From Sphingomonadales bacterium (lineage in GTDB: Bacteria > Bacteroidota > Bacteroidia > NS11-12g > UBA955): 49,696 bases of DNA. The notes beneath the pieces are model-generated. The model made no database searches and had not been told where the DNA came from. It was given only the letters and a program-made list of their open reading frames with translations. The stretch spans positions 1 through 49,696 of the forward strand of contig VHBA01000014.1 of the NCBI GenBank assembly GCA_016872175.1. Direction: 5' to 3'. Position 1 is the first letter of the stretch. Each line of letters begins with the position of its first letter. Below, in pieces: positions 1 through 49,696 of this stretch. Both the position numbers and the translations under genes were made by a program.

Positions 1-73
1 CTTCCTGCATCAAAGTATGTACCTTGCTGCGGGCTTTGTCGGTGATGGTGATATCCGCGGTATCGGTGAGCAT
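1..73 (-). CDS. iscA: IscA/HesB-family iron-sulfur carrier, N-terminal fragment cut by the window edge
   Basis: Only the first 24 codons are inside the window, reading leftward from an ATG at 71-73. They translate to MLTDTADITITDKARSKVHT plus LMQE, which resembles the beginning of A-type carriers (an ITDKA segment leading into a helix). The gene starts 6 bases after the iscU stop, so it is the third gene of an iscS-iscU-iscA operon. A-type carriers pass Fe-S clusters from the IscU scaffold to apo-proteins. The conserved cysteines lie outside the window, so the assignment rests on the N-terminus and the operon position. Confidence 0.82.
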   Translation of the reverse strand, partial: MLTDTADITITDKARSKVHTLMQE

Positions 74-79
74 GGTGGT

Positions 80-496
80 TTAGTGATGCGATTTTTCCTC
101 TGCAATGGGCTCCAGGCCTTGCTTTACGCGGTAATCATTAATGGCAGCGCGGATAGCATCTTCAGCCAGCACTGAGCAGTGGATTTTAACGGGTGGCAAA
201 GCAAGTTCTTCCACGATATCCATGTTATCTATGGTGAGTGCCTGGTCTACCGATTTGCCTTTCAACCACTCAGTAGCCAAAGAGGATGAAGCAATGGCAG
301 AACCACAGCCAAACGTTTTGAAACGGGCATCTTCAATCACGCCGGTCTCCGGATTTACCTGAATCTGCAAACGCATTACATCACCACACTCGGGTGCGCC
401 TACCAAACCTGTTCCTACATTGGCACTTGATTTGTCCAAGGTTCCCACGTTGCGGGGGTTGCTGTAGTGGTCTATTACTTTTTCACTGTATGCCAT
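80..496 (-). CDS. iscU: Fe-S cluster assembly scaffold IscU
   Basis: This 138-residue protein has the length and layout of IscU, on which a 2Fe-2S cluster is built from sulfur delivered by IscS. All cluster-site residues are visible: Cys37 and Asp39 in GAPECGDVM, Cys64 in FKTFGCGSAIASSS, and His106-Cys107 in the KIHCS segment. Just before the last cysteine lies LPPVK (residues 100-104), the peptide known to be recognised by the HscA chaperone in classical ISC systems. No hscA or hscB is in this window, so those partners would have to lie elsewhere. The gene follows iscS by 59 bases and has its own -33/-7 promoter in that gap. The length and full residue set make the call near certain. Confidence 0.97.
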   Translation of the reverse strand: MAYSEKVIDHYSNPRNVGTLDKSSANVGTGLVGAPECGDVMRLQIQVNPETGVIEDARFKTFGCGSAIASSSLATEWLKGKSVDQALTIDNMDIVEELALPPVKIHCSVLAEDAIRAAINDYRVKQGLEPIAEEKSHH

Positions 497-523
497 ATCG
501 TTTTGCTTATTGGGATTTCAATA

Positions 524-555
524 CAAAGTTATGTTCTATTTAGAATCTTTCCAAA
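524..555 (-). promoter_or_regulatory. Bacteroidota promoter for iscU
   Basis: On the minus strand TTTG (reverse of 552-555) is followed after 20 bases by TAACTTTG (524-531), matching the TTTG / TAnnTTTG consensus of the Bacteroidota primary sigma factor. The -7 element ends 27 bases before the iscU ATG. The -33 element touches the iscS stop codon, so iscU-iscA can be transcribed without iscS. Confidence 0.6.
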
Positions 556-1767
556 TTAATGTTCTGTCCACTGCACCGATTTCAGATCGATTCCCTCTTT
601 GAACATTTCCCACAATGGGCTCATGTCACGAAGGCGGTTTACGGCGTCAGTCACGCATTTTATGGTAAAATCAATTTCCTCGTCGGTGGTGTAGCGGCTG
701 AGGCCGAAGCGCAGGGAACTGTGTGCCAGTTCGTCATCCAGTCCCAGGCTTTTCAGCACGTAGCTAGGCTCCAGAGAAGCGGAAGTGCAGGCAGATCCTG
801 ATGAAACAGCGATATCCTTGATGGCCATCATGAGACCCTCGCCTTCCACATACTTGAAACTGATGTTGGTGGTATGTGGCAGGCGGTGCTCTTTGGAACC
901 GTTGAGGTAAGACTCCTCCACGGTAAGCAATGCGTTTTCCAATCTGTCGCGCATTTTGATGATTCTCTCGGTATCGGATTGCATTTCCAGGCGTGCAAGC
1001 TCGGCGGCCTTTCCAAAACCTACAATGCCGGGCACATTGAGCGTGCCGCTGCGCATGCCGCGTTCATGTCCGCCACCGTCCATCTGGGCAGTAACCTTCA
1101 CACGCGGATTTTTGCGACGTACATAGAGCGCTCCAATTCCTTTTGGTCCATACATTTTATGGGCGGTAAAGCTCATCAGGTCAATGTTATCGGCAATCAC
1201 ATCCACGGGGATTTTACCCACGGCCTGGGTGGCATCTGAGTGAAATAATACACCTTGCTTTTTACAGGCAGCTGCGATTTCGCGGATGGGTTGCAATACG
1301 CCAATTTCGTTGTTACCAAACATAATGGTCACCAGAATCGTATCGGGGCGGATGGCCTCCTCAACTTGTGCTACTGTCAGCAATCCGTTTTCGGCGGGGT
1401 GCAAATAGGTTATTTCGGCACCCTGCTTTTCAAGGTGCTTGCAGGTATCCAGAATGGCTTTGTGTTCGGTAACCGCGGTAATGATATGCTTGCCTTTTTC
1501 GGCATACATCTCAAAAACGCCTTTCAATGCCAGGTTATTGCTCTCTGTGGCGCCGCTGGTAAAAATGATTTCCTTTTCATTTGCACCAATCAGGGTGGCG
1601 ATTTGCTCACGGGCATAATCCACGGCTTCCTCTGCTTTCCAACCAAACGGGTGGTTGCGGCTGGCGGCATTTCCAAAGTCTTCGGTAAAGAAAGGAATCA
1701 TGGCGTCAAGGGCACGTGGATCCACTTTGGTGGTGGCATTGTTATCGAGATATACTGGCAGTTTCAT
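556..1767 (-). CDS. iscS: Cysteine desulfurase IscS (group I)
   Basis: A 403-residue PLP enzyme that removes sulfur from L-cysteine and hands it to IscU as a persulfide. It opens with [17 protein letters not shown], typical of the family. The PLP lysine lies in [14 protein letters not shown] near residue 206. The active cysteine is in [17 protein letters not shown] near residue 330; this long loop marks the IscS/NifS group I rather than SufS. It is the first gene of the iscS-iscU-iscA set. No iscR repressor gene precedes it: the next gene upstream is the divergent methylmalonyl-CoA epimerase, 108 bases away. The start is supported by a TACTTTTG element 26 bases upstream. Confidence 0.98.
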
Positions 1768-1793
1768 GTGTTATTTAGACTGATTCTAATTTG

Positions 1794-1801
1794 CAAAAGT
1801 A
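1794..1801 (-). promoter_or_regulatory. -7 element of the iscS promoter
   Basis: The minus strand reads TACTTTTG, a full match to TAnnTTTG, 26 bases before the iscS ATG. No well-spaced TTTG is seen upstream (one lies only 13 bases away), so the -33 half is weak or the promoter is regulated. Confidence 0.45.
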
Positions 1802-1863
1802 ACACCATTCGGACCAAATCTGTTTTACGGCATCATGAATTTTTTCGATGCAATAGGAATGCT

Positions 1864-1871
1864 TTACTTTG
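1864..1871 (+). promoter_or_regulatory. -7-like element just before the epimerase start
   Basis: TTACTTTG matches TAnnTTTG at all but one position and ends only 4 bases before the ATG at 1876. This implies a leaderless transcript. Confidence 0.4.
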
Positions 1872-1875
1872 CTGT

Positions 1876-2277
1876 ATGAAACAAGTGGAACACATTGGCA
1901 TTGCGGTAAAGGATCTGGAAACCTCCATCGCATTGTATACAAAGCTATTGGGGGTAAAACCCTATAAAAAAGAAGAGGTTGCTTCTGAAGGGGTGATGAC
2001 CGTTTTTTTTGATGCCGGCAATACCAAAATAGAACTGCTGGGGGCCACCCGTGAAGACAGTCCTATTGCAAAGTTTATTGAGAAGCGTGGTGAGGGCATC
2101 CATCACATCGCATTTGCGGTAGACAATATCAGGAATAAAATAGCTGAAAAAACAGCCCACGGTTTTGAATTAATTAATTCAGAACCTAAGAATGGAGCTG
2201 ATAATAAATTAATTGCTTTTTTTCATCCTAAAAGTACGGGTAATGTGCTGGTTGAAATCTGTGAGGAGAAGGGGTGA
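1876..2277 (+). CDS. mce: Methylmalonyl-CoA epimerase
   Basis: A 133-residue glyoxalase/VOC-fold protein that interconverts (2S)- and (2R)-methylmalonyl-CoA in the propionyl-CoA to succinyl-CoA route. It begins MKQVEHIGIAVKDLETSIAL; His6 is the expected first metal ligand. A second ligand region is GIHHIAFAVDNI, and the C-terminal VEICEE supplies the expected metal-binding glutamate. The size agrees with bacterial epimerases. The reading frame stays open for more than 600 bases upstream, but that part runs antisense through iscS; the ATG at 1876 begins the family homology and follows a -7 element. The gene diverges from iscS, and no mutase or propionyl-CoA carboxylase gene is nearby. Confidence 0.95.
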   Translation: MKQVEHIGIAVKDLETSIALYTKLLGVKPYKKEEVASEGVMTVFFDAGNTKIELLGATREDSPIAKFIEKRGEGIHHIAFAVDNIRNKIAEKTAHGFELINSEPKNGADNKLIAFFHPKSTGNVLVEICEEKG

Positions 2278-2783
2278 ATTGGTTTATTTATTTATTAGTT
2301 TATTAGTTTATTTGTATAATTGTTTATTGGGTGGTTTTTAGTGAAATAATGAAGGAATTATATGTAATTTAGTTTATTCGTATAATTGTGGTTTTTTTTA
2401 ATGAAAGAATGAAGAAGCGAATTAATGAAATAATTATAAGTAATTTAGTTTATTGGTATAATTGTTTATTTGATAATTTTGTTACAGAATTAGGGATATC
2501 ATTATTATAGGCGATATTTATAGTAGTTTATTGGGCTGTTTTTCATTATATTTAAAATAATGAAGAAGTGAAATAAATGGTATGAGTTTTTTCGTATATT
2601 TTACGAAATAACAATTGTTTTTTTTGTTAAAAAAATAGGTGCGTTTTAAAAATGATTTTTGTGGAATTAATTTGATGTTTATATGGTAACTTGGTATTCA
2701 AATAAAAATTATTCGAAAATACCTAGATAATTTTATTTTTTATCGGTTTTTTGTAAAAACTATTAAACAAATAAACGATTAAA
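2278..2783. other. AT-rich non-coding spacer with internal repeats, bounded by imperfect inverted repeats
   Basis: This 506-base stretch holds no credible coding frame and is far richer in A and T than the genes on either side. An 18-base sequence at 2297-2314 (agtttattagtttatttg) matches the reverse complement of 2768-2785 at 16 of 18 positions. The left copy sits 19 bases after the epimerase stop and the right copy overlaps the LysE stop. Inside are three related direct repeats and several copies of a motif like aaataatgaag. It could be a decayed non-autonomous mobile element or simply a low-complexity spacer. No transposase, RNA gene or DnaA-box cluster was seen. Confidence 0.5.
2304..2470 (+). 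repeat. Three direct copies of an AT-rich repeat
   Basis: Three related copies lie at about 2304-2328, 2364-2389 and 2440-2470. They share the core tagtttatt, one variable base, then gtataattgt. Copies 2 and 3 share an extra gtaatt on the left; copies 1 and 3 share ttatt on the right. Copy starts are about 60 and 76 bases apart, and an aaataatgaag-like sequence lies between copies. Spacing and conservation are too loose for a CRISPR array. Confidence 0.6.
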
Positions 2784-3407
2784 CTATAGCACTACTCTAA
2801 TCATCAAATTAAGGCCCATGATAAACATTACAATAGCTACTGCTTTATCTACTTTTTTGAGCCATTTTTCTTTGATATATTTTTTGAGTAAAGAGGCGCC
2901 TGCGGCGATGCCCACTTCGGTGCTGAAAATGGCCAGTAAGGCGAAGGCACCAAAGATAATTTTCTGCTGTAAACCATAGGCTGATGCAGGGGGAAAAGTG
3001 TATAGTCCAAGCCACCAGGCCGCGTTGGCAGGGTTGAGAATATTAATAACAAACGGTTTTATAAAAAAATCACGGGCGGATTTCAATCCTTTTACTTCCT
3101 TGTTTTCTTCGCCAACCCGGCGTTTTTTTAGCCACATCCATAGCCCCATCATTAGTAGCAACAAGCCACCCAGCAAAGAAATCAAATGCTGGTATTTCTG
3201 CAAAAAATCACTAATGGCGGCCGTAAAACCAATGGCCAGTGACAGGAATATAATATCACCTGATATTACTCCGGAAGCGATGATAACCCCCTTTTTTGTG
3301 CCATGTTGGATACCGGCCTGAATGAGCATAAAAAAAACCACCCCCAGCAGGATGCTCATCATAAAGCCTGCCACCAGGCCATATAGGGCGGGTGCCAGCC
3401 AGGCCAA
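2784..3407 (-). CDS. LysE/RhtB-family amino-acid exporter
   Basis: A 207-residue inner-membrane protein with about six hydrophobic segments, the size and pattern of LysE/RhtB translocators that export amino acids or related metabolites. The N-terminal half (GLVAGFMMSILLGVVFFMLI, then GTKKGVIIASGVISGDIIF) and the central INILNPANAAWW segment, with the helix-breaking NP typical of the family, support the call. The start appears to be TTG at 3405-3407, because the first ATG (codon 16) would remove part of the first membrane helix. That TTG is 2 bases after the stop of the upstream lipoprotein gene, so translation is probably coupled. The substrate cannot be told from sequence. Confidence 0.88.
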   Translation of the reverse strand: MAWLAPALYGLVAGFMMSILLGVVFFMLIQAGIQHGTKKGVIIASGVISGDIIFLSLAIGFTAAISDFLQKYQHLISLLGGLLLLMMGLWMWLKKRRVGEENKEVKGLKSARDFFIKPFVINILNPANAAWWLGLYTFPPASAYGLQQKIIFGAFALLAIFSTEVGIAAGASLLKKYIKEKWLKKVDKAVAIVMFIMGLNLMIRVVL

Positions 3408-3409
3408 GG

Positions 3410-3799
3410 TTAATAGGGTTTCAGGTGTAAAATTAATTCGCTTTGCCGGTTACGGATCCAAAATTGCTTTCGGGTGAGGCGAATGATTTCATAGATATTT
3501 CGGATGCCGTTATCATAATCGATTACGAAATCTTTATCGTTGGTCATGGTGCCCCAAATTCCGTTTATTTTACCGATATCCAGCGTCTCAATCACCGCAT
3601 AATTGCTGGTAAATTCCCATACCCTGTCTTTATAGGCATTCGTAACTTCCTGCTGGTTTTTTTCGGCGTAAGTCACCACCCATTTGCCTTCTATGCGTTC
3701 TTTGCGGCTCCAGGGAGAAAAATAGAGGCCGTCTTTGTATTTTCTACAGGCAGATAAAGTTAACAGAGAAAGGCAGAGGATGGCAAAAATTCGGTTCAT
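3410..3799 (-). CDS. Small lipocalin-like lipoprotein of unknown function
   Basis: The 129-residue product begins MNRIFAILCLSLLTLSACRK: a signal peptide ending in an LSAC lipobox, so it should be a lipid-anchored envelope protein. The mature part (EGKWVVTYAEKN, VWEFTSNYAVIETL, GIWGTMTNDKDFVIDY) alternates short strands with turns, as lipocalin-like proteins of Bacteroidota do, but I do not recognise a named family. The ATG at 3797-3799 is preferred over a TTG three codons upstream because a -7-like element (CAATTTTG, 3806-3813) overlaps that TTG. It is the first gene of a two-gene unit with the LysE exporter, from which no function can be inferred. Confidence 0.8.
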   Translation of the reverse strand: MNRIFAILCLSLLTLSACRKYKDGLYFSPWSRKERIEGKWVVTYAEKNQQEVTNAYKDRVWEFTSNYAVIETLDIGKINGIWGTMTNDKDFVIDYDNGIRNIYEIIRLTRKQFWIRNRQSELILHLKPY

Positions 3800-3805
3800 G
3801 ATGTG

Positions 3806-3813
3806 CAAAATTG
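3806..3813 (-). promoter_or_regulatory. -7-like element of the lipoprotein-LysE unit
   Basis: The minus strand reads CAATTTTG (7 of 8 matches to TAnnTTTG), ending 6 bases before the ATG at 3799. It excludes the longer TTG start. Confidence 0.35.
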
Positions 3814-3834
3814 CGTTATTTGTTTGAATTATGG

Positions 3835-6822
3835 TTAATATATGAAATTCCTTACGATATCAAAGGGGTCGTTCAGATCCAGTTTTACGCGGACAGTGGC
3901 ATATTCATACCACTTGAAAGTGGGATTTACATTTCTGAAATCTGAAAAGGTCTTGCTGTAAAACAGCGGCAGGGTAGCCTCAAAATTGGAACTTTTACCC
4001 ATTCTTGTTGAATAGCTCAAACCACCTGCGTAATGTATTTTTTCTGTTAGGTATGCTGAGAGCGGCACATAGGCTGCATCAAAAAAGATTTGAACCGGTA
4101 AAAATGGTAAAATATGACTGTTCATATTTACACCTGCCACCCATTTATCAGTATTCAGATTGGGAAACATCCGAATTCCATTTGCCCCATTCACCAACAT
4201 CTGGCTCCAGTAGCCATTTCCGGTGCCAAAACGTGCACTGCGCGCCACTGCCATGTGACTGAAGGTTGGGTCGTTGGGCGTAAACTGTGGCGCACTGATG
4301 GGCAATACAAAATTACCAGTGCTGCCACTGTAATTGTGAATCATACCCGATGCATAACCTTTGACCCTTAAACCAATATCTTTTTTTGATTTATTGGGAT
4401 AAGGCACATAGATTTCTGCCGTGGCATTTGCCATTAAAAATTTGCCGTATATCGGTCCGAAGGGTGTTCCAAATTGTGTTTTGGATCCAAACAGCCCATT
4501 ACCACCGCCCATGATATCAAGCCTTGTATTAAACGGCATCAGTTTTTTGCCTGATTCTCTTATCCATGAAATCCTTGCCACATCGGTTTCCCAGGTAGTT
4601 ACCGTCATAGAAACCAGTGTATCAAGTCTGACACGGGTCAGTTCTGTTTCCAGCCTGTTTAACACCCAGGATTTTGAAACCCTAAAATACTGGTTAACTT
4701 TAAATGCCCAGCGGTTATATATGGTGGGATTCCGGTAGGCATACATGGGCAAGAAGCTGAAACGGCGAAAGTTTAATCCAATCTCGGTGAGTGCAAATGG
4801 CCCGCTATGGTGAAAAATATTTCTGCGTAAACCCGCAAAACCCACCACTTCTTTGGACCTTAAGCCATAAAGCGGCGCAACCCAGTATTCCCAGTTGCGG
4901 CGGGGAAATGTTAGGCTTGAAAAGACTAGTCCGGGGGTGTAGCCATCGTGTTTGTTCCACATAAAGAACATGGGAAACACCCAGTGCCTGTTTTGTCCGC
5001 GTGTGTACAAACCGGGAAATCCGAATTTGCCTTTACCCCAGGTTTTGAGGATAGCCCGGCTTGTGGTGGCATCGTTATTGGCCATATTGCTTTCGGGCAA
5101 ATAGCCGCTGGCATTCAGCACAATCTCCTGCATTTTGCCTTTAAGTTCCACCGTGGTATCGGAATGCACCCATATGGTTTCCTTGCGGGTACCGTAGCGC
5201 CACTGCAGTTTAAAGGGCAGTTCGTACGGGGTTTTGTTGTTGATTTTTACCAAATATCCTGTTTTGGATTTATGCACCGACTGAACGGCCACATCAGGGG
5301 CAGGGCCGGAAAGTAATCCATCGAAAAACCAACCCAGTTTTTTGCCACTCACTTCTTCAAACGCAGCCTGAATGTCGGCCGGCAGGGGATGTTTATACTG
5401 CCACTTTCTGAAATAGGTTTTCATGCAACTGTCCATCACCGTGCGCCCCAGGTATTCCTGCAGATAGAGAAAACGCTGTGGGTTGATGGCATAAACTATG
5501 GCACCATAATTAACGCCGGTGTAACTGCGGCTGTGCAGGTGACCGCACTGAAACTGCCCCACATCGTGGGTGAGCCTATACGCTGCATAGTTGCTATTGG
5601 CAGAAAATTTGTCACCGGGTGAATATTCATCAGTGCCTTTGCCTTCGGCTTGCTGCTGGTAGAAGGTATTGATGCTTTCATCCATCCAGGGGTGTTGGCG
5701 CTCCTGGGAGCCCAGCATACCCTGAAACCAGTTGTGTCCCACTTCGTGAATAATAGTACCTTCGGAAGCATCTGCGCAAATGGTAATCATAGGATATTCC
5801 ATACCACCTGCACCTTGCAGGGGACCGATAACAACTGTGCAGTAGCGATACGGATATGAACCTACCCTGCCGGAATAGTATTGCAGGGCTTTATCTATAG
5901 CTGCCAGTATGGATGGACCATTTACTGTTTTCTTTGGTATGTAAAAAGCAAATGTTGTTACTTCAGCACCATTGGGCAAGCTAGTTTTGCCTTTAGCTAC
6001 TTCAAAATCAGGTTTGGCAAACCAGGCAAAGTCACTAACCTGCTTTTGCTTGTATGTAAGGTTTTTACGGCCTGTTCTTTCGGTTGTGTCGCGGCCGATT
6101 ACCAGAGAATCCAGCCAGGTAAATTCTTCAGCATTCTGCAACTCACCAGTGGCTGCTATGCGCCAGTTTGCAGGCACATCCAACGATACCTCATAATCGC
6201 CAAACTCGCTGTAATATTCGCCTTGTTCGGCGTAAGGAAATGCATTCCATCCATTCACATCATAAACGGCAGGTTTTGGATACCACTGGGTTATTGAAAA
6301 TAGGTCGCCGTTGCATCCCATGCGGCTGAACAGCCAGGGAATTTTTACCCGGAAAGGTGTAGCAATGGTGATTTTATCGCCCGTATTCAGTGTTTGCGGC
6401 AACCGCAGATACACAATATCAGGATTGACAGAATCTGCGGTGTAGACGGCAGAAATGCCATTTACCGTAAAGCTCAGACTGTCCAACGCGCCACGCTCTT
6501 CTTCGGTAGCATTAAAAAACTTTTTATTGCCATTGATGATGGACTCTTTTCCATAGGCGGTATGCCTTCCTGAAAAAGCGTTGGGCCAAATATGAAAGGG
6601 GATTCGGTAAATGGCATCAGGGCTGTTATTGGTATATGTAATGGTTTGAAAACACCGCAAAACCTTTTGTTTTTCAACCAATACAGCACGGATTTCATGA
6701 TCTACGCGCTGCTGCCAGGGAGTCTGATTTTTGGAAAGGCTGTTTTGGGCTGATGAAACAACCGGAAGAAAAGCCATTACCGCAGGTAAGAAATACCTCA
6801 CAGGGTTAAAAAAGGTGTGCAT
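3835..6822 (-). CDS. M1-family metallopeptidase with predicted outer-membrane beta-barrel C-terminus
   Basis: A 995-residue secreted protein. The N-terminus is a signal peptide ending near VVSSAQN. Residues about 45-560 form an M1 aminopeptidase-like unit: a GAMEN-like exopeptidase strand (GAGGMEYPMI) and the zinc site HEVGH followed 18 residues later by the third ligand in WMDESINTF. Both zinc histidines and the catalytic glutamate are present. From about residue 620 the sequence changes to aromatic-rich amphipathic strands and ends in NFIY, an aromatic terminus typical of outer-membrane barrels. The ATG at 6820-6822 is chosen because a start six codons upstream would lie inside the promoter -7 element. 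A surface-tethered peptidase is likely. The peptidase call is firm; the barrel is inferred. Confidence 0.9.
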   Translation of the reverse strand: MHTFFNPVRYFLPAVMAFLPVVSSAQNSLSKNQTPWQQRVDHEIRAVLVEKQKVLRCFQTITYTNNSPDAIYRIPFHIWPNAFSGRHTAYGKESIINGNKKFFNATEEERGALDSLSFTVNGISAVYTADSVNPDIVYLRLPQTLNTGDKITIATPFRVKIPWLFSRMGCNGDLFSITQWYPKPAVYDVNGWNAFPYAEQGEYYSEFGDYEVSLDVPANWRIAATGELQNAEEFTWLDSLVIGRDTTERTGRKNLTYKQKQVSDFAWFAKPDFEVAKGKTSLPNGAEVTTFAFYIPKKTVNGPSILAAIDKALQYYSGRVGSYPYRYCTVVIGPLQGAGGMEYPMITICADASEGTIIHEVGHNWFQGMLGSQERQHPWMDESINTFYQQQAEGKGTDEYSPGDKFSANSNYAAYRLTHDVGQFQCGHLHSRSYTGVNYGAIVYAINPQRFLYLQEYLGRTVMDSCMKTYFRKWQYKHPLPADIQAAFEEVSGKKLGWFFDGLLSGPAPDVAVQSVHKSKTGYLVKINNKTPYELPFKLQWRYGTRKETIWVHSDTTVELKGKMQEIVLNASGYLPESNMANNDATTSRAILKTWGKGKFGFPGLYTRGQNRHWVFPMFFMWNKHDGYTPGLVFSSLTFPRRNWEYWVAPLYGLRSKEVVGFAGLRRNIFHHSGPFALTEIGLNFRRFSFLPMYAYRNPTIYNRWAFKVNQYFRVSKSWVLNRLETELTRVRLDTLVSMTVTTWETDVARISWIRESGKKLMPFNTRLDIMGGGNGLFGSKTQFGTPFGPIYGKFLMANATAEIYVPYPNKSKKDIGLRVKGYASGMIHNYSGSTGNFVLPISAPQFTPNDPTFSHMAVARSARFGTGNGYWSQMLVNGANGIRMFPNLNTDKWVAGVNMNSHILPFLPVQIFFDAAYVPLSAYLTEKIHYAGGLSYSTRMGKSSNFEATLPLFYSKTFSDFRNVNPTFKWYEYATVRVKLDLNDPFDIVRNFIY

Positions 6823-6837
6823 TGTATACAAACTGTG

Positions 6838-6867
6838 CAAAAGTATAGGGGCTGTCTGTGAACCAAA
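6838..6867 (-). promoter_or_regulatory. Promoter of the M1 metallopeptidase gene
   Basis: On the minus strand TTTG (reverse of 6864-6867) is followed after 18 bases by TACTTTTG (6838-6845), a complete Bacteroidota promoter. It ends 15 bases before the ATG at 6822. It lies back to back with the promoter of the divergent TPR gene. Confidence 0.65.
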
Positions 6868-6892
6868 CAGGTTTTTCGACCAATCGGCTGAT

Positions 6893-6900
6893 TATTTTTG
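6893..6900 (+). promoter_or_regulatory. -7 element of the TPR-comA unit
   Basis: TATTTTTG matches TAnnTTTG fully and ends 6 bases before the ATG at 6907. It shows that a possible TTG start at 6898 is promoter DNA, not coding. Confidence 0.5.
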
Positions 6901-6906
6901 ACGGCG

Positions 6907-8364
6907 ATGGGATTTTTTCCAAGTGATTGGGACGACGAAGAGCAGGAAGACTTCAGCGGCAACGTAGAAGAACTTGTCCGCGAATTCGAGTCAAACAAAG
7001 ACGCGACGTTCAGTCCGCGGGAGTTGCTGGAGATTTTTCGGTACTACTCCTACAACCAATTAATGACGAGCGACAGCAGTAAGGGATTCATGCTCATGAA
7101 AACCGTGCTGGAGCAGGGCATTGACCAGTTTCCATACATACCTGTTTTTGCCATACACATGGCAGAGGTGCTGATGCGGGAAAAAAATTACCGCATGGCG
7201 CGCCGATATATTGCCAAGGCCCGAGAATACAGCGCCTTTGAGCCTGCTTTGTTCATGGTTGATGCAGCCATATACGGACTGGAAGGCAGAAAAGACAAGG
7301 CCATGGAAATGCTGAAAGAAGGCATGGAACTGGCCGGTGAGGATGAGCAGGCCATGGAGGATTTCCTTGAGTTGCTGATTCATTACGGACAATTTGAACT
7401 GGCGCTGCCGGTGCTGGATAAATGCCTGGATCTGGGCGGAGACATCCATTACATTGTAGAGAAGTGGCTGGGACAGACACATGATAAGGCCAATGTTCGC
7501 GCTTTGCTGCCTATGTTGGAGCGGTTGGTAGACAAAGACCCTTACTCAGAAGAAGCGTGGTACCTGCTTGCCAATGCCTGTGCAGATTTGGAAGATTACC
7601 AACGCGCCATAGAAGCATTTGATTTTGCCATAACCATCAACGAGAATTTTCTGGAAGCCTGGCTGGGCTACATGGAGGCGCTATACGAGCATGAAGATTA
7701 CAAAACCTTCATAAAACATTATAAGGAGCAATCGGAACGATTTCACAAAGGTGCTTTTGATGAACTGAAAGGATTGCTGGCATGGAGCCATTATGAAACC
7801 GGTAAAGTAAAAGAAGCCAGAACCCTATATCACGAGGTGCTGAAAAGCAGCCCTGATGAAAGCGAAAGCTGGTATAGCATGGGCCTTACCTGGCACTACG
7901 AACAGGAATATGCGAAAGCCATTCCCTATCTGGAAAAAGCATGGGAACTGAACCCAACGGAAGCCGATTACGGAATCGTATTGGCAGCGGCCTATTTCGG
8001 AACCCATATGAATGAAAAATGGGAGCCCTTGTACGAAGTGTTGTCTGATGATTTTCCGAATGAAGATGAAGTATGGCTGGATTGGGGTGTGGCGTTACAC
8101 GAAACCGGACAATCGGACAGGGCGCTGGAAATAACCCAGGTGGGTATTAAGCACAATCCCGGCAATACAAAATTGCTTTACCGCATGGCGGCTTTGTGTT
8201 ACCTGACCGGACAACAGGCGGCTGCAATCTACTTATTGGAAACTGCCTTAGCTATTAACGCTGAAGAACATGTACAAATGTTTATTTTTGCACCGGAATT
8301 GAAAAAGGCCGGCAGTTTGCTCAGGTTAATTGCCAAATTTACCAATCCCGGACTGCAAACATGA
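6907..8364 (+). CDS. Cytoplasmic tetratricopeptide-repeat protein
   Basis: The 485-residue product has no signal peptide or membrane helix and begins MGFFPSDWDDEEQEDFSGNV, a very acidic start. From about residue 50 to the end it is a run of 34-residue TPR helix pairs; clear units are AWYLLANACADLEDYQRAIE, SWYSMGLTWHYEQEYAKAIP and KLLYRMAALCYLTGQQAAAI. TPR arrays bind partner proteins, so it is probably an adaptor. I cannot assign a specific role. Its last four bases overlap the start of the phosphosulfolactate-synthase gene, so the two are co-translated and may be linked in function. Confidence 0.88.
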   Translation: MGFFPSDWDDEEQEDFSGNVEELVREFESNKDATFSPRELLEIFRYYSYNQLMTSDSSKGFMLMKTVLEQGIDQFPYIPVFAIHMAEVLMREKNYRMARRYIAKAREYSAFEPALFMVDAAIYGLEGRKDKAMEMLKEGMELAGEDEQAMEDFLELLIHYGQFELALPVLDKCLDLGGDIHYIVEKWLGQTHDKANVRALLPMLERLVDKDPYSEEAWYLLANACADLEDYQRAIEAFDFAITINENFLEAWLGYMEALYEHEDYKTFIKHYKEQSERFHKGAFDELKGLLAWSHYETGKVKEARTLYHEVLKSSPDESESWYSMGLTWHYEQEYAKAIPYLEKAWELNPTEADYGIVLAAAYFGTHMNEKWEPLYEVLSDDFPNEDEVWLDWGVALHETGQSDRALEITQVGIKHNPGNTKLLYRMAALCYLTGQQAAAIYLLETALAINAEEHVQMFIFAPELKKAGSLLRLIAKFTNPGLQT

Positions 8365-9140
8365 ACCACGAATTATTTAACTTAGCCCAACTGCCCGAGC
8401 GCAGTTCAAAACCCCGTGAAAGTGGCCTAACCATGGTTATGGACAAAGGCTTGAGCCTCCGGGAAGCCGAAGACTTTCTCAGCAATGGTAGCACTTACAC
8501 AGATATAATCAAACTGGGATTTGGAACCAGTTTTGTGACACCAAAACTGCAGGATAAAATCAATCTTTATAAATCAGCGGGAATACCTGTGTATTTCGGC
8601 GGTACATTATTTGAGGCATACATAGTGCGCAATCAGTTTGATGACTTCCTGCGGTTATTGGATAAAACGGGTGTTGACTATGCTGAAGTGAGCGATGGCA
8701 GTATTGAAATGCATCATGACACCAAATGCGAATACATTCGCAAACTAGCCCAGTGGGGCACGGTACTGAGTGAGGTCGGCAGCAAGGATGCGGAAAAGAT
8801 TATCCCTCCCTACGAATGGATTGAACAGATGGAAAGTGAAATCAGTGCGGGTGTGTGGAAGGTGATTGCTGAAGCCAGGGAAAGCGGAACTGTTGGCATT
8901 TTCAGGGGTACCGGAGAAGTAAGGAGTGGCCTTGTAGCTGAAATTATCCGCAAAATTCCTTTGGAAAAGATCATCTGGGAAGCACCCTTAAAATCACAGC
9001 AGGTATGGTTTATTAAACTATATAGCGCCAATGTGAATCTGGGGAACATTGCACCCAATGAACTGATTGCACTGGAAACATTAAGACTCGGTTTGCGGGG
9101 CGATAGTTTTTTCTTTTTTCTTGACAACCCACCTGCATAA
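8361..9140 (+). CDS. comA: Phosphosulfolactate synthase (ComA) family protein
   Basis: A 259-residue TIM-barrel protein matching the ComA/YitD family, which adds sulfite to phosphoenolpyruvate to form (2R)-phosphosulfolactate. Family motifs appear in order: KPRESGLTMVMDKGLS, DIIKLGFGTSF, VYFGGTLFEAYI, YAEVSDGSIEM, LSEVGSKD and IWEAPLKSQQ. In methanogens the product feeds coenzyme M; in Bacillus spores it leads to sulfolactate. The role in Bacteroidota is not settled from sequence; sulfonate or sulfonolipid metabolism is a possibility only. The start codon lies in an ATGA overlap with the TPR gene. No phosphatase (comB) or dehydrogenase (comC) is adjacent. The family call is strong; the biological role is open. 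Confidence 0.88.
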   Translation: MNHELFNLAQLPERSSKPRESGLTMVMDKGLSLREAEDFLSNGSTYTDIIKLGFGTSFVTPKLQDKINLYKSAGIPVYFGGTLFEAYIVRNQFDDFLRLLDKTGVDYAEVSDGSIEMHHDTKCEYIRKLAQWGTVLSEVGSKDAEKIIPPYEWIEQMESEISAGVWKVIAEARESGTVGIFRGTGEVRSGLVAEIIRKIPLEKIIWEAPLKSQQVWFIKLYSANVNLGNIAPNELIALETLRLGLRGDSFFFFLDNPPA

Positions 9141-9167
9141 AAAAAGGATGCGTATGGCACCCTTTTT
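9141..9167. terminator. Bidirectional hairpin terminator between comA and the thioredoxin gene
   Basis: Stem aaaaaggatgc (9141-9151), loop gtatg, stem gcacccttttt (9157-9167), with a single A-C mismatch. T-runs on both strands suit the two convergent genes. Confidence 0.75.
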
Positions 9168-9193
9168 ATTTCCTGACAATAGGTTACAATTGT

Positions 9194-9646
9194 CTATTTA
9201 AACTTATTGATTAACTCAAGAATCTGGTTTTTATCATGGTAGCCAATGGCATTTGCCACGACCTGCCCTTTCTTGAAGAAAATTAAAGTGGGGTAACCTT
9301 CCAGGTTGTAGCGTCCGCTGATTTCGGGTTGGGCTTCTGCGTCGATACTTAGCACCGTTACCACGGCTTTTTTCTCTTCTTTCACCTGCTCAACAAATGG
9401 CGCCATACGCTTACAAGGGCCGCACCACACCGCATAAAAATCTACCATAACAAGTTTGTTTCCTGAAATTAATTTATCAAAATCCTTGATGGGAATACCT
9501 GCAGATGCAGCAGTTTCTGCCTTTGTATCTTTGATTTCTACCCCATCTTCATGGGTTTCTGAGCCTTTGCCAGTGCATGCATAAAGGGTATAAGAAGCTG
9601 CAAGAATGGCGAGCATGGTAAGAATACGGAAAATGTTCTTTTTCAT
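9194..9646 (-). CDS. Thioredoxin-fold lipoprotein
   Basis: A 150-residue envelope thioredoxin. The N-terminus MKKNIFRILTMLAILAASYT ends in an LYAC lipobox (cysteine near residue 24), so it is probably lipid-anchored and faces the periplasm. After a short acidic linker the thioredoxin domain begins near residue 50, with the redox motif WCGPC in AVWCGPCKRMAPF and the cis-proline segment GYPTLIFFKKG. It probably reduces or isomerises envelope disulfides, but its partner is unknown; no dsbD-like gene is near. The ATG follows a -7 element by 7 bases. The gene diverges from the glycosyltransferase at 9690, and their two promoters almost abut. Confidence 0.93.
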   Translation of the reverse strand: MKKNIFRILTMLAILAASYTLYACTGKGSETHEDGVEIKDTKAETAASAGIPIKDFDKLISGNKLVMVDFYAVWCGPCKRMAPFVEQVKEEKKAVVTVLSIDAEAQPEISGRYNLEGYPTLIFFKKGQVVANAIGYHDKNQILELINKFK

Positions 9647-9653
9647 ATTAGCA

Positions 9654-9661
9654 CAAATTTA
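9654..9661 (-). promoter_or_regulatory. -7 element of the thioredoxin gene
   Basis: The minus strand reads TAAATTTG, a full TAnnTTTG match, ending 7 bases before the ATG at 9646. Confidence 0.5.
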
Positions 9662-9676
9662 GTGCAAGTAATGCAA

Positions 9677-9684
9677 TAATTTTG
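9677..9684 (+). promoter_or_regulatory. -7 element of the 9690 glycosyltransferase gene
   Basis: TAATTTTG, a full TAnnTTTG match, ends 5 bases before the ATG at 9690. It is only 15 bases from the oppositely oriented element at 9654-9661. Confidence 0.5.
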
Positions 9685-9689
9685 CCAAT

Positions 9690-10634
9690 ATGTCACCCAG
9701 TACCAAATTGTCTGTTGTAATACCTGTTTACAACGAGGAAATGAATATCGGAAAGCTATATCAGCGGCTTTGCAATGCGCTGGAACCGCTGGGTGCAGAC
9801 TGGGAAGTGGTATACGTAAATGACGGGTCAAAAGACCATTCACTTAAAATATTGCAAGGGCTTGCTGAAACGGACAGCCATGTTAAATACATTGATTTTT
9901 CAAGGAACTTTGGGCATCAACTGGCGATTACGGCAGGTATTGAGCACGCCAAAGGCGAATGGATAGTAATTATGGATGGCGATGGACAGGATCCGCCGGA
10001 ACTGATACCTGACTTGCTTAATAAAGCCCGTGAAGGATTTGAAGTGGTGTATGCCCGCAGAAGGAAACGCGATGGAGAAAATTTCCTGAAAAAATTTACG
10101 GCTCGCATGTTTTATCGTTTGCTGGCCAAAATTACCAGCATTGAAATCCCCGTGGATACGGGTGATTTCCGGATTATACATCGTAAAATTCAGCGCATTT
10201 TGTCCAAAATGCCTGAGCAGCACAAATATATACGCGGACAAATCAGCTGGATTGGATTTAACCAGACCTACCTTGAATATGACCGTGAAGAGCGCATGGG
10301 TGGTGCAACTAAATTCACTTACCGCAAAATGATGCGTTTTGCCCTGGACGGCATCAGCAGTTTCAGCACCTGGCCATTAAAAGTAGCCACCATATCAGGT
10401 TTTATCGTTTCTGCAGTAGCATTTGTGCTTATTGTATACAGCCTGTACCAGAAGTTTTTTGGAACCACCGAGCCCGGTTGGACCAGCCTGCATATTTCTG
10501 TGTTGTTTCTGGGTGGCATACAGCTTATTGGTATTGGCATGCTGGGCGAATACCTGGGCAGGGTTAGCGATAATGTCAAAAACAGGCCGCATTACATCGT
10601 AAGAGAAAGCAATATTGATGATGCGGAGAATTAA
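9690..10634 (+). CDS. GtrB/DPM1-like polyprenyl-phosphate glycosyltransferase
   Basis: A 314-residue GT2 enzyme that should move a sugar from a nucleotide sugar onto undecaprenyl phosphate at the inner face of the cytoplasmic membrane. The GT-A domain opens LSVVIPVYNEEMNIGKLY; the metal-binding region is IVIMDGDGQDPPELIPDLL, followed by the GDFRIIHRK segment typical of this subfamily. Two C-terminal membrane helices (VATISGFIVSAVAFVLIVYS and the HISVLFLGGIQLIGIGMLGE region, then YLGRV) anchor it. It overlaps the next gene, a polytopic glycosyltransferase that is the expected user of the lipid-linked sugar. A GtrA-type flippase gene is not seen. The transferred sugar is unknown. Confidence 0.92.
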   Translation: MSPSTKLSVVIPVYNEEMNIGKLYQRLCNALEPLGADWEVVYVNDGSKDHSLKILQGLAETDSHVKYIDFSRNFGHQLAITAGIEHAKGEWIVIMDGDGQDPPELIPDLLNKAREGFEVVYARRRKRDGENFLKKFTARMFYRLLAKITSIEIPVDTGDFRIIHRKIQRILSKMPEQHKYIRGQISWIGFNQTYLEYDREERMGGATKFTYRKMMRFALDGISSFSTWPLKVATISGFIVSAVAFVLIVYSLYQKFFGTTEPGWTSLHISVLFLGGIQLIGIGMLGEYLGRVSDNVKNRPHYIVRESNIDDAEN

Positions 10635-12135
10635 ACCCGTTTATGGTTTCTGGCTCATTTGGATTGTATTAAGCGCCTATCTGGGTGTTTTTAAAGCTTT
10701 ACCCAAAGCCCCGGAAAGTGTGCATCAGGGGGCACAGTGTGACCGTGTCTGTGTGGCATGGAACTATTACCATGAAGACATGAACTTCTTTTTGCCCCGG
10801 GTATCGGAAGACAGGCAATCAGAAGGCATTACAGGTATGGAGTTTCCTATTATTCCCTACACTGCGTCACTGTTATACAAGATTTTCGGGCCTTATGACT
10901 TTATCTATCGGTTACTGTTATATCTGCTGGTGGGCCTAGGGGTATTTCATGCATGGAAAATTACAGGATTGTTTATTCAGCAAAACATCCACCGCCTGTT
11001 GCTGGTTTTTGGCTGGTATTGCTCTCCTATACTGGTTTTTTACACCCCGAATTTTCTGGCCGATGCGGGCGCCATCGCATTTGTGATGATGGCCTGGTAT
11101 CATCTGATAATGCGTATATATGGCGTGGAACCTGCACGCAATATGCGCCAATTTGCGCTATGGATAAGCCTGGCGGGCCTACTGAAAATATCTTTTCTGA
11201 TTTATGGTATTGCCGGTTTGATGCTGCTTTTTTTGTGGCGTTTCTTCAAAAATCAGTCGCTGCAGGTTGTATTTACACGCAGAGATTTCATGTGGATGGT
11301 GGCTCCTGCCGTTCCTGTATCAGCCTGGTATAGTTATTCCGGTTGGCTTACCAAAAAGACTTCCAACATGCATTTTCTGCAAAGCATGAATGCGTCAGAA
11401 ACCATGCAGGAGTTTATGCAAAATTCCCAAACGGCGCTGAATAACTGGCAGGAAAGCTTATACAGGCCGGGATTTTTTATGGCCTTTTTGGTCATTTTAT
11501 TGGTTCTGCTGGCATTTCGCATGCGCGAAGCGCTTTTGCCCGGACTGACTGCTGCGCTGATGCTTAGCGGTTTCGGAGCAATATGGATTTTGTTTAACCG
11601 GCAGTTTTTATACCACGATTATTATTTTATTCTGATTTTTCCTGCCCTGTTTTTTGGCTGGCTGTTTATACAGCAGTTGTTTCAGGAGCAGCGAACGGTT
11701 TTTCTGGGGTGTGTTTCCGTAGCCATGGGCGTGGCTTTCTGGGTTATTCCTTTCATGAATGCAGGGCATGCAGCCCACATGATGAACAGGCGTTATGCCA
11801 CAGGGGATTATTACCACCAAAATGCTTTTGCAGAGGCCGAGGAACTGGTTGCGCAGGCCGATACCCTTTCCAAAGTCATCCCCGATGATGCACGTGTTTT
11901 TTACGCGTTCGACAACACCCCAAATACGGCGCTGTATTTGTTAAAAAAACGGGGCGTACGCATCAGTAAGGATTTTGGACCGGAAATAACGGCAGATATC
12001 CTGGCAAAATCACGGGCAAAGTATCTGGTGCTGAATGATACGGCTTTGTGGTTCAGCCGCTACGAGCCCCGATTAAAAACCGGGGCCCGCGCGGTGTACC
12101 ATCAGAAAAACACACACATCTATCGCCTTCCATGA
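10618..12135 (+). CDS. Polytopic GT-C (GT39/ArnT-like) glycosyltransferase
   Basis: A membrane protein of about 505 residues with roughly ten hydrophobic segments, a large first external loop and a soluble C-terminal tail of about 110 residues, as in ArnT/PMT-type GT-C enzymes that use lipid-linked sugars. The first loop contains NYYHEDMNFFLPRVSEDRQ, with an acidic cluster where GT-C enzymes place their catalytic Asp/Glu, followed by GMEFPIIPY. Two adjacent ATGs (10618, 10621) are possible starts, inside the last codons of the upstream GtrB-like gene, so the two are translationally coupled. The acceptor could be a protein, lipid or polysaccharide. Its stop codon abuts the stop of the convergent gene at 12136. 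Confidence 0.8.
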   Translation: MMRRIKPVYGFWLIWIVLSAYLGVFKALPKAPESVHQGAQCDRVCVAWNYYHEDMNFFLPRVSEDRQSEGITGMEFPIIPYTASLLYKIFGPYDFIYRLLLYLLVGLGVFHAWKITGLFIQQNIHRLLLVFGWYCSPILVFYTPNFLADAGAIAFVMMAWYHLIMRIYGVEPARNMRQFALWISLAGLLKISFLIYGIAGLMLLFLWRFFKNQSLQVVFTRRDFMWMVAPAVPVSAWYSYSGWLTKKTSNMHFLQSMNASETMQEFMQNSQTALNNWQESLYRPGFFMAFLVILLVLLAFRMREALLPGLTAALMLSGFGAIWILFNRQFLYHDYYFILIFPALFFGWLFIQQLFQEQRTVFLGCVSVAMGVAFWVIPFMNAGHAAHMMNRRYATGDYYHQNAFAEAEELVAQADTLSKVIPDDARVFYAFDNTPNTALYLLKKRGVRISKDFGPEITADILAKSRAKYLVLNDTALWFSRYEPRLKTGARAVYHQKNTHIYRLP

Positions 12136-12681
12136 TTACATGGTAAAGACCTTTACCTGTCCGCCCTGCTCAATTTTGTACCTTCCATAATTGGCAGGAT
12201 CCACGAGCGGTTTGTTAGGCTGACTTTCATACTGCGCACGGCTTTTATATACCTTGCCATTGGGAGCCAGAAATCCTCTGAGCAGGATGGGCTGGGCACC
12301 TGCCATACTTCCACCATGAGAGGCCGCTTCAATCATGCTAAGGCGCAACAATTCCGCGTAATAATCGCCGGTTTTATTGATACCACGCACCGGATTTGAA
12401 ACCCCTACCCTGTTGCCTATATCTCTTGCCGATGCTTCATCCAGCGTGGCTATCATGCCATTGCCAAACTGAAAAATAAATAATCCGTACTCTTCAATTT
12501 CCTCTCCTGAATTGGCGGAACCCCAGGACGCCTCGGAGGTTGGTGCTGCCGAGTCGAACTCCGGCTGAGCCCATGTATCCTGAGCCTTCAGGAAATAAAA
12601 GGATATTAGAAGACCAAAAAGAAGAAAAAATTTTTTGCCGGGATGATCGGCCATTTGATGCTGAACGACAAGTGTTTTCAT
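12136..12681 (-). CDS. Secreted protein of unknown function
   Basis: The frame codes for up to 181 residues. A hydrophobic segment (KKFFLLFGLLISFYFL) followed by KAQDTWAQ looks like a signal peptide; the start is either the ATG at 12679-12681 or the one ten codons later, which would give a more usual signal length. The mature part has an acidic stretch (GEEIEEYGLFIFQFGNGM) and regions rich in small residues. I recognise no domain. It stands alone between the convergent glycosyltransferase gene and a 120-base gap. The gene is plausible from its export signal and its compositional similarity to its neighbours, but no function can be given. Confidence 0.65.
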   Translation of the reverse strand: MKTLVVQHQMADHPGKKFFLLFGLLISFYFLKAQDTWAQPEFDSAAPTSEASWGSANSGEEIEEYGLFIFQFGNGMIATLDEASARDIGNRVGVSNPVRGINKTGDYYAELLRLSMIEAASHGGSMAGAQPILLRGFLAPNGKVYKSRAQYESQPNKPLVDPANYGRYKIEQGGQVKVFTM

Positions 12682-12801
12682 GGTTTTTCATAATTAAAAA
12701 ATTAAACATAATACCCTATGGTAGTCCTTGATTGCGAGTACGATAGCGGTGGTATACGTCAAACCATATAACCCTATAACTGCAGATGGCGCTAATTTAT
12801 T

Positions 12802-13428
12802 TTACACGCCGGTATAATATTCTGTTTTTTCTGTGGTGTGGCTGCGCAAAACATTTAGGCTCATCAGGTTTACAAGCGTCCTGGAAGCCCTTCTGCGGCT
12901 AATGTTGAACATCTTGCAAACCTGCTGCAGGGTGATGCGCTCATTTTTACTAACATAATCCAAAATGCCACGCTCTATGTGCCCCATGGGCACAGCCGTT
13001 TCAAGGTTATGTTGTTGCCTTTTCAAAAAATCTACTGTGGTCTTACTTGCCAGCAGGCTTTTATCGTTTGCCCGAACATACACCCACCATTTCCCTTCTT
13101 CATCCTTGGCATAATAGGGCTTGTCGCTGCCATTGGGAACTTTTACCTCCAAAAGGGTTTTGCCTTCTGATTCGTGTTCGATAATTTCAATGTCAAGTTC
13201 AGGCCGGCAGAAAAAATGGGCGGCCAAATCAAGCATATATTTTTCGTCTTCGCTGCGTACGCCACAGATGGTTTTATTGTCGCGCACACCCATCAGCAAC
13301 ACACCACCCTTTGTGTTAGCAAAACTTACCATGGTTTTGGCAATTTTAGCTGCACTGCTAACGGATTGCTTAAAGTCGAGGGTTGTTCCTTCGCCATCCT
13401 TCAGGTATTTGCGCAATACGGGGTTCAT
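12802..13428 (-). CDS. AlbA_2-domain (Schlafen-type) protein with C-terminal winged helix
   Basis: A 208-residue cytoplasmic protein. Residues 1-125 form an AlbA_2 / divergent AAA-4 domain: EGTTLDFKQS near residue 13, then MVSFANTKGGVLLMGVRDNK and a VRANDKSLLAS segment. Residues about 145-208 look like a winged helix-turn-helix (NERITLQQVCKMFNISRRRA SRTLV), so it probably binds DNA or RNA. Stand-alone proteins of this type are usually annotated as putative transcriptional regulators. The ATG overlaps the stop of the upstream M16 peptidase gene by four bases, implying co-translation. What it regulates cannot be told. Confidence 0.85.
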   Translation of the reverse strand: MNPVLRKYLKDGEGTTLDFKQSVSSAAKIAKTMVSFANTKGGVLLMGVRDNKTICGVRSEDEKYMLDLAAHFFCRPELDIEIIEHESEGKTLLEVKVPNGSDKPYYAKDEEGKWWVYVRANDKSLLASKTTVDFLKRQQHNLETAVPMGHIERGILDYVSKNERITLQQVCKMFNISRRRASRTLVNLMSLNVLRSHTTEKTEYYTGV

Positions 13429-14660
13429 GAAGGTAGAAATGTGCGGTAGCTGAATTGATCTTCCTGCAGTATCTCATTGGCCACCTCCAGAATATCCGCA
13501 TCTGATATTTTTTCTATTCGTTGCAAAACTTCCTGCAAGGTTTCGGCACGGCCGTGCCTTAAAATGCCCTTACCTATGTGAACCAGCAGGCTGCTGCGGT
13601 TTTCATCCGCCATCACAATCTGTCCCTGAAACTGCTTTTTGGCAGACGACAGCTGACGAACACCCAGTTTTATTTCACGGAGCTTTTTCAGCTCCTTTTG
13701 GATGAGCTCGGTGCTTTTTTGAACATAGCGGGCATCACAGCTGAGGTAGCAATGAAAAAGCCCCGCATCCTGATAGGATTGATAACCACTATCCACATGA
13801 TACGTATAGCCATATTTTTCGCGTATACCAAGGTTTAGGCGGCTATTTAGGCCTGGACCACCCAACAGGTTGTTTAAAAGCAACAGCGGCCATCTTTTGG
13901 GGTGTTTTTCGGGATATGCCGGTATGCCCATGATGGTATAGGCTCCGCTGAAATCTGTTTTTTCGGTGCTTGAGGTTGGTTTGTAGTTTAGCGAATGCTG
14001 TTGTTTGGACAACTGGGTTCTGCCACTTAGGTCGGGCATAAAGCGTTCTGCATATTGCACTGCTTTATCGGCAGAAATATTGCCAACCACCACAAAAACC
14101 ATGTTCTCGGGGGTATATTGTTTTTCGGTGAAATGCAAAATGTCTTTGCGGCCAATATTATTCAGAGAATCAATACTACCGAGGATATTATGTGCCAGCG
14201 GATGGGCTCCAAACACCTGTTCCTGAAACTCATCATAAATGTTTTCATCGGGGGTGTCCAGGTACATACTGATTTCGTCTGCGATTACCTTTTTTTCTTT
14301 GGCAAGCTCTGCTTCCGGGATATTGCTGTTGAACGTAACATCGCAAAGGATATCCGTAGCCCGCGCATAGTGCCTTGCCTGCACGGAGGCATAAATGGTG
14401 GTAAGCTCTTTGGTGGTAAATGCATTCATCTCACCGCCCACCACTTCCAGGCAATTAAGTACATGCACTGTTTTACGGTGGTTTGTGCCTTTAAAAAGCA
14501 TGTGTTCCAGGCAATGAGCCAGACCAGGCATTTCACCGTCATTGCGGCTGCCTGCCCCAATCACAAATCCGCAGTGAACCAGCCGTGTACCGACAACACG
14601 CTTGTGCGCCAGCCTCATTCCTGAGGTAAGCGTATGCAATGTATAATCGGGTTGTTTCAT
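13425..14660 (-). CDS. M16-family zinc peptidase
   Basis: The 411-residue product has the inverted zinc motif HXXEH as HCLEHMLFKGT (residues about 51-61), preceded by GAGSRNDGEMPGLA, the standard M16 N-terminal region. A second half with GGPGLNSRLNLGIREKYGYTY matches the conserved R-Y substrate-binding region of M16 proteins. No clear signal peptide is visible, so it may act in the cytoplasm as the compact 400-residue M16B members do. The ATG at 14658-14660 is preferred; a start ten codons upstream lies within a hairpin and before the promoter element at 14665-14672. It is co-translated with the AlbA_2 protein. Its substrate is unknown. Confidence 0.93.
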   Translation of the reverse strand: MKQPDYTLHTLTSGMRLAHKRVVGTRLVHCGFVIGAGSRNDGEMPGLAHCLEHMLFKGTNHRKTVHVLNCLEVVGGEMNAFTTKELTTIYASVQARHYARATDILCDVTFNSNIPEAELAKEKKVIADEISMYLDTPDENIYDEFQEQVFGAHPLAHNILGSIDSLNNIGRKDILHFTEKQYTPENMVFVVVGNISADKAVQYAERFMPDLSGRTQLSKQQHSLNYKPTSSTEKTDFSGAYTIMGIPAYPEKHPKRWPLLLLNNLLGGPGLNSRLNLGIREKYGYTYHVDSGYQSYQDAGLFHCYLSCDARYVQKSTELIQKELKKLREIKLGVRQLSSAKKQFQGQIVMADENRSSLLVHIGKGILRHGRAETLQEVLQRIEKISDADILEVANEILQEDQFSYRTFLPS

Positions 14661-14664
14661 AATG

Positions 14665-14672
14665 CAAAGGTA
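14665..14672 (-). promoter_or_regulatory. -7 element of the M16-AlbA_2 unit
   Basis: The minus strand reads TACCTTTG, a full match, ending 4 bases before the ATG at 14660. The transcript would begin at or next to the start codon. Confidence 0.5.
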
Positions 14673-14685
14673 GGTCTGTAAAACA

Positions 14686-14711
14686 GTCATGCCGGACTAA
14701 GCCGGCATGAC
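14686..14711 (-). terminator. Hairpin terminator after the Calx-beta/T9SS gene
   Basis: A perfect 10-base stem (gtcatgccgg, 14686-14695, with ccggcatgac, 14702-14711) and a 6-base loop lie 22 bases beyond the stop at 14733. On the minus strand the stem is followed by TGTTTTA, a short T-rich tail. Confidence 0.6.
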
Positions 14712-14732
14712 CATTAAAAAACAGAAAACAAA

Positions 14733-17700
14733 CTATTTTACAATCAGCTTATCGCTGAAGATGCCTTTGTCGGTTTGAATGGTAACACCATATACACCGG
14801 AAGGCAGATTGACGTTGAATTGGGCGCGGGTTGCATTGGGTGTAAGCAGCGCAACTTGTTTGCCGTCTATGGAGAATACCTCAACACGCTCCAACACATC
14901 TGAAGACCTGAAAAACACCGTACCTGAGGCAGGATTGGGGAACATGCGGATATTACCCAAAGCAAGACTGCGTGTAGAAGATGCTTCATTGTCCTTGATG
15001 ACCAGGGTAAGCACTGAATCTTTACCTGCTTCGCCGGGACCATTGATGTTGCGGATGCCAAACTTGAGGGTCTGCTGACCATCAGATTCGTTATCGTCAT
15101 TAATGTTGGCTTTACCGGAGAAGTAGCTGTTATTTTTAAGTACATTGATAGTGCGGCCGGTGAAATCGTAATCACGGGGTGAAACAGCTGTTCCACCGAT
15201 GGCTGCCACTGTAAAGCTGAAGTTTTCCTCTGTAGGCAACACTTCCAGTTCAAAACGGAAGCTATCTGCAAGTTCTGTGATGGTATCGGAAGGCTTTATG
15301 AAGTTTATTTGAGGTAAAGTAGCCTTAACAATGTCACCCAGATTTCTGGGAGTCAGGGTGTACCTGGCAGTGAATGGTGATGAATTGTCAAACTGCAGAC
15401 AAACACCGGTAATATTCAGATAACCCTGTGGCGCAGGAGTGCCATCAAGTTCTGTCTCTGCATCGATATTCAGCGAATCTAAGGTTCCGTCGGTATTCTG
15501 ATAACGCACATATTTAAATCCATTGGCAGTGAGGGCTGCAGTAGGCCATTCTGTGGGATCCACAAGTTTAACCCTGCGCACCTGTACAAGTTTGTTTTCT
15601 ATAGACTCCGTCATATCGTTCACAACTGCGGGTATCGGCAGACTGCGGTTCCCTGCAATTAGAATGATGGTATCCAACAGATCCATCTGTGCATTTCCCC
15701 AGAACTGACGAACAGATCCCTGAACGATTACAGAATCTCCGGTTTTTGGTGAATATCCAAGATTTTTTGCGGCTGAAAAAACCGCAATGCCACCTGTTTT
15801 GTCATGCATCACAAAATTAAGACCTGGATTGGCCCTGAGGTTGCCGGTCATAACAGTTCCTGTAACGCGGCATTTTACATTCAGAGAATCGGCTACCTGA
15901 TTGGCATTTTTTTGTGTGTTTATTTTGGCAATCGGGTAAAGAGGTAAATCATCGCTTACGATGCTAATCACAAAGGTGTCAGGACTCAATATTTTAGCAT
16001 TGGAAAGGTTTTCGATAACAAAAACTGCCTTTTCAGTGGGTTCGAAGTCAGTATCGTTGATAATTGGCACTTTAAACACAATCGTGTCAGGGGTGAATTC
16101 ATCTATGGTGGTAATAACAGCTGAACCAAAGGTATAATCAGTTCCATCAGTAGCGGAAGATATTGATGACACATCGCGGAGTGTAAAATCTGCAGAGGCA
16201 TCGGAGCGCGCAGCAACAACAACCTTTAATACTGCCTCCGGAGCTTTTTCAGAAACGGTCTGGGATTTTCCAGCAAACCTTATCTGGGCAGGTCCGTCAT
16301 TGTCTAACATAACCAGCGTAAACAGAGAATCCGCCAGGGTTGCGACACCGGAAATCTGGCGAACGCAAAGTATTACGGTGTCATTAGGGTCAATTTTAAA
16401 ATCATCAGTGATTTTTGAGAAGATGGTTATACTGTCAGCGCCGGTTGTTTTGCCAAGGGTAAATACAGAATCAGTTTTACTGCTGCCAAGCGAAAACTCG
16501 CCCGGGATAAGGGTACTGTCACCACGGTACTTAACAAATAGACGAATTTTGCTGTTGGTGGTAACTGCTTTGTCCAGCTTAATTTTCACACCCACCTTCA
16601 AGGCATTTTCTTTGACAACTACTTTAGTTGGGCCCAGTAAGATATTGGGAATGTCATCATCCTTGACACTCATGGTATGGGCTACTTCCGTGCCGATTAC
16701 GCAGTTAACAGCCTGATCAAGACGAACAACAATGGTTTCAGTATTTTCAGAAATATTATCGTTAATCAGCGTTATTTTGGTTGTATCTGTTGCCTGTGCA
16801 CCGGGATTGAATGTAATCGTCTTCGGCTCTGAAATGGTATAGTCAGTATTTTTTACAGCATCTCCACCAGCCACATACAGCCTTATAGTTTGCTTGTCAT
16901 CATTGCTGTACTTGCGAGTAACATACACCTGAGCTGTTCCTGCATTCTCAATTGTATTTGAGGTTCTTGCCCAAAATTCCACGAGCGGGGGCGTAAGTGC
17001 TGCATCATCCAGTCCGAGGCCAACAGCTGTCAAGCCGCCTTTGGGATTTACCGTGCTTTTGGCTTTTGGTCCCCAGACACCATCGGCATCATTATTGGCA
17101 TATACATCAAAACCTGTTTTAAAATCAAGGTTTGCGATTCTGCGTATTCCCTTGCTGTTGGTATTGGGCATTACTGCGCCCCAGTTGCCTGTTTTGGCAT
17201 TTACGCTATCTGTATAAAACGTGGCGCTGCTGGCAACGGTAAATCCTTCAGACTCCACGTAGGTAAGTGACAAAGGTCTGTCAATACCGGAAACATCACC
17301 ATAAGTTGCCACAAAATTACGTGCTTTTGCCATGCTTTTCCCCCAAATAGCTGTACAAAAGCTATCGCCTGTGTTTGAAGTATTAGAGAAAGCAAGCACC
17401 CTAACAGAATCGGAACAATACATGCGATGCGTGGTAGGGCCTGTTCCACCGCGTGCGGTAATTCCAAAATACACGTGCTTACCTGCAACAAACCGGGTAG
17501 CGTTGGCGGTATAAACAAAACCGAACCAGCCCTCATAGGCGCCGGTTTTGTCGGTGTAGAAAGTATCGATGGCAGCATTGGTAGTCCAAGTAACCGAACC
17601 AGCCGAATTGTATTTAAATCCGTTAGTATCAACAAGCATGGCATTGCCTGCACCTGCAAAATCTGTAGACAAGCCAAGATCCGAGGCAATCATACCACGG

Positions 17701-17888
17701 GTTGTGTATTGGTACATAGTACTTGGATCCAGACCTACAATTCTAAGCCTGCAAACTACAGGTAGGCGTGAAGTTCCACCTGAACCCATGTACTGAGGTA
17801 CTATGACCCCCTGAACTTTAGTCGAGGAATACTGCGCCGACAACTGCAGTGCGGCTGTAAGCAGCATAAATATGGTAATTTTTTTCAT
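14733..17888 (-). CDS. Large secreted Calx-beta-repeat protein with T9SS C-terminal sorting domain
   Basis: A 1051-residue secreted protein. It starts with a signal peptide (MKKITIFMLLTAALQLSAQY). Residues 20-290 form an unassigned N-terminal region. Calx-beta-type repeats follow at about 300-405, 410-530 and 535-650, each ending in an acidic NDN/DDD-E-E pattern such as LINDNISENTETIVVRL. Residues 660-850 look like an OB-fold domain (VKCRVTGTVMTGNL, GDSVIVQGSVRQFWGNAQM). One more beta domain precedes the terminal 75 residues, which match the Por/type A sorting signal (IRMFPNPASGTVFFRS to LPSGVYGVTIQ). It should cross the outer membrane by type IX secretion and be attached to the surface or released. 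Its ligand is unknown. It has its own promoter and terminator. Confidence 0.9.
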   Translation of the reverse strand: MKKITIFMLLTAALQLSAQYSSTKVQGVIVPQYMGSGGTSRLPVVCRLRIVGLDPSTMYQYTTRGMIASDLGLSTDFAGAGNAMLVDTNGFKYNSAGSVTWTTNAAIDTFYTDKTGAYEGWFGFVYTANATRFVAGKHVYFGITARGGTGPTTHRMYCSDSVRVLAFSNTSNTGDSFCTAIWGKSMAKARNFVATYGDVSGIDRPLSLTYVESEGFTVASSATFYTDSVNAKTGNWGAVMPNTNSKGIRRIANLDFKTGFDVYANNDADGVWGPKAKSTVNPKGGLTAVGLGLDDAALTPPLVEFWARTSNTIENAGTAQVYVTRKYSNDDKQTIRLYVAGGDAVKNTDYTISEPKTITFNPGAQATDTTKITLINDNISENTETIVVRLDQAVNCVIGTEVAHTMSVKDDDIPNILLGPTKVVVKENALKVGVKIKLDKAVTTNSKIRLFVKYRGDSTLIPGEFSLGSSKTDSVFTLGKTTGADSITIFSKITDDFKIDPNDTVILCVRQISGVATLADSLFTLVMLDNDGPAQIRFAGKSQTVSEKAPEAVLKVVVAARSDASADFTLRDVSSISSATDGTDYTFGSAVITTIDEFTPDTIVFKVPIINDTDFEPTEKAVFVIENLSNAKILSPDTFVISIVSDDLPLYPIAKINTQKNANQVADSLNVKCRVTGTVMTGNLRANPGLNFVMHDKTGGIAVFSAAKNLGYSPKTGDSVIVQGSVRQFWGNAQMDLLDTIILIAGNRSLPIPAVVNDMTESIENKLVQVRRVKLVDPTEWPTAALTANGFKYVRYQNTDGTLDSLNIDAETELDGTPAPQGYLNITGVCLQFDNSSPFTARYTLTPRNLGDIVKATLPQINFIKPSDTITELADSFRFELEVLPTEENFSFTVAAIGGTAVSPRDYDFTGRTINVLKNNSYFSGKANINDDNESDGQQTLKFGIRNINGPGEAGKDSVLTLVIKDNEASSTRSLALGNIRMFPNPASGTVFFRSSDVLERVEVFSIDGKQVALLTPNATRAQFNVNLPSGVYGVTIQTDKGIFSDKLIVK

Positions 17889-17905
17889 GATTATTGGAAG
17901 AGAGG

Positions 17906-17935
17906 CAAATTTACCAAAAACACGCTAAAAGCCAA
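17906..17935 (-). promoter_or_regulatory. Promoter of the Calx-beta/T9SS gene
   Basis: The minus strand has TTG (reverse of 17933-17935), 19 bases, then TAAATTTG (17906-17913), a near-ideal Bacteroidota promoter. The -7 element ends 17 bases before the ATG. Confidence 0.65.
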
Positions 17936-17960
17936 TATTTATTTCGGGTTTTACTTGGGA

Positions 17961-18665
17961 TTATTCTTTAGCGTATGCAATGGTATGTACATCAACCCGT
18001 TGAGCTCCTGCGTCCAATAGCGCCTTAACACAGGCCTCCAGCGTAGCACCTGTAGTAATTACATCGTCTACCAGCATAACATTCTTATCTTTTAGATTTT
18101 GGGGGTGGTTTACCACAAAAACATCCGCCACATTCTGCCAGCGCTCCCAGCGCGATTTACGGGTCTGTGTTTGGGTATAAGCCCTTCGTTGAAGCAACTC
18201 CGTGCAAACCGGAACTGATAATTTGAAACCCAGCCCTTCAGCAAATGCCTCGCTCTGGTTATATCCCCGCTGCTTTTGTTTGCGCCGGTGCAATGGCACC
18301 GGAATAATAAAATCAATCTGCGGCAGGGATGAATTCATAAGTTCATTCGCATACATTTCACCCATCCATATGGCCAAATCACGGTTGTCTTTATACTTAA
18401 TTTCATGCAGCAGCTGACGGGTAATACCCCCGCTACGGAAAACAAGAAAAGAGCCTGAACCCCCGATAGGCACGCGGCCTCTAAACACATTGAAAACGGG
18501 ATTATCCTGTGGACTTAACCAACGGGATTTGGGCAGCTTTCGCAAACAATAGGCACAGATTTGTCTTTCATGTTTTATCAATGCCAGGCGACAAATAACG
18601 CATACTTTCGGATAAAATAACCGGCGAAGGCTTTTGAAAAAATAATCCCGGTAATAAAATCTCAT
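17961..18665 (-). CDS. comF: ComF-family phosphoribosyltransferase-like protein
   Basis: A 234-residue protein of the ComF family, needed in naturally competent bacteria for handling incoming single-stranded DNA. An N-terminal zinc-ribbon with paired CxxC motifs (CVIC near residue 18, CAYC near 36) is followed by a type I phosphoribosyltransferase domain. The PRPP loop is VMLVDDVITTGATLEA near residue 200. The RGYNQSEAFAEGL segment is a ComF hallmark. It diverges from the ABC exporter at 18738 with 72 bases between. No other competence gene is visible, so competence cannot be inferred from this window alone. Confidence 0.95.
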   Translation of the reverse strand: MRFYYRDYFFKSLRRLFYPKVCVICRLALIKHERQICAYCLRKLPKSRWLSPQDNPVFNVFRGRVPIGGSGSFLVFRSGGITRQLLHEIKYKDNRDLAIWMGEMYANELMNSSLPQIDFIIPVPLHRRKQKQRGYNQSEAFAEGLGFKLSVPVCTELLQRRAYTQTQTRKSRWERWQNVADVFVVNHPQNLKDKNVMLVDDVITTGATLEACVKALLDAGAQRVDVHTIAYAKE

Positions 18666-18737
18666 TCAACGAATTTAATCTATTTTTTTAACATTTCCAA
18701 ATAATCCTTAAATTAGATGAACTTTGCAGGATAAAAC

Positions 18738-20531
18738 ATGGAGCGGAGAGACATTCCCAAACAAAAAATAAGCAAAGATGCCATTCGCAGGTCGCTGCGG
18801 CTTTTTGGGCTTATGCCCTCATCAGACAGGTGGATGCTGGCCCTGGGAACGTTGTTTCTGGCAGTGACCGCCGGCACAGCATTGCTCTTCCCCGATTTGC
18901 TGGGAAAGATGGTGGATGTCTACACGGATGTAAATAAACTGCAGGAAAGTGCTATGGCATTTCTGTATCTGTTTTTGGCACAGGCTCTTTTCTCCTTCCT
19001 GCGTATAGGTTTGTATGTACGGGTAGCTGAAAATCTCACAGCTGTGCTGAGAAACCGTCTATACAAGTCTGTACTGCTGCAAAACATGGATTTCTTTCAC
19101 CAGAACCGGACAGGCGATTTACTCAGCCGTTTTACGGCTGATATTGGTCAGATTCAAGATACCTTCACCAGCAACCTGGCTATGTTTTTGAGGCAGCTGA
19201 TGGTAATTCTGGGAGGCATAGTCTATTTATTTTTCACAAGCAACACATTATCATTGTACATGTTGGGTACTGTGCCCGTAGTGGTTGTAATCTCCCTGTT
19301 TTTTGGACGTTTTATCCGCAAAATCGGCAGACAGGTGCAGGAGCTTACGGGCAATAACAGTGTAATTGCCGAAGAAACATTCACCGGCATACAAAATGTA
19401 AAGGCTTTTACCAATGAAGGGTATGAAATAAAACGCTATGGTAAGGATGTGGAGGAGCTTCGCAGAAAGAGCATTTACCGTGGATTGATGCGGGGAGCCT
19501 TCAGCAGTTTCATCATTGTTTGTCTTTTTGGCAGCATTGTATGGCTTATTTTTCTGGGCCTTGGCATGGTAAGATCAGGCGAAATGGCGCTGGGTGAGCT
19601 TATAAGCTTCATGTTTTTTACCGGGTTTATTGGCGGCAGTATTGGCGGTATGGCCGAACAGTTTGTGCAGATACAAAAAACACTGGGGGCTGTGGAGCGG
19701 GTGCTCGATCTGATAGAGAAACCTACGGAAGATTTACTTGATGAAGTTGAAACACCATCGATGAAAGGTGGTGTTGCCTTTGAACACGTTTCATTCAGCT
19801 ACCCCGGCAGACCCGATTACAAAGTCCTTGACAATATTTCGATTCAAGTTCCCGAAGGCAAAACCTTGGCGATTGTTGGCCCCAGCGGTGCGGGAAAAAG
19901 TACGATTATCAACCTCATATATCGATTCTATGAGCCGGATTCGGGGCGCATTACCCTTGGTGGAAATCCCATTTCAGAAATGGGGTTGTTTGAATGCAGA
20001 AGAAAACTGGCGCTAGTACCCCAAGAAATTTTATTGTTTGGGGGAAGTATTTATGACAACATTCACTATGGGAATCCCAACTCGGATAAGGAAGCTGTTA
20101 TTCAGGCGGCCAGGATGGCCAACGCGCACGAATTTATTTCGGCATTTCCGGAAGGCTATGAAACCATTGTGGGCGACCGGGGCATAAAACTCAGTGGCGG
20201 ACAGCGACAGCGTATAGCCATTGCCAGGGCTATGCTCAGAAATCCGCAGCTATTAATACTGGATGAGGCCACCAGCAGCCTGGATACAGAAAGCGAACAA
20301 CAGGTACAATCGGCATTGAAAACCCTGATGAAAGGGCGTACCAGTATTGTTATTGCCCACAGGCTCAGCACCATCCGTCATGCCGATACGATTATAGTGC
20401 TTAAACAGGGTCAAATCATCGAGCAAGGCAGCCACGAGGCCCTGATGGAGTTGGAAGGCGGCTATTACCGAAAAATGGTGGATAGGCAACAAGATCACAC
20501 CGATTTTATCAATCATCAGGAAAACCCTTAA
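18738..20531 (+). CDS. ABC exporter, fused membrane and ATPase half-transporter (MsbA-like)
   Basis: A 597-residue half-transporter. Residues 30-320 hold six membrane helices of a type I exporter, with the NRTGDLLSRFTADIGQIQ coupling segment near 125. Residues 345-590 form the nucleotide-binding domain: Walker A GPSGAGKST, Q-loop VPQEILLF, signature LSGGQRQR, Walker B LLILDEATS and switch histidine in IVIAHRLST. All ATPase residues are present, so it should act as a homodimer. MsbA-like lipid or drug export is typical, but the substrate cannot be fixed. A glycosyltransferase gene follows 4 bases after the stop, which hints at cell-envelope work. A GAACTTTG -7-like element lies 11 bases upstream. 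Confidence 0.93.
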   Translation: MERRDIPKQKISKDAIRRSLRLFGLMPSSDRWMLALGTLFLAVTAGTALLFPDLLGKMVDVYTDVNKLQESAMAFLYLFLAQALFSFLRIGLYVRVAENLTAVLRNRLYKSVLLQNMDFFHQNRTGDLLSRFTADIGQIQDTFTSNLAMFLRQLMVILGGIVYLFFTSNTLSLYMLGTVPVVVVISLFFGRFIRKIGRQVQELTGNNSVIAEETFTGIQNVKAFTNEGYEIKRYGKDVEELRRKSIYRGLMRGAFSSFIIVCLFGSIVWLIFLGLGMVRSGEMALGELISFMFFTGFIGGSIGGMAEQFVQIQKTLGAVERVLDLIEKPTEDLLDEVETPSMKGGVAFEHVSFSYPGRPDYKVLDNISIQVPEGKTLAIVGPSGAGKSTIINLIYRFYEPDSGRITLGGNPISEMGLFECRRKLALVPQEILLFGGSIYDNIHYGNPNSDKEAVIQAARMANAHEFISAFPEGYETIVGDRGIKLSGGQRQRIAIARAMLRNPQLLILDEATSSLDTESEQQVQSALKTLMKGRTSIVIAHRLSTIRHADTIIVLKQGQIIEQGSHEALMELEGGYYRKMVDRQQDHTDFINHQENP

Positions 20532-20535
20532 CACT

Positions 20536-21270
20536 GTGTGGAAAGCACTTAAACGATTCGCCTGGTTTTGGCTGAAAAGCCCACAAAGAAAGCGCTTGGG
20601 TTATGGAACCATACTTACGGATATCAAAGGTTTATTAGGTCTGTTTACCGGGCAAAAAAGCAAGGAAACGATCTGGATGTGTGTGGGCTTGAAAGACCGC
20701 ACGGAAAACCTGAAACGGCTTGTTGAGAGTTTAGAAAAAATCAATGCGAATGGTTCCTTTGCCCTATCTGTTTACGATCAAGGAAGTACAGATGCAGACG
20801 CACTTCATGCATGGCTTAAAACAAACTGGAGTGGCTTGCTGTTGTGGAAAAGCGAACCTGCTGATTTTACAAGGACTGTGGCTTTTAACAGGGCCATGAA
20901 ACAAGCAACCGGAGACCTGATTTTCGTCTGCGATGCTGATATGACATTGCCTAATAATCTAGAAAAGCTGTTACGGCGATATGTTCGGCCGCAAAGCGCA
21001 TGGTTTCCTGTATGTCAAGGTCAGTTGCTACCGGAAACTCCGGACTGGAAATGGCTGAGTGCAGGAACAGGTTTATTTGCCGGACATAAAAAGTGGCATG
21101 GAAAAGCCATGGTGTATGATGAACGTTTCAAAAGCTGGGGCGGTGAAGACTGGGATATGTTTTTTCGATTTTATCAAAGCGGCATTATGCCATTGCGCAC
21201 GCGCTGCGAGGGCCTGTATCACCACTGGCATGAATCCTTGAGACCGGAAAATTATGAAAAGCTGTTTTAG
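20536..21270 (+). CDS. GT-A-fold glycosyltransferase (galactosyltransferase-like)
   Basis: A 244-residue soluble protein starting at GTG, 4 bases after the ABC exporter stop. The core matches GT-A enzymes: VGLKDRTENLKRLVESLEKI, VYDQGSTDADALHAW, and the metal-binding DxD in GDLIFVCDADMTLP. The later segment AGHKKWHGKAMVYDERFKSW with GGEDWDMFFRFYQSG matches the N-terminal galactosyltransferase-type acceptor region that uses WGGEDWD to hold the catalytic acid. It probably adds a sugar to an envelope glycan. It is in one operon with the exporter, but sugar and acceptor are unknown. Downstream to 21320 is a short empty gap. Confidence 0.85.
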   Translation: MWKALKRFAWFWLKSPQRKRLGYGTILTDIKGLLGLFTGQKSKETIWMCVGLKDRTENLKRLVESLEKINANGSFALSVYDQGSTDADALHAWLKTNWSGLLLWKSEPADFTRTVAFNRAMKQATGDLIFVCDADMTLPNNLEKLLRRYVRPQSAWFPVCQGQLLPETPDWKWLSAGTGLFAGHKKWHGKAMVYDERFKSWGGEDWDMFFRFYQSGIMPLRTRCEGLYHHWHESLRPENYEKLF

Positions 21271-21320
21271 CGGATAGCTGGCCGTGTAAGGTTTATTTTC
21301 TTTGAATTGTCAACCTTGGG

Positions 21321-21551
21321 CTAATTATTGTCTCTCCACTCATATACCCACTGCGCCTGAATCATTTCGAGGTGACCTTCGGTGCATTCTTCACGGGTGC
21401 CTTTAAAGTTTGGGATTTCCAGCACCCATTCCAATAATTCAGTAAAGCGGACGCGGTATATTTTGCTTTCGCTGAAATCATCGCCGAATCGCTCATAAAG
21501 CTTCATGGCAATATCTTCGTGATCGGGCCAGTGTATTGGGGGTTCAAACAT
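21321..21551 (-). CDS. iscX: Iron-sulfur cluster assembly accessory protein IscX
   Basis: A 76-residue acidic protein, the usual size of IscX (YfhJ). It carries the family signature in IHWPDHEDIAMKLYERFGDD and the DPxxVRFTEL-like SKIYRVRFTELLEWVL, and ends EMIQAQWVYEWRDNN. IscX binds iron and the IscS desulfurase and tunes its activity. Here it lies 36 bases after ferredoxin in a two-gene unit, about 20 kb from iscS-iscU-iscA, instead of ending one long isc operon as in Escherichia coli. Confidence 0.95.
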   Translation of the reverse strand: MFEPPIHWPDHEDIAMKLYERFGDDFSESKIYRVRFTELLEWVLEIPNFKGTREECTEGHLEMIQAQWVYEWRDNN

Positions 21552-21587
21552 AACAAGTTGACAGTTTAAAGTTAAAAGTCTATGGTT

Positions 21588-21917
21588 TTAGTGACCAATG
21601 ATGCCGCTTTGGTCGGGGATGGTAACTACAAGGTCTCCGTCCTGATTGAGTTTGCACTGGCAGGCAAGGCGTGAATTGTATTTTGGATTTCGGGCACGGT
21701 CTACATAATCTTCCTCACGATCGCTCATCTCAGGTAAAAGGGCTTCGCCACTCTGAACATATATGTGACAGGTGCTGCAACCACAAACACCTCCACAGTT
21801 GTGGTTGAGCTGAATATCATTATCAAGCGCTACTTCAAGTACTGACTCCCCGGCTTCAATTTTCACCGTAACAGGTTGCTGCGTTTTGTCTTCAAAATGA
21901 AACGTAATGTTTCCCAT
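21588..21917 (-). CDS. fdx: ISC-type 2Fe-2S ferredoxin
   Basis: A 109-residue adrenodoxin-type ferredoxin. Three cluster cysteines lie in NCGGVCGCSTCHIYV (CxxxxxCxxC spacing, residues about 41-50) and the fourth in LACQCKL near residue 89. The start GNITFHFEDKTQQPVTVK and the bend EMSDREEDYVDRA are typical. In ISC systems this protein supplies electrons for cluster assembly on IscU. It is transcribed with iscX. A TAAATTTG element sits 8 bases before the ATG. With iscX next door, an ISC role is more likely than a P450-partner role. Confidence 0.95.
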   Translation of the reverse strand: MGNITFHFEDKTQQPVTVKIEAGESVLEVALDNDIQLNHNCGGVCGCSTCHIYVQSGEALLPEMSDREEDYVDRARNPKYNSRLACQCKLNQDGDLVVTIPDQSGIIGH

Positions 21918-21925
21918 ATCGGCTG

Positions 21926-21933
21926 CAAATTTA
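21926..21933 (-). promoter_or_regulatory. -7 element of the fdx-iscX unit
   Basis: The minus strand reads TAAATTTG, a full match, ending 8 bases before the fdx ATG. Confidence 0.45.
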
Positions 21934-22070
21934 ACACCTTAACAGGTCGAAAGTTTGTGCCTTTTCGGATTTAATCGGAATTCTCATTGCTAATACGCCC
22001 AATAAAATGGCAGGTTTCACAACAAAAACATCAACAAAACCACAGTTAAACAAATCTCACAATCCTTGCG

Positions 22071-22078
22071 TATTTTTG
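22071..22078 (+). promoter_or_regulatory. -7 element of the acyl-CoA dehydrogenase gene
   Basis: TATTTTTG, a full match, ends 9 bases before the ATG at 22088 and shows that an in-frame ATG at 22007 is upstream of the promoter. Confidence 0.5.
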
Positions 22079-22087
22079 CAACCTTAT

Positions 22088-23230
22088 ATGCAATTTGAAC
22101 TTACCGAAGAGCACCTGGCGGTGCAGCAAGCCGCCAGAGATTTTGCACAAACTGAGCTACTGCCCGGTGTAATAGAAAGAGACGAGCACCAGAAATTTCC
22201 TGCAGAGCAGGTAAAAAAACTGGGGGAACTCGGTTTTATGGGCATGATGGTTGACCCGAAATATGGCGGATCCGGTATGGATACCATCAGTTATGTGCTG
22301 GCCATGGAGGAGATTTCCAAAATAGATGCTTCCTGCTCTGTTGTGATGAGCGTAAATAACAGCCTTGTTTGCTGGGGCCTTGAAACCTTTGGCAATGAAG
22401 AACAAAAACAGAAATACCTGGTTCCCCTGGCCAAAGGCGAAATTATTGGGGCTTTTTTGCTCAGCGAACCCGAGGCGGGCAGCGATGCTACCAGCCAGCA
22501 CACCACTGCCGAAGACAAAGGAGACCACTACCTGCTGAATGGCACCAAAAACTGGATTACCAACGGTAACAGTGCAAGTGTATACCTGGTTATGGCGCAA
22601 ACCGATGCCGCCAAAGGGCACAAGGGCATCAACGCACTGATTGTAGAGAAAAACAGCCCCGGCGTTACTGTGGGCAAGAAAGAAGATAAACTGGGTATTC
22701 GCGGCAGCGATACGCATTCCATCATGTTCCAGGATGTGAAAGTTACTAAGGAAAACCGCATTGGCGAAGATGGTTTCGGATTCAAATTTGCCATGAAAAC
22801 ACTTACAGGTGGCCGTATTGGTATTGCTGCACAGGCCTTGGGTATTGCCAGCGGAGCCTATGAATTGTCTTTGAAATATTCGAAAGAACGTAAAGCTTTC
22901 GGAACCGAAATCATGAACCACCAAGCCATAGCTTTCAAACTGGCCGATATGGCTACCGAAATTGAAGCCGCCCGTTTACTTTGCTTCAAGGCCGCCTGGC
23001 TTAAAGACCAGAACCTGGATTATAGCAGAGCCAGCTCTATTGCTAAACTGTTTGCAAGCGAAACAGCTATGAAAACAGCGGTAGAAGCGGTGCAGATTCA
23101 TGGCGGATATGGCTATGTAAAAGAATACCATGTAGAACGCCTAATGCGCGATGCCAAGATTACTCAAATTTATGAGGGAACCAGTGAAATGCAGCGAGTG
23201 GTTATCAGCAGGGATGTGCTGAAGGACTGA
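22088..23230 (+). CDS. Short/medium-chain acyl-CoA dehydrogenase
   Basis: A 380-residue flavoenzyme that introduces the 2,3 double bond into acyl-CoA, passing electrons to ETF. It begins MQFELTEEHLAVQQAARDFA as in butyryl-CoA dehydrogenases. FAD- and substrate-binding signatures are visible: FLLSEPEAGSDATSQHTTAE, KNWITNGNSASVYLV, and near the C-terminus QIHGGYGYVKEYHVERLMRD. The catalytic glutamate lies in QIYEGTSEMQR near residue 363. The start at 22088 gives the family length; an ATG 27 codons upstream would add a sequence unlike the family and lies before the promoter. The gene stands alone and ends at a strong terminator. Butyryl-, isovaleryl- or 2-methyl-branched specificity cannot be separated by eye. 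Confidence 0.95.
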   Translation: MQFELTEEHLAVQQAARDFAQTELLPGVIERDEHQKFPAEQVKKLGELGFMGMMVDPKYGGSGMDTISYVLAMEEISKIDASCSVVMSVNNSLVCWGLETFGNEEQKQKYLVPLAKGEIIGAFLLSEPEAGSDATSQHTTAEDKGDHYLLNGTKNWITNGNSASVYLVMAQTDAAKGHKGINALIVEKNSPGVTVGKKEDKLGIRGSDTHSIMFQDVKVTKENRIGEDGFGFKFAMKTLTGGRIGIAAQALGIASGAYELSLKYSKERKAFGTEIMNHQAIAFKLADMATEIEAARLLCFKAAWLKDQNLDYSRASSIAKLFASETAMKTAVEAVQIHGGYGYVKEYHVERLMRDAKITQIYEGTSEMQRVVISRDVLKD

Positions 23231-23260
23231 TCACCAGAAAACAATAGAAAGAAATACCAC

Positions 23261-23287
23261 AAAAAAGGCCGTCAGTGACGGCCTTTT
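23261..23287. terminator. Rho-independent terminator shared by the acyl-CoA dehydrogenase and SusD genes
   Basis: aaaaaaggccgtc (23261-23273), a 3-4 base loop, then gacggcctttttt (to 23287). The symmetric A and T runs allow use on both strands, and the genes on either side converge here. Confidence 0.9.
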
Positions 23288-23305
23288 TTATTGAATGAAA
23301 GAATT

Positions 23306-24652
23306 TTACTGTGGCCACAATTCAAGTGCATCGAAAAGTGAACCCGCGCCGGGTGCATTTTTGTTAGCATTGATTTCGTCCTGTGGAACCAGAAAACGCT
23401 GGGGCAGCTGGGTGCCTTTATTAGGTGCTACACCAATCTCGTTCTTGGTTCTGCGAAGGTCGCACCAGGGTTCAATCTGGCCGTACAGAGAAACGTATTT
23501 CTCAGTAAGAATTTCCTTGCTGATTGCACCGTTTACAGTGGTGCCGGGAACCATTTGTCCGGGACCAAAATCACCGATTACGTAGTCATCATATTGTCCG
23601 CCAATGTTGGCAGCATTGTCTGAACGCACGTTATTCAGGTGATCGATGGCTGTGGTGGCATCATTATTTCTGATGGCACATTCGGCAAGAATGAGTTCAT
23701 TCTCCACGTAAGATACGATTGGGAAATTTGCTGTTGCGCCGAAAATTCCATCCCAATTAGGATCCAGAGGTGTGTATCCTGCATCGGTGAAATAGTAGGT
23801 ATAACGGTCTGATTCATCAGTCTTTGCATTGTTGCGGAAGAATGCAGAAGAATCGAGCAGCTTTTCCATGTGAGAACCACTGGCTGAAATGTAACCTGAA
23901 CGGTTCCAGTCAAGGAAGTCATAGTAAAGGTTCCATGCACCGGGTGTTGCCTGGCTGTGGTTGGCAAGCAGATCCTTGCCGGCAGCAATTCCATTGGCAG
24001 CGGCGGCAGCAGCTTTGGGGTAGTCCTTCATGTGCAGATAAGCACGCGCCCTTAGGGTGTTGGCTACCTGAGCCCAGTTGTGGTTGCCCACATAAGCACC
24101 GCTGTAATTGGCGTGGTTTGCACCATAAGCCAACGCTGAATCCAGCAGGGTAATAGCAGCATTGTGAACCGCAGTCATTTTGTCGAACTTGGGACTGGTA
24201 ACACCATCTACACAGGCTTCTGTGTTGGGTATGTCACCCCAAAGTGCTGATGCGGTAAGCAACAGGTTTGCCTCGGTAATGCAAGCCACAGCATTCAGTT
24301 GCTTGTTATTGGCTTTGGCGGCCTTCGCACGAATAATGCGGCACTGCGCAATACCTTCGGTGTAAATATTGCCCCAGGGGGTGTTAAAATCGCCGGCGGT
24401 TACTACGTAGTCATTGTATGACACAAACTGACGGTCAAATCCCACATGATGACCGGCAAATATGCCTGCCATACGTGCGGCTTCGCCTTCGTTTACGAGC
24501 ACGTTAGCCAACTGGGCACCCGACATCATCAGCACAGGATCTGAGTCGCTGAACTGGCCGGGATTTTCCTTATTGATTTCCTTGATGTCCTTTTTGCAGG
24601 AAGTAAGTCCTACGGTCAGGGCAACGGAAAAGATTAAAGCTATCTTTTTCAT
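23306..24652 (-). CDS. SusD/RagB-family outer-membrane lipoprotein (SusD-like_2 type)
   Basis: A 448-residue lipoprotein that should sit as the lid on the SusC-type barrel encoded just upstream and capture its ligand. The signal peptide ends in LTSCKK. The helical TPR-like core is seen in the NTLRARAYLHMKDYPKAAAA segment, and the C-terminal half carries YVENELILAECAIRNNDATT and AIDHLNNVRSDN, characteristic of SusD-like proteins. The order (SusC first, SusD 21 bases later) is standard. The ligand is not known: no glycoside hydrolase, sigma/anti-sigma pair or hybrid regulator lies beside the pair. Confidence 0.93.
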   Translation of the reverse strand: MKKIALIFSVALTVGLTSCKKDIKEINKENPGQFSDSDPVLMMSGAQLANVLVNEGEAARMAGIFAGHHVGFDRQFVSYNDYVVTAGDFNTPWGNIYTEGIAQCRIIRAKAAKANNKQLNAVACITEANLLLTASALWGDIPNTEACVDGVTSPKFDKMTAVHNAAITLLDSALAYGANHANYSGAYVGNHNWAQVANTLRARAYLHMKDYPKAAAAAANGIAAGKDLLANHSQATPGAWNLYYDFLDWNRSGYISASGSHMEKLLDSSAFFRNNAKTDESDRYTYYFTDAGYTPLDPNWDGIFGATANFPIVSYVENELILAECAIRNNDATTAIDHLNNVRSDNAANIGGQYDDYVIGDFGPGQMVPGTTVNGAISKEILTEKYVSLYGQIEPWCDLRRTKNEIGVAPNKGTQLPQRFLVPQDEINANKNAPGAGSLFDALELWPQ

Positions 24653-24673
24653 GTTATAATTCCTTGTAATTTA

Positions 24674-27600
24674 TTAGAGGTTAAACTTAATGTTGAACAG
24701 GTATGACTTTGTTCCGGGGTTGTTAAAGTAATCCAGACCGCGGCCATTTGAAACACCGGTAAGGTTGGTTTCGGGATCAACACCATCAAACTTGGTCCAC
24801 AGAGCCAGGTTTCTGCCGGTGAAACCAACAGAGATTCCGCCGGGTACGTGAACGGCATCAGAAATAGACTTAGGCAGTGCATAAGACAGGCTGAGTTCGC
24901 GGATACGGGTCCATGAAGCGTCTTTAATGAACTGCTCAGCAACTGAACCGAAACCGCCACCCAGGCTGGTATACCAGTACTGGTTCAACCAAACGTTGCC
25001 TGCACCAAAGTCTTTCAGGCTGCCACGGGCAGTGATGCTTCCGTCGGCATTAATAACTGCAAGACCATTAGCACCGGCAGCAGCAGCAGAAGCCAGGGTA
25101 ACACCGCGATAATCCACGATATTGGCTGCGTCTGCAGCTGAAACAGTAAAATCAGAAGCAGATTCAGGGGTGATACCAAAATTGTTCAATACGCCATAAG
25201 TACCGGCCCACATGTCATTACCCTGACAGGTTTCAACCAGCAGGTTGAAATTCAGGTTTTTGTAGTTACCATTCAAACCTACGCTACCTCTGTAGTCAGG
25301 GTTGGGGTCACCGATTACGCCTTCTTCAGAAGAAGCAGTGGGGAAGCCGTCTGCATCAAGCACCAGCTTGCCTGATTCGTCTTTGGCCCATTTTCCACCC
25401 CACAATGAACCCATTGCCTTACCTTCAACAGCGCGTGATGAAGTACCGGTGAAACCGGCCAGGAAGATGGGAGCAGCACCGCTAAGATTATCAACAGTGT
25501 TGCGGTTGCGGCCCAGGTTGCCATACAGATTCAGGTTGAAGTTTTCTGATTTAATCAGATTAACATTCAGGTCTATTTCAAGTCCTTTGTTTGAAAGGTC
25601 AGCAGCGTTTTTCCACTGGTTAGAGTAACCGGTTGAATTAGCCACAGCAATGGCCAGTACAGCACCTTCAATCTTGTTCTGATAATAGGTAACGCCAAGA
25701 GAAACTTTGTTTTTGAACAGTTTCACATCAGCACCCAGTTCAGTTTCAGTCTTCATTTCAGGCTTGATATCAGGGTTGCCCTGGGTAGAACTTCTGTAGA
25801 TAGATCCACCATACAGAGAACCATCTAGGTAATCGCCCCAACCGGAAGATGAACCGGCAGCTACGAAATTGGTGTTCCAGATGTAAGCGGGAGGAGCAAC
25901 ACCTACACGACCCATAGACATACGAAGTTTAGCATAGCTAAGTACATCATTTGGCTTAAGGTCTTTGGTGAGTTCATATGCCAAGCTTGCACTGGGAGAG
26001 AAGAAGCGATTCGCATAGGTAGAAGATGCTTCAGAAGCACCGGTCAATTGCAGGAAGATTTTGTCTTTAACATCAAAATCCAAAACGCCGTATACACGGT
26101 TGTTCAGCAACTCAGAGAACGAGTTGAATGGGTCTTTATTTTCGGTAGTAGAATTGATGAATGCAAAACGATCCTGGTCGCGAATGATGAACTGAGAAGC
26201 AGAACCACCAATATTATAAATATTCTTATAGGTATAGAGATAACCCACAGTTGAGTTCAGGTTGATATCGCTGCCCAACTTGTGTGTACCTTGGTTGATA
26301 AAGTGCAAGCTGGTTTCTGATTCCTGAATATGATCATCAGTAAATGAACCGTTTGCCTGACTTCCGGCTGAGTTTACAGGGAAATAGGTAATACGGCGGT
26401 CAGTAGACATATCATGACCCAAACGGGCAATCAGCTTGTGGTTGTCGTGCCACTTGTAGGTAGCTTCAGGTGTAAGGATAAAGCGGGTTACATCTGAAGT
26501 ATTGGTTTGTTCATTAAGTGTCCAACCTGGATTGTTATAGGTAGGAGCGGCGTTACCCAGGTAACGGCGATAACCTCTGTGCGCATTAAAGCTGGGAACA
26601 CCTGCAGCGGTATAGTACGTTCCTTTATAGTCAGAGTTATCAAAGTCGGGAGAAGTACGCAGGTAGCCCAGGTACAGACCGTCCAGATTTGAACCCATTT
26701 GCACACGGTTAGAAACAGTTTTTGCCATATTGGCGTTCAGGCCAATGGTAAGCTTGTCATTTACACTCTGGCTGAAGTTCAAACGGGCAGTGGTTCTTCT
26801 GTAATCTGACAAACCTCTCATAATGCCCTGCTGATTCCAGTCACTCAGTGAGAAGAACATGTTGCTCTTGTCGTTTCCGGCTGAAATAGAAAGGTTGTTG
26901 TTCCAGGTGATACCGTTGCGGAAAACCTGGTCGCGGTTTTGGTCGTTATAAACAGTTTTATTACCTTTTCTTACGATGGTTCCGTAAACAGTTCCGTCAT
27001 CGGCAACAAACTTTGCTCCGGCAGTATTAATGCTGTCTTTGCCATTACGCAGGGCAATCTGGTCACCCCAGGAATTGGCGTTATTGGCAACCCAGCGGCC
27101 ACCTGAACCCTGACCATATTTACCTTGCTTTTCGTACTCACGGTTAACCTGGTCGATGGCGTAGGTTGAAGAGAATTCAATACTCATACCACGCTTTCCT
27201 TTTTTGGTGGTAACAACAATAACGCCGTTAGCCGCTCTGGTTCCCCAAACAGCAGCAGCAGCAGCACCTTTCAGCACTTCCACCGACTCAATGTCTGAAG
27301 GGTTAAGGTCATTCAAGCGCGATTGCTGAACAACACCGTCGGTTCCCCCGCCGAAGCTGGAGTTGCTTACCGGAATACCATCCACAATAATCAGAGGCTG
27401 GTTGCTACCGGTGATGGTATTTTGGCCCCGGATTTGGATGTAAGCACCTGCGCCCGGATCGCCCGCAGAACGGGTAATCTGTACGTTGGATGCTTTACCA
27501 GTTAATGCCTGAATCACACCGCTTTCGCCGGATGATACGAGGCCTTTTCCTTGAACTTGAGAAACTGAATAGCCGATTTTCCGCACATTTTTGGTAGTAC

Positions 27601-27733
27601 CAATGGCAGTAACGGTAACAGTTCCAACGTCCACAGTGTCACTGCCGGAGCTTCCGCCCGGTCCTGCCTGAGCAAAGGCCGCAGGGGCGATGCTAGAGGC
27701 CGAAATGACCATGAGTAAATGTTTCATTCTCAT
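24674..27733 (-). CDS. SusC/RagA-family TonB-dependent outer-membrane transporter
   Basis: A 1019-residue TonB-dependent receptor. After a signal peptide (ending AAFAQ) and a glycine/serine spacer comes a TonB-box-like stretch, VDVGTVTVTAIG, then the plug domain (VIQALTGKASNVQITR, IRGQNTITGSNQPLIIVDGI, IESVEVLKGAAAAAVWG, NGVIVVTTKKGKRG). The last about 800 residues are barrel strands ending in SYLFNIKFNL. The carboxypeptidase-regulatory-like domain of about 80 residues that most SusC proteins carry before the plug is missing. It works with the SusD-like lipoprotein downstream to import an unknown ligand using TonB energy. Start ATG at 27733 or two codons later. Confidence 0.95.
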   Translation of the reverse strand: MRMKHLLMVISASSIAPAAFAQAGPGGSSGSDTVDVGTVTVTAIGTTKNVRKIGYSVSQVQGKGLVSSGESGVIQALTGKASNVQITRSAGDPGAGAYIQIRGQNTITGSNQPLIIVDGIPVSNSSFGGGTDGVVQQSRLNDLNPSDIESVEVLKGAAAAAVWGTRAANGVIVVTTKKGKRGMSIEFSSTYAIDQVNREYEKQGKYGQGSGGRWVANNANSWGDQIALRNGKDSINTAGAKFVADDGTVYGTIVRKGNKTVYNDQNRDQVFRNGITWNNNLSISAGNDKSNMFFSLSDWNQQGIMRGLSDYRRTTARLNFSQSVNDKLTIGLNANMAKTVSNRVQMGSNLDGLYLGYLRTSPDFDNSDYKGTYYTAAGVPSFNAHRGYRRYLGNAAPTYNNPGWTLNEQTNTSDVTRFILTPEATYKWHDNHKLIARLGHDMSTDRRITYFPVNSAGSQANGSFTDDHIQESETSLHFINQGTHKLGSDINLNSTVGYLYTYKNIYNIGGSASQFIIRDQDRFAFINSTTENKDPFNSFSELLNNRVYGVLDFDVKDKIFLQLTGASEASSTYANRFFSPSASLAYELTKDLKPNDVLSYAKLRMSMGRVGVAPPAYIWNTNFVAAGSSSGWGDYLDGSLYGGSIYRSSTQGNPDIKPEMKTETELGADVKLFKNKVSLGVTYYQNKIEGAVLAIAVANSTGYSNQWKNAADLSNKGLEIDLNVNLIKSENFNLNLYGNLGRNRNTVDNLSGAAPIFLAGFTGTSSRAVEGKAMGSLWGGKWAKDESGKLVLDADGFPTASSEEGVIGDPNPDYRGSVGLNGNYKNLNFNLLVETCQGNDMWAGTYGVLNNFGITPESASDFTVSAADAANIVDYRGVTLASAAAAGANGLAVINADGSITARGSLKDFGAGNVWLNQYWYTSLGGGFGSVAEQFIKDASWTRIRELSLSYALPKSISDAVHVPGGISVGFTGRNLALWTKFDGVDPETNLTGVSNGRGLDYFNNPGTKSYLFNIKFNL

Positions 27734-28071
27734 ATGTTAATATTGGTTGATTGGTTTACAAGCCTAAATAAAATTTTCTAATTATCATAAAAATCAATAA
27801 CAACATTTTACCTTGAATCGATTTACAATACCTCTGCCAAACAGCCAATTTCAATTATATATTCCCTGATAACCGCAATCTCATTGAAGTTGGACCCTAT
27901 ACAAATTGCCAGAACAGATGTAATAGAAAGAATGGATAATGTGGAAAACTTTTACCGTGTTAAAAACCGACAAACTACACTTTTTTACGGACGAAAACGA
28001 CAGCGGTAAAAAAGAAAGACCGCCGAAAATGGCGGTCTTTCTTTTTATGTTATCAATTTATATGTAACAAC
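27734..28071. other. Intergenic region upstream of SusC
   Basis: The gap of 338 bases between the susC start and the pit stop holds no convincing gene. The right end is a strong terminator (28009-28046) for pit. The rest should contain the susC promoter, but I find no clean TTTG-N19-TAnnTTTG match on the minus strand. No hairpin or repeat stands out in 27734-28000. Confidence 0.6.
28009..28046. terminator. Strong terminator after the pit gene
   Basis: A perfect 16-base stem (aaaaagaaagaccgcc, 28009-28024, with ggcggtctttcttttt, 28031-28046) with loop gaaaat. It lies 26 bases beyond the pit stop. Confidence 0.9.
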
Positions 28072-29757
28072 TTACATGAAGAACCGAATTATCAAGTAAC
28101 AAATTCCGGCCACAGCCGCACTCACCGGAATGGTAAGCAGCCATGCAACCAGGAGGCTGCGGGTTACACCCCAACGAACTGCACTTAGGCGTTTGGTGGC
28201 ACCCACCCCGATAATTGAACCGGTAATGGTATGAGTGGTACTTACAGGAATACCCATTTGTTCGGTCATAAACAAGGTTACGGCACCGGCAGTTTCTGCA
28301 CTTACGCCTTCCAGGGGCGTTACTTTGGTAATGCGGGTTCCCATCGTTTTTACAATTTTCCACCCGCCGCTCAGGGTTCCAAGTCCGATTGCACCATAGC
28401 AAGCCAATGGCACCCAGTTGGGAAGGTCTTTGAAATCGCTGATATTCCCATTGGCAATCAGAGCCGCTCCAATAATACCCATAACCTTTTGAGCATCGTT
28501 ACCACCATGGCCCAAAGAGAATGCAGCAGAAGAGAGCAGCTGCAGTTTCTTAAACATGTTGGCCGTGCGGTTGGCAGAGGGTTTGCGCAGTTTATCGATA
28601 TAAATATAGGACAATACAAAAATCAAAATAACGCACAAGAGTGAATAGCGAAGGAAAGAGTTGTCTGCCTTACCGATTTCTTTGGTTAAATCCTTAGTTA
28701 AATCTATTTTAAATGCTTTTTTAAGTTTGTCTTCATCAGATCCGCTAAAGCCCATGTTGTGAGCTACAACCTCCGTAATGCTATCTGCCGCAAGGCTGTC
28801 AGCTTTTGTTTTTTTGGTTAATAATACCTGATGCTGTTTGAATAGCGGTTTAAGACTATCGACTTTGGCAGTGAGCGCGTCCAATGCAGGTTTTTTGGAT
28901 TCATCATAAAATGCTTCTTTTTTCAATCGATCCAGCTTGGCCGTTTTGCTTACTATATCCTTTAACTTGCTATATTCAAGGTCATTGAAAGACACAGCCT
29001 TCGCAATATTCTGAGCTACGTTGTCAGCACCAAGTTTGTTGTAATCGGCCAGAAAAGGCAATGCCTTATTGTAATTGGCTGTGGCTTTTCCCAGCTTAGC
29101 CTTGGATTCTTCGCTATCCGGGTTCTTTTCTACCTCCTTTTTGTATTTGTCTACCCGGAAAAACTTTTGCAGGTTTTCTTCCATTTTACTTTGTTGGAAG
29201 TGCAAAAACATAAACCAGGTTGCTGTAAAGGACAATCCTATGATACCAAGCTTTATCCAGAGATTACGATGAATGGTCACCAGGCTAATAAACATGGATA
29301 TTGCCATCCCAATCATGGGTGCCAGGAATATGAAGAGCAGTGTCTTCACAATCTTTTCCATTTCTACCACGCTGCTAAATGCTACAAACCCCTTGGTCAT
29401 ATAAGCATGGGCAACCGCAGCCCCGGCAAAGCCACCGATTAGGGTGTGTGAGGAAGAAGATGGTATACCATACCACCATGTAAGCAGGTTCCAGAAAATA
29501 GCGGCAATAAGACCGGCTAGAATTACCGGAAGCGTAATGTAGGTATCAATTACTGTTTTGCCTATGGTATTGGCAACAGCGTGATCCTTGAAAATAAAGA
29601 ATGCTGCAAAATTGAATACAGCAGCCCACAGTACTGCCTGAAGCGGTGTAAGCACTTTGGTGCTCACAACTGTGGCTATAGAGTTGGCCGCATCATGAAA
29701 ACCATTGATGTAATCAAAGATTAATGCCAGCGCAATAATGACAATTACGAGTGTCAT
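28072..29757 (-). CDS. pit: PiT-family inorganic phosphate transporter with long central insertion
   Basis: A 561-residue inner-membrane phosphate transporter. The two PiT signature repeats are present: FDYINGFHDAANSIATVVST near residue 15 and FSLGHGGNDAQKVMGIIGAA near residue 415, each followed by several membrane helices. Between the halves, residues about 187-355 are a hydrophilic, lysine- and leucine-rich region likely to form a coiled coil. It makes the protein some 60-150 residues longer than many PiT proteins. The gene follows a DUF47 gene by 23 bases; DUF47 (PhoU-like) proteins commonly accompany PiT and control it. No phosphate two-component genes are nearby, so regulation may be through DUF47. 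Transport is probably H+- or Na+-driven. Confidence 0.94.
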   Translation of the reverse strand: MTLVIVIIALALIFDYINGFHDAANSIATVVSTKVLTPLQAVLWAAVFNFAAFFIFKDHAVANTIGKTVIDTYITLPVILAGLIAAIFWNLLTWWYGIPSSSSHTLIGGFAGAAVAHAYMTKGFVAFSSVVEMEKIVKTLLFIFLAPMIGMAISMFISLVTIHRNLWIKLGIIGLSFTATWFMFLHFQQSKMEENLQKFFRVDKYKKEVEKNPDSEESKAKLGKATANYNKALPFLADYNKLGADNVAQNIAKAVSFNDLEYSKLKDIVSKTAKLDRLKKEAFYDESKKPALDALTAKVDSLKPLFKQHQVLLTKKTKADSLAADSITEVVAHNMGFSGSDEDKLKKAFKIDLTKDLTKEIGKADNSFLRYSLLCVILIFVLSYIYIDKLRKPSANRTANMFKKLQLLSSAAFSLGHGGNDAQKVMGIIGAALIANGNISDFKDLPNWVPLACYGAIGLGTLSGGWKIVKTMGTRITKVTPLEGVSAETAGAVTLFMTEQMGIPVSTTHTITGSIIGVGATKRLSAVRWGVTRSLLVAWLLTIPVSAAVAGICYLIIRFFM

Positions 29758-29780
29758 GTAAGGTAGGTTATAAAGGGTTG

Positions 29781-30428
29781 TTAAGCGTATTTAACGATGA
29801 TGGTTTCAATCACATTGGCCACATCCTCGCACTTGTCGGTAGCTACTTCCATTACCGTGTAAACCTCTCTGCGGCGTATAAGTTCCTTGAAATCATTTTC
29901 GGTTTCAAACAACTTCTTAATGCTCATATCGAAGATGTCATCCGCGTGGTTCTCCAGACTGTTTACCTTCACCAAACTTTCAGATATTTTTTCGGGACGC
30001 TTCAATTCACGCAACTGCATTACTGCTTTGCTGACCTCAGTAGCACTCTGGTTAATAACTTCAGCCATTTTCTGGATGCCCTGATCGTTAGGGTTTACAC
30101 CATGAAACTGAATTTTCTTGCAGCTGGCATAAATATAATCAGCTACATCATCCAAAGCACCTGCCAAGTAGTGAATATCTTCACGGTCAAAGGGTGTAAT
30201 AAAGTTTCTGCCCAATTCCTGAAAAATCTGATGGGTGAGTTCGTCATTCTGGTGTTCCAGGTCTTCAATTTGTTTTGACAATGCCAAACGTTTATCATCG
30301 CTTGCCTCATATACAAACTCCTGAAGTAAGTTACCCATCAGGGTTACTTTTTCGGCTACCTGTTCAAACAGACTGTAGAAAACACGGTCCTTTGGCAGGA
30401 AAATTTTCATAATGTTGTTAAATGCCAT
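29781..30428 (-). CDS. DUF47 (PhoU-like) protein, PiT partner
   Basis: A 215-residue all-helical cytoplasmic protein of the DUF47/PhoU-like family. It has the family opening KIFLPKDRVFYSLFEQVAEK, the central FDREDIHYLAGALDDVADYI with metal-binding acidic residues, and the C-terminal EVATDKCEDVANVIETIIVK. It is cotranscribed with the PiT transporter, 23 bases upstream of it, and probably gates or limits phosphate uptake. The start could be the ATG at 30428 or the one six codons later. A TAGCTTTG element lies 20 bases before the first ATG. A divergent paralogue lies immediately upstream. Confidence 0.93.
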   Translation of the reverse strand: MAFNNIMKIFLPKDRVFYSLFEQVAEKVTLMGNLLQEFVYEASDDKRLALSKQIEDLEHQNDELTHQIFQELGRNFITPFDREDIHYLAGALDDVADYIYASCKKIQFHGVNPNDQGIQKMAEVINQSATEVSKAVMQLRELKRPEKISESLVKVNSLENHADDIFDMSIKKLFETENDFKELIRRREVYTVMEVATDKCEDVANVIETIIVKYA

Positions 30429-30448
30429 TTTCTAGTATATTACTACTG

Positions 30449-30456
30449 CAAAGCTA
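30449..30456 (-). promoter_or_regulatory. -7 element of the DUF47-pit unit
   Basis: The minus strand reads TAGCTTTG, a full TAnnTTTG match, 20 bases before the ATG at 30428. Confidence 0.45.
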
Positions 30457-30518
30457 TTTTGGTTGTTATTTATGAACAGCACATTAAACTAAATTTAACA
30501 ATAAGATAACATTGATGT

Positions 30519-31172
30519 CTAGCCAACATGTGTCAATACAATTCCTTCGGCTGTATGTGCGGCTTTGCAGCAGTAATCACCCACTTCTCTCAAAGCATTG
30601 TAAGCATCAAGTCTGCGTAAAAATTGTGAGGGGCTGGCCTTGCTTTCATACAAACTTTTTAGTGCCTGATCGTATGCAATTTCCATCTCTCTTTTTATTG
30701 CTATTAGCTCCTTGGCGTGTTTCATTACAAACCTGCGTTTGGGTGTGCCTATATCTTCCACCATCTGCTGCAGTTCCGCAGCTGATTTTTTAAGGAGTAG
30801 CCCAAGATGTTTGCTGAAGGAATCGGGCTTGTGTTCGGCATCCCAAGAAATGGAGCGGGGAACGATATAAATACTTCTTGCCACATTATGCAGGTCAACC
30901 GATAATTGGTGAACGGATTCACGATCAATGGGTGTAATAAAAACCTTTGAAAGCCGCTTAACTGTTTGTCTGTAATTTTCCTGGCTTTCGCCGTAAAACA
31001 GTTTCATTTCCTGAAGATAGGCCGTCCATTTATCGGAGCCGGGTTCATCCTCATGAACTATTTTATATAGACAATCTGTCATTTTTACCACTGTAACAGC
31101 ACCTGTATTAAAAAGTACATAGAAGATGCCATCGCTGGGGGTTATAAGTCGTTTAATTGCCTCGGGAATCAC
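30519..31172 (-). CDS. Second, divergent DUF47 (PhoU-like) protein
   Basis: A 217-residue protein with the same fold plan as its neighbour: a LITPSDGIFYVLFNTGAVTV opening, a central FITPIDRESVHQLSVDLHNV where the neighbour has FITPFDREDIHYLAGALDDV, and a C-terminal LREVGDYCCKAAHTAEGIVL. The middle acidic pair DD of the neighbour is replaced by HN, so metal binding may differ. The start is GTG at 31170-31172; the nearby ATG at 31174 runs straight into a stop. A full TACCTTTG element (31177-31184) ends 4 bases before it. It is separated from the other DUF47 gene by 90 bases that hold the latter's promoter. It may be a regulatory subunit for the same transporter or another. Confidence 0.85.
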   Translation of the reverse strand: MIPEAIKRLITPSDGIFYVLFNTGAVTVVKMTDCLYKIVHEDEPGSDKWTAYLQEMKLFYGESQENYRQTVKRLSKVFITPIDRESVHQLSVDLHNVARSIYIVPRSISWDAEHKPDSFSKHLGLLLKKSAAELQQMVEDIGTPKRRFVMKHAKELIAIKREMEIAYDQALKSLYESKASPSQFLRRLDAYNALREVGDYCCKAAHTAEGIVLTHVG

Positions 31173-31176
31173 ATTC

Positions 31177-31184
31177 CAAAGGTA
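31177..31184 (-). promoter_or_regulatory. -7 element of the second DUF47 gene
   Basis: The minus strand reads TACCTTTG, a full match, 4 bases before the GTG start at 31172. Confidence 0.5.
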
Positions 31185-31247
31185 TTTGGCAACTACACTG
31201 CAGAAACGGTGCGCATGCAGATTTAACAGAAAAATAATGATTGTATC

Positions 31248-32708
31248 CTACAGCTCTTTTCTCAGCCTGGCCACCGGAATATTGAGTTGCTCCCTGTATT
31301 TGGCCACTGTGCGGCGGGCGATGTTGTAGCCCTTTACTTTCAGCAGCTCCATAAGCGCTTCATCCGTGAGTGGTTTCTTCTTGTTTTCCGCACCGATGGC
31401 ATCCGACAGTATCTTTTTGATTTCGCGGTTGCTGACCTCCTCTCCTTCTTCGGTTACTATGCCTTCGCTGAAAAAGAATTTCAATGGGAAAATACCAAAA
31501 TCGGTTTCTACGTATTTGCTATTGGCCACACGGCTAATGGTGCTGATATCAAGGCTCACTTGCTGGGCAATGTCTTTTAAAATCATGGGCTTGAGGCAGG
31601 CTTCATCGCCTTCCTCAAAAAAATCTTTTTGCCGTGAAGCAATGGCGTGCATGGTGCTAAGCAAGGTGTTCTGGCGCTGTTTCACACTATCAATAAACCA
31701 TTTGGCACCATCCAATTTCTGCTTGATGTATTGCACCGCATCCCTCAGATTTTTATCATTTTTACCAGAATGCTCATAGGCCCTCAGGGTTTCGGCATAG
31801 GAAGAAGAAATACGAAGCTCCGGGGTATTGCGTGAATTCAGACGAACTTCGATATCGTCGTTGGTGCCCGTGACAATAAAATCCGGCACGATGTACTGGG
31901 TTTTATTGGATCCAGATCCGGTTTCGCCGGGTTTGGGGTTGAGTTTTACGATTTCAGCGATTGCGGCTTTAAGTTGATCATCATCAATTTTTAAAGACCG
32001 TTTTATTTTGTCATAATGCTTTTTGCTGAAAGCTTCCATCTGCTCCGCAATAATGCTTTCGGCCAGGGTTATCGAGGGATTATCACCGTAATCTTTTTTA
32101 TATAGCTGCAGCAAAAGGCATTCCTGCAGATCGCGTGCAGCAATGCCGGCAGGATCGAAATTTTGTATTTTGATGAGCAATTTTTCCAGGTGCTCTTCTG
32201 TCGTTATAATATTCTCATTGAACGCCAGATCATTCACAATGCTGCGCAGTTCCCTGCGTAGATAGCCGTCTTCTTCAATGGAATTAATTAGGTGAATGGC
32301 CAGCTGTAAATCCACTTCACTGTAGAAAGTAGCCCTTGCCTGTTCCATCAGATACTCCTGAAAACTACCCTGACTGGCCAGGGGCATCTCTCGCTGTTCA
32401 TCGCCGCTATAATCTTCATTCAACCTAAAACCACCGTCATCATCGCCTCCATTGGCCCGCAGCAGTTCGTCTACATCTACATCGTTACTTAGATAATCGT
32501 CATCGCCAAAGTCGTCGTTGTTGTTGTCGTAGTCATCATCAACACCCTCAGTGCGGTTGTCTTCCAAAGCAGGATTATCCAGCAATTCCTGTTCAACTTT
32601 TTCTTCAAAATCCTGGGTATTGAGTTGCAGCAGTTTGATAAACTGAATTTGTTGCGGACTTAATTTCTGCAACATTTTCTGGCTTAAATTCTGCTTCAGC
32701 GAACTCAT
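31248..32708 (-). CDS. rpoN: RNA polymerase sigma-54 factor
   Basis: A 486-residue sigma-54. Region I begins with a glutamine/leucine-rich LSQKMLQKLSPQQIQFIKLL, which binds activators and blocks open complex formation. Region II (about residues 55-90) is unusually acidic, with DDDYDNNNDDFGDDDYLSND. The core-binding region follows, and near the C-terminus the RpoN box ARRTVAKYRE (about residues 463-472) contacts the -24 promoter element; LNIPVARLRKEL closes the protein. It diverges from asnS. Sigma-54 needs an AAA+ activator; none is encoded in this window, and I found no convincing -24/-12 promoter here, so its regulon lies elsewhere. Confidence 0.97.
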   Translation of the reverse strand: MSSLKQNLSQKMLQKLSPQQIQFIKLLQLNTQDFEEKVEQELLDNPALEDNRTEGVDDDYDNNNDDFGDDDYLSNDVDVDELLRANGGDDDGGFRLNEDYSGDEQREMPLASQGSFQEYLMEQARATFYSEVDLQLAIHLINSIEEDGYLRRELRSIVNDLAFNENIITTEEHLEKLLIKIQNFDPAGIAARDLQECLLLQLYKKDYGDNPSITLAESIIAEQMEAFSKKHYDKIKRSLKIDDDQLKAAIAEIVKLNPKPGETGSGSNKTQYIVPDFIVTGTNDDIEVRLNSRNTPELRISSSYAETLRAYEHSGKNDKNLRDAVQYIKQKLDGAKWFIDSVKQRQNTLLSTMHAIASRQKDFFEEGDEACLKPMILKDIAQQVSLDISTISRVANSKYVETDFGIFPLKFFFSEGIVTEEGEEVSNREIKKILSDAIGAENKKKPLTDEALMELLKVKGYNIARRTVAKYREQLNIPVARLRKEL

Positions 32709-32733
32709 TCTTTTAGCTTAACCTCGTTTGCGT

Positions 32734-32741
32734 TACCTTTG
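32734..32741 (+). promoter_or_regulatory. -7 element of the asnS promoter
   Basis: TACCTTTG, a full match, 34 bases before the ATG at 32776. It excludes the in-frame ATG at 32728 as the translation start. Confidence 0.5.
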
Positions 32742-32775
32742 CAAATACACTACAAAAGTAACGCATTTACACGGT

Positions 32776-34290
32776 ATGTACATAGAGGAATTACACCGCA
32801 CAGCAGGTAAATCTGCCACATTGAAAGGCTGGGTTTCCAACAAGCGCGAAGGGAAAGGCATTGTTTTTATTATTTTGCGTGACGGCACTGGTTATTGCCA
32901 GTGTGTGGTTACGGAAGAAACTGCCGGTGCCGAAGGTTTGCAAAACGCACAGCAGCTTTCCCTGGAAAGCAGCGTAATCCTCACCGGAAATGTGGTAGCC
33001 GATGAAAAACAAATTGGTGGCTGTGAGCTGCATGTAACTTCTGTTGTTCCGGTTGGCGAAAGCGAGAATTATCCCATTGCCAAAAAGGAACACGGCGTTG
33101 AGTTTCTCATGGATCAGCGTCATTTGTGGTTGCGCAGCACCCGTCAGTGGGCCATTATGCGCATTCGCAACCGCATTATTTACAGCATTCACCAGTATTT
33201 TCAGGAACAGGGTTTTGTGCAAATGGATGCTCCAATTTTTACCGGAAATGCATGCGAAGGAACAAGTACGTTGTTTGAAACGGATTTTTACGGAGAACCG
33301 GCCTACCTGAGCCAGAGCGGACAATTGTATGGCGAAGCCATGGCCATGGCCATGGGACGTATTTATACTTTTGGCCCTACTTTCAGGGCTGAAAAAAGCA
33401 AAACCCGCCGCCACCTAAGCGAATTCTGGATGATAGAACCCGAAATGGCGTTCTATGATATTTTTCAGAACATGGATTGCATAGAAGGCATGCTGCAGGC
33501 CATAATCAAAGATGTACTGAAACACTGTTCCCAGGAACTCAAAACCATTGGCCGGGATATTTCTGTTCTTGAAAGCAGCCTTAAACAGTTTCCCCGCCTC
33601 ACATACGACGAGGCAGTGCGCATCATCAAAGGTGAACAGGATGTGAATGGCAAGAATGGCATTGGCAGTCTGGAGGAAGAACTAAAACGTGTTTTGAGTC
33701 GCCTGAAAGAGGTGGATGCTGAAATCACAGATCGCGAGTCTAAAATTGCGGCAGGCGGCATGAAAAAAGGTGAAATCAACTTTTTTCAGAGCAAAGTTGA
33801 TGCGCTAAAGCAGGAAAAAGCAGATCTCGAGGAAGACGGCCGCAATATTCCGCAGTGGATTAAAAGCGCTAAAGAATTTGAATATGGCAATGATTTTGGC
33901 GGTAGCGACGAAACTGTAATTACCCGCCTGTTTGATTCACCTATTATGGTGTATGACTGGCCCCATGCAGTCAAAGCTTTTTATCTGAAAAGAAACCCCG
34001 AAAACCCCGACTTTGCAAGGGGTGTGGATGTGCTTGCCCCTGAGGGTTATGGTGAAATTGTGGGTGGTGGTGAAAGAGAAACCAACCTCGAATTGCTGAA
34101 ACAGAAAATAGTGGAACATGAATTGCCCATGGAGGCTTTTGAATGGTATCTCGACCTTCGCAGATTTGGTTCTGTACCACACAGTGGTTTCGGCCTTGGC
34201 TTAGAAAGAATGGTTACCTGGATTTGCGGCCTTAAACACGTTCGGGAGAGTATTCCCTTCCCCAGAATGTACGGCAGATTAACGCCCTAA
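32776..34290 (+). CDS. asnS: Asparaginyl-tRNA synthetase
   Basis: A 504-residue class IIb synthetase that charges tRNA-Asn. Residues 1-110 form the OB-fold anticodon-binding domain (LKGWVSNKREGKGIVFIILR). The catalytic core has class II motif 2, FRAEKSKTRRHLSEFWMIEPE starting near residue 205 with its ATP-binding arginine, and motif 3, GFGLGLERMVTWICG, near the C-terminus. Between them, at about residues 285-370, lies a charged coiled-coil insertion (ELKRVLSRLKEVDAEITDRE) known from Bacteroidota AsnRS. The ATG at 32776 gives the family start. The asparagine-specific ends (IPFPRMYGRLTP) separate it from AspRS. It converges with an interrupted XRE gene 2 bases away. Confidence 0.97.
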   Translation: MYIEELHRTAGKSATLKGWVSNKREGKGIVFIILRDGTGYCQCVVTEETAGAEGLQNAQQLSLESSVILTGNVVADEKQIGGCELHVTSVVPVGESENYPIAKKEHGVEFLMDQRHLWLRSTRQWAIMRIRNRIIYSIHQYFQEQGFVQMDAPIFTGNACEGTSTLFETDFYGEPAYLSQSGQLYGEAMAMAMGRIYTFGPTFRAEKSKTRRHLSEFWMIEPEMAFYDIFQNMDCIEGMLQAIIKDVLKHCSQELKTIGRDISVLESSLKQFPRLTYDEAVRIIKGEQDVNGKNGIGSLEEELKRVLSRLKEVDAEITDRESKIAAGGMKKGEINFFQSKVDALKQEKADLEEDGRNIPQWIKSAKEFEYGNDFGGSDETVITRLFDSPIMVYDWPHAVKAFYLKRNPENPDFARGVDVLAPEGYGEIVGGGERETNLELLKQKIVEHELPMEAFEWYLDLRRFGSVPHSGFGLGLERMVTWICGLKHVRESIPFPRMYGRLTP

Positions 34291-34292
34291 GG

Positions 34293-34631
34293 TTAAAACC
34301 CTTGTTTGAAACGCTTTAATTCTGCTTCCAGATACAAAATCCGCACGCGCTGATTTTCAACCAGCTCAGCCAACAATTCATTCTCTCTCACCAACGACTT
34401 CCATTCAGTACTTTCCATGGAGGTTGGCAATAAAATTTGATCGCTGCTCACATTCTGCAGATCTGACAACTCTATTCCCAATCCCCAGGCAATTTTTTCC
34501 AGTGTATCGAATGTTACGCTGCCTGTTCTTTCAATATGTGAAATCATGGGACGGGTTTTTTTGATTCTCTCAGCCAAATCTTCCTGTGTCCATCCGCGTT
34601 AGAGTCTGGCCAGTCTGATTCGCTGCCCCAT
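34293..34631 (-). pseudogene. XRE-family helix-turn-helix regulator interrupted by an in-frame stop
   Basis: From the ATG at 34629-34631 the frame reads MGQRIRLARL, then TAA (34599-34601), then RGWTQEDLAERIKKTRPMIS and on to a normal end at 34293. Joined, this is a typical Cro/C1 HTH domain (IRLARL-x-RGWTQEDLAERI) followed by a leucine/glutamate-rich C-terminal coiled coil ending KRFKQGF. The stop replaces the residue that is usually lysine or arginine between helices 1 and 2; one base change (AAA to TAA) would explain it. A GTG at 34656-34658 is an alternative start. Restart at TTG 34575-34577 would lose helix 1. It is probably a recent pseudogene or a sequencing error. Confidence 0.8.
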
Positions 34632-34692
34632 GTGATTCTTATCTTTTACGTTTTTCACGATGCGAATTTGGGACTTTTAACATTGACTATAT

Positions 34693-34766
34693 GTTCGTTT
34701 TTATAGAATTAAGACAATATAAATAGCTCAAAAACCAAAAAACATCTGTTTTTGTAGAATTACGAC
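34693..34766. repeat. Pair of direct repeats upstream of the XRE gene
   Basis: Copies at 34693-34715 and 34744-34766 share gttttt, one variable base, tagaatta, one variable base, and gac. Their starts are 51 bases apart, close to five helical turns, so both would face the same side of DNA. They lie 62-135 bases before the XRE start and may be operators for it or for another regulator. Confidence 0.6.
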
Positions 34767-34807
34767 CCTCGCAACCTTCCCATATTCATCGCATCTTACC
34801 TGTCGGG

Positions 34808-37717
34808 TTACTGAATTTCCAGTTCATCCACAAAAATAAATGTTTGTCCGCCCGCACCCGCATGCCAGTCAGGCAGCGTGCCGTGCTGAGCGGCCCGCAT
34901 TTTTACATACCGCGCCTTTACCGGCTTGGTGTAGGTGCTGATGGTTTGTTTTTGCGCTCCCAGGCTGTCTATGGACACATTGTTCATGCTTCCACAGGCG
35001 TTGGTCCAGTTTTGTCCATCCATTGAAAAACTGTAACTCACATTACGCGGATATACTATCCAGCTGCGGGTATCCTGTAGAAAACCGGCGTGAAGCGAAC
35101 GTATTGTCTGGGTATCGCCAAGATCAATAATGGCCTCAAAAGGCTGCCCCTGAATGCCCTGCCAGTTGCCTTTTTGCCATTCGGCATCGCCGCGTACACC
35201 GTTGCAGAGCGCCAAATCACCACCGCCTGTGTATTGCGGATGCAAAGGATTCATTACTTTCACCTTCCAGTGATTGGGGCGTTTAAAAAAGCAGGCCCTG
35301 GCTACCGCACCGCCGGGCTGAAATGCTTCCAGACAGATACTTTCTTTTAAAACGAGTGTTGTATCTGCAGCTTTATAAGGGTTATTAATGTTAACTTTCA
35401 AAAGTCGCTTTTCCTCATTGTTCTTAACAAAGCGAATGGTAAAATTCCTTCCAAAACGGGCATTGATATTAACCTCCATGCTGTCATCAAAAGCAACATC
35501 TCTAAAATCGAAAAGGGGGGCCGCAATGCTGCTTTCCTTTACGTAAGTATAAAAGCTATTTTTGTCACCGGTGCCCCATTCTGTTGGGGTTGATGACATA
35601 GTGAACACCAGTTTGCCGCCATCGGTTAATTCACGGTGATACAGATAATTGCGCTCTACCTTCTTTCCGTTCAACCGAATAGCGGCTATGTAATGCCCTT
35701 TTCCTTTTTTCAAAATTTGCAGTTTTTTATTGTTTTCAAAAGCCAACATGGTTTTTGAAAACAGCGGATATCCGATGCTGTAGCGGTCATCACCGGGACA
35801 AACCGGGTAAAACCCCATGCTGCTGAGCACATACCACGCACTCATCTGTCCGCAGTCTTCATTGCCGCTGAGCCCATCGGGCCGGTTGTGGTACATGGTT
35901 TCCATAATCTGCCGCACTTTTTCCTGGGTCTTGTGGGGTTTTCCGGCGGAGTTATATAAATAGGCAATGTGGTGGCTGGGTTCATTGCCATGGGCATACT
36001 GCCCGATGAGTCCGGTAATATCGGCCTGCTCGCGGCCCACAGTTTTACTGGAAGTGGTAAAAAGACTGTCAAGCATGAATTCCAATGTGTGCGGCCCATG
36101 GCTTTGCATGGTTCCAAGCCAGCCCTGCAAATCATGGGGAACCGAAAATGAATATTGCCAGCTATTGGCTTCGGTAAAGTGGTTGCTTACTTCGCGTGGC
36201 TCAAAAGGACTAAGCCAGCGCCCGTAACTGCGGGGCCTCATGTGGCCGGTTTCGGGGTCAAACACATTCACCCAGGAACCACTGCGTTGGTAAAACAATT
36301 TGGCAATGCTGTCTTTGCTTAGCATTTCGGCCATGCGGGCAATGCACCAGTCGTTGTAGGCATATTCCAGGGTCTTACTCACTGATTCGCTTTCATTTTC
36401 CATGCTCAGAAAACCATATTTGATATAATCATCCAGCCCAAAAACAGGTTTTTCTGCTGTTTTGACAGCTGCTTCCAATAATGCGTCAGCACTGTCCGGT
36501 ATAATACCCTTGGCCATGGCATCTGCAATAACGGAAACGGCGTGGTAGCCAATCATACAATTGGTTTCATTGGATGCAAGTTCCCACACGGGCAACCTTC
36601 CACTTTGCCTATACATGCGCAGAAACGTCTTCATAAAATCCCGGGTGCGTTTTTGCTCAAACAGTGTATACAACGGATGGGTGGCGCGGTAGGTATCCCA
36701 AAGCGAAAAAACAGAATAATGATCACCGCTTCCATCGTGTTGTTTTTTATCCAACCCCCGGTAGCTGCCGTTGGCATCACTTACCAGGTTGGGAATAATC
36801 ATGGTGTGGTAAAGGGCCGTATAGAAAATGCTTTCTTGCTCCGGCGTTCCTTTTACCACAATCTTGCTCAATTGCTTTTCCCATTCGGACTCCGTTTGTT
36901 TTTTCAGGGATTGAAATCCCTTTACATCTGCTTTTGATAATGCTCCAGCGCTTTGCAACCAGCCCGAGAAAGAAATACCGGCATGTATATAAATATCCGA
37001 AGTTGTGTCAGGAAAATAGATGGCAACGGCGCGCTGTTGCTTGGCTTTTTGTTTTATTACGACCACTGAATCTGCCTTTTCGGAGAACCACAAATCAAAG
37101 AAAAACTGCTGATCTTCGGCCCAGGCCTTACTGAAGCGGTGTCCGTATACATGCATGCGGTTTTTACCTTCTGCAACCGGTGTATTAAGCGCATCAAAGT
37201 GTCCGTCTGTCACATGGTCGCGATGTTCCAGGTCAATAACAATAACCGGTTTTTGTCCCGCTGGAAACCGATAGTGGTGCATGCCTTCTCGGGTTCCGGC
37301 GGTCATTTCGGCAAAAATGCCGTTGTTGAAACGTACGGAATAATAACCGGGGTGGGCGTTTTCGTTTTTATGAGTGAAGGATAGTGGTTTTAAACCCGGC
37401 CTCACAAGCAAATCGCCATAATCCGAAACTCCTGTGCCGCTGAGGTGGGTATGCGAAAAACCGTAACAAACGCTATCGTCATAATGGTAACCTCCACAAC
37501 CGTCCCAGCCTTCCAAGCGCGTGTCAGGGCTCAGCTGCACCATGCCAAAAGGTGCGGTAGCTCCCGGGTATGTGTGGCCGTGTCCGCCAGTGCCAATAAA
37601 TGGATTTACCTTATGAATAAGATTTTGCGCATGCAGCTGTGCAGACAGGATTAGCAAGCAAGCAGAGAATAATTTCATACCATGCAAGCAGGCTTTACTT
37701 TTAGTATTATTAGACAT
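34808..37717 (-). CDS. GH92-family exo-alpha-mannosidase with C-terminal F5/8 type C-like domain
   Basis: A 969-residue secreted glycosidase. After a signal peptide (CLLILSAQLHAQN) the N-terminal beta domain opens KVNPFIGTGGHGHTYPGATA with GMVQLSPDTR, signature of GH92. The catalytic (alpha/alpha)6 domain carries SLWDTYRATHPLYTLF and the acid-containing GNEDCGQMSAWYVLSSMGFY near residue 620. From about residue 830 a discoidin-like module (TIRSLHAGFLQDTRSWIVYP) follows. GH92 enzymes are calcium-dependent and trim alpha-mannose from N-glycans or mannans. The start may be the ATG at 37717 or the one 13 codons later, which would begin the signal peptide directly. It is last in a three-gene unit, 12 bases after the acyltransferase gene. 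Confidence 0.95.
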   Translation of the reverse strand: MSNNTKSKACLHGMKLFSACLLILSAQLHAQNLIHKVNPFIGTGGHGHTYPGATAPFGMVQLSPDTRLEGWDGCGGYHYDDSVCYGFSHTHLSGTGVSDYGDLLVRPGLKPLSFTHKNENAHPGYYSVRFNNGIFAEMTAGTREGMHHYRFPAGQKPVIVIDLEHRDHVTDGHFDALNTPVAEGKNRMHVYGHRFSKAWAEDQQFFFDLWFSEKADSVVVIKQKAKQQRAVAIYFPDTTSDIYIHAGISFSGWLQSAGALSKADVKGFQSLKKQTESEWEKQLSKIVVKGTPEQESIFYTALYHTMIIPNLVSDANGSYRGLDKKQHDGSGDHYSVFSLWDTYRATHPLYTLFEQKRTRDFMKTFLRMYRQSGRLPVWELASNETNCMIGYHAVSVIADAMAKGIIPDSADALLEAAVKTAEKPVFGLDDYIKYGFLSMENESESVSKTLEYAYNDWCIARMAEMLSKDSIAKLFYQRSGSWVNVFDPETGHMRPRSYGRWLSPFEPREVSNHFTEANSWQYSFSVPHDLQGWLGTMQSHGPHTLEFMLDSLFTTSSKTVGREQADITGLIGQYAHGNEPSHHIAYLYNSAGKPHKTQEKVRQIMETMYHNRPDGLSGNEDCGQMSAWYVLSSMGFYPVCPGDDRYSIGYPLFSKTMLAFENNKKLQILKKGKGHYIAAIRLNGKKVERNYLYHRELTDGGKLVFTMSSTPTEWGTGDKNSFYTYVKESSIAAPLFDFRDVAFDDSMEVNINARFGRNFTIRFVKNNEEKRLLKVNINNPYKAADTTLVLKESICLEAFQPGGAVARACFFKRPNHWKVKVMNPLHPQYTGGGDLALCNGVRGDAEWQKGNWQGIQGQPFEAIIDLGDTQTIRSLHAGFLQDTRSWIVYPRNVSYSFSMDGQNWTNACGSMNNVSIDSLGAQKQTISTYTKPVKARYVKMRAAQHGTLPDWHAGAGGQTFIFVDELEIQ

Positions 37718-37729
37718 TCAGATTATAAA

Positions 37730-38614
37730 CTAAGGTAATATTGATCTGTCAAATACACCGTACCTTTCTTCCATGGCCCCAAATTTTTTATAAAATGCCG
37801 CAACTTCGGGTATTTCAGATCCTTCGAAATCAAGGCTAAAGCCTTGCAAGGTCTTGGTTTTGGCAATATGGTCTATAACAGCGTGCATCACGCCTAGTTT
37901 TCTCCCTTCCGGCGTGGGTGCGGCGCACACATAGTGTAGGTATTTTGGGGAAAGAAGAAATATAGCATATGCGAGGACTTTATCACCCTGTACGGCACGG
38001 AAACAAAAAGCATCATCCGTTAATTGAAGGGCTTTGCAAGCGTTTTCAAAACTTTGATAATGAAATGCTTTCAAAACCAAATTTAAAGGCCCCCAGACTT
38101 CTCTGTAAAGCGCGATAGCAGCGCCAAAATCCGTGCAGGATTCAACGCTTATTCCTGCATCTGAACACTTGCGCAAATTCTTTCGGGCATCCGTATTGTA
38201 GCCTTCATTTATATTTTCATAGGGGCGATTCAGGTCCAGCAACAGATTACAGCGTTGAATTACTGTATCAGGCAGACTAAATTCAGGATTCAGATGCAAC
38301 CCCACCTTTAAAAACCTGCGTGGAATGGCATTCAAAAAATCAGCATATCCCAGGGGAAAGCCCTTTGGTGCAAACAAACCCAGCTGCTGACAAAAAAAAG
38401 GCTGATAAACAATACCAATCCCCCATTTACGTTTTACCGGAAGCGGAAACACAGCCTCATAATCTCCATAAACCAGGGCATCCCAGTTTTGGTTGCATAT
38501 AGCATTGAGGTATGTGGAACCGGCATATACCAGCGGGCGGCAACTGCGCAATATACATGCATCCCACGCAGCCATATCTATGGCATTATGCCTTATATAT
38601 CTTATGCCAGCCAT
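37730..38614 (-). CDS. FemAB/GNAT-fold acyltransferase-like protein
   Basis: A 294-residue soluble protein with the features of a double-GNAT (FemAB-like) acyltransferase: an N-terminal half with LPVKRKWGIGIVYQPFFCQQ, a central NTDARKNLRKCSDAGISVES like the KRR-N-K-K-A segment of FemAB-like enzymes, and a C-terminal GNAT half (AIFLLSPKYLHYVCAAPTPE, then DFEGSEIPEVAAFYKKFGA, a strong match to the FEG / FY-KKFGA end of such proteins). It overlaps the deacetylase-like gene by 13 bases, so the two are co-translated. It may transfer an acyl or aminoacyl group to an envelope or glycan precursor, which is inference. The substrate is unknown. Confidence 0.8.
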   Translation of the reverse strand: MAGIRYIRHNAIDMAAWDACILRSCRPLVYAGSTYLNAICNQNWDALVYGDYEAVFPLPVKRKWGIGIVYQPFFCQQLGLFAPKGFPLGYADFLNAIPRRFLKVGLHLNPEFSLPDTVIQRCNLLLDLNRPYENINEGYNTDARKNLRKCSDAGISVESCTDFGAAIALYREVWGPLNLVLKAFHYQSFENACKALQLTDDAFCFRAVQGDKVLAYAIFLLSPKYLHYVCAAPTPEGRKLGVMHAVIDHIAKTKTLQGFSLDFEGSEIPEVAAFYKKFGAMEERYGVFDRSILP

Positions 38615-39864
38615 GCTTCAAAAACCGAATTCCAGCCCTGCCATATTTTCTGTTTTCCCAGGGATTCGTTGTGAAAGATAAAACAAAAATTTCCGCCACT
38701 TTCCCGAATTACCGACTTGAGTTGATTTCCCTTTGAAATGGCCTGTTCGGTAGTTTGATTCAGATAGTGTTTGCAGGTTGCTTCCATAATACAAAATGGG
38801 TATATATGCAAGTTAGTTGCCTGTTCTTCAATCAGATTATACCATGCAAAAGAATATGCCGTACCTGCCCTAAAACCAATGGCATCTGGGTAGCCCATAC
38901 TATAATCATCCTTTATGCCGCAATGACGCAACATGCGATAGGTGTGGGGCATAGACAGCAGAATATAGTGCATGCGGCTGTCGGTTACCTCTCTGTTGAG
39001 TGTGTTTTCAAGGTATTGCTTTTCCTGCAGCAGTATTTCCGCATTGCCGGAGGCCGCAAAACTTGGATGTAATCCACAACTAATGTGTTTATCCAAGTTT
39101 TGGATAGCCTCTGTCAAAGGCCTGTAACTAAGCCTAACTTGCTTGTCGTAAATGTTACTTTTTGCACCACAGTGCCAGAATAAGCGGGCTTCCGGGTGGT
39201 TTTTCAGCGAAGTTTGAATGTAGGGAAATGAATAGTTGGGGTCTGTTATCGGATCTGCTATGCTTTTAAGCCTTTGAGGCAAGCTAAATGGAGTTTTTAA
39301 AGCCGCACCCAAAGCACGAAGCAATCCTCGCCCGGCGAAGGCAAAGGCAATGTCAATATCCAGGGTCGGTATGATGCGAAATTCCTTTTTAGCGGAAAGT
39401 CCCCATTGTGCAAATTGGTTATTTATTGCTATGTCACACACTGGTTCTTCCAGTACTTCAAGCTTGTGAAGCAATGATGCCGATGCAGGAAAGCGCCCGT
39501 GCTGATCAGGGGTAAAGGTTTGATATTCCTCGTATCGAGTAAGACACCAGAAAACCATGGCCAGCAGGTCATATTCCTGATGATTTTCATCGGGGAAAAG
39601 ACAAAATACGCCATCAATACGGGCTGTGGAAGGCACAAAGCCTTGGCGTATGCCGGTTTGGTCCAGAAAGCCCGAGCGATATATACGTCGGCCGGCTAAA
39701 CCCTTATTTGTGTAGTGCAGTTTTACAGTAGCCTTCGAGTTCAAATAAGCATCTTCGTCTTCCGTAATAAGGATTTGGCATTCGCTACTGTGCCGGAAAA
39801 TTTCTGCCGCTGCATAAGCAATACGTGCGTTTGAGGCAGGAATATACAAAATGGCTTCCGACAT
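38602..39864 (-). CDS. Polysaccharide-deacetylase-like protein (Bacteroidota DUF7033 type)
   Basis: A 420-residue protein related to the Bacteroidota 'polysaccharide deacetylase family' proteins. An N-terminal domain of about 125 residues (LLAMVFWCLTRYEEYQTFTP, typical of DUF7033) precedes a degenerate NodB-like barrel: FRIIPTLDIDIAFAFAGRG carries the Asp pair, CGLHPSFAAS the conserved His, and HYILLSMPHTYRMLRHCGIK with DDYSMGYPDAIGFRAGTAYS the family's most conserved block. There is no signal peptide, so it may act on a cytoplasmic sugar substrate or be non-catalytic. It is first in the unit with the acyltransferase and GH92. A GTAATTTG -7-like sequence lies close upstream. Confidence 0.83.
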   Translation of the reverse strand: MSEAILYIPASNARIAYAAAEIFRHSSECQILITEDEDAYLNSKATVKLHYTNKGLAGRRIYRSGFLDQTGIRQGFVPSTARIDGVFCLFPDENHQEYDLLAMVFWCLTRYEEYQTFTPDQHGRFPASASLLHKLEVLEEPVCDIAINNQFAQWGLSAKKEFRIIPTLDIDIAFAFAGRGLLRALGAALKTPFSLPQRLKSIADPITDPNYSFPYIQTSLKNHPEARLFWHCGAKSNIYDKQVRLSYRPLTEAIQNLDKHISCGLHPSFAASGNAEILLQEKQYLENTLNREVTDSRMHYILLSMPHTYRMLRHCGIKDDYSMGYPDAIGFRAGTAYSFAWYNLIEEQATNLHIYPFCIMEATCKHYLNQTTEQAISKGNQLKSVIRESGGNFCFIFHNESLGKQKIWQGWNSVFEAWLA

Positions 39865-39993
39865 TTTTTGAGGCAGTGCAAATTACGAAGAATGGGGTTT
39901 TGAATGGGTAAAATTCACATAAAATGATTTATGCCGGGATTTTAGGCAGCATCCTATATGGCTTTAGTCATGTATCTCCTGATTTAATCAATC

Positions 39994-40001
39994 TAAGTTT
40001 G
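39994..40001 (+). promoter_or_regulatory. -7 element of the 40019 outer-membrane protein gene
   Basis: TAAGTTTG, a full TAnnTTTG match, 17 bases before the ATG at 40019. Confidence 0.5.
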
Positions 40002-40018
40002 AAATAAAAAATTTAAAT

Positions 40019-40693
40019 ATGAAAAAAACATGGACTACGGCATTGTGCTTAATGGCACCGGGGGTATTTGCCCAAAAACCCGAAAAAGGCAATGTAACTG
40101 CGGTGCTGGGATTATCGCCGGGTACAGGCGGCAACACGGTAAACACATTCGGCATCAACGGCAGATATTTTTACAAACCTGACATTGCTTTTGTATTGGG
40201 ACTCGGAGGTTCTTACTCCGTGGATGTGAATAATTATGCCGAAAACGTCGACGGCACGGGCGATGAAGGAACCTTTACATACCGTAGCCGTTACACTGAA
40301 CTCAATCTGGGAATACAAAAGCACTTTTCAGGCACATCCCGTTTAAGTCCATTTATTGGTGCAGATTTGCTGGCCGGGGCAGATGGTACCCATCATAAAG
40401 GTGAGGATGCAGGAACATCCGGATATATCAAAAACTATAGCTACGACCGCGAAGCGCAAGCCGCACAGGTAGGCATTAGGGCTGTTGTAGGATTTGATTT
40501 CTGGGTCATGAAAGGGCTTTATGTAGGGGCAGTTTACCGTCCCATATCCTTGATCCTACAAAAAGAAGACGACACAACCACAACCTCCGGAAGCAATGGA
40601 TCCACCATCAAAACAGTTAACCCGGGCGGGAGCTACGCCACCTTGAATACTTTTGGTGAGGTTGGCAGTGTGCGCATAGGCTGGTTGTTTTAA
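40019..40693 (+). CDS. Small outer-membrane beta-barrel protein
   Basis: A 224-residue protein with a short signal sequence (TTALCLMAPGVFAQK) and amphipathic strands with glycine and aromatic residues (VLGLSPGTGGNTVNTFGING, YTELNLGIQKHFSGTSRLSP FIGADLL, AVVGFDFWVMKGLYVGAVYR), ending VRIGWLF with the C-terminal phenylalanine of outer-membrane barrels. It fits the OMP_b-brl/OmpW-size group of 8-stranded barrels. It is monocistronic, with its own -7 element and a strong terminator. The ligand or function is unknown. Confidence 0.85.
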   Translation: MKKTWTTALCLMAPGVFAQKPEKGNVTAVLGLSPGTGGNTVNTFGINGRYFYKPDIAFVLGLGGSYSVDVNNYAENVDGTGDEGTFTYRSRYTELNLGIQKHFSGTSRLSPFIGADLLAGADGTHHKGEDAGTSGYIKNYSYDREAQAAQVGIRAVVGFDFWVMKGLYVGAVYRPISLILQKEDDTTTTSGSNGSTIKTVNPGGSYATLNTFGEVGSVRIGWLF

Positions 40694-40708
40694 TAGCTTG
40701 AATTCCAT

Positions 40709-40739
40709 AAAAAAACCCGGCTGTTGGCCGGGTTTTTTT
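40709..40739. terminator. Terminator between the OMP gene and rplY
   Basis: A perfect 13-base stem (aaaaaaacccggc, 40709-40721, with gccgggttttttt, 40727-40739), loop tgttg. It can serve both converging genes. Confidence 0.92.
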
Positions 40740-40755
40740 ATGGATATAATTAATA

Positions 40756-41331
40756 TTAATTTCCTGATTCTGCAGCCGCCTGCATCAGCGCCCTTGTGGT
40801 CTTACAGCTCACGATGGCATTTTCTTTGGCATCCAGGATTTCGAAATCTCCGGGTAACAAGTTTTTCACCTTCACGCTTTGACCGATTTCAAGGGTATCA
40901 ATATTTACATCGATGTAATCGGGCAGATTTTTTACCAGTCCGCGCACGCGCAGGCGGTTAATTTTCTTCACCAGCTTACCACCGGCACGCACACCGGGAG
41001 AATTGCCCACCACACGCACTGGGATTTCCATTACAACTGCACGAGAAGCATCTACAGCCATAAAATCTGCATGAATAATGGCTTCGGATACAGCATGAAA
41101 TTGCAGATCCTGCAAAATGGCATCGTATGAATTGCCTTCCAGGTCTATCCTTACCTTGTACACGCTGGGGGTGTAAACCAGGTTTTTAAAATCGGATTCA
41201 TAGATGGTAAAATGCAGATTTTCTCCTGCACCGTAAATTACGCAAGGTACTTTACCTGCGTTTCTGAGGCTTTTGGCGTTTGAGGTGCCGCTGCCTTCTC
41301 TTTTTTCTGCTTTGAACAAAATGGTTTTCAT
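40756..41331 (-). CDS. rplY: 50S ribosomal protein L25 (CTC/TL5 type)
   Basis: A 191-residue long-form L25 that binds 5S rRNA. The N-terminal domain opens ILFKAEKREGSGTSNAKSLR NAGKVPCVIYG, the standard RNA-binding strand-turn region. Residues about 95-190 form the extra C-terminal beta domain of the CTC/TL5 type (IPVRVVGNSPGVRAGGKLVK, LPDYIDVNIDTLEIGQSVKV). It starts 25 bases after prs in the same direction, a common gene pair, and should be cotranscribed with it. It ends at a strong shared terminator. Confidence 0.96.
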   Translation of the reverse strand: MKTILFKAEKREGSGTSNAKSLRNAGKVPCVIYGAGENLHFTIYESDFKNLVYTPSVYKVRIDLEGNSYDAILQDLQFHAVSEAIIHADFMAVDASRAVVMEIPVRVVGNSPGVRAGGKLVKKINRLRVRGLVKNLPDYIDVNIDTLEIGQSVKVKNLLPGDFEILDAKENAIVSCKTTRALMQAAAESGN

Positions 41332-41356
41332 ATTCAGTAGTTACGCTTATTTTTTA

Positions 41357-42337
41357 TTAGTTGCTTTTTAGGTCGAGGTTGGTCTGGCTGTTATGAATCT
41401 GCCTGAACAGAGAACTGATGCTGCCATTTTCATGAACGTTGCGAATAGCACGGGCAAACAGGGGCGCCACAGACAGTACTTTTATTTTATCCATGTGCTG
41501 CTTTAAGGGGATGGTATCTGTTACTACCAGTTCCGAAAGCACACTGTTGGCAATGTTTTCATAGGCTTTTCCGCTCAGAACAGGGTGGCAACAAAGGGCG
41601 CGCACGCTGCGGGCACCTCTTTCCATCAACATGGCCGATGATTTGCAAAGAGTTCCGCCGGTATCGATGATATCGTCTATCAACACAACGTCTTTGTCCT
41701 GAACATCCCCAATAACCGTCATATTGGCAATTTCGTTTGCTTTTTTTCGTTCCTTGTCGCAGATAACCATAGGCAGGTTTAGGGCCTTGGCTACTTCGCG
41801 AATACGATTACTGGCGCCCACGTCGGGTGCTGCAATTACCAAGTTGTCCTGGGGCAGGCTGCGTATGTATGGAACAAAAATGATGGAACCTTCCAGGTGA
41901 TCCACGGGCACATTAAAAAAGCCCTGAATCTGGGGAGCGTGCAATTCCATGGTCATAACGCGGTTTGCGCCTGCGGTACTGAGCAGATCCGCAATCATTT
42001 TGGAGGCGATGGAAACGCGGGGCTTGTCCTTACGATCCTGACGGGCAAATCCGTAGTAGGGAATTACTGCCGTAATGTAATTGGCACTGGCTCTTTTGGC
42101 CGCGTCAATCGTCATCAGCAATTCCATTAAGTTGTCGGTAGGCGGAAAGGTGCTTTGGACGATAAAAACATCACATCCGCGAACACTTTCGTTGAATACG
42201 GGCTGAAATTCTCCGTCACTGAAGAGGTTTACGGTCAAATCGCCCGGATCCAGGCCATAGTATTCGCAAATACCTTTGGTGAGAGAGGCAGAAACACTGC
42301 CCGAGAAGATTTTTACTGGGTTAAGTAGTGATGACAT
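41357..42337 (-). CDS. prs: Ribose-phosphate pyrophosphokinase
   Basis: A 326-residue PRPP synthetase, which makes phosphoribosyl pyrophosphate from ribose 5-phosphate and ATP for nucleotide, His and Trp synthesis. Motifs include KIFSGSVSASLTKGICEYYG at the start, NLFSDGEFQPVFNESVRGCD, the ATP-binding YYGFARQDRKDKPRVSIASK, the CDKERKKANE catalytic flexible loop, and the PRPP loop VVLIDDIIDTGGTLCKSS. Length is normal. A TACTTTTG element lies 31 bases upstream, so it is transcribed separately from the tRNA-Gln just before it; rplY follows as a likely second gene. Confidence 0.97.
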   Translation of the reverse strand: MSSLLNPVKIFSGSVSASLTKGICEYYGLDPGDLTVNLFSDGEFQPVFNESVRGCDVFIVQSTFPPTDNLMELLMTIDAAKRASANYITAVIPYYGFARQDRKDKPRVSIASKMIADLLSTAGANRVMTMELHAPQIQGFFNVPVDHLEGSIIFVPYIRSLPQDNLVIAAPDVGASNRIREVAKALNLPMVICDKERKKANEIANMTVIGDVQDKDVVLIDDIIDTGGTLCKSSAMLMERGARSVRALCCHPVLSGKAYENIANSVLSELVVTDTIPLKQHMDKIKVLSVAPLFARAIRNVHENGSISSLFRQIHNSQTNLDLKSN

Positions 42338-42368
42338 AATCTCTGTATTTTACTTTCTCTGTACCGTA

Positions 42369-42376
42369 CAAAAGTA
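42369..42376 (-). promoter_or_regulatory. -7 element of the prs-rplY promoter
   Basis: The minus strand reads TACTTTTG, a full match, between tRNA-Gln and prs and 31 bases before the prs ATG. TTTG lies 15 bases upstream. Confidence 0.5.
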
Positions 42377-42406
42377 AAGCACAGATATCATCAAATCAGC
42401 GTTTTG

Positions 42407-42479
42407 TTGTCCGACTAGGGCTCGAACCTAGACTCTTCTGAACCAAAACCAGACGTGTTGCCAGTTACACCATCGGACA
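42407..42479 (-). tRNA. tRNA-Gln (anticodon TTG)
   Basis: The minus strand folds into a complete 73-base cloverleaf: acceptor TGTCCGA/TCGGACA, D stem GTGT/ACAC, anticodon stem TCTGG/TCAGA with loop TTTTGGT (anticodon TTG), T stem CTAGG/CCTAG with loop TTCGAGC, discriminator A. CCA is not encoded. A near-perfect promoter lies 12 bases upstream. Confidence 0.95.
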
Positions 42480-42491
42480 ATTTTGGGAGTG

Positions 42492-42522
42492 CAAAGGTAA
42501 GGAATTTTTTGAAATGTGCAAA
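42492..42522 (-). promoter_or_regulatory. Consensus promoter of tRNA-Gln
   Basis: TTTG (reverse of 42519-42522), exactly 19 bases, then TACCTTTG (42492-42499): the best promoter match in the window. The -7 element ends 12 bases before the tRNA. Confidence 0.8.
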
Positions 42523-42580
42523 GTGAATGCAATATGCCGTTTTTATGCTGTGCCTCTTGTTTAGTGCCAGCTCTTTCATT

Positions 42581-43465
42581 TCAATCAGGGTCGTAACCAA
42601 ACTGTTTCAGCATGTTTTTGCTGTTTCGCCAGTCTTCACGCACTTTCACAAATAACTCAACAAAAATGTGCTTACCGAAAAACGCTTCCAAATCCTTTCT
42701 GGCATTGGTTCCCAAACGTTTTATAGCCTCTCCTTTATTTCCAATAATAATCCGCTTTTGGCTGTCGCGCTCCACTACCAGCTCGCAGGAAAGACGAATA
42801 ATTTTCTCATCTTCTTTGAAAAACAAGGTGGTTACCTCCAGGCTGTAGGGAACCTCATCCTCATACAGTTTTAGTGCGTGATTGCGAATGATTTCATTCA
42901 CAAAAAAACGTTCCGAGCGGTCGGTAATCTGGTCTTCGGGGAAATACGCAGGGTGTTCGGGCAAATAGGAAATTACTTCCGCCTCCAGTTTGTCGAGTTG
43001 AAAATTGTTGAGCGCTGAAAGCAACATGAAAGCATCGGCCTTGAAAGCGCCGGCCACCTTAAGCATCACAGCTTCCAGCTGATCTTGTTTTACGGTATCA
43101 ATCTTGTTGATGGCTACAATTTTTTTGGCCGAAGATTTTTCGAAACGGCGCAGCAATTCTTCAGGGATTTCAGTGGCACGCACATCCAGTAATAGAATGA
43201 GAACATCGCTGTCGTCCATAGATTCGTGCACAGCCGCCATCATTTTTTCGTGCATTTTATAGCTGGCCTTGCGCAAAATACCCGGGGTGTCTGAATAAAT
43301 GACTTGCGCGTTTTCTCCTGTTTTTATGCCCAGAATACGGTGGCGGGTGGTTTGCGCCTTCGGATTCACTATCGCCAGCTTATCCCCCATCAGTGCATTG
43401 TATAGCGTGCTTTTACCCGCATTGGGCATTCCGATGATGCTGACAAAACCTGCTTTAAATGCCAT
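42581..43465 (-). CDS. era: GTPase Era
   Basis: A 294-residue Era GTPase, which binds the 3' end of 16S rRNA during small-subunit maturation. G motifs: G1 GMPNAGKST, G2 around QTTRHR, G3 DTPG, G4 NKID. The C-terminal KH domain contains RIIIGNKGEAIKRLGTNARK with the GxxG-type loop and ends MLKQFGYDPD. The reading frame is open for 53 further codons upstream, but the ATG at 43463-43465 gives the family start (MAFKAGFVSIIGMPNAGKST) and follows a TACCTTTG element by 15 bases. It diverges from the GH16 gene; their promoter elements are 24 bases apart. Confidence 0.96.
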   Translation of the reverse strand: MAFKAGFVSIIGMPNAGKSTLYNALMGDKLAIVNPKAQTTRHRILGIKTGENAQVIYSDTPGILRKASYKMHEKMMAAVHESMDDSDVLILLLDVRATEIPEELLRRFEKSSAKKIVAINKIDTVKQDQLEAVMLKVAGAFKADAFMLLSALNNFQLDKLEAEVISYLPEHPAYFPEDQITDRSERFFVNEIIRNHALKLYEDEVPYSLEVTTLFFKEDEKIIRLSCELVVERDSQKRIIIGNKGEAIKRLGTNARKDLEAFFGKHIFVELFVKVREDWRNSKNMLKQFGYDPD

Positions 43466-43480
43466 TTTTATTTGCGGGTT

Positions 43481-43488
43481 CAAAGGTA
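43481..43488 (-). promoter_or_regulatory. -7 element of era
   Basis: The minus strand reads TACCTTTG, a full match, 15 bases before the era ATG. It rules out upstream in-frame starts. Confidence 0.5.
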
Positions 43489-43512
43489 ACCCAATAAAGT
43501 CCACTTTGGGGC

Positions 43513-43520
43513 TATCTTTG
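43513..43520 (+). promoter_or_regulatory. -7 element of the GH16 gene
   Basis: TATCTTTG, a full match, 7 bases before the ATG at 43528. Confidence 0.5.
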
Positions 43521-43527
43521 TAAAAGC

Positions 43528-44466
43528 ATGCGCTTTGTCTGTCTTCTGCTTCCTTTTTATCTGTTCGGTTTATTGCCCCTTTATGGGCAAAGCCCGCTGG
43601 ACAGTACCCGAAACGGCTATGCAAGAGGCAAAGCCGGATTGATGCTCAAGCGCAGTTTAGACATGGCAAATACCCCTGGCAGCGGACATTATCATCAGTC
43701 AGAAAAGAATACGGAAAAACTGCAGTTGCCCGAAGAAGCGCAGGATTTCACACCCGTTTTTGCCGATGAATTTGATTCTTTGAACATCAATATCTGGCAA
43801 GTGGGGCAGCCCTGGGGCCGATACCACGGGCAACAGCCGCACCAATATTATGGCGACAGCGAGGTATTTGTTAAAAACGGCGTGCTTTATTTACTGAATC
43901 GCTACGCGCCTCAAAAATTTCCGTCGGGGGATACAGGCATCACCATTCCGTATGGCACCGGGCTAATTAACACCGCCAATTCCCGCACCTTTCAATTCGG
44001 TTTTTTTGCCATTCGCAGCAAAAACCCATCAGGACCGGCTACCTGGCCTGCATTCTGGCTCACCGGGAAGAACAATTGGCCACCGGAAATTGATATTTAT
44101 GAAATGTATGGCAAAAGCACCGGAAAAACCATCCACCGCCAAACCATGACCCTGCATTTCGGCAAAATTGAAACCCGCACCAAAACGCATTTGATGAAGG
44201 CGGTAAACCTGAGCCCTAACACGGATTCAGCTTTCCACATATATGCTTGCCTGTGGACACCGGACCGTGTGGTTTTCTACACCGACGGGGTGCCTGTGCG
44301 CAGTATCAACATGAACAAATGGATGCGACAGTTTTATCAGGAGCCTATGTACCTGGTGGTCAACAATGCGGTGGACCACCGATACCTGCAACACATAGAC
44401 AACAGCCGCCTGCCGGTGTCGCTTGAGGTAGACTGGATTCGGGTGTATGCGCCGGCTAAGCCCTAA
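43528..44466 (+). CDS. GH16-family secreted glycoside hydrolase
   Basis: A 312-residue secreted protein. The signal peptide is MRFVCLLLPFYLFGLLPLYG. The GH16 jelly-roll begins near residue 75 (FTPVFADEFDSLNINIWQVG). The catalytic ExDxxE motif is EIDIYEMYGK near residue 190, preceded by GPATWPAFWLTGKNNWPP. VDWIRVYAP closes the fold. GH16 enzymes cleave beta-1,3/1,4-glucans, agar, carrageenan or similar beta-linked polymers; the exact target is not clear, and the YGDSEVFVKNGVLYLLN segment does not point to one subfamily by eye. It diverges from era and is not grouped with other polysaccharide genes. Confidence 0.92.
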   Translation: MRFVCLLLPFYLFGLLPLYGQSPLDSTRNGYARGKAGLMLKRSLDMANTPGSGHYHQSEKNTEKLQLPEEAQDFTPVFADEFDSLNINIWQVGQPWGRYHGQQPHQYYGDSEVFVKNGVLYLLNRYAPQKFPSGDTGITIPYGTGLINTANSRTFQFGFFAIRSKNPSGPATWPAFWLTGKNNWPPEIDIYEMYGKSTGKTIHRQTMTLHFGKIETRTKTHLMKAVNLSPNTDSAFHIYACLWTPDRVVFYTDGVPVRSINMNKWMRQFYQEPMYLVVNNAVDHRYLQHIDNSRLPVSLEVDWIRVYAPAKP

Positions 44467-44516
44467 AAAGATTACCTACTCACCCATTTCTTTACTATCT
44501 TTACCATTCGATTTTA

Positions 44517-47300
44517 ATGGCTGAAAAGAAACTCTTTCTCTTGGATGGCATGGCCCTGGTTTACCGGGCTTTTTTTGCCTTTAACCAAAACCCGCGTATC
44601 ACCAGCACAGGCCTTAATGCAAGTGCCATGTTTGGTTTTACCAACACCCTGCTGGATGTGCTAAACAAACAAAAACCAACCCACATTGCCGTGGTTTTTG
44701 ATACCGATAAACCCACAGACCGGCACATTGAATACGAAAAATACAAAGCACACCGCGAGGAAATGCCCGAAGACCTGAGGCGCAGCCTACCTTATATACA
44801 GCGCATCATCGAAGGGTTTAATATTCCTTTGATTACCCATGATGGATATGAAGCAGATGACATCATTGGTACGTTTGCCCTGCAGGCGGTCGAACTGAAT
44901 TTCGATGTATTTATGATGACCCCCGATAAAGATTTTGGTCAATTGGTGGGCGAACATGTTTTTATTTATAAACCCGGACGAATGGGCAACCCCGACGAGG
45001 TGCTGGGCGTGCCCGAAGTGCTGAAAAAATGGGAGGTGGAACGTGTAGATCAGGTTATTGATATTCTGGGGCTTTGGGGTGATGCCGTCGATAATATTCC
45101 CGGGGTTCCCGGCGTAGGCGAAAAAACAGCCAAAAAACTCATTCAGGAGTTTGGCAGCATAGAAAACATCCTGGCGAATACCGACCAACTGAAGGGCGCT
45201 ATGAAGGAAAAGTTTGAAAATAACCGCGAACAAGCCCTGATGAGCAAACGGTTGGCCACCATCAATACGGTGGTTCCGGTGGGTTTACATCCGGAAGAAC
45301 TGATTTTAAAAAGCCCGGATGAGGAAAAACTCAAGGAAGTTTTCAATGAGCTGGAGTTTCGCACCATGATGAAGCGGGTGTTTGGCGACAATAGCGCACC
45401 CGCCGCCGCTGCACCTTCAGGAAAAAACCGCATGCAGGCCAGCCTGTTTGATTTTCCCGTAGCTTCCACTCCTGAACCTGTGCGCGAATACAAAACCCTG
45501 GAGGATGTAAAACACCGATACGTGCTATGCAACAGCGAGGCGCTGATAAACGAAGCCATACAGCACATGCAAGCGGCCACAGCGTTTTGTTTTGACACCG
45601 AAACCACCGGACTGGTGGCGTTTGATGCAGATATTGTAGGCCTGGCGCTCAGTTGTAAGCCGCAGGAGGGTTATTACATTCCCTTTCCGAGAGAATTTGA
45701 AGCCGCCAAATTACTGTTTACTCGCTTCCGTGAAATGTTTACAGGCAGCAACTGCAAGGTGGCACAAAACCTCAAGTATGATTTGTCTGTGCTGAAACGA
45801 TATGGCGTAGCGGTTTCAGGGCCGTGTTTTGATACCATGCTGGCGCATTACCTCATAGAGCCGGATATGCGCCACAACATGGATTTGCTGGCCGAAAGCT
45901 ATCTGCACTATAAACCCATCAGCATAGAAACGCTGATTGGCAAAAAAGGAGCAGCGCAGCTGAGTATGGCGGTGGTGGATGTGGAGAAGGTGAAAGAATA
46001 TGCGGTGGAAGACGCAGACATTACCCTTCAACTTAAACAAAAACTTGAGCCTGAGTTACATAACCGTAATGTATATAATGTTTTCGAAAATATGGAAATG
46101 CCGCTGGTTTCTGTGCTGTCTGAGATAGAACAAGAGGGCGTAAGGGTAGATACAGATTTTCTGAAAGACTACAGTAAGGAGCTGAACAGGCAGAGTCTTG
46201 ATATACAAACACGCATTTATGAACTGGCCGGTGAGGAATTCAACATTTCTTCTCCCATGCAGGTGGGTAAGATTTTATTTGAAAGGCTGAAACTGCTGGA
46301 TAAACCCAAAACCACCAAAACCGGACAGTACCAAACCGATGAAGAGACGTTGCTTTCTCTATCGGGTGAGCACGAAATTGTGCAGCGTATTCTAGACTTC
46401 AGGCAGTTGCAAAAACTAAAAGGAACCTACGTGGATGCTTTGCCACTGCTGGTAAACAACCGCACCGGAAGGGTGCACACCTCTTTCAACCAGGCGGTGG
46501 CCGCCACGGGCCGTTTGAGCAGCCAGAACCCCAATTTGCAGAATATTCCCATACGCACCGAGCTCGGAAAGGAAGTGCGCAGGGCGTTTGTAGCCAGGGA
46601 TGAAAACCATGTATTGCTGAGCGCAGATTATTCGCAGATAGAATTGCGTGTAATTGCGCATGTGAGCGGCGATGAGGGCATGATGGACGCTTTTAGGCAG
46701 GGTATCGACATTCACACGGCTACTGCAGCAAGGGTTTGGGGTGTACCACTGGAAGCGGTTGACAAAGACATGCGCCGCAAGGCTAAAACCGTCAATTTTG
46801 GAATTATCTATGGCATTTCAGCCTTCGGACTGAGCCAGCGTGTAGGTATTCCCCGCAAGGAAGCCAAAGAAATTATAGACAATTATTTCGAGAAGTTTCC
46901 CGGCATCAAAAACTACATGGACAGCACCATCGCTTTTGCGCAGCAACACGGCTACGTGGAAACCATTATGGGACGCAGGCGTTACATCCGCGATATCAAT
47001 AGCCGCAATGCCACCGTGCGCGGTTTTGCCGAGCGCAACGCCATCAACGCGCCTATTCAGGGCAGTGCCGCCGATATGATTAAATTGGCTATGATCAATA
47101 TCCATGCATGGCTGAAGGAAAACCATCCGCAAACCCGCATGATACTGCAGGTGCACGATGAATTGCTTTTTGATGCGCCCAAAAACGAAGTGGATGTTAT
47201 CGCACCGCACATCAAGCACATCATGCAAACTGCCATGCAGCTGAAAGTGCCGGTAGAAGTGGAATACGGCACCGGCGAAAACTGGCTGCAGGCACACTGA
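44517..47300 (+). CDS. polA: DNA polymerase I
   Basis: A 927-residue polymerase with all three domains. Residues 1-295 are the 5'-3' nuclease (FLLDGMALVYRAFFAF, DGYEADDIIGTFA, GLWGDAVDNIPGVPGVGEKT). About 330-520 is the 3'-5' exonuclease with intact catalytic residues: FDTETTGL (DxE), QNLKYDLSVLKR, and YAVEDADITL (YxxxD), so proofreading should be active. About 540-927 is the polymerase: motif A SADYSQIELR, motif B RRKAKTVNFGIIYGIS, motif C QVHDELLFD. It fills gaps in repair and removes Okazaki primers. A TATCTTTA element (44496-44503) lies 13 bases before the ATG. A secreted TPR gene follows 31 bases later. Confidence 0.98.
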   Translation: MAEKKLFLLDGMALVYRAFFAFNQNPRITSTGLNASAMFGFTNTLLDVLNKQKPTHIAVVFDTDKPTDRHIEYEKYKAHREEMPEDLRRSLPYIQRIIEGFNIPLITHDGYEADDIIGTFALQAVELNFDVFMMTPDKDFGQLVGEHVFIYKPGRMGNPDEVLGVPEVLKKWEVERVDQVIDILGLWGDAVDNIPGVPGVGEKTAKKLIQEFGSIENILANTDQLKGAMKEKFENNREQALMSKRLATINTVVPVGLHPEELILKSPDEEKLKEVFNELEFRTMMKRVFGDNSAPAAAAPSGKNRMQASLFDFPVASTPEPVREYKTLEDVKHRYVLCNSEALINEAIQHMQAATAFCFDTETTGLVAFDADIVGLALSCKPQEGYYIPFPREFEAAKLLFTRFREMFTGSNCKVAQNLKYDLSVLKRYGVAVSGPCFDTMLAHYLIEPDMRHNMDLLAESYLHYKPISIETLIGKKGAAQLSMAVVDVEKVKEYAVEDADITLQLKQKLEPELHNRNVYNVFENMEMPLVSVLSEIEQEGVRVDTDFLKDYSKELNRQSLDIQTRIYELAGEEFNISSPMQVGKILFERLKLLDKPKTTKTGQYQTDEETLLSLSGEHEIVQRILDFRQLQKLKGTYVDALPLLVNNRTGRVHTSFNQAVAATGRLSSQNPNLQNIPIRTELGKEVRRAFVARDENHVLLSADYSQIELRVIAHVSGDEGMMDAFRQGIDIHTATAARVWGVPLEAVDKDMRRKAKTVNFGIIYGISAFGLSQRVGIPRKEAKEIIDNYFEKFPGIKNYMDSTIAFAQQHGYVETIMGRRRYIRDINSRNATVRGFAERNAINAPIQGSAADMIKLAMINIHAWLKENHPQTRMILQVHDELLFDAPKNEVDVIAPHIKHIMQTAMQLKVPVEVEYGTGENWLQAH

Positions 47301-47331
47301 TTTCAACAAAAAGCAGAAATAAGCGTTATAC

Positions 47332-49158
47332 ATGAAGACCGCCGGAGCAGTGAAGACCTTATTTTACCTCGCAACATTTATGTGGGTTGCGGCACTTGCC
47401 GCCCAGCCCGCCAATGAAGCGCTGGCCCGGCAGTACATGGAAAACCGCGAATACGCCAAGGCTGCCGATTTGTATGAGGATTTAAGCAACAAAAACCCCG
47501 GAGACATCAACCTGTATGATGCCTACCTGACTTCACTGCTCATGGGTAAGCAAAATGACAAGGCAGAAAAGCTGGTTAGCAAACGCAAAAAGAAATACCC
47601 GCAGGTAATGCAGTACAGGGTGGATGAAGCGTTTGTAATGGAGAAACAAGGACAAGTACCTGAAGCAGAGAAACAATATAAAAAAGTGGCGGATATGGCC
47701 GATTTGTCCGTGCAGCAATATTATGAGGCCGCCGATGCGTTTCGGCGCCGCAGCAAATACAACTGGGTCATTTATGTGTATGAGCGTGGCGAGGAGCAAT
47801 TTGGATTTGCGGCAGATTTTTCGACCCGCCTGGCGCAGCTGTATATGGAAACCGGCAACAAAGCCAAGGGGCTGGAAAAGTATGTGCAATTGGTTTTAAC
47901 CTCTGGCTATGCCTATGAACAGAGCAAACAGCTTTTTGAAATGAACGTGACCGACAGCGCTGACTTTGCCACTTTGCGCACCATTTTATTGCGGCAATTG
48001 CAAAAGGCTCCGGACAATTTTGAGCTGAATGATTTGCTGAAATGGACTTTCATAAAAACCAAAGATTGGGACGCTGCTTTTCTGCAAACCAAGGCTTTGG
48101 ATAAACGCCTGAAGGAGAAAGGACTGCGCCTCATAGAGCTGGGGGATTTGTGCGTAAGCAACGAGGCATGGGCAGTGGCAACACGCTGCTTTGAATACGT
48201 GAAATCCTTGGGAACCTCCGGTGATTATTACTATGCGGCTGTTTCAGGATTGCTTGAAACGCGTTTTCAGCAACTGAAAACCGAGTTGAAACCAACTACC
48301 GAAACCCTAAAGGCATTGGAAACCGAGATGCTACAGTTCTTGACTGAAAATGGCTATAATGATGGTACATGGCGCATGGTATCGCGGTTGTCTGATGTAT
48401 ACACCCAGTATACACATACCCCGGATAAGGCCATTGCCCTGCTGGAGAAATTTTACCGAAACCCTGGCGTATCATTTAAAAACCAGGCAGAGGCCAAGCT
48501 GGCGCTGGGTGAAGCCTATGTAGCCGGCAGCGATGTGTGGAGCAGTGAGTTGCTGTTTGCCCAGGTAGAAAAGGACTTCCCCGAAGATCCGCTGGGGCAG
48601 GAAGCCAAATATCGCAGGGCAAGGCTCAGCTACTACCGCGGCGATTATGATTGGGCTATGCTGCAGCTGGATGTGCTGAAAGGCGCCACCACGCAGTTGA
48701 TTTCAAACAATGCCATACGGCTGGCCCTCACCATTACCGAAAACCTGGGAATTGACAGTAACTACGATGCGCTGGAGCGGTTTAGCAGGGCAGAATTGTT
48801 GCTGGCTCAAAACAAGCTGGAGGAGGCCGAGCGTGAGATGGACAGCATACCCAAATTATATCCCGGCCATTCCTTGTCGGATGATATTTTGCTGCAAAAA
48901 GCCATTATACGCGAAAAGCAGTACCGTTTTGAAGACGCCGCCGAACTGTATAACACGCTGGTGGTGGCTTTTGGCCACGATATTTTGGCAGACAACGGCT
49001 GGTATCGACTGGGCCTGCTCTATGAATACAGACTGAAAGATCCTGAAAAAGCGCGGCAGGCGTTTGAAAAGATTGTGCTGGATTTTCCGGGCAGTTTTTA
49101 CATGCCAGATGCAAGGGTGCGGTTTAGGAAGCTGCGTGGGGATAAAATTGGATCTTAG
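47332..49158 (+). CDS. Secreted tetratricopeptide-repeat protein
   Basis: A 608-residue exported protein: signal peptide ending in ALAAQ, then TPR repeats nearly end to end. Clear units include LARQYMENREYAKAADLYED, RLAQLYMETGNKAKGLEKYV and near the C-terminus WYRLGLLYEYRLKDPEKARQ followed by FPGSFYMPDARVRFRKL. The second half resembles the periplasmic TPR proteins of Bacteroidota used in envelope assembly scaffolds, but no specific partner is evident. It lies 31 bases after polA with no promoter motif seen between them, so read-through from polA is possible. Its stop overlaps the stop of the convergent pterin dehydratase gene. Confidence 0.9.
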   Translation: MKTAGAVKTLFYLATFMWVAALAAQPANEALARQYMENREYAKAADLYEDLSNKNPGDINLYDAYLTSLLMGKQNDKAEKLVSKRKKKYPQVMQYRVDEAFVMEKQGQVPEAEKQYKKVADMADLSVQQYYEAADAFRRRSKYNWVIYVYERGEEQFGFAADFSTRLAQLYMETGNKAKGLEKYVQLVLTSGYAYEQSKQLFEMNVTDSADFATLRTILLRQLQKAPDNFELNDLLKWTFIKTKDWDAAFLQTKALDKRLKEKGLRLIELGDLCVSNEAWAVATRCFEYVKSLGTSGDYYYAAVSGLLETRFQQLKTELKPTTETLKALETEMLQFLTENGYNDGTWRMVSRLSDVYTQYTHTPDKAIALLEKFYRNPGVSFKNQAEAKLALGEAYVAGSDVWSSELLFAQVEKDFPEDPLGQEAKYRRARLSYYRGDYDWAMLQLDVLKGATTQLISNNAIRLALTITENLGIDSNYDALERFSRAELLLAQNKLEEAEREMDSIPKLYPGHSLSDDILLQKAIIREKQYRFEDAAELYNTLVVAFGHDILADNGWYRLGLLYEYRLKDPEKARQAFEKIVLDFPGSFYMPDARVRFRKLRGDKIGS

Positions 49159-49412
49159 GGAAGTTCATTTAGCGCATCAAAAACACTGTCCAGCAGGGAG
49201 GCAAGTTCACGGTCTTTTCGGGTAATTACATTGCCGGCATCATGGGTGGTGAGGCGCACAGATACTTTGTTGTATACATTGCTCCATTCCGGGTGGTGGT
49301 TAAGTTCGCTGATTTTGGCGGATGCCTGCTGCATAAAGGCCATAGCCGCCTCGAACGAGGAAAATACATAGGTTTTATGCAGGGCGTTGTTTTCTTCTTT
49401 CCAGTTTTCCAT
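49155..49412 (-). CDS. phhB: Pterin-4a-carbinolamine dehydratase
   Basis: An 85-residue protein of the PCD/DCoH family, which dehydrates 4a-hydroxy-tetrahydrobiopterin to recycle the cofactor of aromatic amino acid hydroxylases. The catalytic block ISELNHHPEWSNVYNKVSVR holds the two adjacent histidines; a third histidine follows in RLTTHDAGNVIT. The ATG at 49410-49412 gives MENWKEENNALHKTYVFSSF, the expected start; a frame-open ATG 24 codons upstream would cross the promoter. No phenylalanine hydroxylase gene is near, so it could also have a moonlighting role. A TTG, 20 bases, TACCTTG promoter lies 21 bases upstream. Confidence 0.93.
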   Translation of the reverse strand: MENWKEENNALHKTYVFSSFEAAMAFMQQASAKISELNHHPEWSNVYNKVSVRLTTHDAGNVITRKDRELASLLDSVFDALNELP

Positions 49413-49453
49413 GGTTGGGGTGTTAAACCTATGCAAGGTAAGCAGACAAGCAT

Positions 49454-49461
49454 TATCTTTG
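49454..49461 (+). promoter_or_regulatory. -7 element in front of the truncated tRNA
   Basis: TATCTTTG, a full match, ends 8 bases before the tRNA-like sequence at 49470. Confidence 0.5.
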
Positions 49462-49469
49462 CAACCCCT

Positions 49470-49507
49470 GACCTCGTAGTTCAACGGATAGAATATCGGG
49501 TTCTTAA
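49470..49507 (+). pseudogene. 5' half of a tRNA-Arg-like gene, 3' half missing
   Basis: The sequence gives an acceptor 5' strand (gacctcg), TA, a D arm (gttc, aacggata, gaat) and the 5' side of an anticodon stem (tcggg) with loop ttcttaa, as in Bacteroidota arginine tRNAs. The next bases (agaat) cannot pair with tcggg, and no matching acceptor strand (cgaggtc) follows within 100 bases. A weak hairpin (aatca/tgatt, 49510-49530) sits where a T arm might be, but its loop is 11 bases. The gene is broken at the anticodon loop. A promoter -7 element is still in place, and an intact tRNA-Arg follows at 49652. Confidence 0.6.
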
Positions 49508-49651
49508 AGAATCAAGTTCTTTGAATGATTAACCTCAACAATACCAATGGTTTACAGATTTTTATATTCCCAACTGAGCAGTGAAGTGAGCAGTGATTGT
49601 AACCGTGCACCACTCAGTTTGGTTAAACAATAACCGAAGTTTATCAAATAT

Positions 49652-49696
49652 GGCCCTGTAGTTTAATGGATAAAACGAGCGTTTCCTAAACGCTTG
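49652..49696 (+). tRNA. tRNA-Arg (anticodon CCT), cut by the window end
   Basis: The first 45 bases are present: acceptor ggcccgt-type strand ggccctg, D stem gttt/aaac, and anticodon stem agcgt/acgct around loop ttcctaa, giving anticodon CCT. The T arm and 3' acceptor strand lie beyond the window. Confidence 0.88.

Follow-up and report, generated by a model that had tools for sequence, protein, structure and literature searches.

The closest described counterparts of the protein characterized here are the patatin-like Omp85 proteins of type Vd such as PlpD, which combine an N-terminal enzyme with a C-terminal Omp85-type barrel, as is predicted for the present protein. The enzyme domain of PlpD is located exclusively in the periplasm, according to the accessible part of the corresponding study (PMC11116518). 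Ten Omp85/TpsB subfamilies were distinguished by Heinz and Lithgow in 2014 in a survey that includes POTRA-less architectures, and none of them is described with an M1 domain in the accessible text (PMC4104836). The same text, as far as accessible, calls the Omp85 'Metallo' subfamily a metalloprotease; it rests on PF00149 and resembles the protein described here in that an N-terminal domain of catalytic type precedes a barrel of the Omp85 kind, which in our case is a prediction (PMC4104836). A further family, the DUF5686 (PF18939) proteins of Bacteroidota, carries a related barrel behind an N-terminal part that differs from that of the present protein, as judged by the DUF5686 Pfam model; no paper was found that names DUF5686 together with 'outer membrane'. 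With PlpD, an enzyme-bearing Omp85-like barrel is already known, and the M1 peptidase as the enzyme is the new part. No report of an M1 peptidase fused to an Omp85-like barrel was found, as judged by titles and abstract openings with few subscription papers covered, so that an earlier report is possible.

In the window, i.e. the complete 49,696-nt stretch of DNA that was analyzed, the protein is encoded by a real open reading frame on the minus strand. The longest frame extends from 3835 to 6840 and yields 1001 aa from a TTG start at 6840 or 995 aa from the ATG at 6822. Residue numbers refer to the 995-aa form, as in the coordinates of the first-pass annotation. An overview of the features is given in Table 1. 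The N-terminus resembles a signal peptide, the translation shows no lipobox cysteine in residues 1-26 upon inspection, and residues 8-24 form a helix at low pLDDT in the AlphaFold2 model.

Table 1 Features of the M1 gene and its predicted product (window coordinates; residues of the 995-aa form)
Feature	Residues	Position	Strand	Basis or remark
Whole gene		3835..6822	minus	995 aa from ATG 6822; stop codon 3835-3837
Signal-peptide-like N-terminus	1-26	6745..6822	minus	hydrophobic stretch ending ...VVSSAQ; by inspection
M1 N-terminal beta domain and thermolysin-like catalytic domain	36-505	5308..6717	minus	PF01433; VIA-align
GGMEYP	339-344	5791..5808	minus	G340-M341-E342-Y343-P344 invariant in 22 rows; counterpart of GGMENP of leukotriene A4 hydrolase
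HEVGH-X18-E zinc site	359-382	5677..5748	minus	H359, E360, H363, E382 invariant in 22 rows
Conserved Tyr	Y444	5491..5493	minus	invariant in 22 rows; aligned with Tyr of VPYEKG of leukotriene A4 hydrolase
Small all-beta domain	511-569	5116..5292	minus	links catalytic part and barrel; position of M1 domain III; AlphaFold2
Predicted outer-membrane beta-barrel	597-985	3868..5034	minus	Omp85/DUF5686-like via sister clades
Low-confidence stretch of 64 residues	830-893	4144..4335	minus	12 strand elements before, 5 after; invariant D851, R861
C-terminal tail	986-995	3838..3867	minus	modelled mostly as helix; ends in Tyr

A Pfam scan of the 1001-aa form identified Peptidase_M1 (PF01433) as the sole domain, with 43.7 bits against a cut-off of 27.7 and an E-value of 3.1e-11. 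The protein thus carries an M1 metallopeptidase and not the patatin lipase of PlpD. It also differs from the 'Metallo' subfamily, whose domain is PF00149, which we take to be the calcineurin-like metallophosphoesterase family. Catalytic motifs were compared in an alignment of 22 rows, comprising the window protein and 21 relatives drawn from 33 loci; partial, tandem and catalytic-only loci were left out. The HEXXH-X18-E zinc site, already described as complete in the first-pass annotation, is invariant in all four of its residues, and Y439 is invariant across these rows like Y444. By profile and catalytic motifs, the window protein is a member of peptidase family M1. The roles of GGME and the conserved Tyr are known from M1 enzymes, in which both are exopeptidase features; the counterpart of Y444 in leukotriene A4 hydrolase is presumably the proton donor.

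The catalytic fold, the zinc site, GGME and the Tyr are common to the window protein and to soluble M1 enzymes, namely leukotriene A4 hydrolase, the cold-active aminopeptidase 3cia, tricorn factor F3 and PepN. In a structure comparison of the M1 part with VIA-align, Z scores of 31.5 to tricorn interacting factor F3 and 30.2 to ERAP1 were obtained. Differences are found at single positions. Tyr replaces the Asn that follows GxME in leukotriene A4 hydrolase. In addition, M1 enzymes usually bind the amine of the substrate through a second acidic residue (E121 in PepN). The corresponding position is apparently occupied by Tyr or Phe in the 22-row alignment (TQWY or TQWF), and loss of this acidic residue could alter specificity. 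The original estimate of about 560 residues for the enzyme part agrees with the model, in which the catalytic part extends to about residue 505 and a small beta domain follows to about residue 569. This domain is helix-free in the model, hence not POTRA-like, and no POTRA was seen. In contrast to PlpD, the predicted barrel is preceded by a small all-beta domain without POTRA; PF01103 is unmatched in the window protein and was reported for no protein scanned by Pfam.

M1 enzymes usually carry a helical C-terminal domain. In the window protein, the place of this domain is taken by the predicted barrel. AlphaFold2 was run on the 22-sequence alignment (pLDDT 82.7, pTM 0.82); a single-sequence run reached a pLDDT of 33.4 and was of no use as a model. 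Between residues 597 and 979 the model contains 17 strand elements. Of these, 14 are 9-15 residues long and the other three span just 4-5; several barrel stretches have a pLDDT of 45-70. Short helices are located at residues 871-874, 957-965, 971-974 and 986-994. The proposal that the last 370 or so residues are barrel-like is supported by a C-terminal part that is mostly strand, and only its length has to be corrected to nearly 400 residues (597-995). The chain does end in an aromatic residue, as had been pointed out, which speaks weakly for a barrel: the end is modelled as a helix, and a terminal F, Y or W is found in only 27 of the 54 distinct C-termini of the window family. Omp85 barrels follow the order of 11 strands, a loop and 5 strands. 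If the first short strand (597-601) is set aside, the model would show the same order in our reading.

These data bear on the possibility that the protein is a soluble periplasmic or cytoplasmic M1 enzyme whose C-terminus forms a beta-sandwich or a helical domain. Such an enzyme would conform to the usual M1 layout, and the hydrophobic alternation of strands does not discriminate, since 14 C-terminal and 13 N-terminal strands were not separated by it (0.68 vs 0.70, p 0.47). In the full-protein structure prediction, however, the soluble beta-sandwich or ARM domain named at the outset as a refutation did not appear and the C-terminal part is without a helical domain. As the profiles also relate the sister clades to Omp85 and the family to the DUF5686 barrel, a soluble enzyme is very improbable.

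To classify the barrel, 75 distinct M1 genes with long C-termini were grouped by BLAST into a cluster of 54 (A54, including the window protein) and one of 21. The latter was split by eye on the C-terminal ends into B17, which includes a paralogue from the window's own genome (L054), and B4 (L280, L290, L292 and L293). In the M1 tree B4 forms one clade and B17 does not. Direct searches with the C-termini returned chance-level matches at most. Pfam on 22 C-termini with E up to 10 gave three of these (DUF5858, PWI and SUV3_C) and no barrel; the C-terminal profile gave two against solved structures, and one B4 C-terminus gave none. The Foldseek and VIA-align matches listed are M1 enzymes and barely cover the C-terminal part, so that the absence of Omp85 among them is uninformative.

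Profiles of the C-termini were compared with each other and with clusters of Omp85 (58 members), FadL (17), PorP (17), Porin_O_P (25) and DUF5686 (30); clusters with fewer than three members were dropped, and all hhalign values are pairwise and uncalibrated. The three sets are mutually homologous, with profile probabilities of 97.1% for A54-B17 and 98.2% for both A54-B4 and B17-B4. B4 matches Omp85 with a probability of 97.3% (score 88.2, E 2.6e-11, 219 columns) and B17 with 87.3% (score 54.8). The match of A54 to Omp85 is weak (22.4%, score 36.4) and lies near the barrel background, though above decoys. Two smaller Omp85 clusters scored up to 24.0 against A54, B17 and B4, and one scored 34.2 against an earlier, partly redundant A set. 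DUF5686 is the strongest known-family match of A54 (80.9%) and of A and B together (94.8% over 278 columns); B17 and B4 reach 73.9% and 80.0% with it. FadL, PorP/SprF and Porin_O_P remained at scores of at most 25.2 and probabilities below 2% against A54, B17 and B4. The DUF5686 barrel (loci L222-L251) is itself somewhat Omp85-like, with a score of 40.5 to the main Omp85 cluster.

As a control, reversed-and-rotated profiles were used as decoys. None of 50 matched the observed score in the comparisons of A54, B17, B4 and A+B with Omp85 and with DUF5686. This null is lenient, as four of six control pairs also scored above all 50 decoys, namely FadL-Omp85 (20.3), FadL-DUF5686 (33.2), PorP-DUF5686 (21.4) and Porin_O_P-DUF5686 (24.4), the exceptions being PorP-Omp85 and Porin_O_P-Omp85. 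Only scores of at least 47 were counted because background scores reach 39.4 (FadL against reversed PorP) and 43.2 (one Omp85 set against its own reverse); the score of A54 to Omp85 alone does not count. At the level of sequence profiles, the C-terminus is shown to be homologous to the DUF5686 barrel and, in the two sister clades, to the Omp85 barrel. For the window clade the link to Omp85 is transitive, since its own Omp85 match is weak and the sister clades match directly.

Motifs in the loop region point in the same direction. GGGLNIRG in the B set and FAGGTADPRR in B4 precede the last strands and align with or near the GG...RGY of Omp85 loop 6. It is suggestive that residues 830-893 may, in our reading, occupy the place of Omp85 loop L6; in clade A, the invariant D851 and R861 would then be what drift has left of the loop-6 motif, which is suggestive only. 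Alternatively, the C-terminus could be an ordinary outer-membrane barrel of another kind that serves as a mere anchor, its likeness to Omp85 reflecting general barrel similarity. The weak direct score of the window clade, the lenient null and the scores of 33-39 that unlike barrel families reach against each other are in line with this. We regard it as unlikely in view of the Omp85 scores of the two sister clades, which clearly exceed those of FadL, PorP/SprF and Porin_O_P, and of an alignment that is collinear around the loop-6 region. Pfam, the model and the sister-clade Omp85 matches agree with the initial proposal that an enzyme of the M1 type is joined to what is probably an outer-membrane barrel; the relationship to Omp85 and DUF5686 and the spread within the phylum are additions to it.

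The reading we prefer, with a probability of roughly 0.65, is an outer-membrane-anchored M1 metallopeptidase, i.e. a periplasmic enzyme on a POTRA-less, divergent Omp85-superfamily barrel that most likely trims peptides. A Sec signal would direct the chain to the periplasm, where BAM would insert the C-terminal part into the outer membrane to form this barrel, with about 16 strands. The M1 enzyme at the N-terminus would stay in the periplasm at the barrel mouth and, on the inner side of the outer membrane, trim short peptides supplied either by import via TonB-dependent importers or by envelope turnover. Barrel closure, outer-membrane location and periplasmic orientation are what we infer for the window protein; peptide trimming as substrate and role is a guess, considered the likeliest because of the exopeptidase motif.

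In even-stranded barrels both ends are periplasmic. A periplasm-facing enzyme is favoured over a surface-facing one because an even strand number would put both barrel ends in the periplasm and, by analogy, because of the PlpD precedent. The opposite orientation appears improbable. It would have the M1 domain exported through the barrel, the mechanism originally suggested for type Vd autotransporters, so that the enzyme acts on extracellular peptides. Omp85 relatives such as FhaC do translocate proteins, and PlpD was first read likewise, according to the accessible text of the 2014 survey (PMC4104836). That reading of PlpD has been overturned in favour of a periplasmic enzyme domain, as far as the accessible part of the later study goes (PMC11116518). 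Furthermore, export would require a zinc enzyme of about 500 residues to cross in its folded state, and the genome offers a type IX-type route, given its PorP/SprF matches and a window-encoded protein that carries a sorting tail.

The architecture is found beyond the window. Its nearest relatives among named genomes are from Flavobacteriales or Bacteroidetes metagenome genomes, with up to 82% identity. Some M1 match is present in all 39 genomes searched, including the window's own, if any M1 relative is counted. When 25 related genomes were searched with the barrel profile, 20 of them gave matches, at 21 places in total; 18 of these places are in open frames of 994-1127 aa. The remaining three are a 373-aa frame in G033, a remnant in the same-genus genome G004, in which the gene is broken, and a weak match in a 537-aa frame (G033:C14, E 0.004). 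The 373-aa frame (L160) starts directly after a stop codon, and an apparent piece of the same gene was seen by eye upstream in another frame; this barrel-only frame has probably decayed. No clear intact barrel-only gene was seen with the barrel profile among the 25 related genomes. Across the phylum, at least 26 of 118 genomes have an M1 frame of at least 920 aa, a length that alone is no proof of a barrel.

The paralogue in the window's genome (G000:C9:40650-43820; L054 1151-4321) encodes 1057 aa with DGMEYP and the C-terminus ...FRWVLGVNKTF, and its M1 part is 30% identical to that of the window protein. Many related genomes contain similar frames, with lengths of about 1050-1110 aa. In Chitinophagaceae, a 523-aa barrel-less M1 gene adjoins the barrel-bearing one at four loci (L020, L021, L022 and L032; 5.9-10.4 kb). 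A quick tree of 112 of the 115 M1 frames, which gave long-branch warnings, was used only to see how barrel-bearing and barrel-less rows interleave. A and B4 together form one side (support 96) with six barrel-less rows inside, one of which (L059) looks broken, and the B rows are interleaved with 31 barrel-less rows. Given the homology between the barrels of A, B and B4, an old fusion followed by repeated loss of the barrel would explain these sequence data most simply.

The genomic neighborhood is partly conserved. A divergent TPR gene adjoins the M1 gene in 14 of 28 loci, some of which have short flanks, and a homologue of ComA (phosphosulfolactate synthase) is encoded beyond the TPR gene in 13 of the 28. 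In the window both are located at 6898-9140, and their position next to the M1 gene is conserved in distant Bacteroidota; one may guess at a connection with the metabolism of sulfonolipids or sulfolactate. In 6 of 28 loci the M1 gene is followed by genes for a lipocalin-like protein and a LysE-type exporter, in one of them at some distance. In the window, these two are encoded on the strand of the M1 gene with gaps of 26 and 2 bases, which makes one transcript of the three genes plausible.

TPR proteins are common partners in assembly machines. Together with the Omp85-like barrel, the adjacent TPR gene would be compatible with envelope quality control, in which misassembled outer-membrane proteins are degraded or trimmed by the M1 enzyme while an assembly-related role is retained by the barrel. 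We consider this role rather improbable: the exopeptidase GGME and Tyr are retained, the break in G004 shows the gene to be non-essential there, and some of the TPR matches, with identities as low as 20%, may reflect generic repeats.

Some other genes of the window were noted as well. A SusD-like lipoprotein and a TonB-dependent receptor are encoded as a pair at 23306-27733 and likely form a nutrient importer. The product of 14733-17888 contains Calx-beta, DUF5689 and Por_Secre_tail sorting domains and is likely a type IX secretion substrate. In the 340-aa frame at 1255-2277, similarity to methylmalonyl-CoA epimerase begins only at residue 211, and the frame overlaps with the oppositely oriented IscS gene; its true start is probably well downstream. 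PADLOC gave no match.

Tentatively, the family may add to the ten subfamilies of 2014 another kind of protein of the Omp85 superfamily that is spread through Bacteroidota, with the M1 domain replacing POTRA at the periplasmic barrel mouth and the barrel or its lateral seam perhaps serving as a substrate route. If the preferred reading of an anchored periplasmic peptidase is right, outer-membrane anchoring would apply to a whole branch of enzymes in Bacteroidota that are recognized only as M1 peptidases by profile libraries. The Omp85 superfamily would then gain a peptidase-bearing member without POTRA domains. This would bear on the processing of peptides at the outer membrane of Bacteroidota, and on whether Omp85-type barrels have roles other than assembly and translocation, which PlpD has made a question again.
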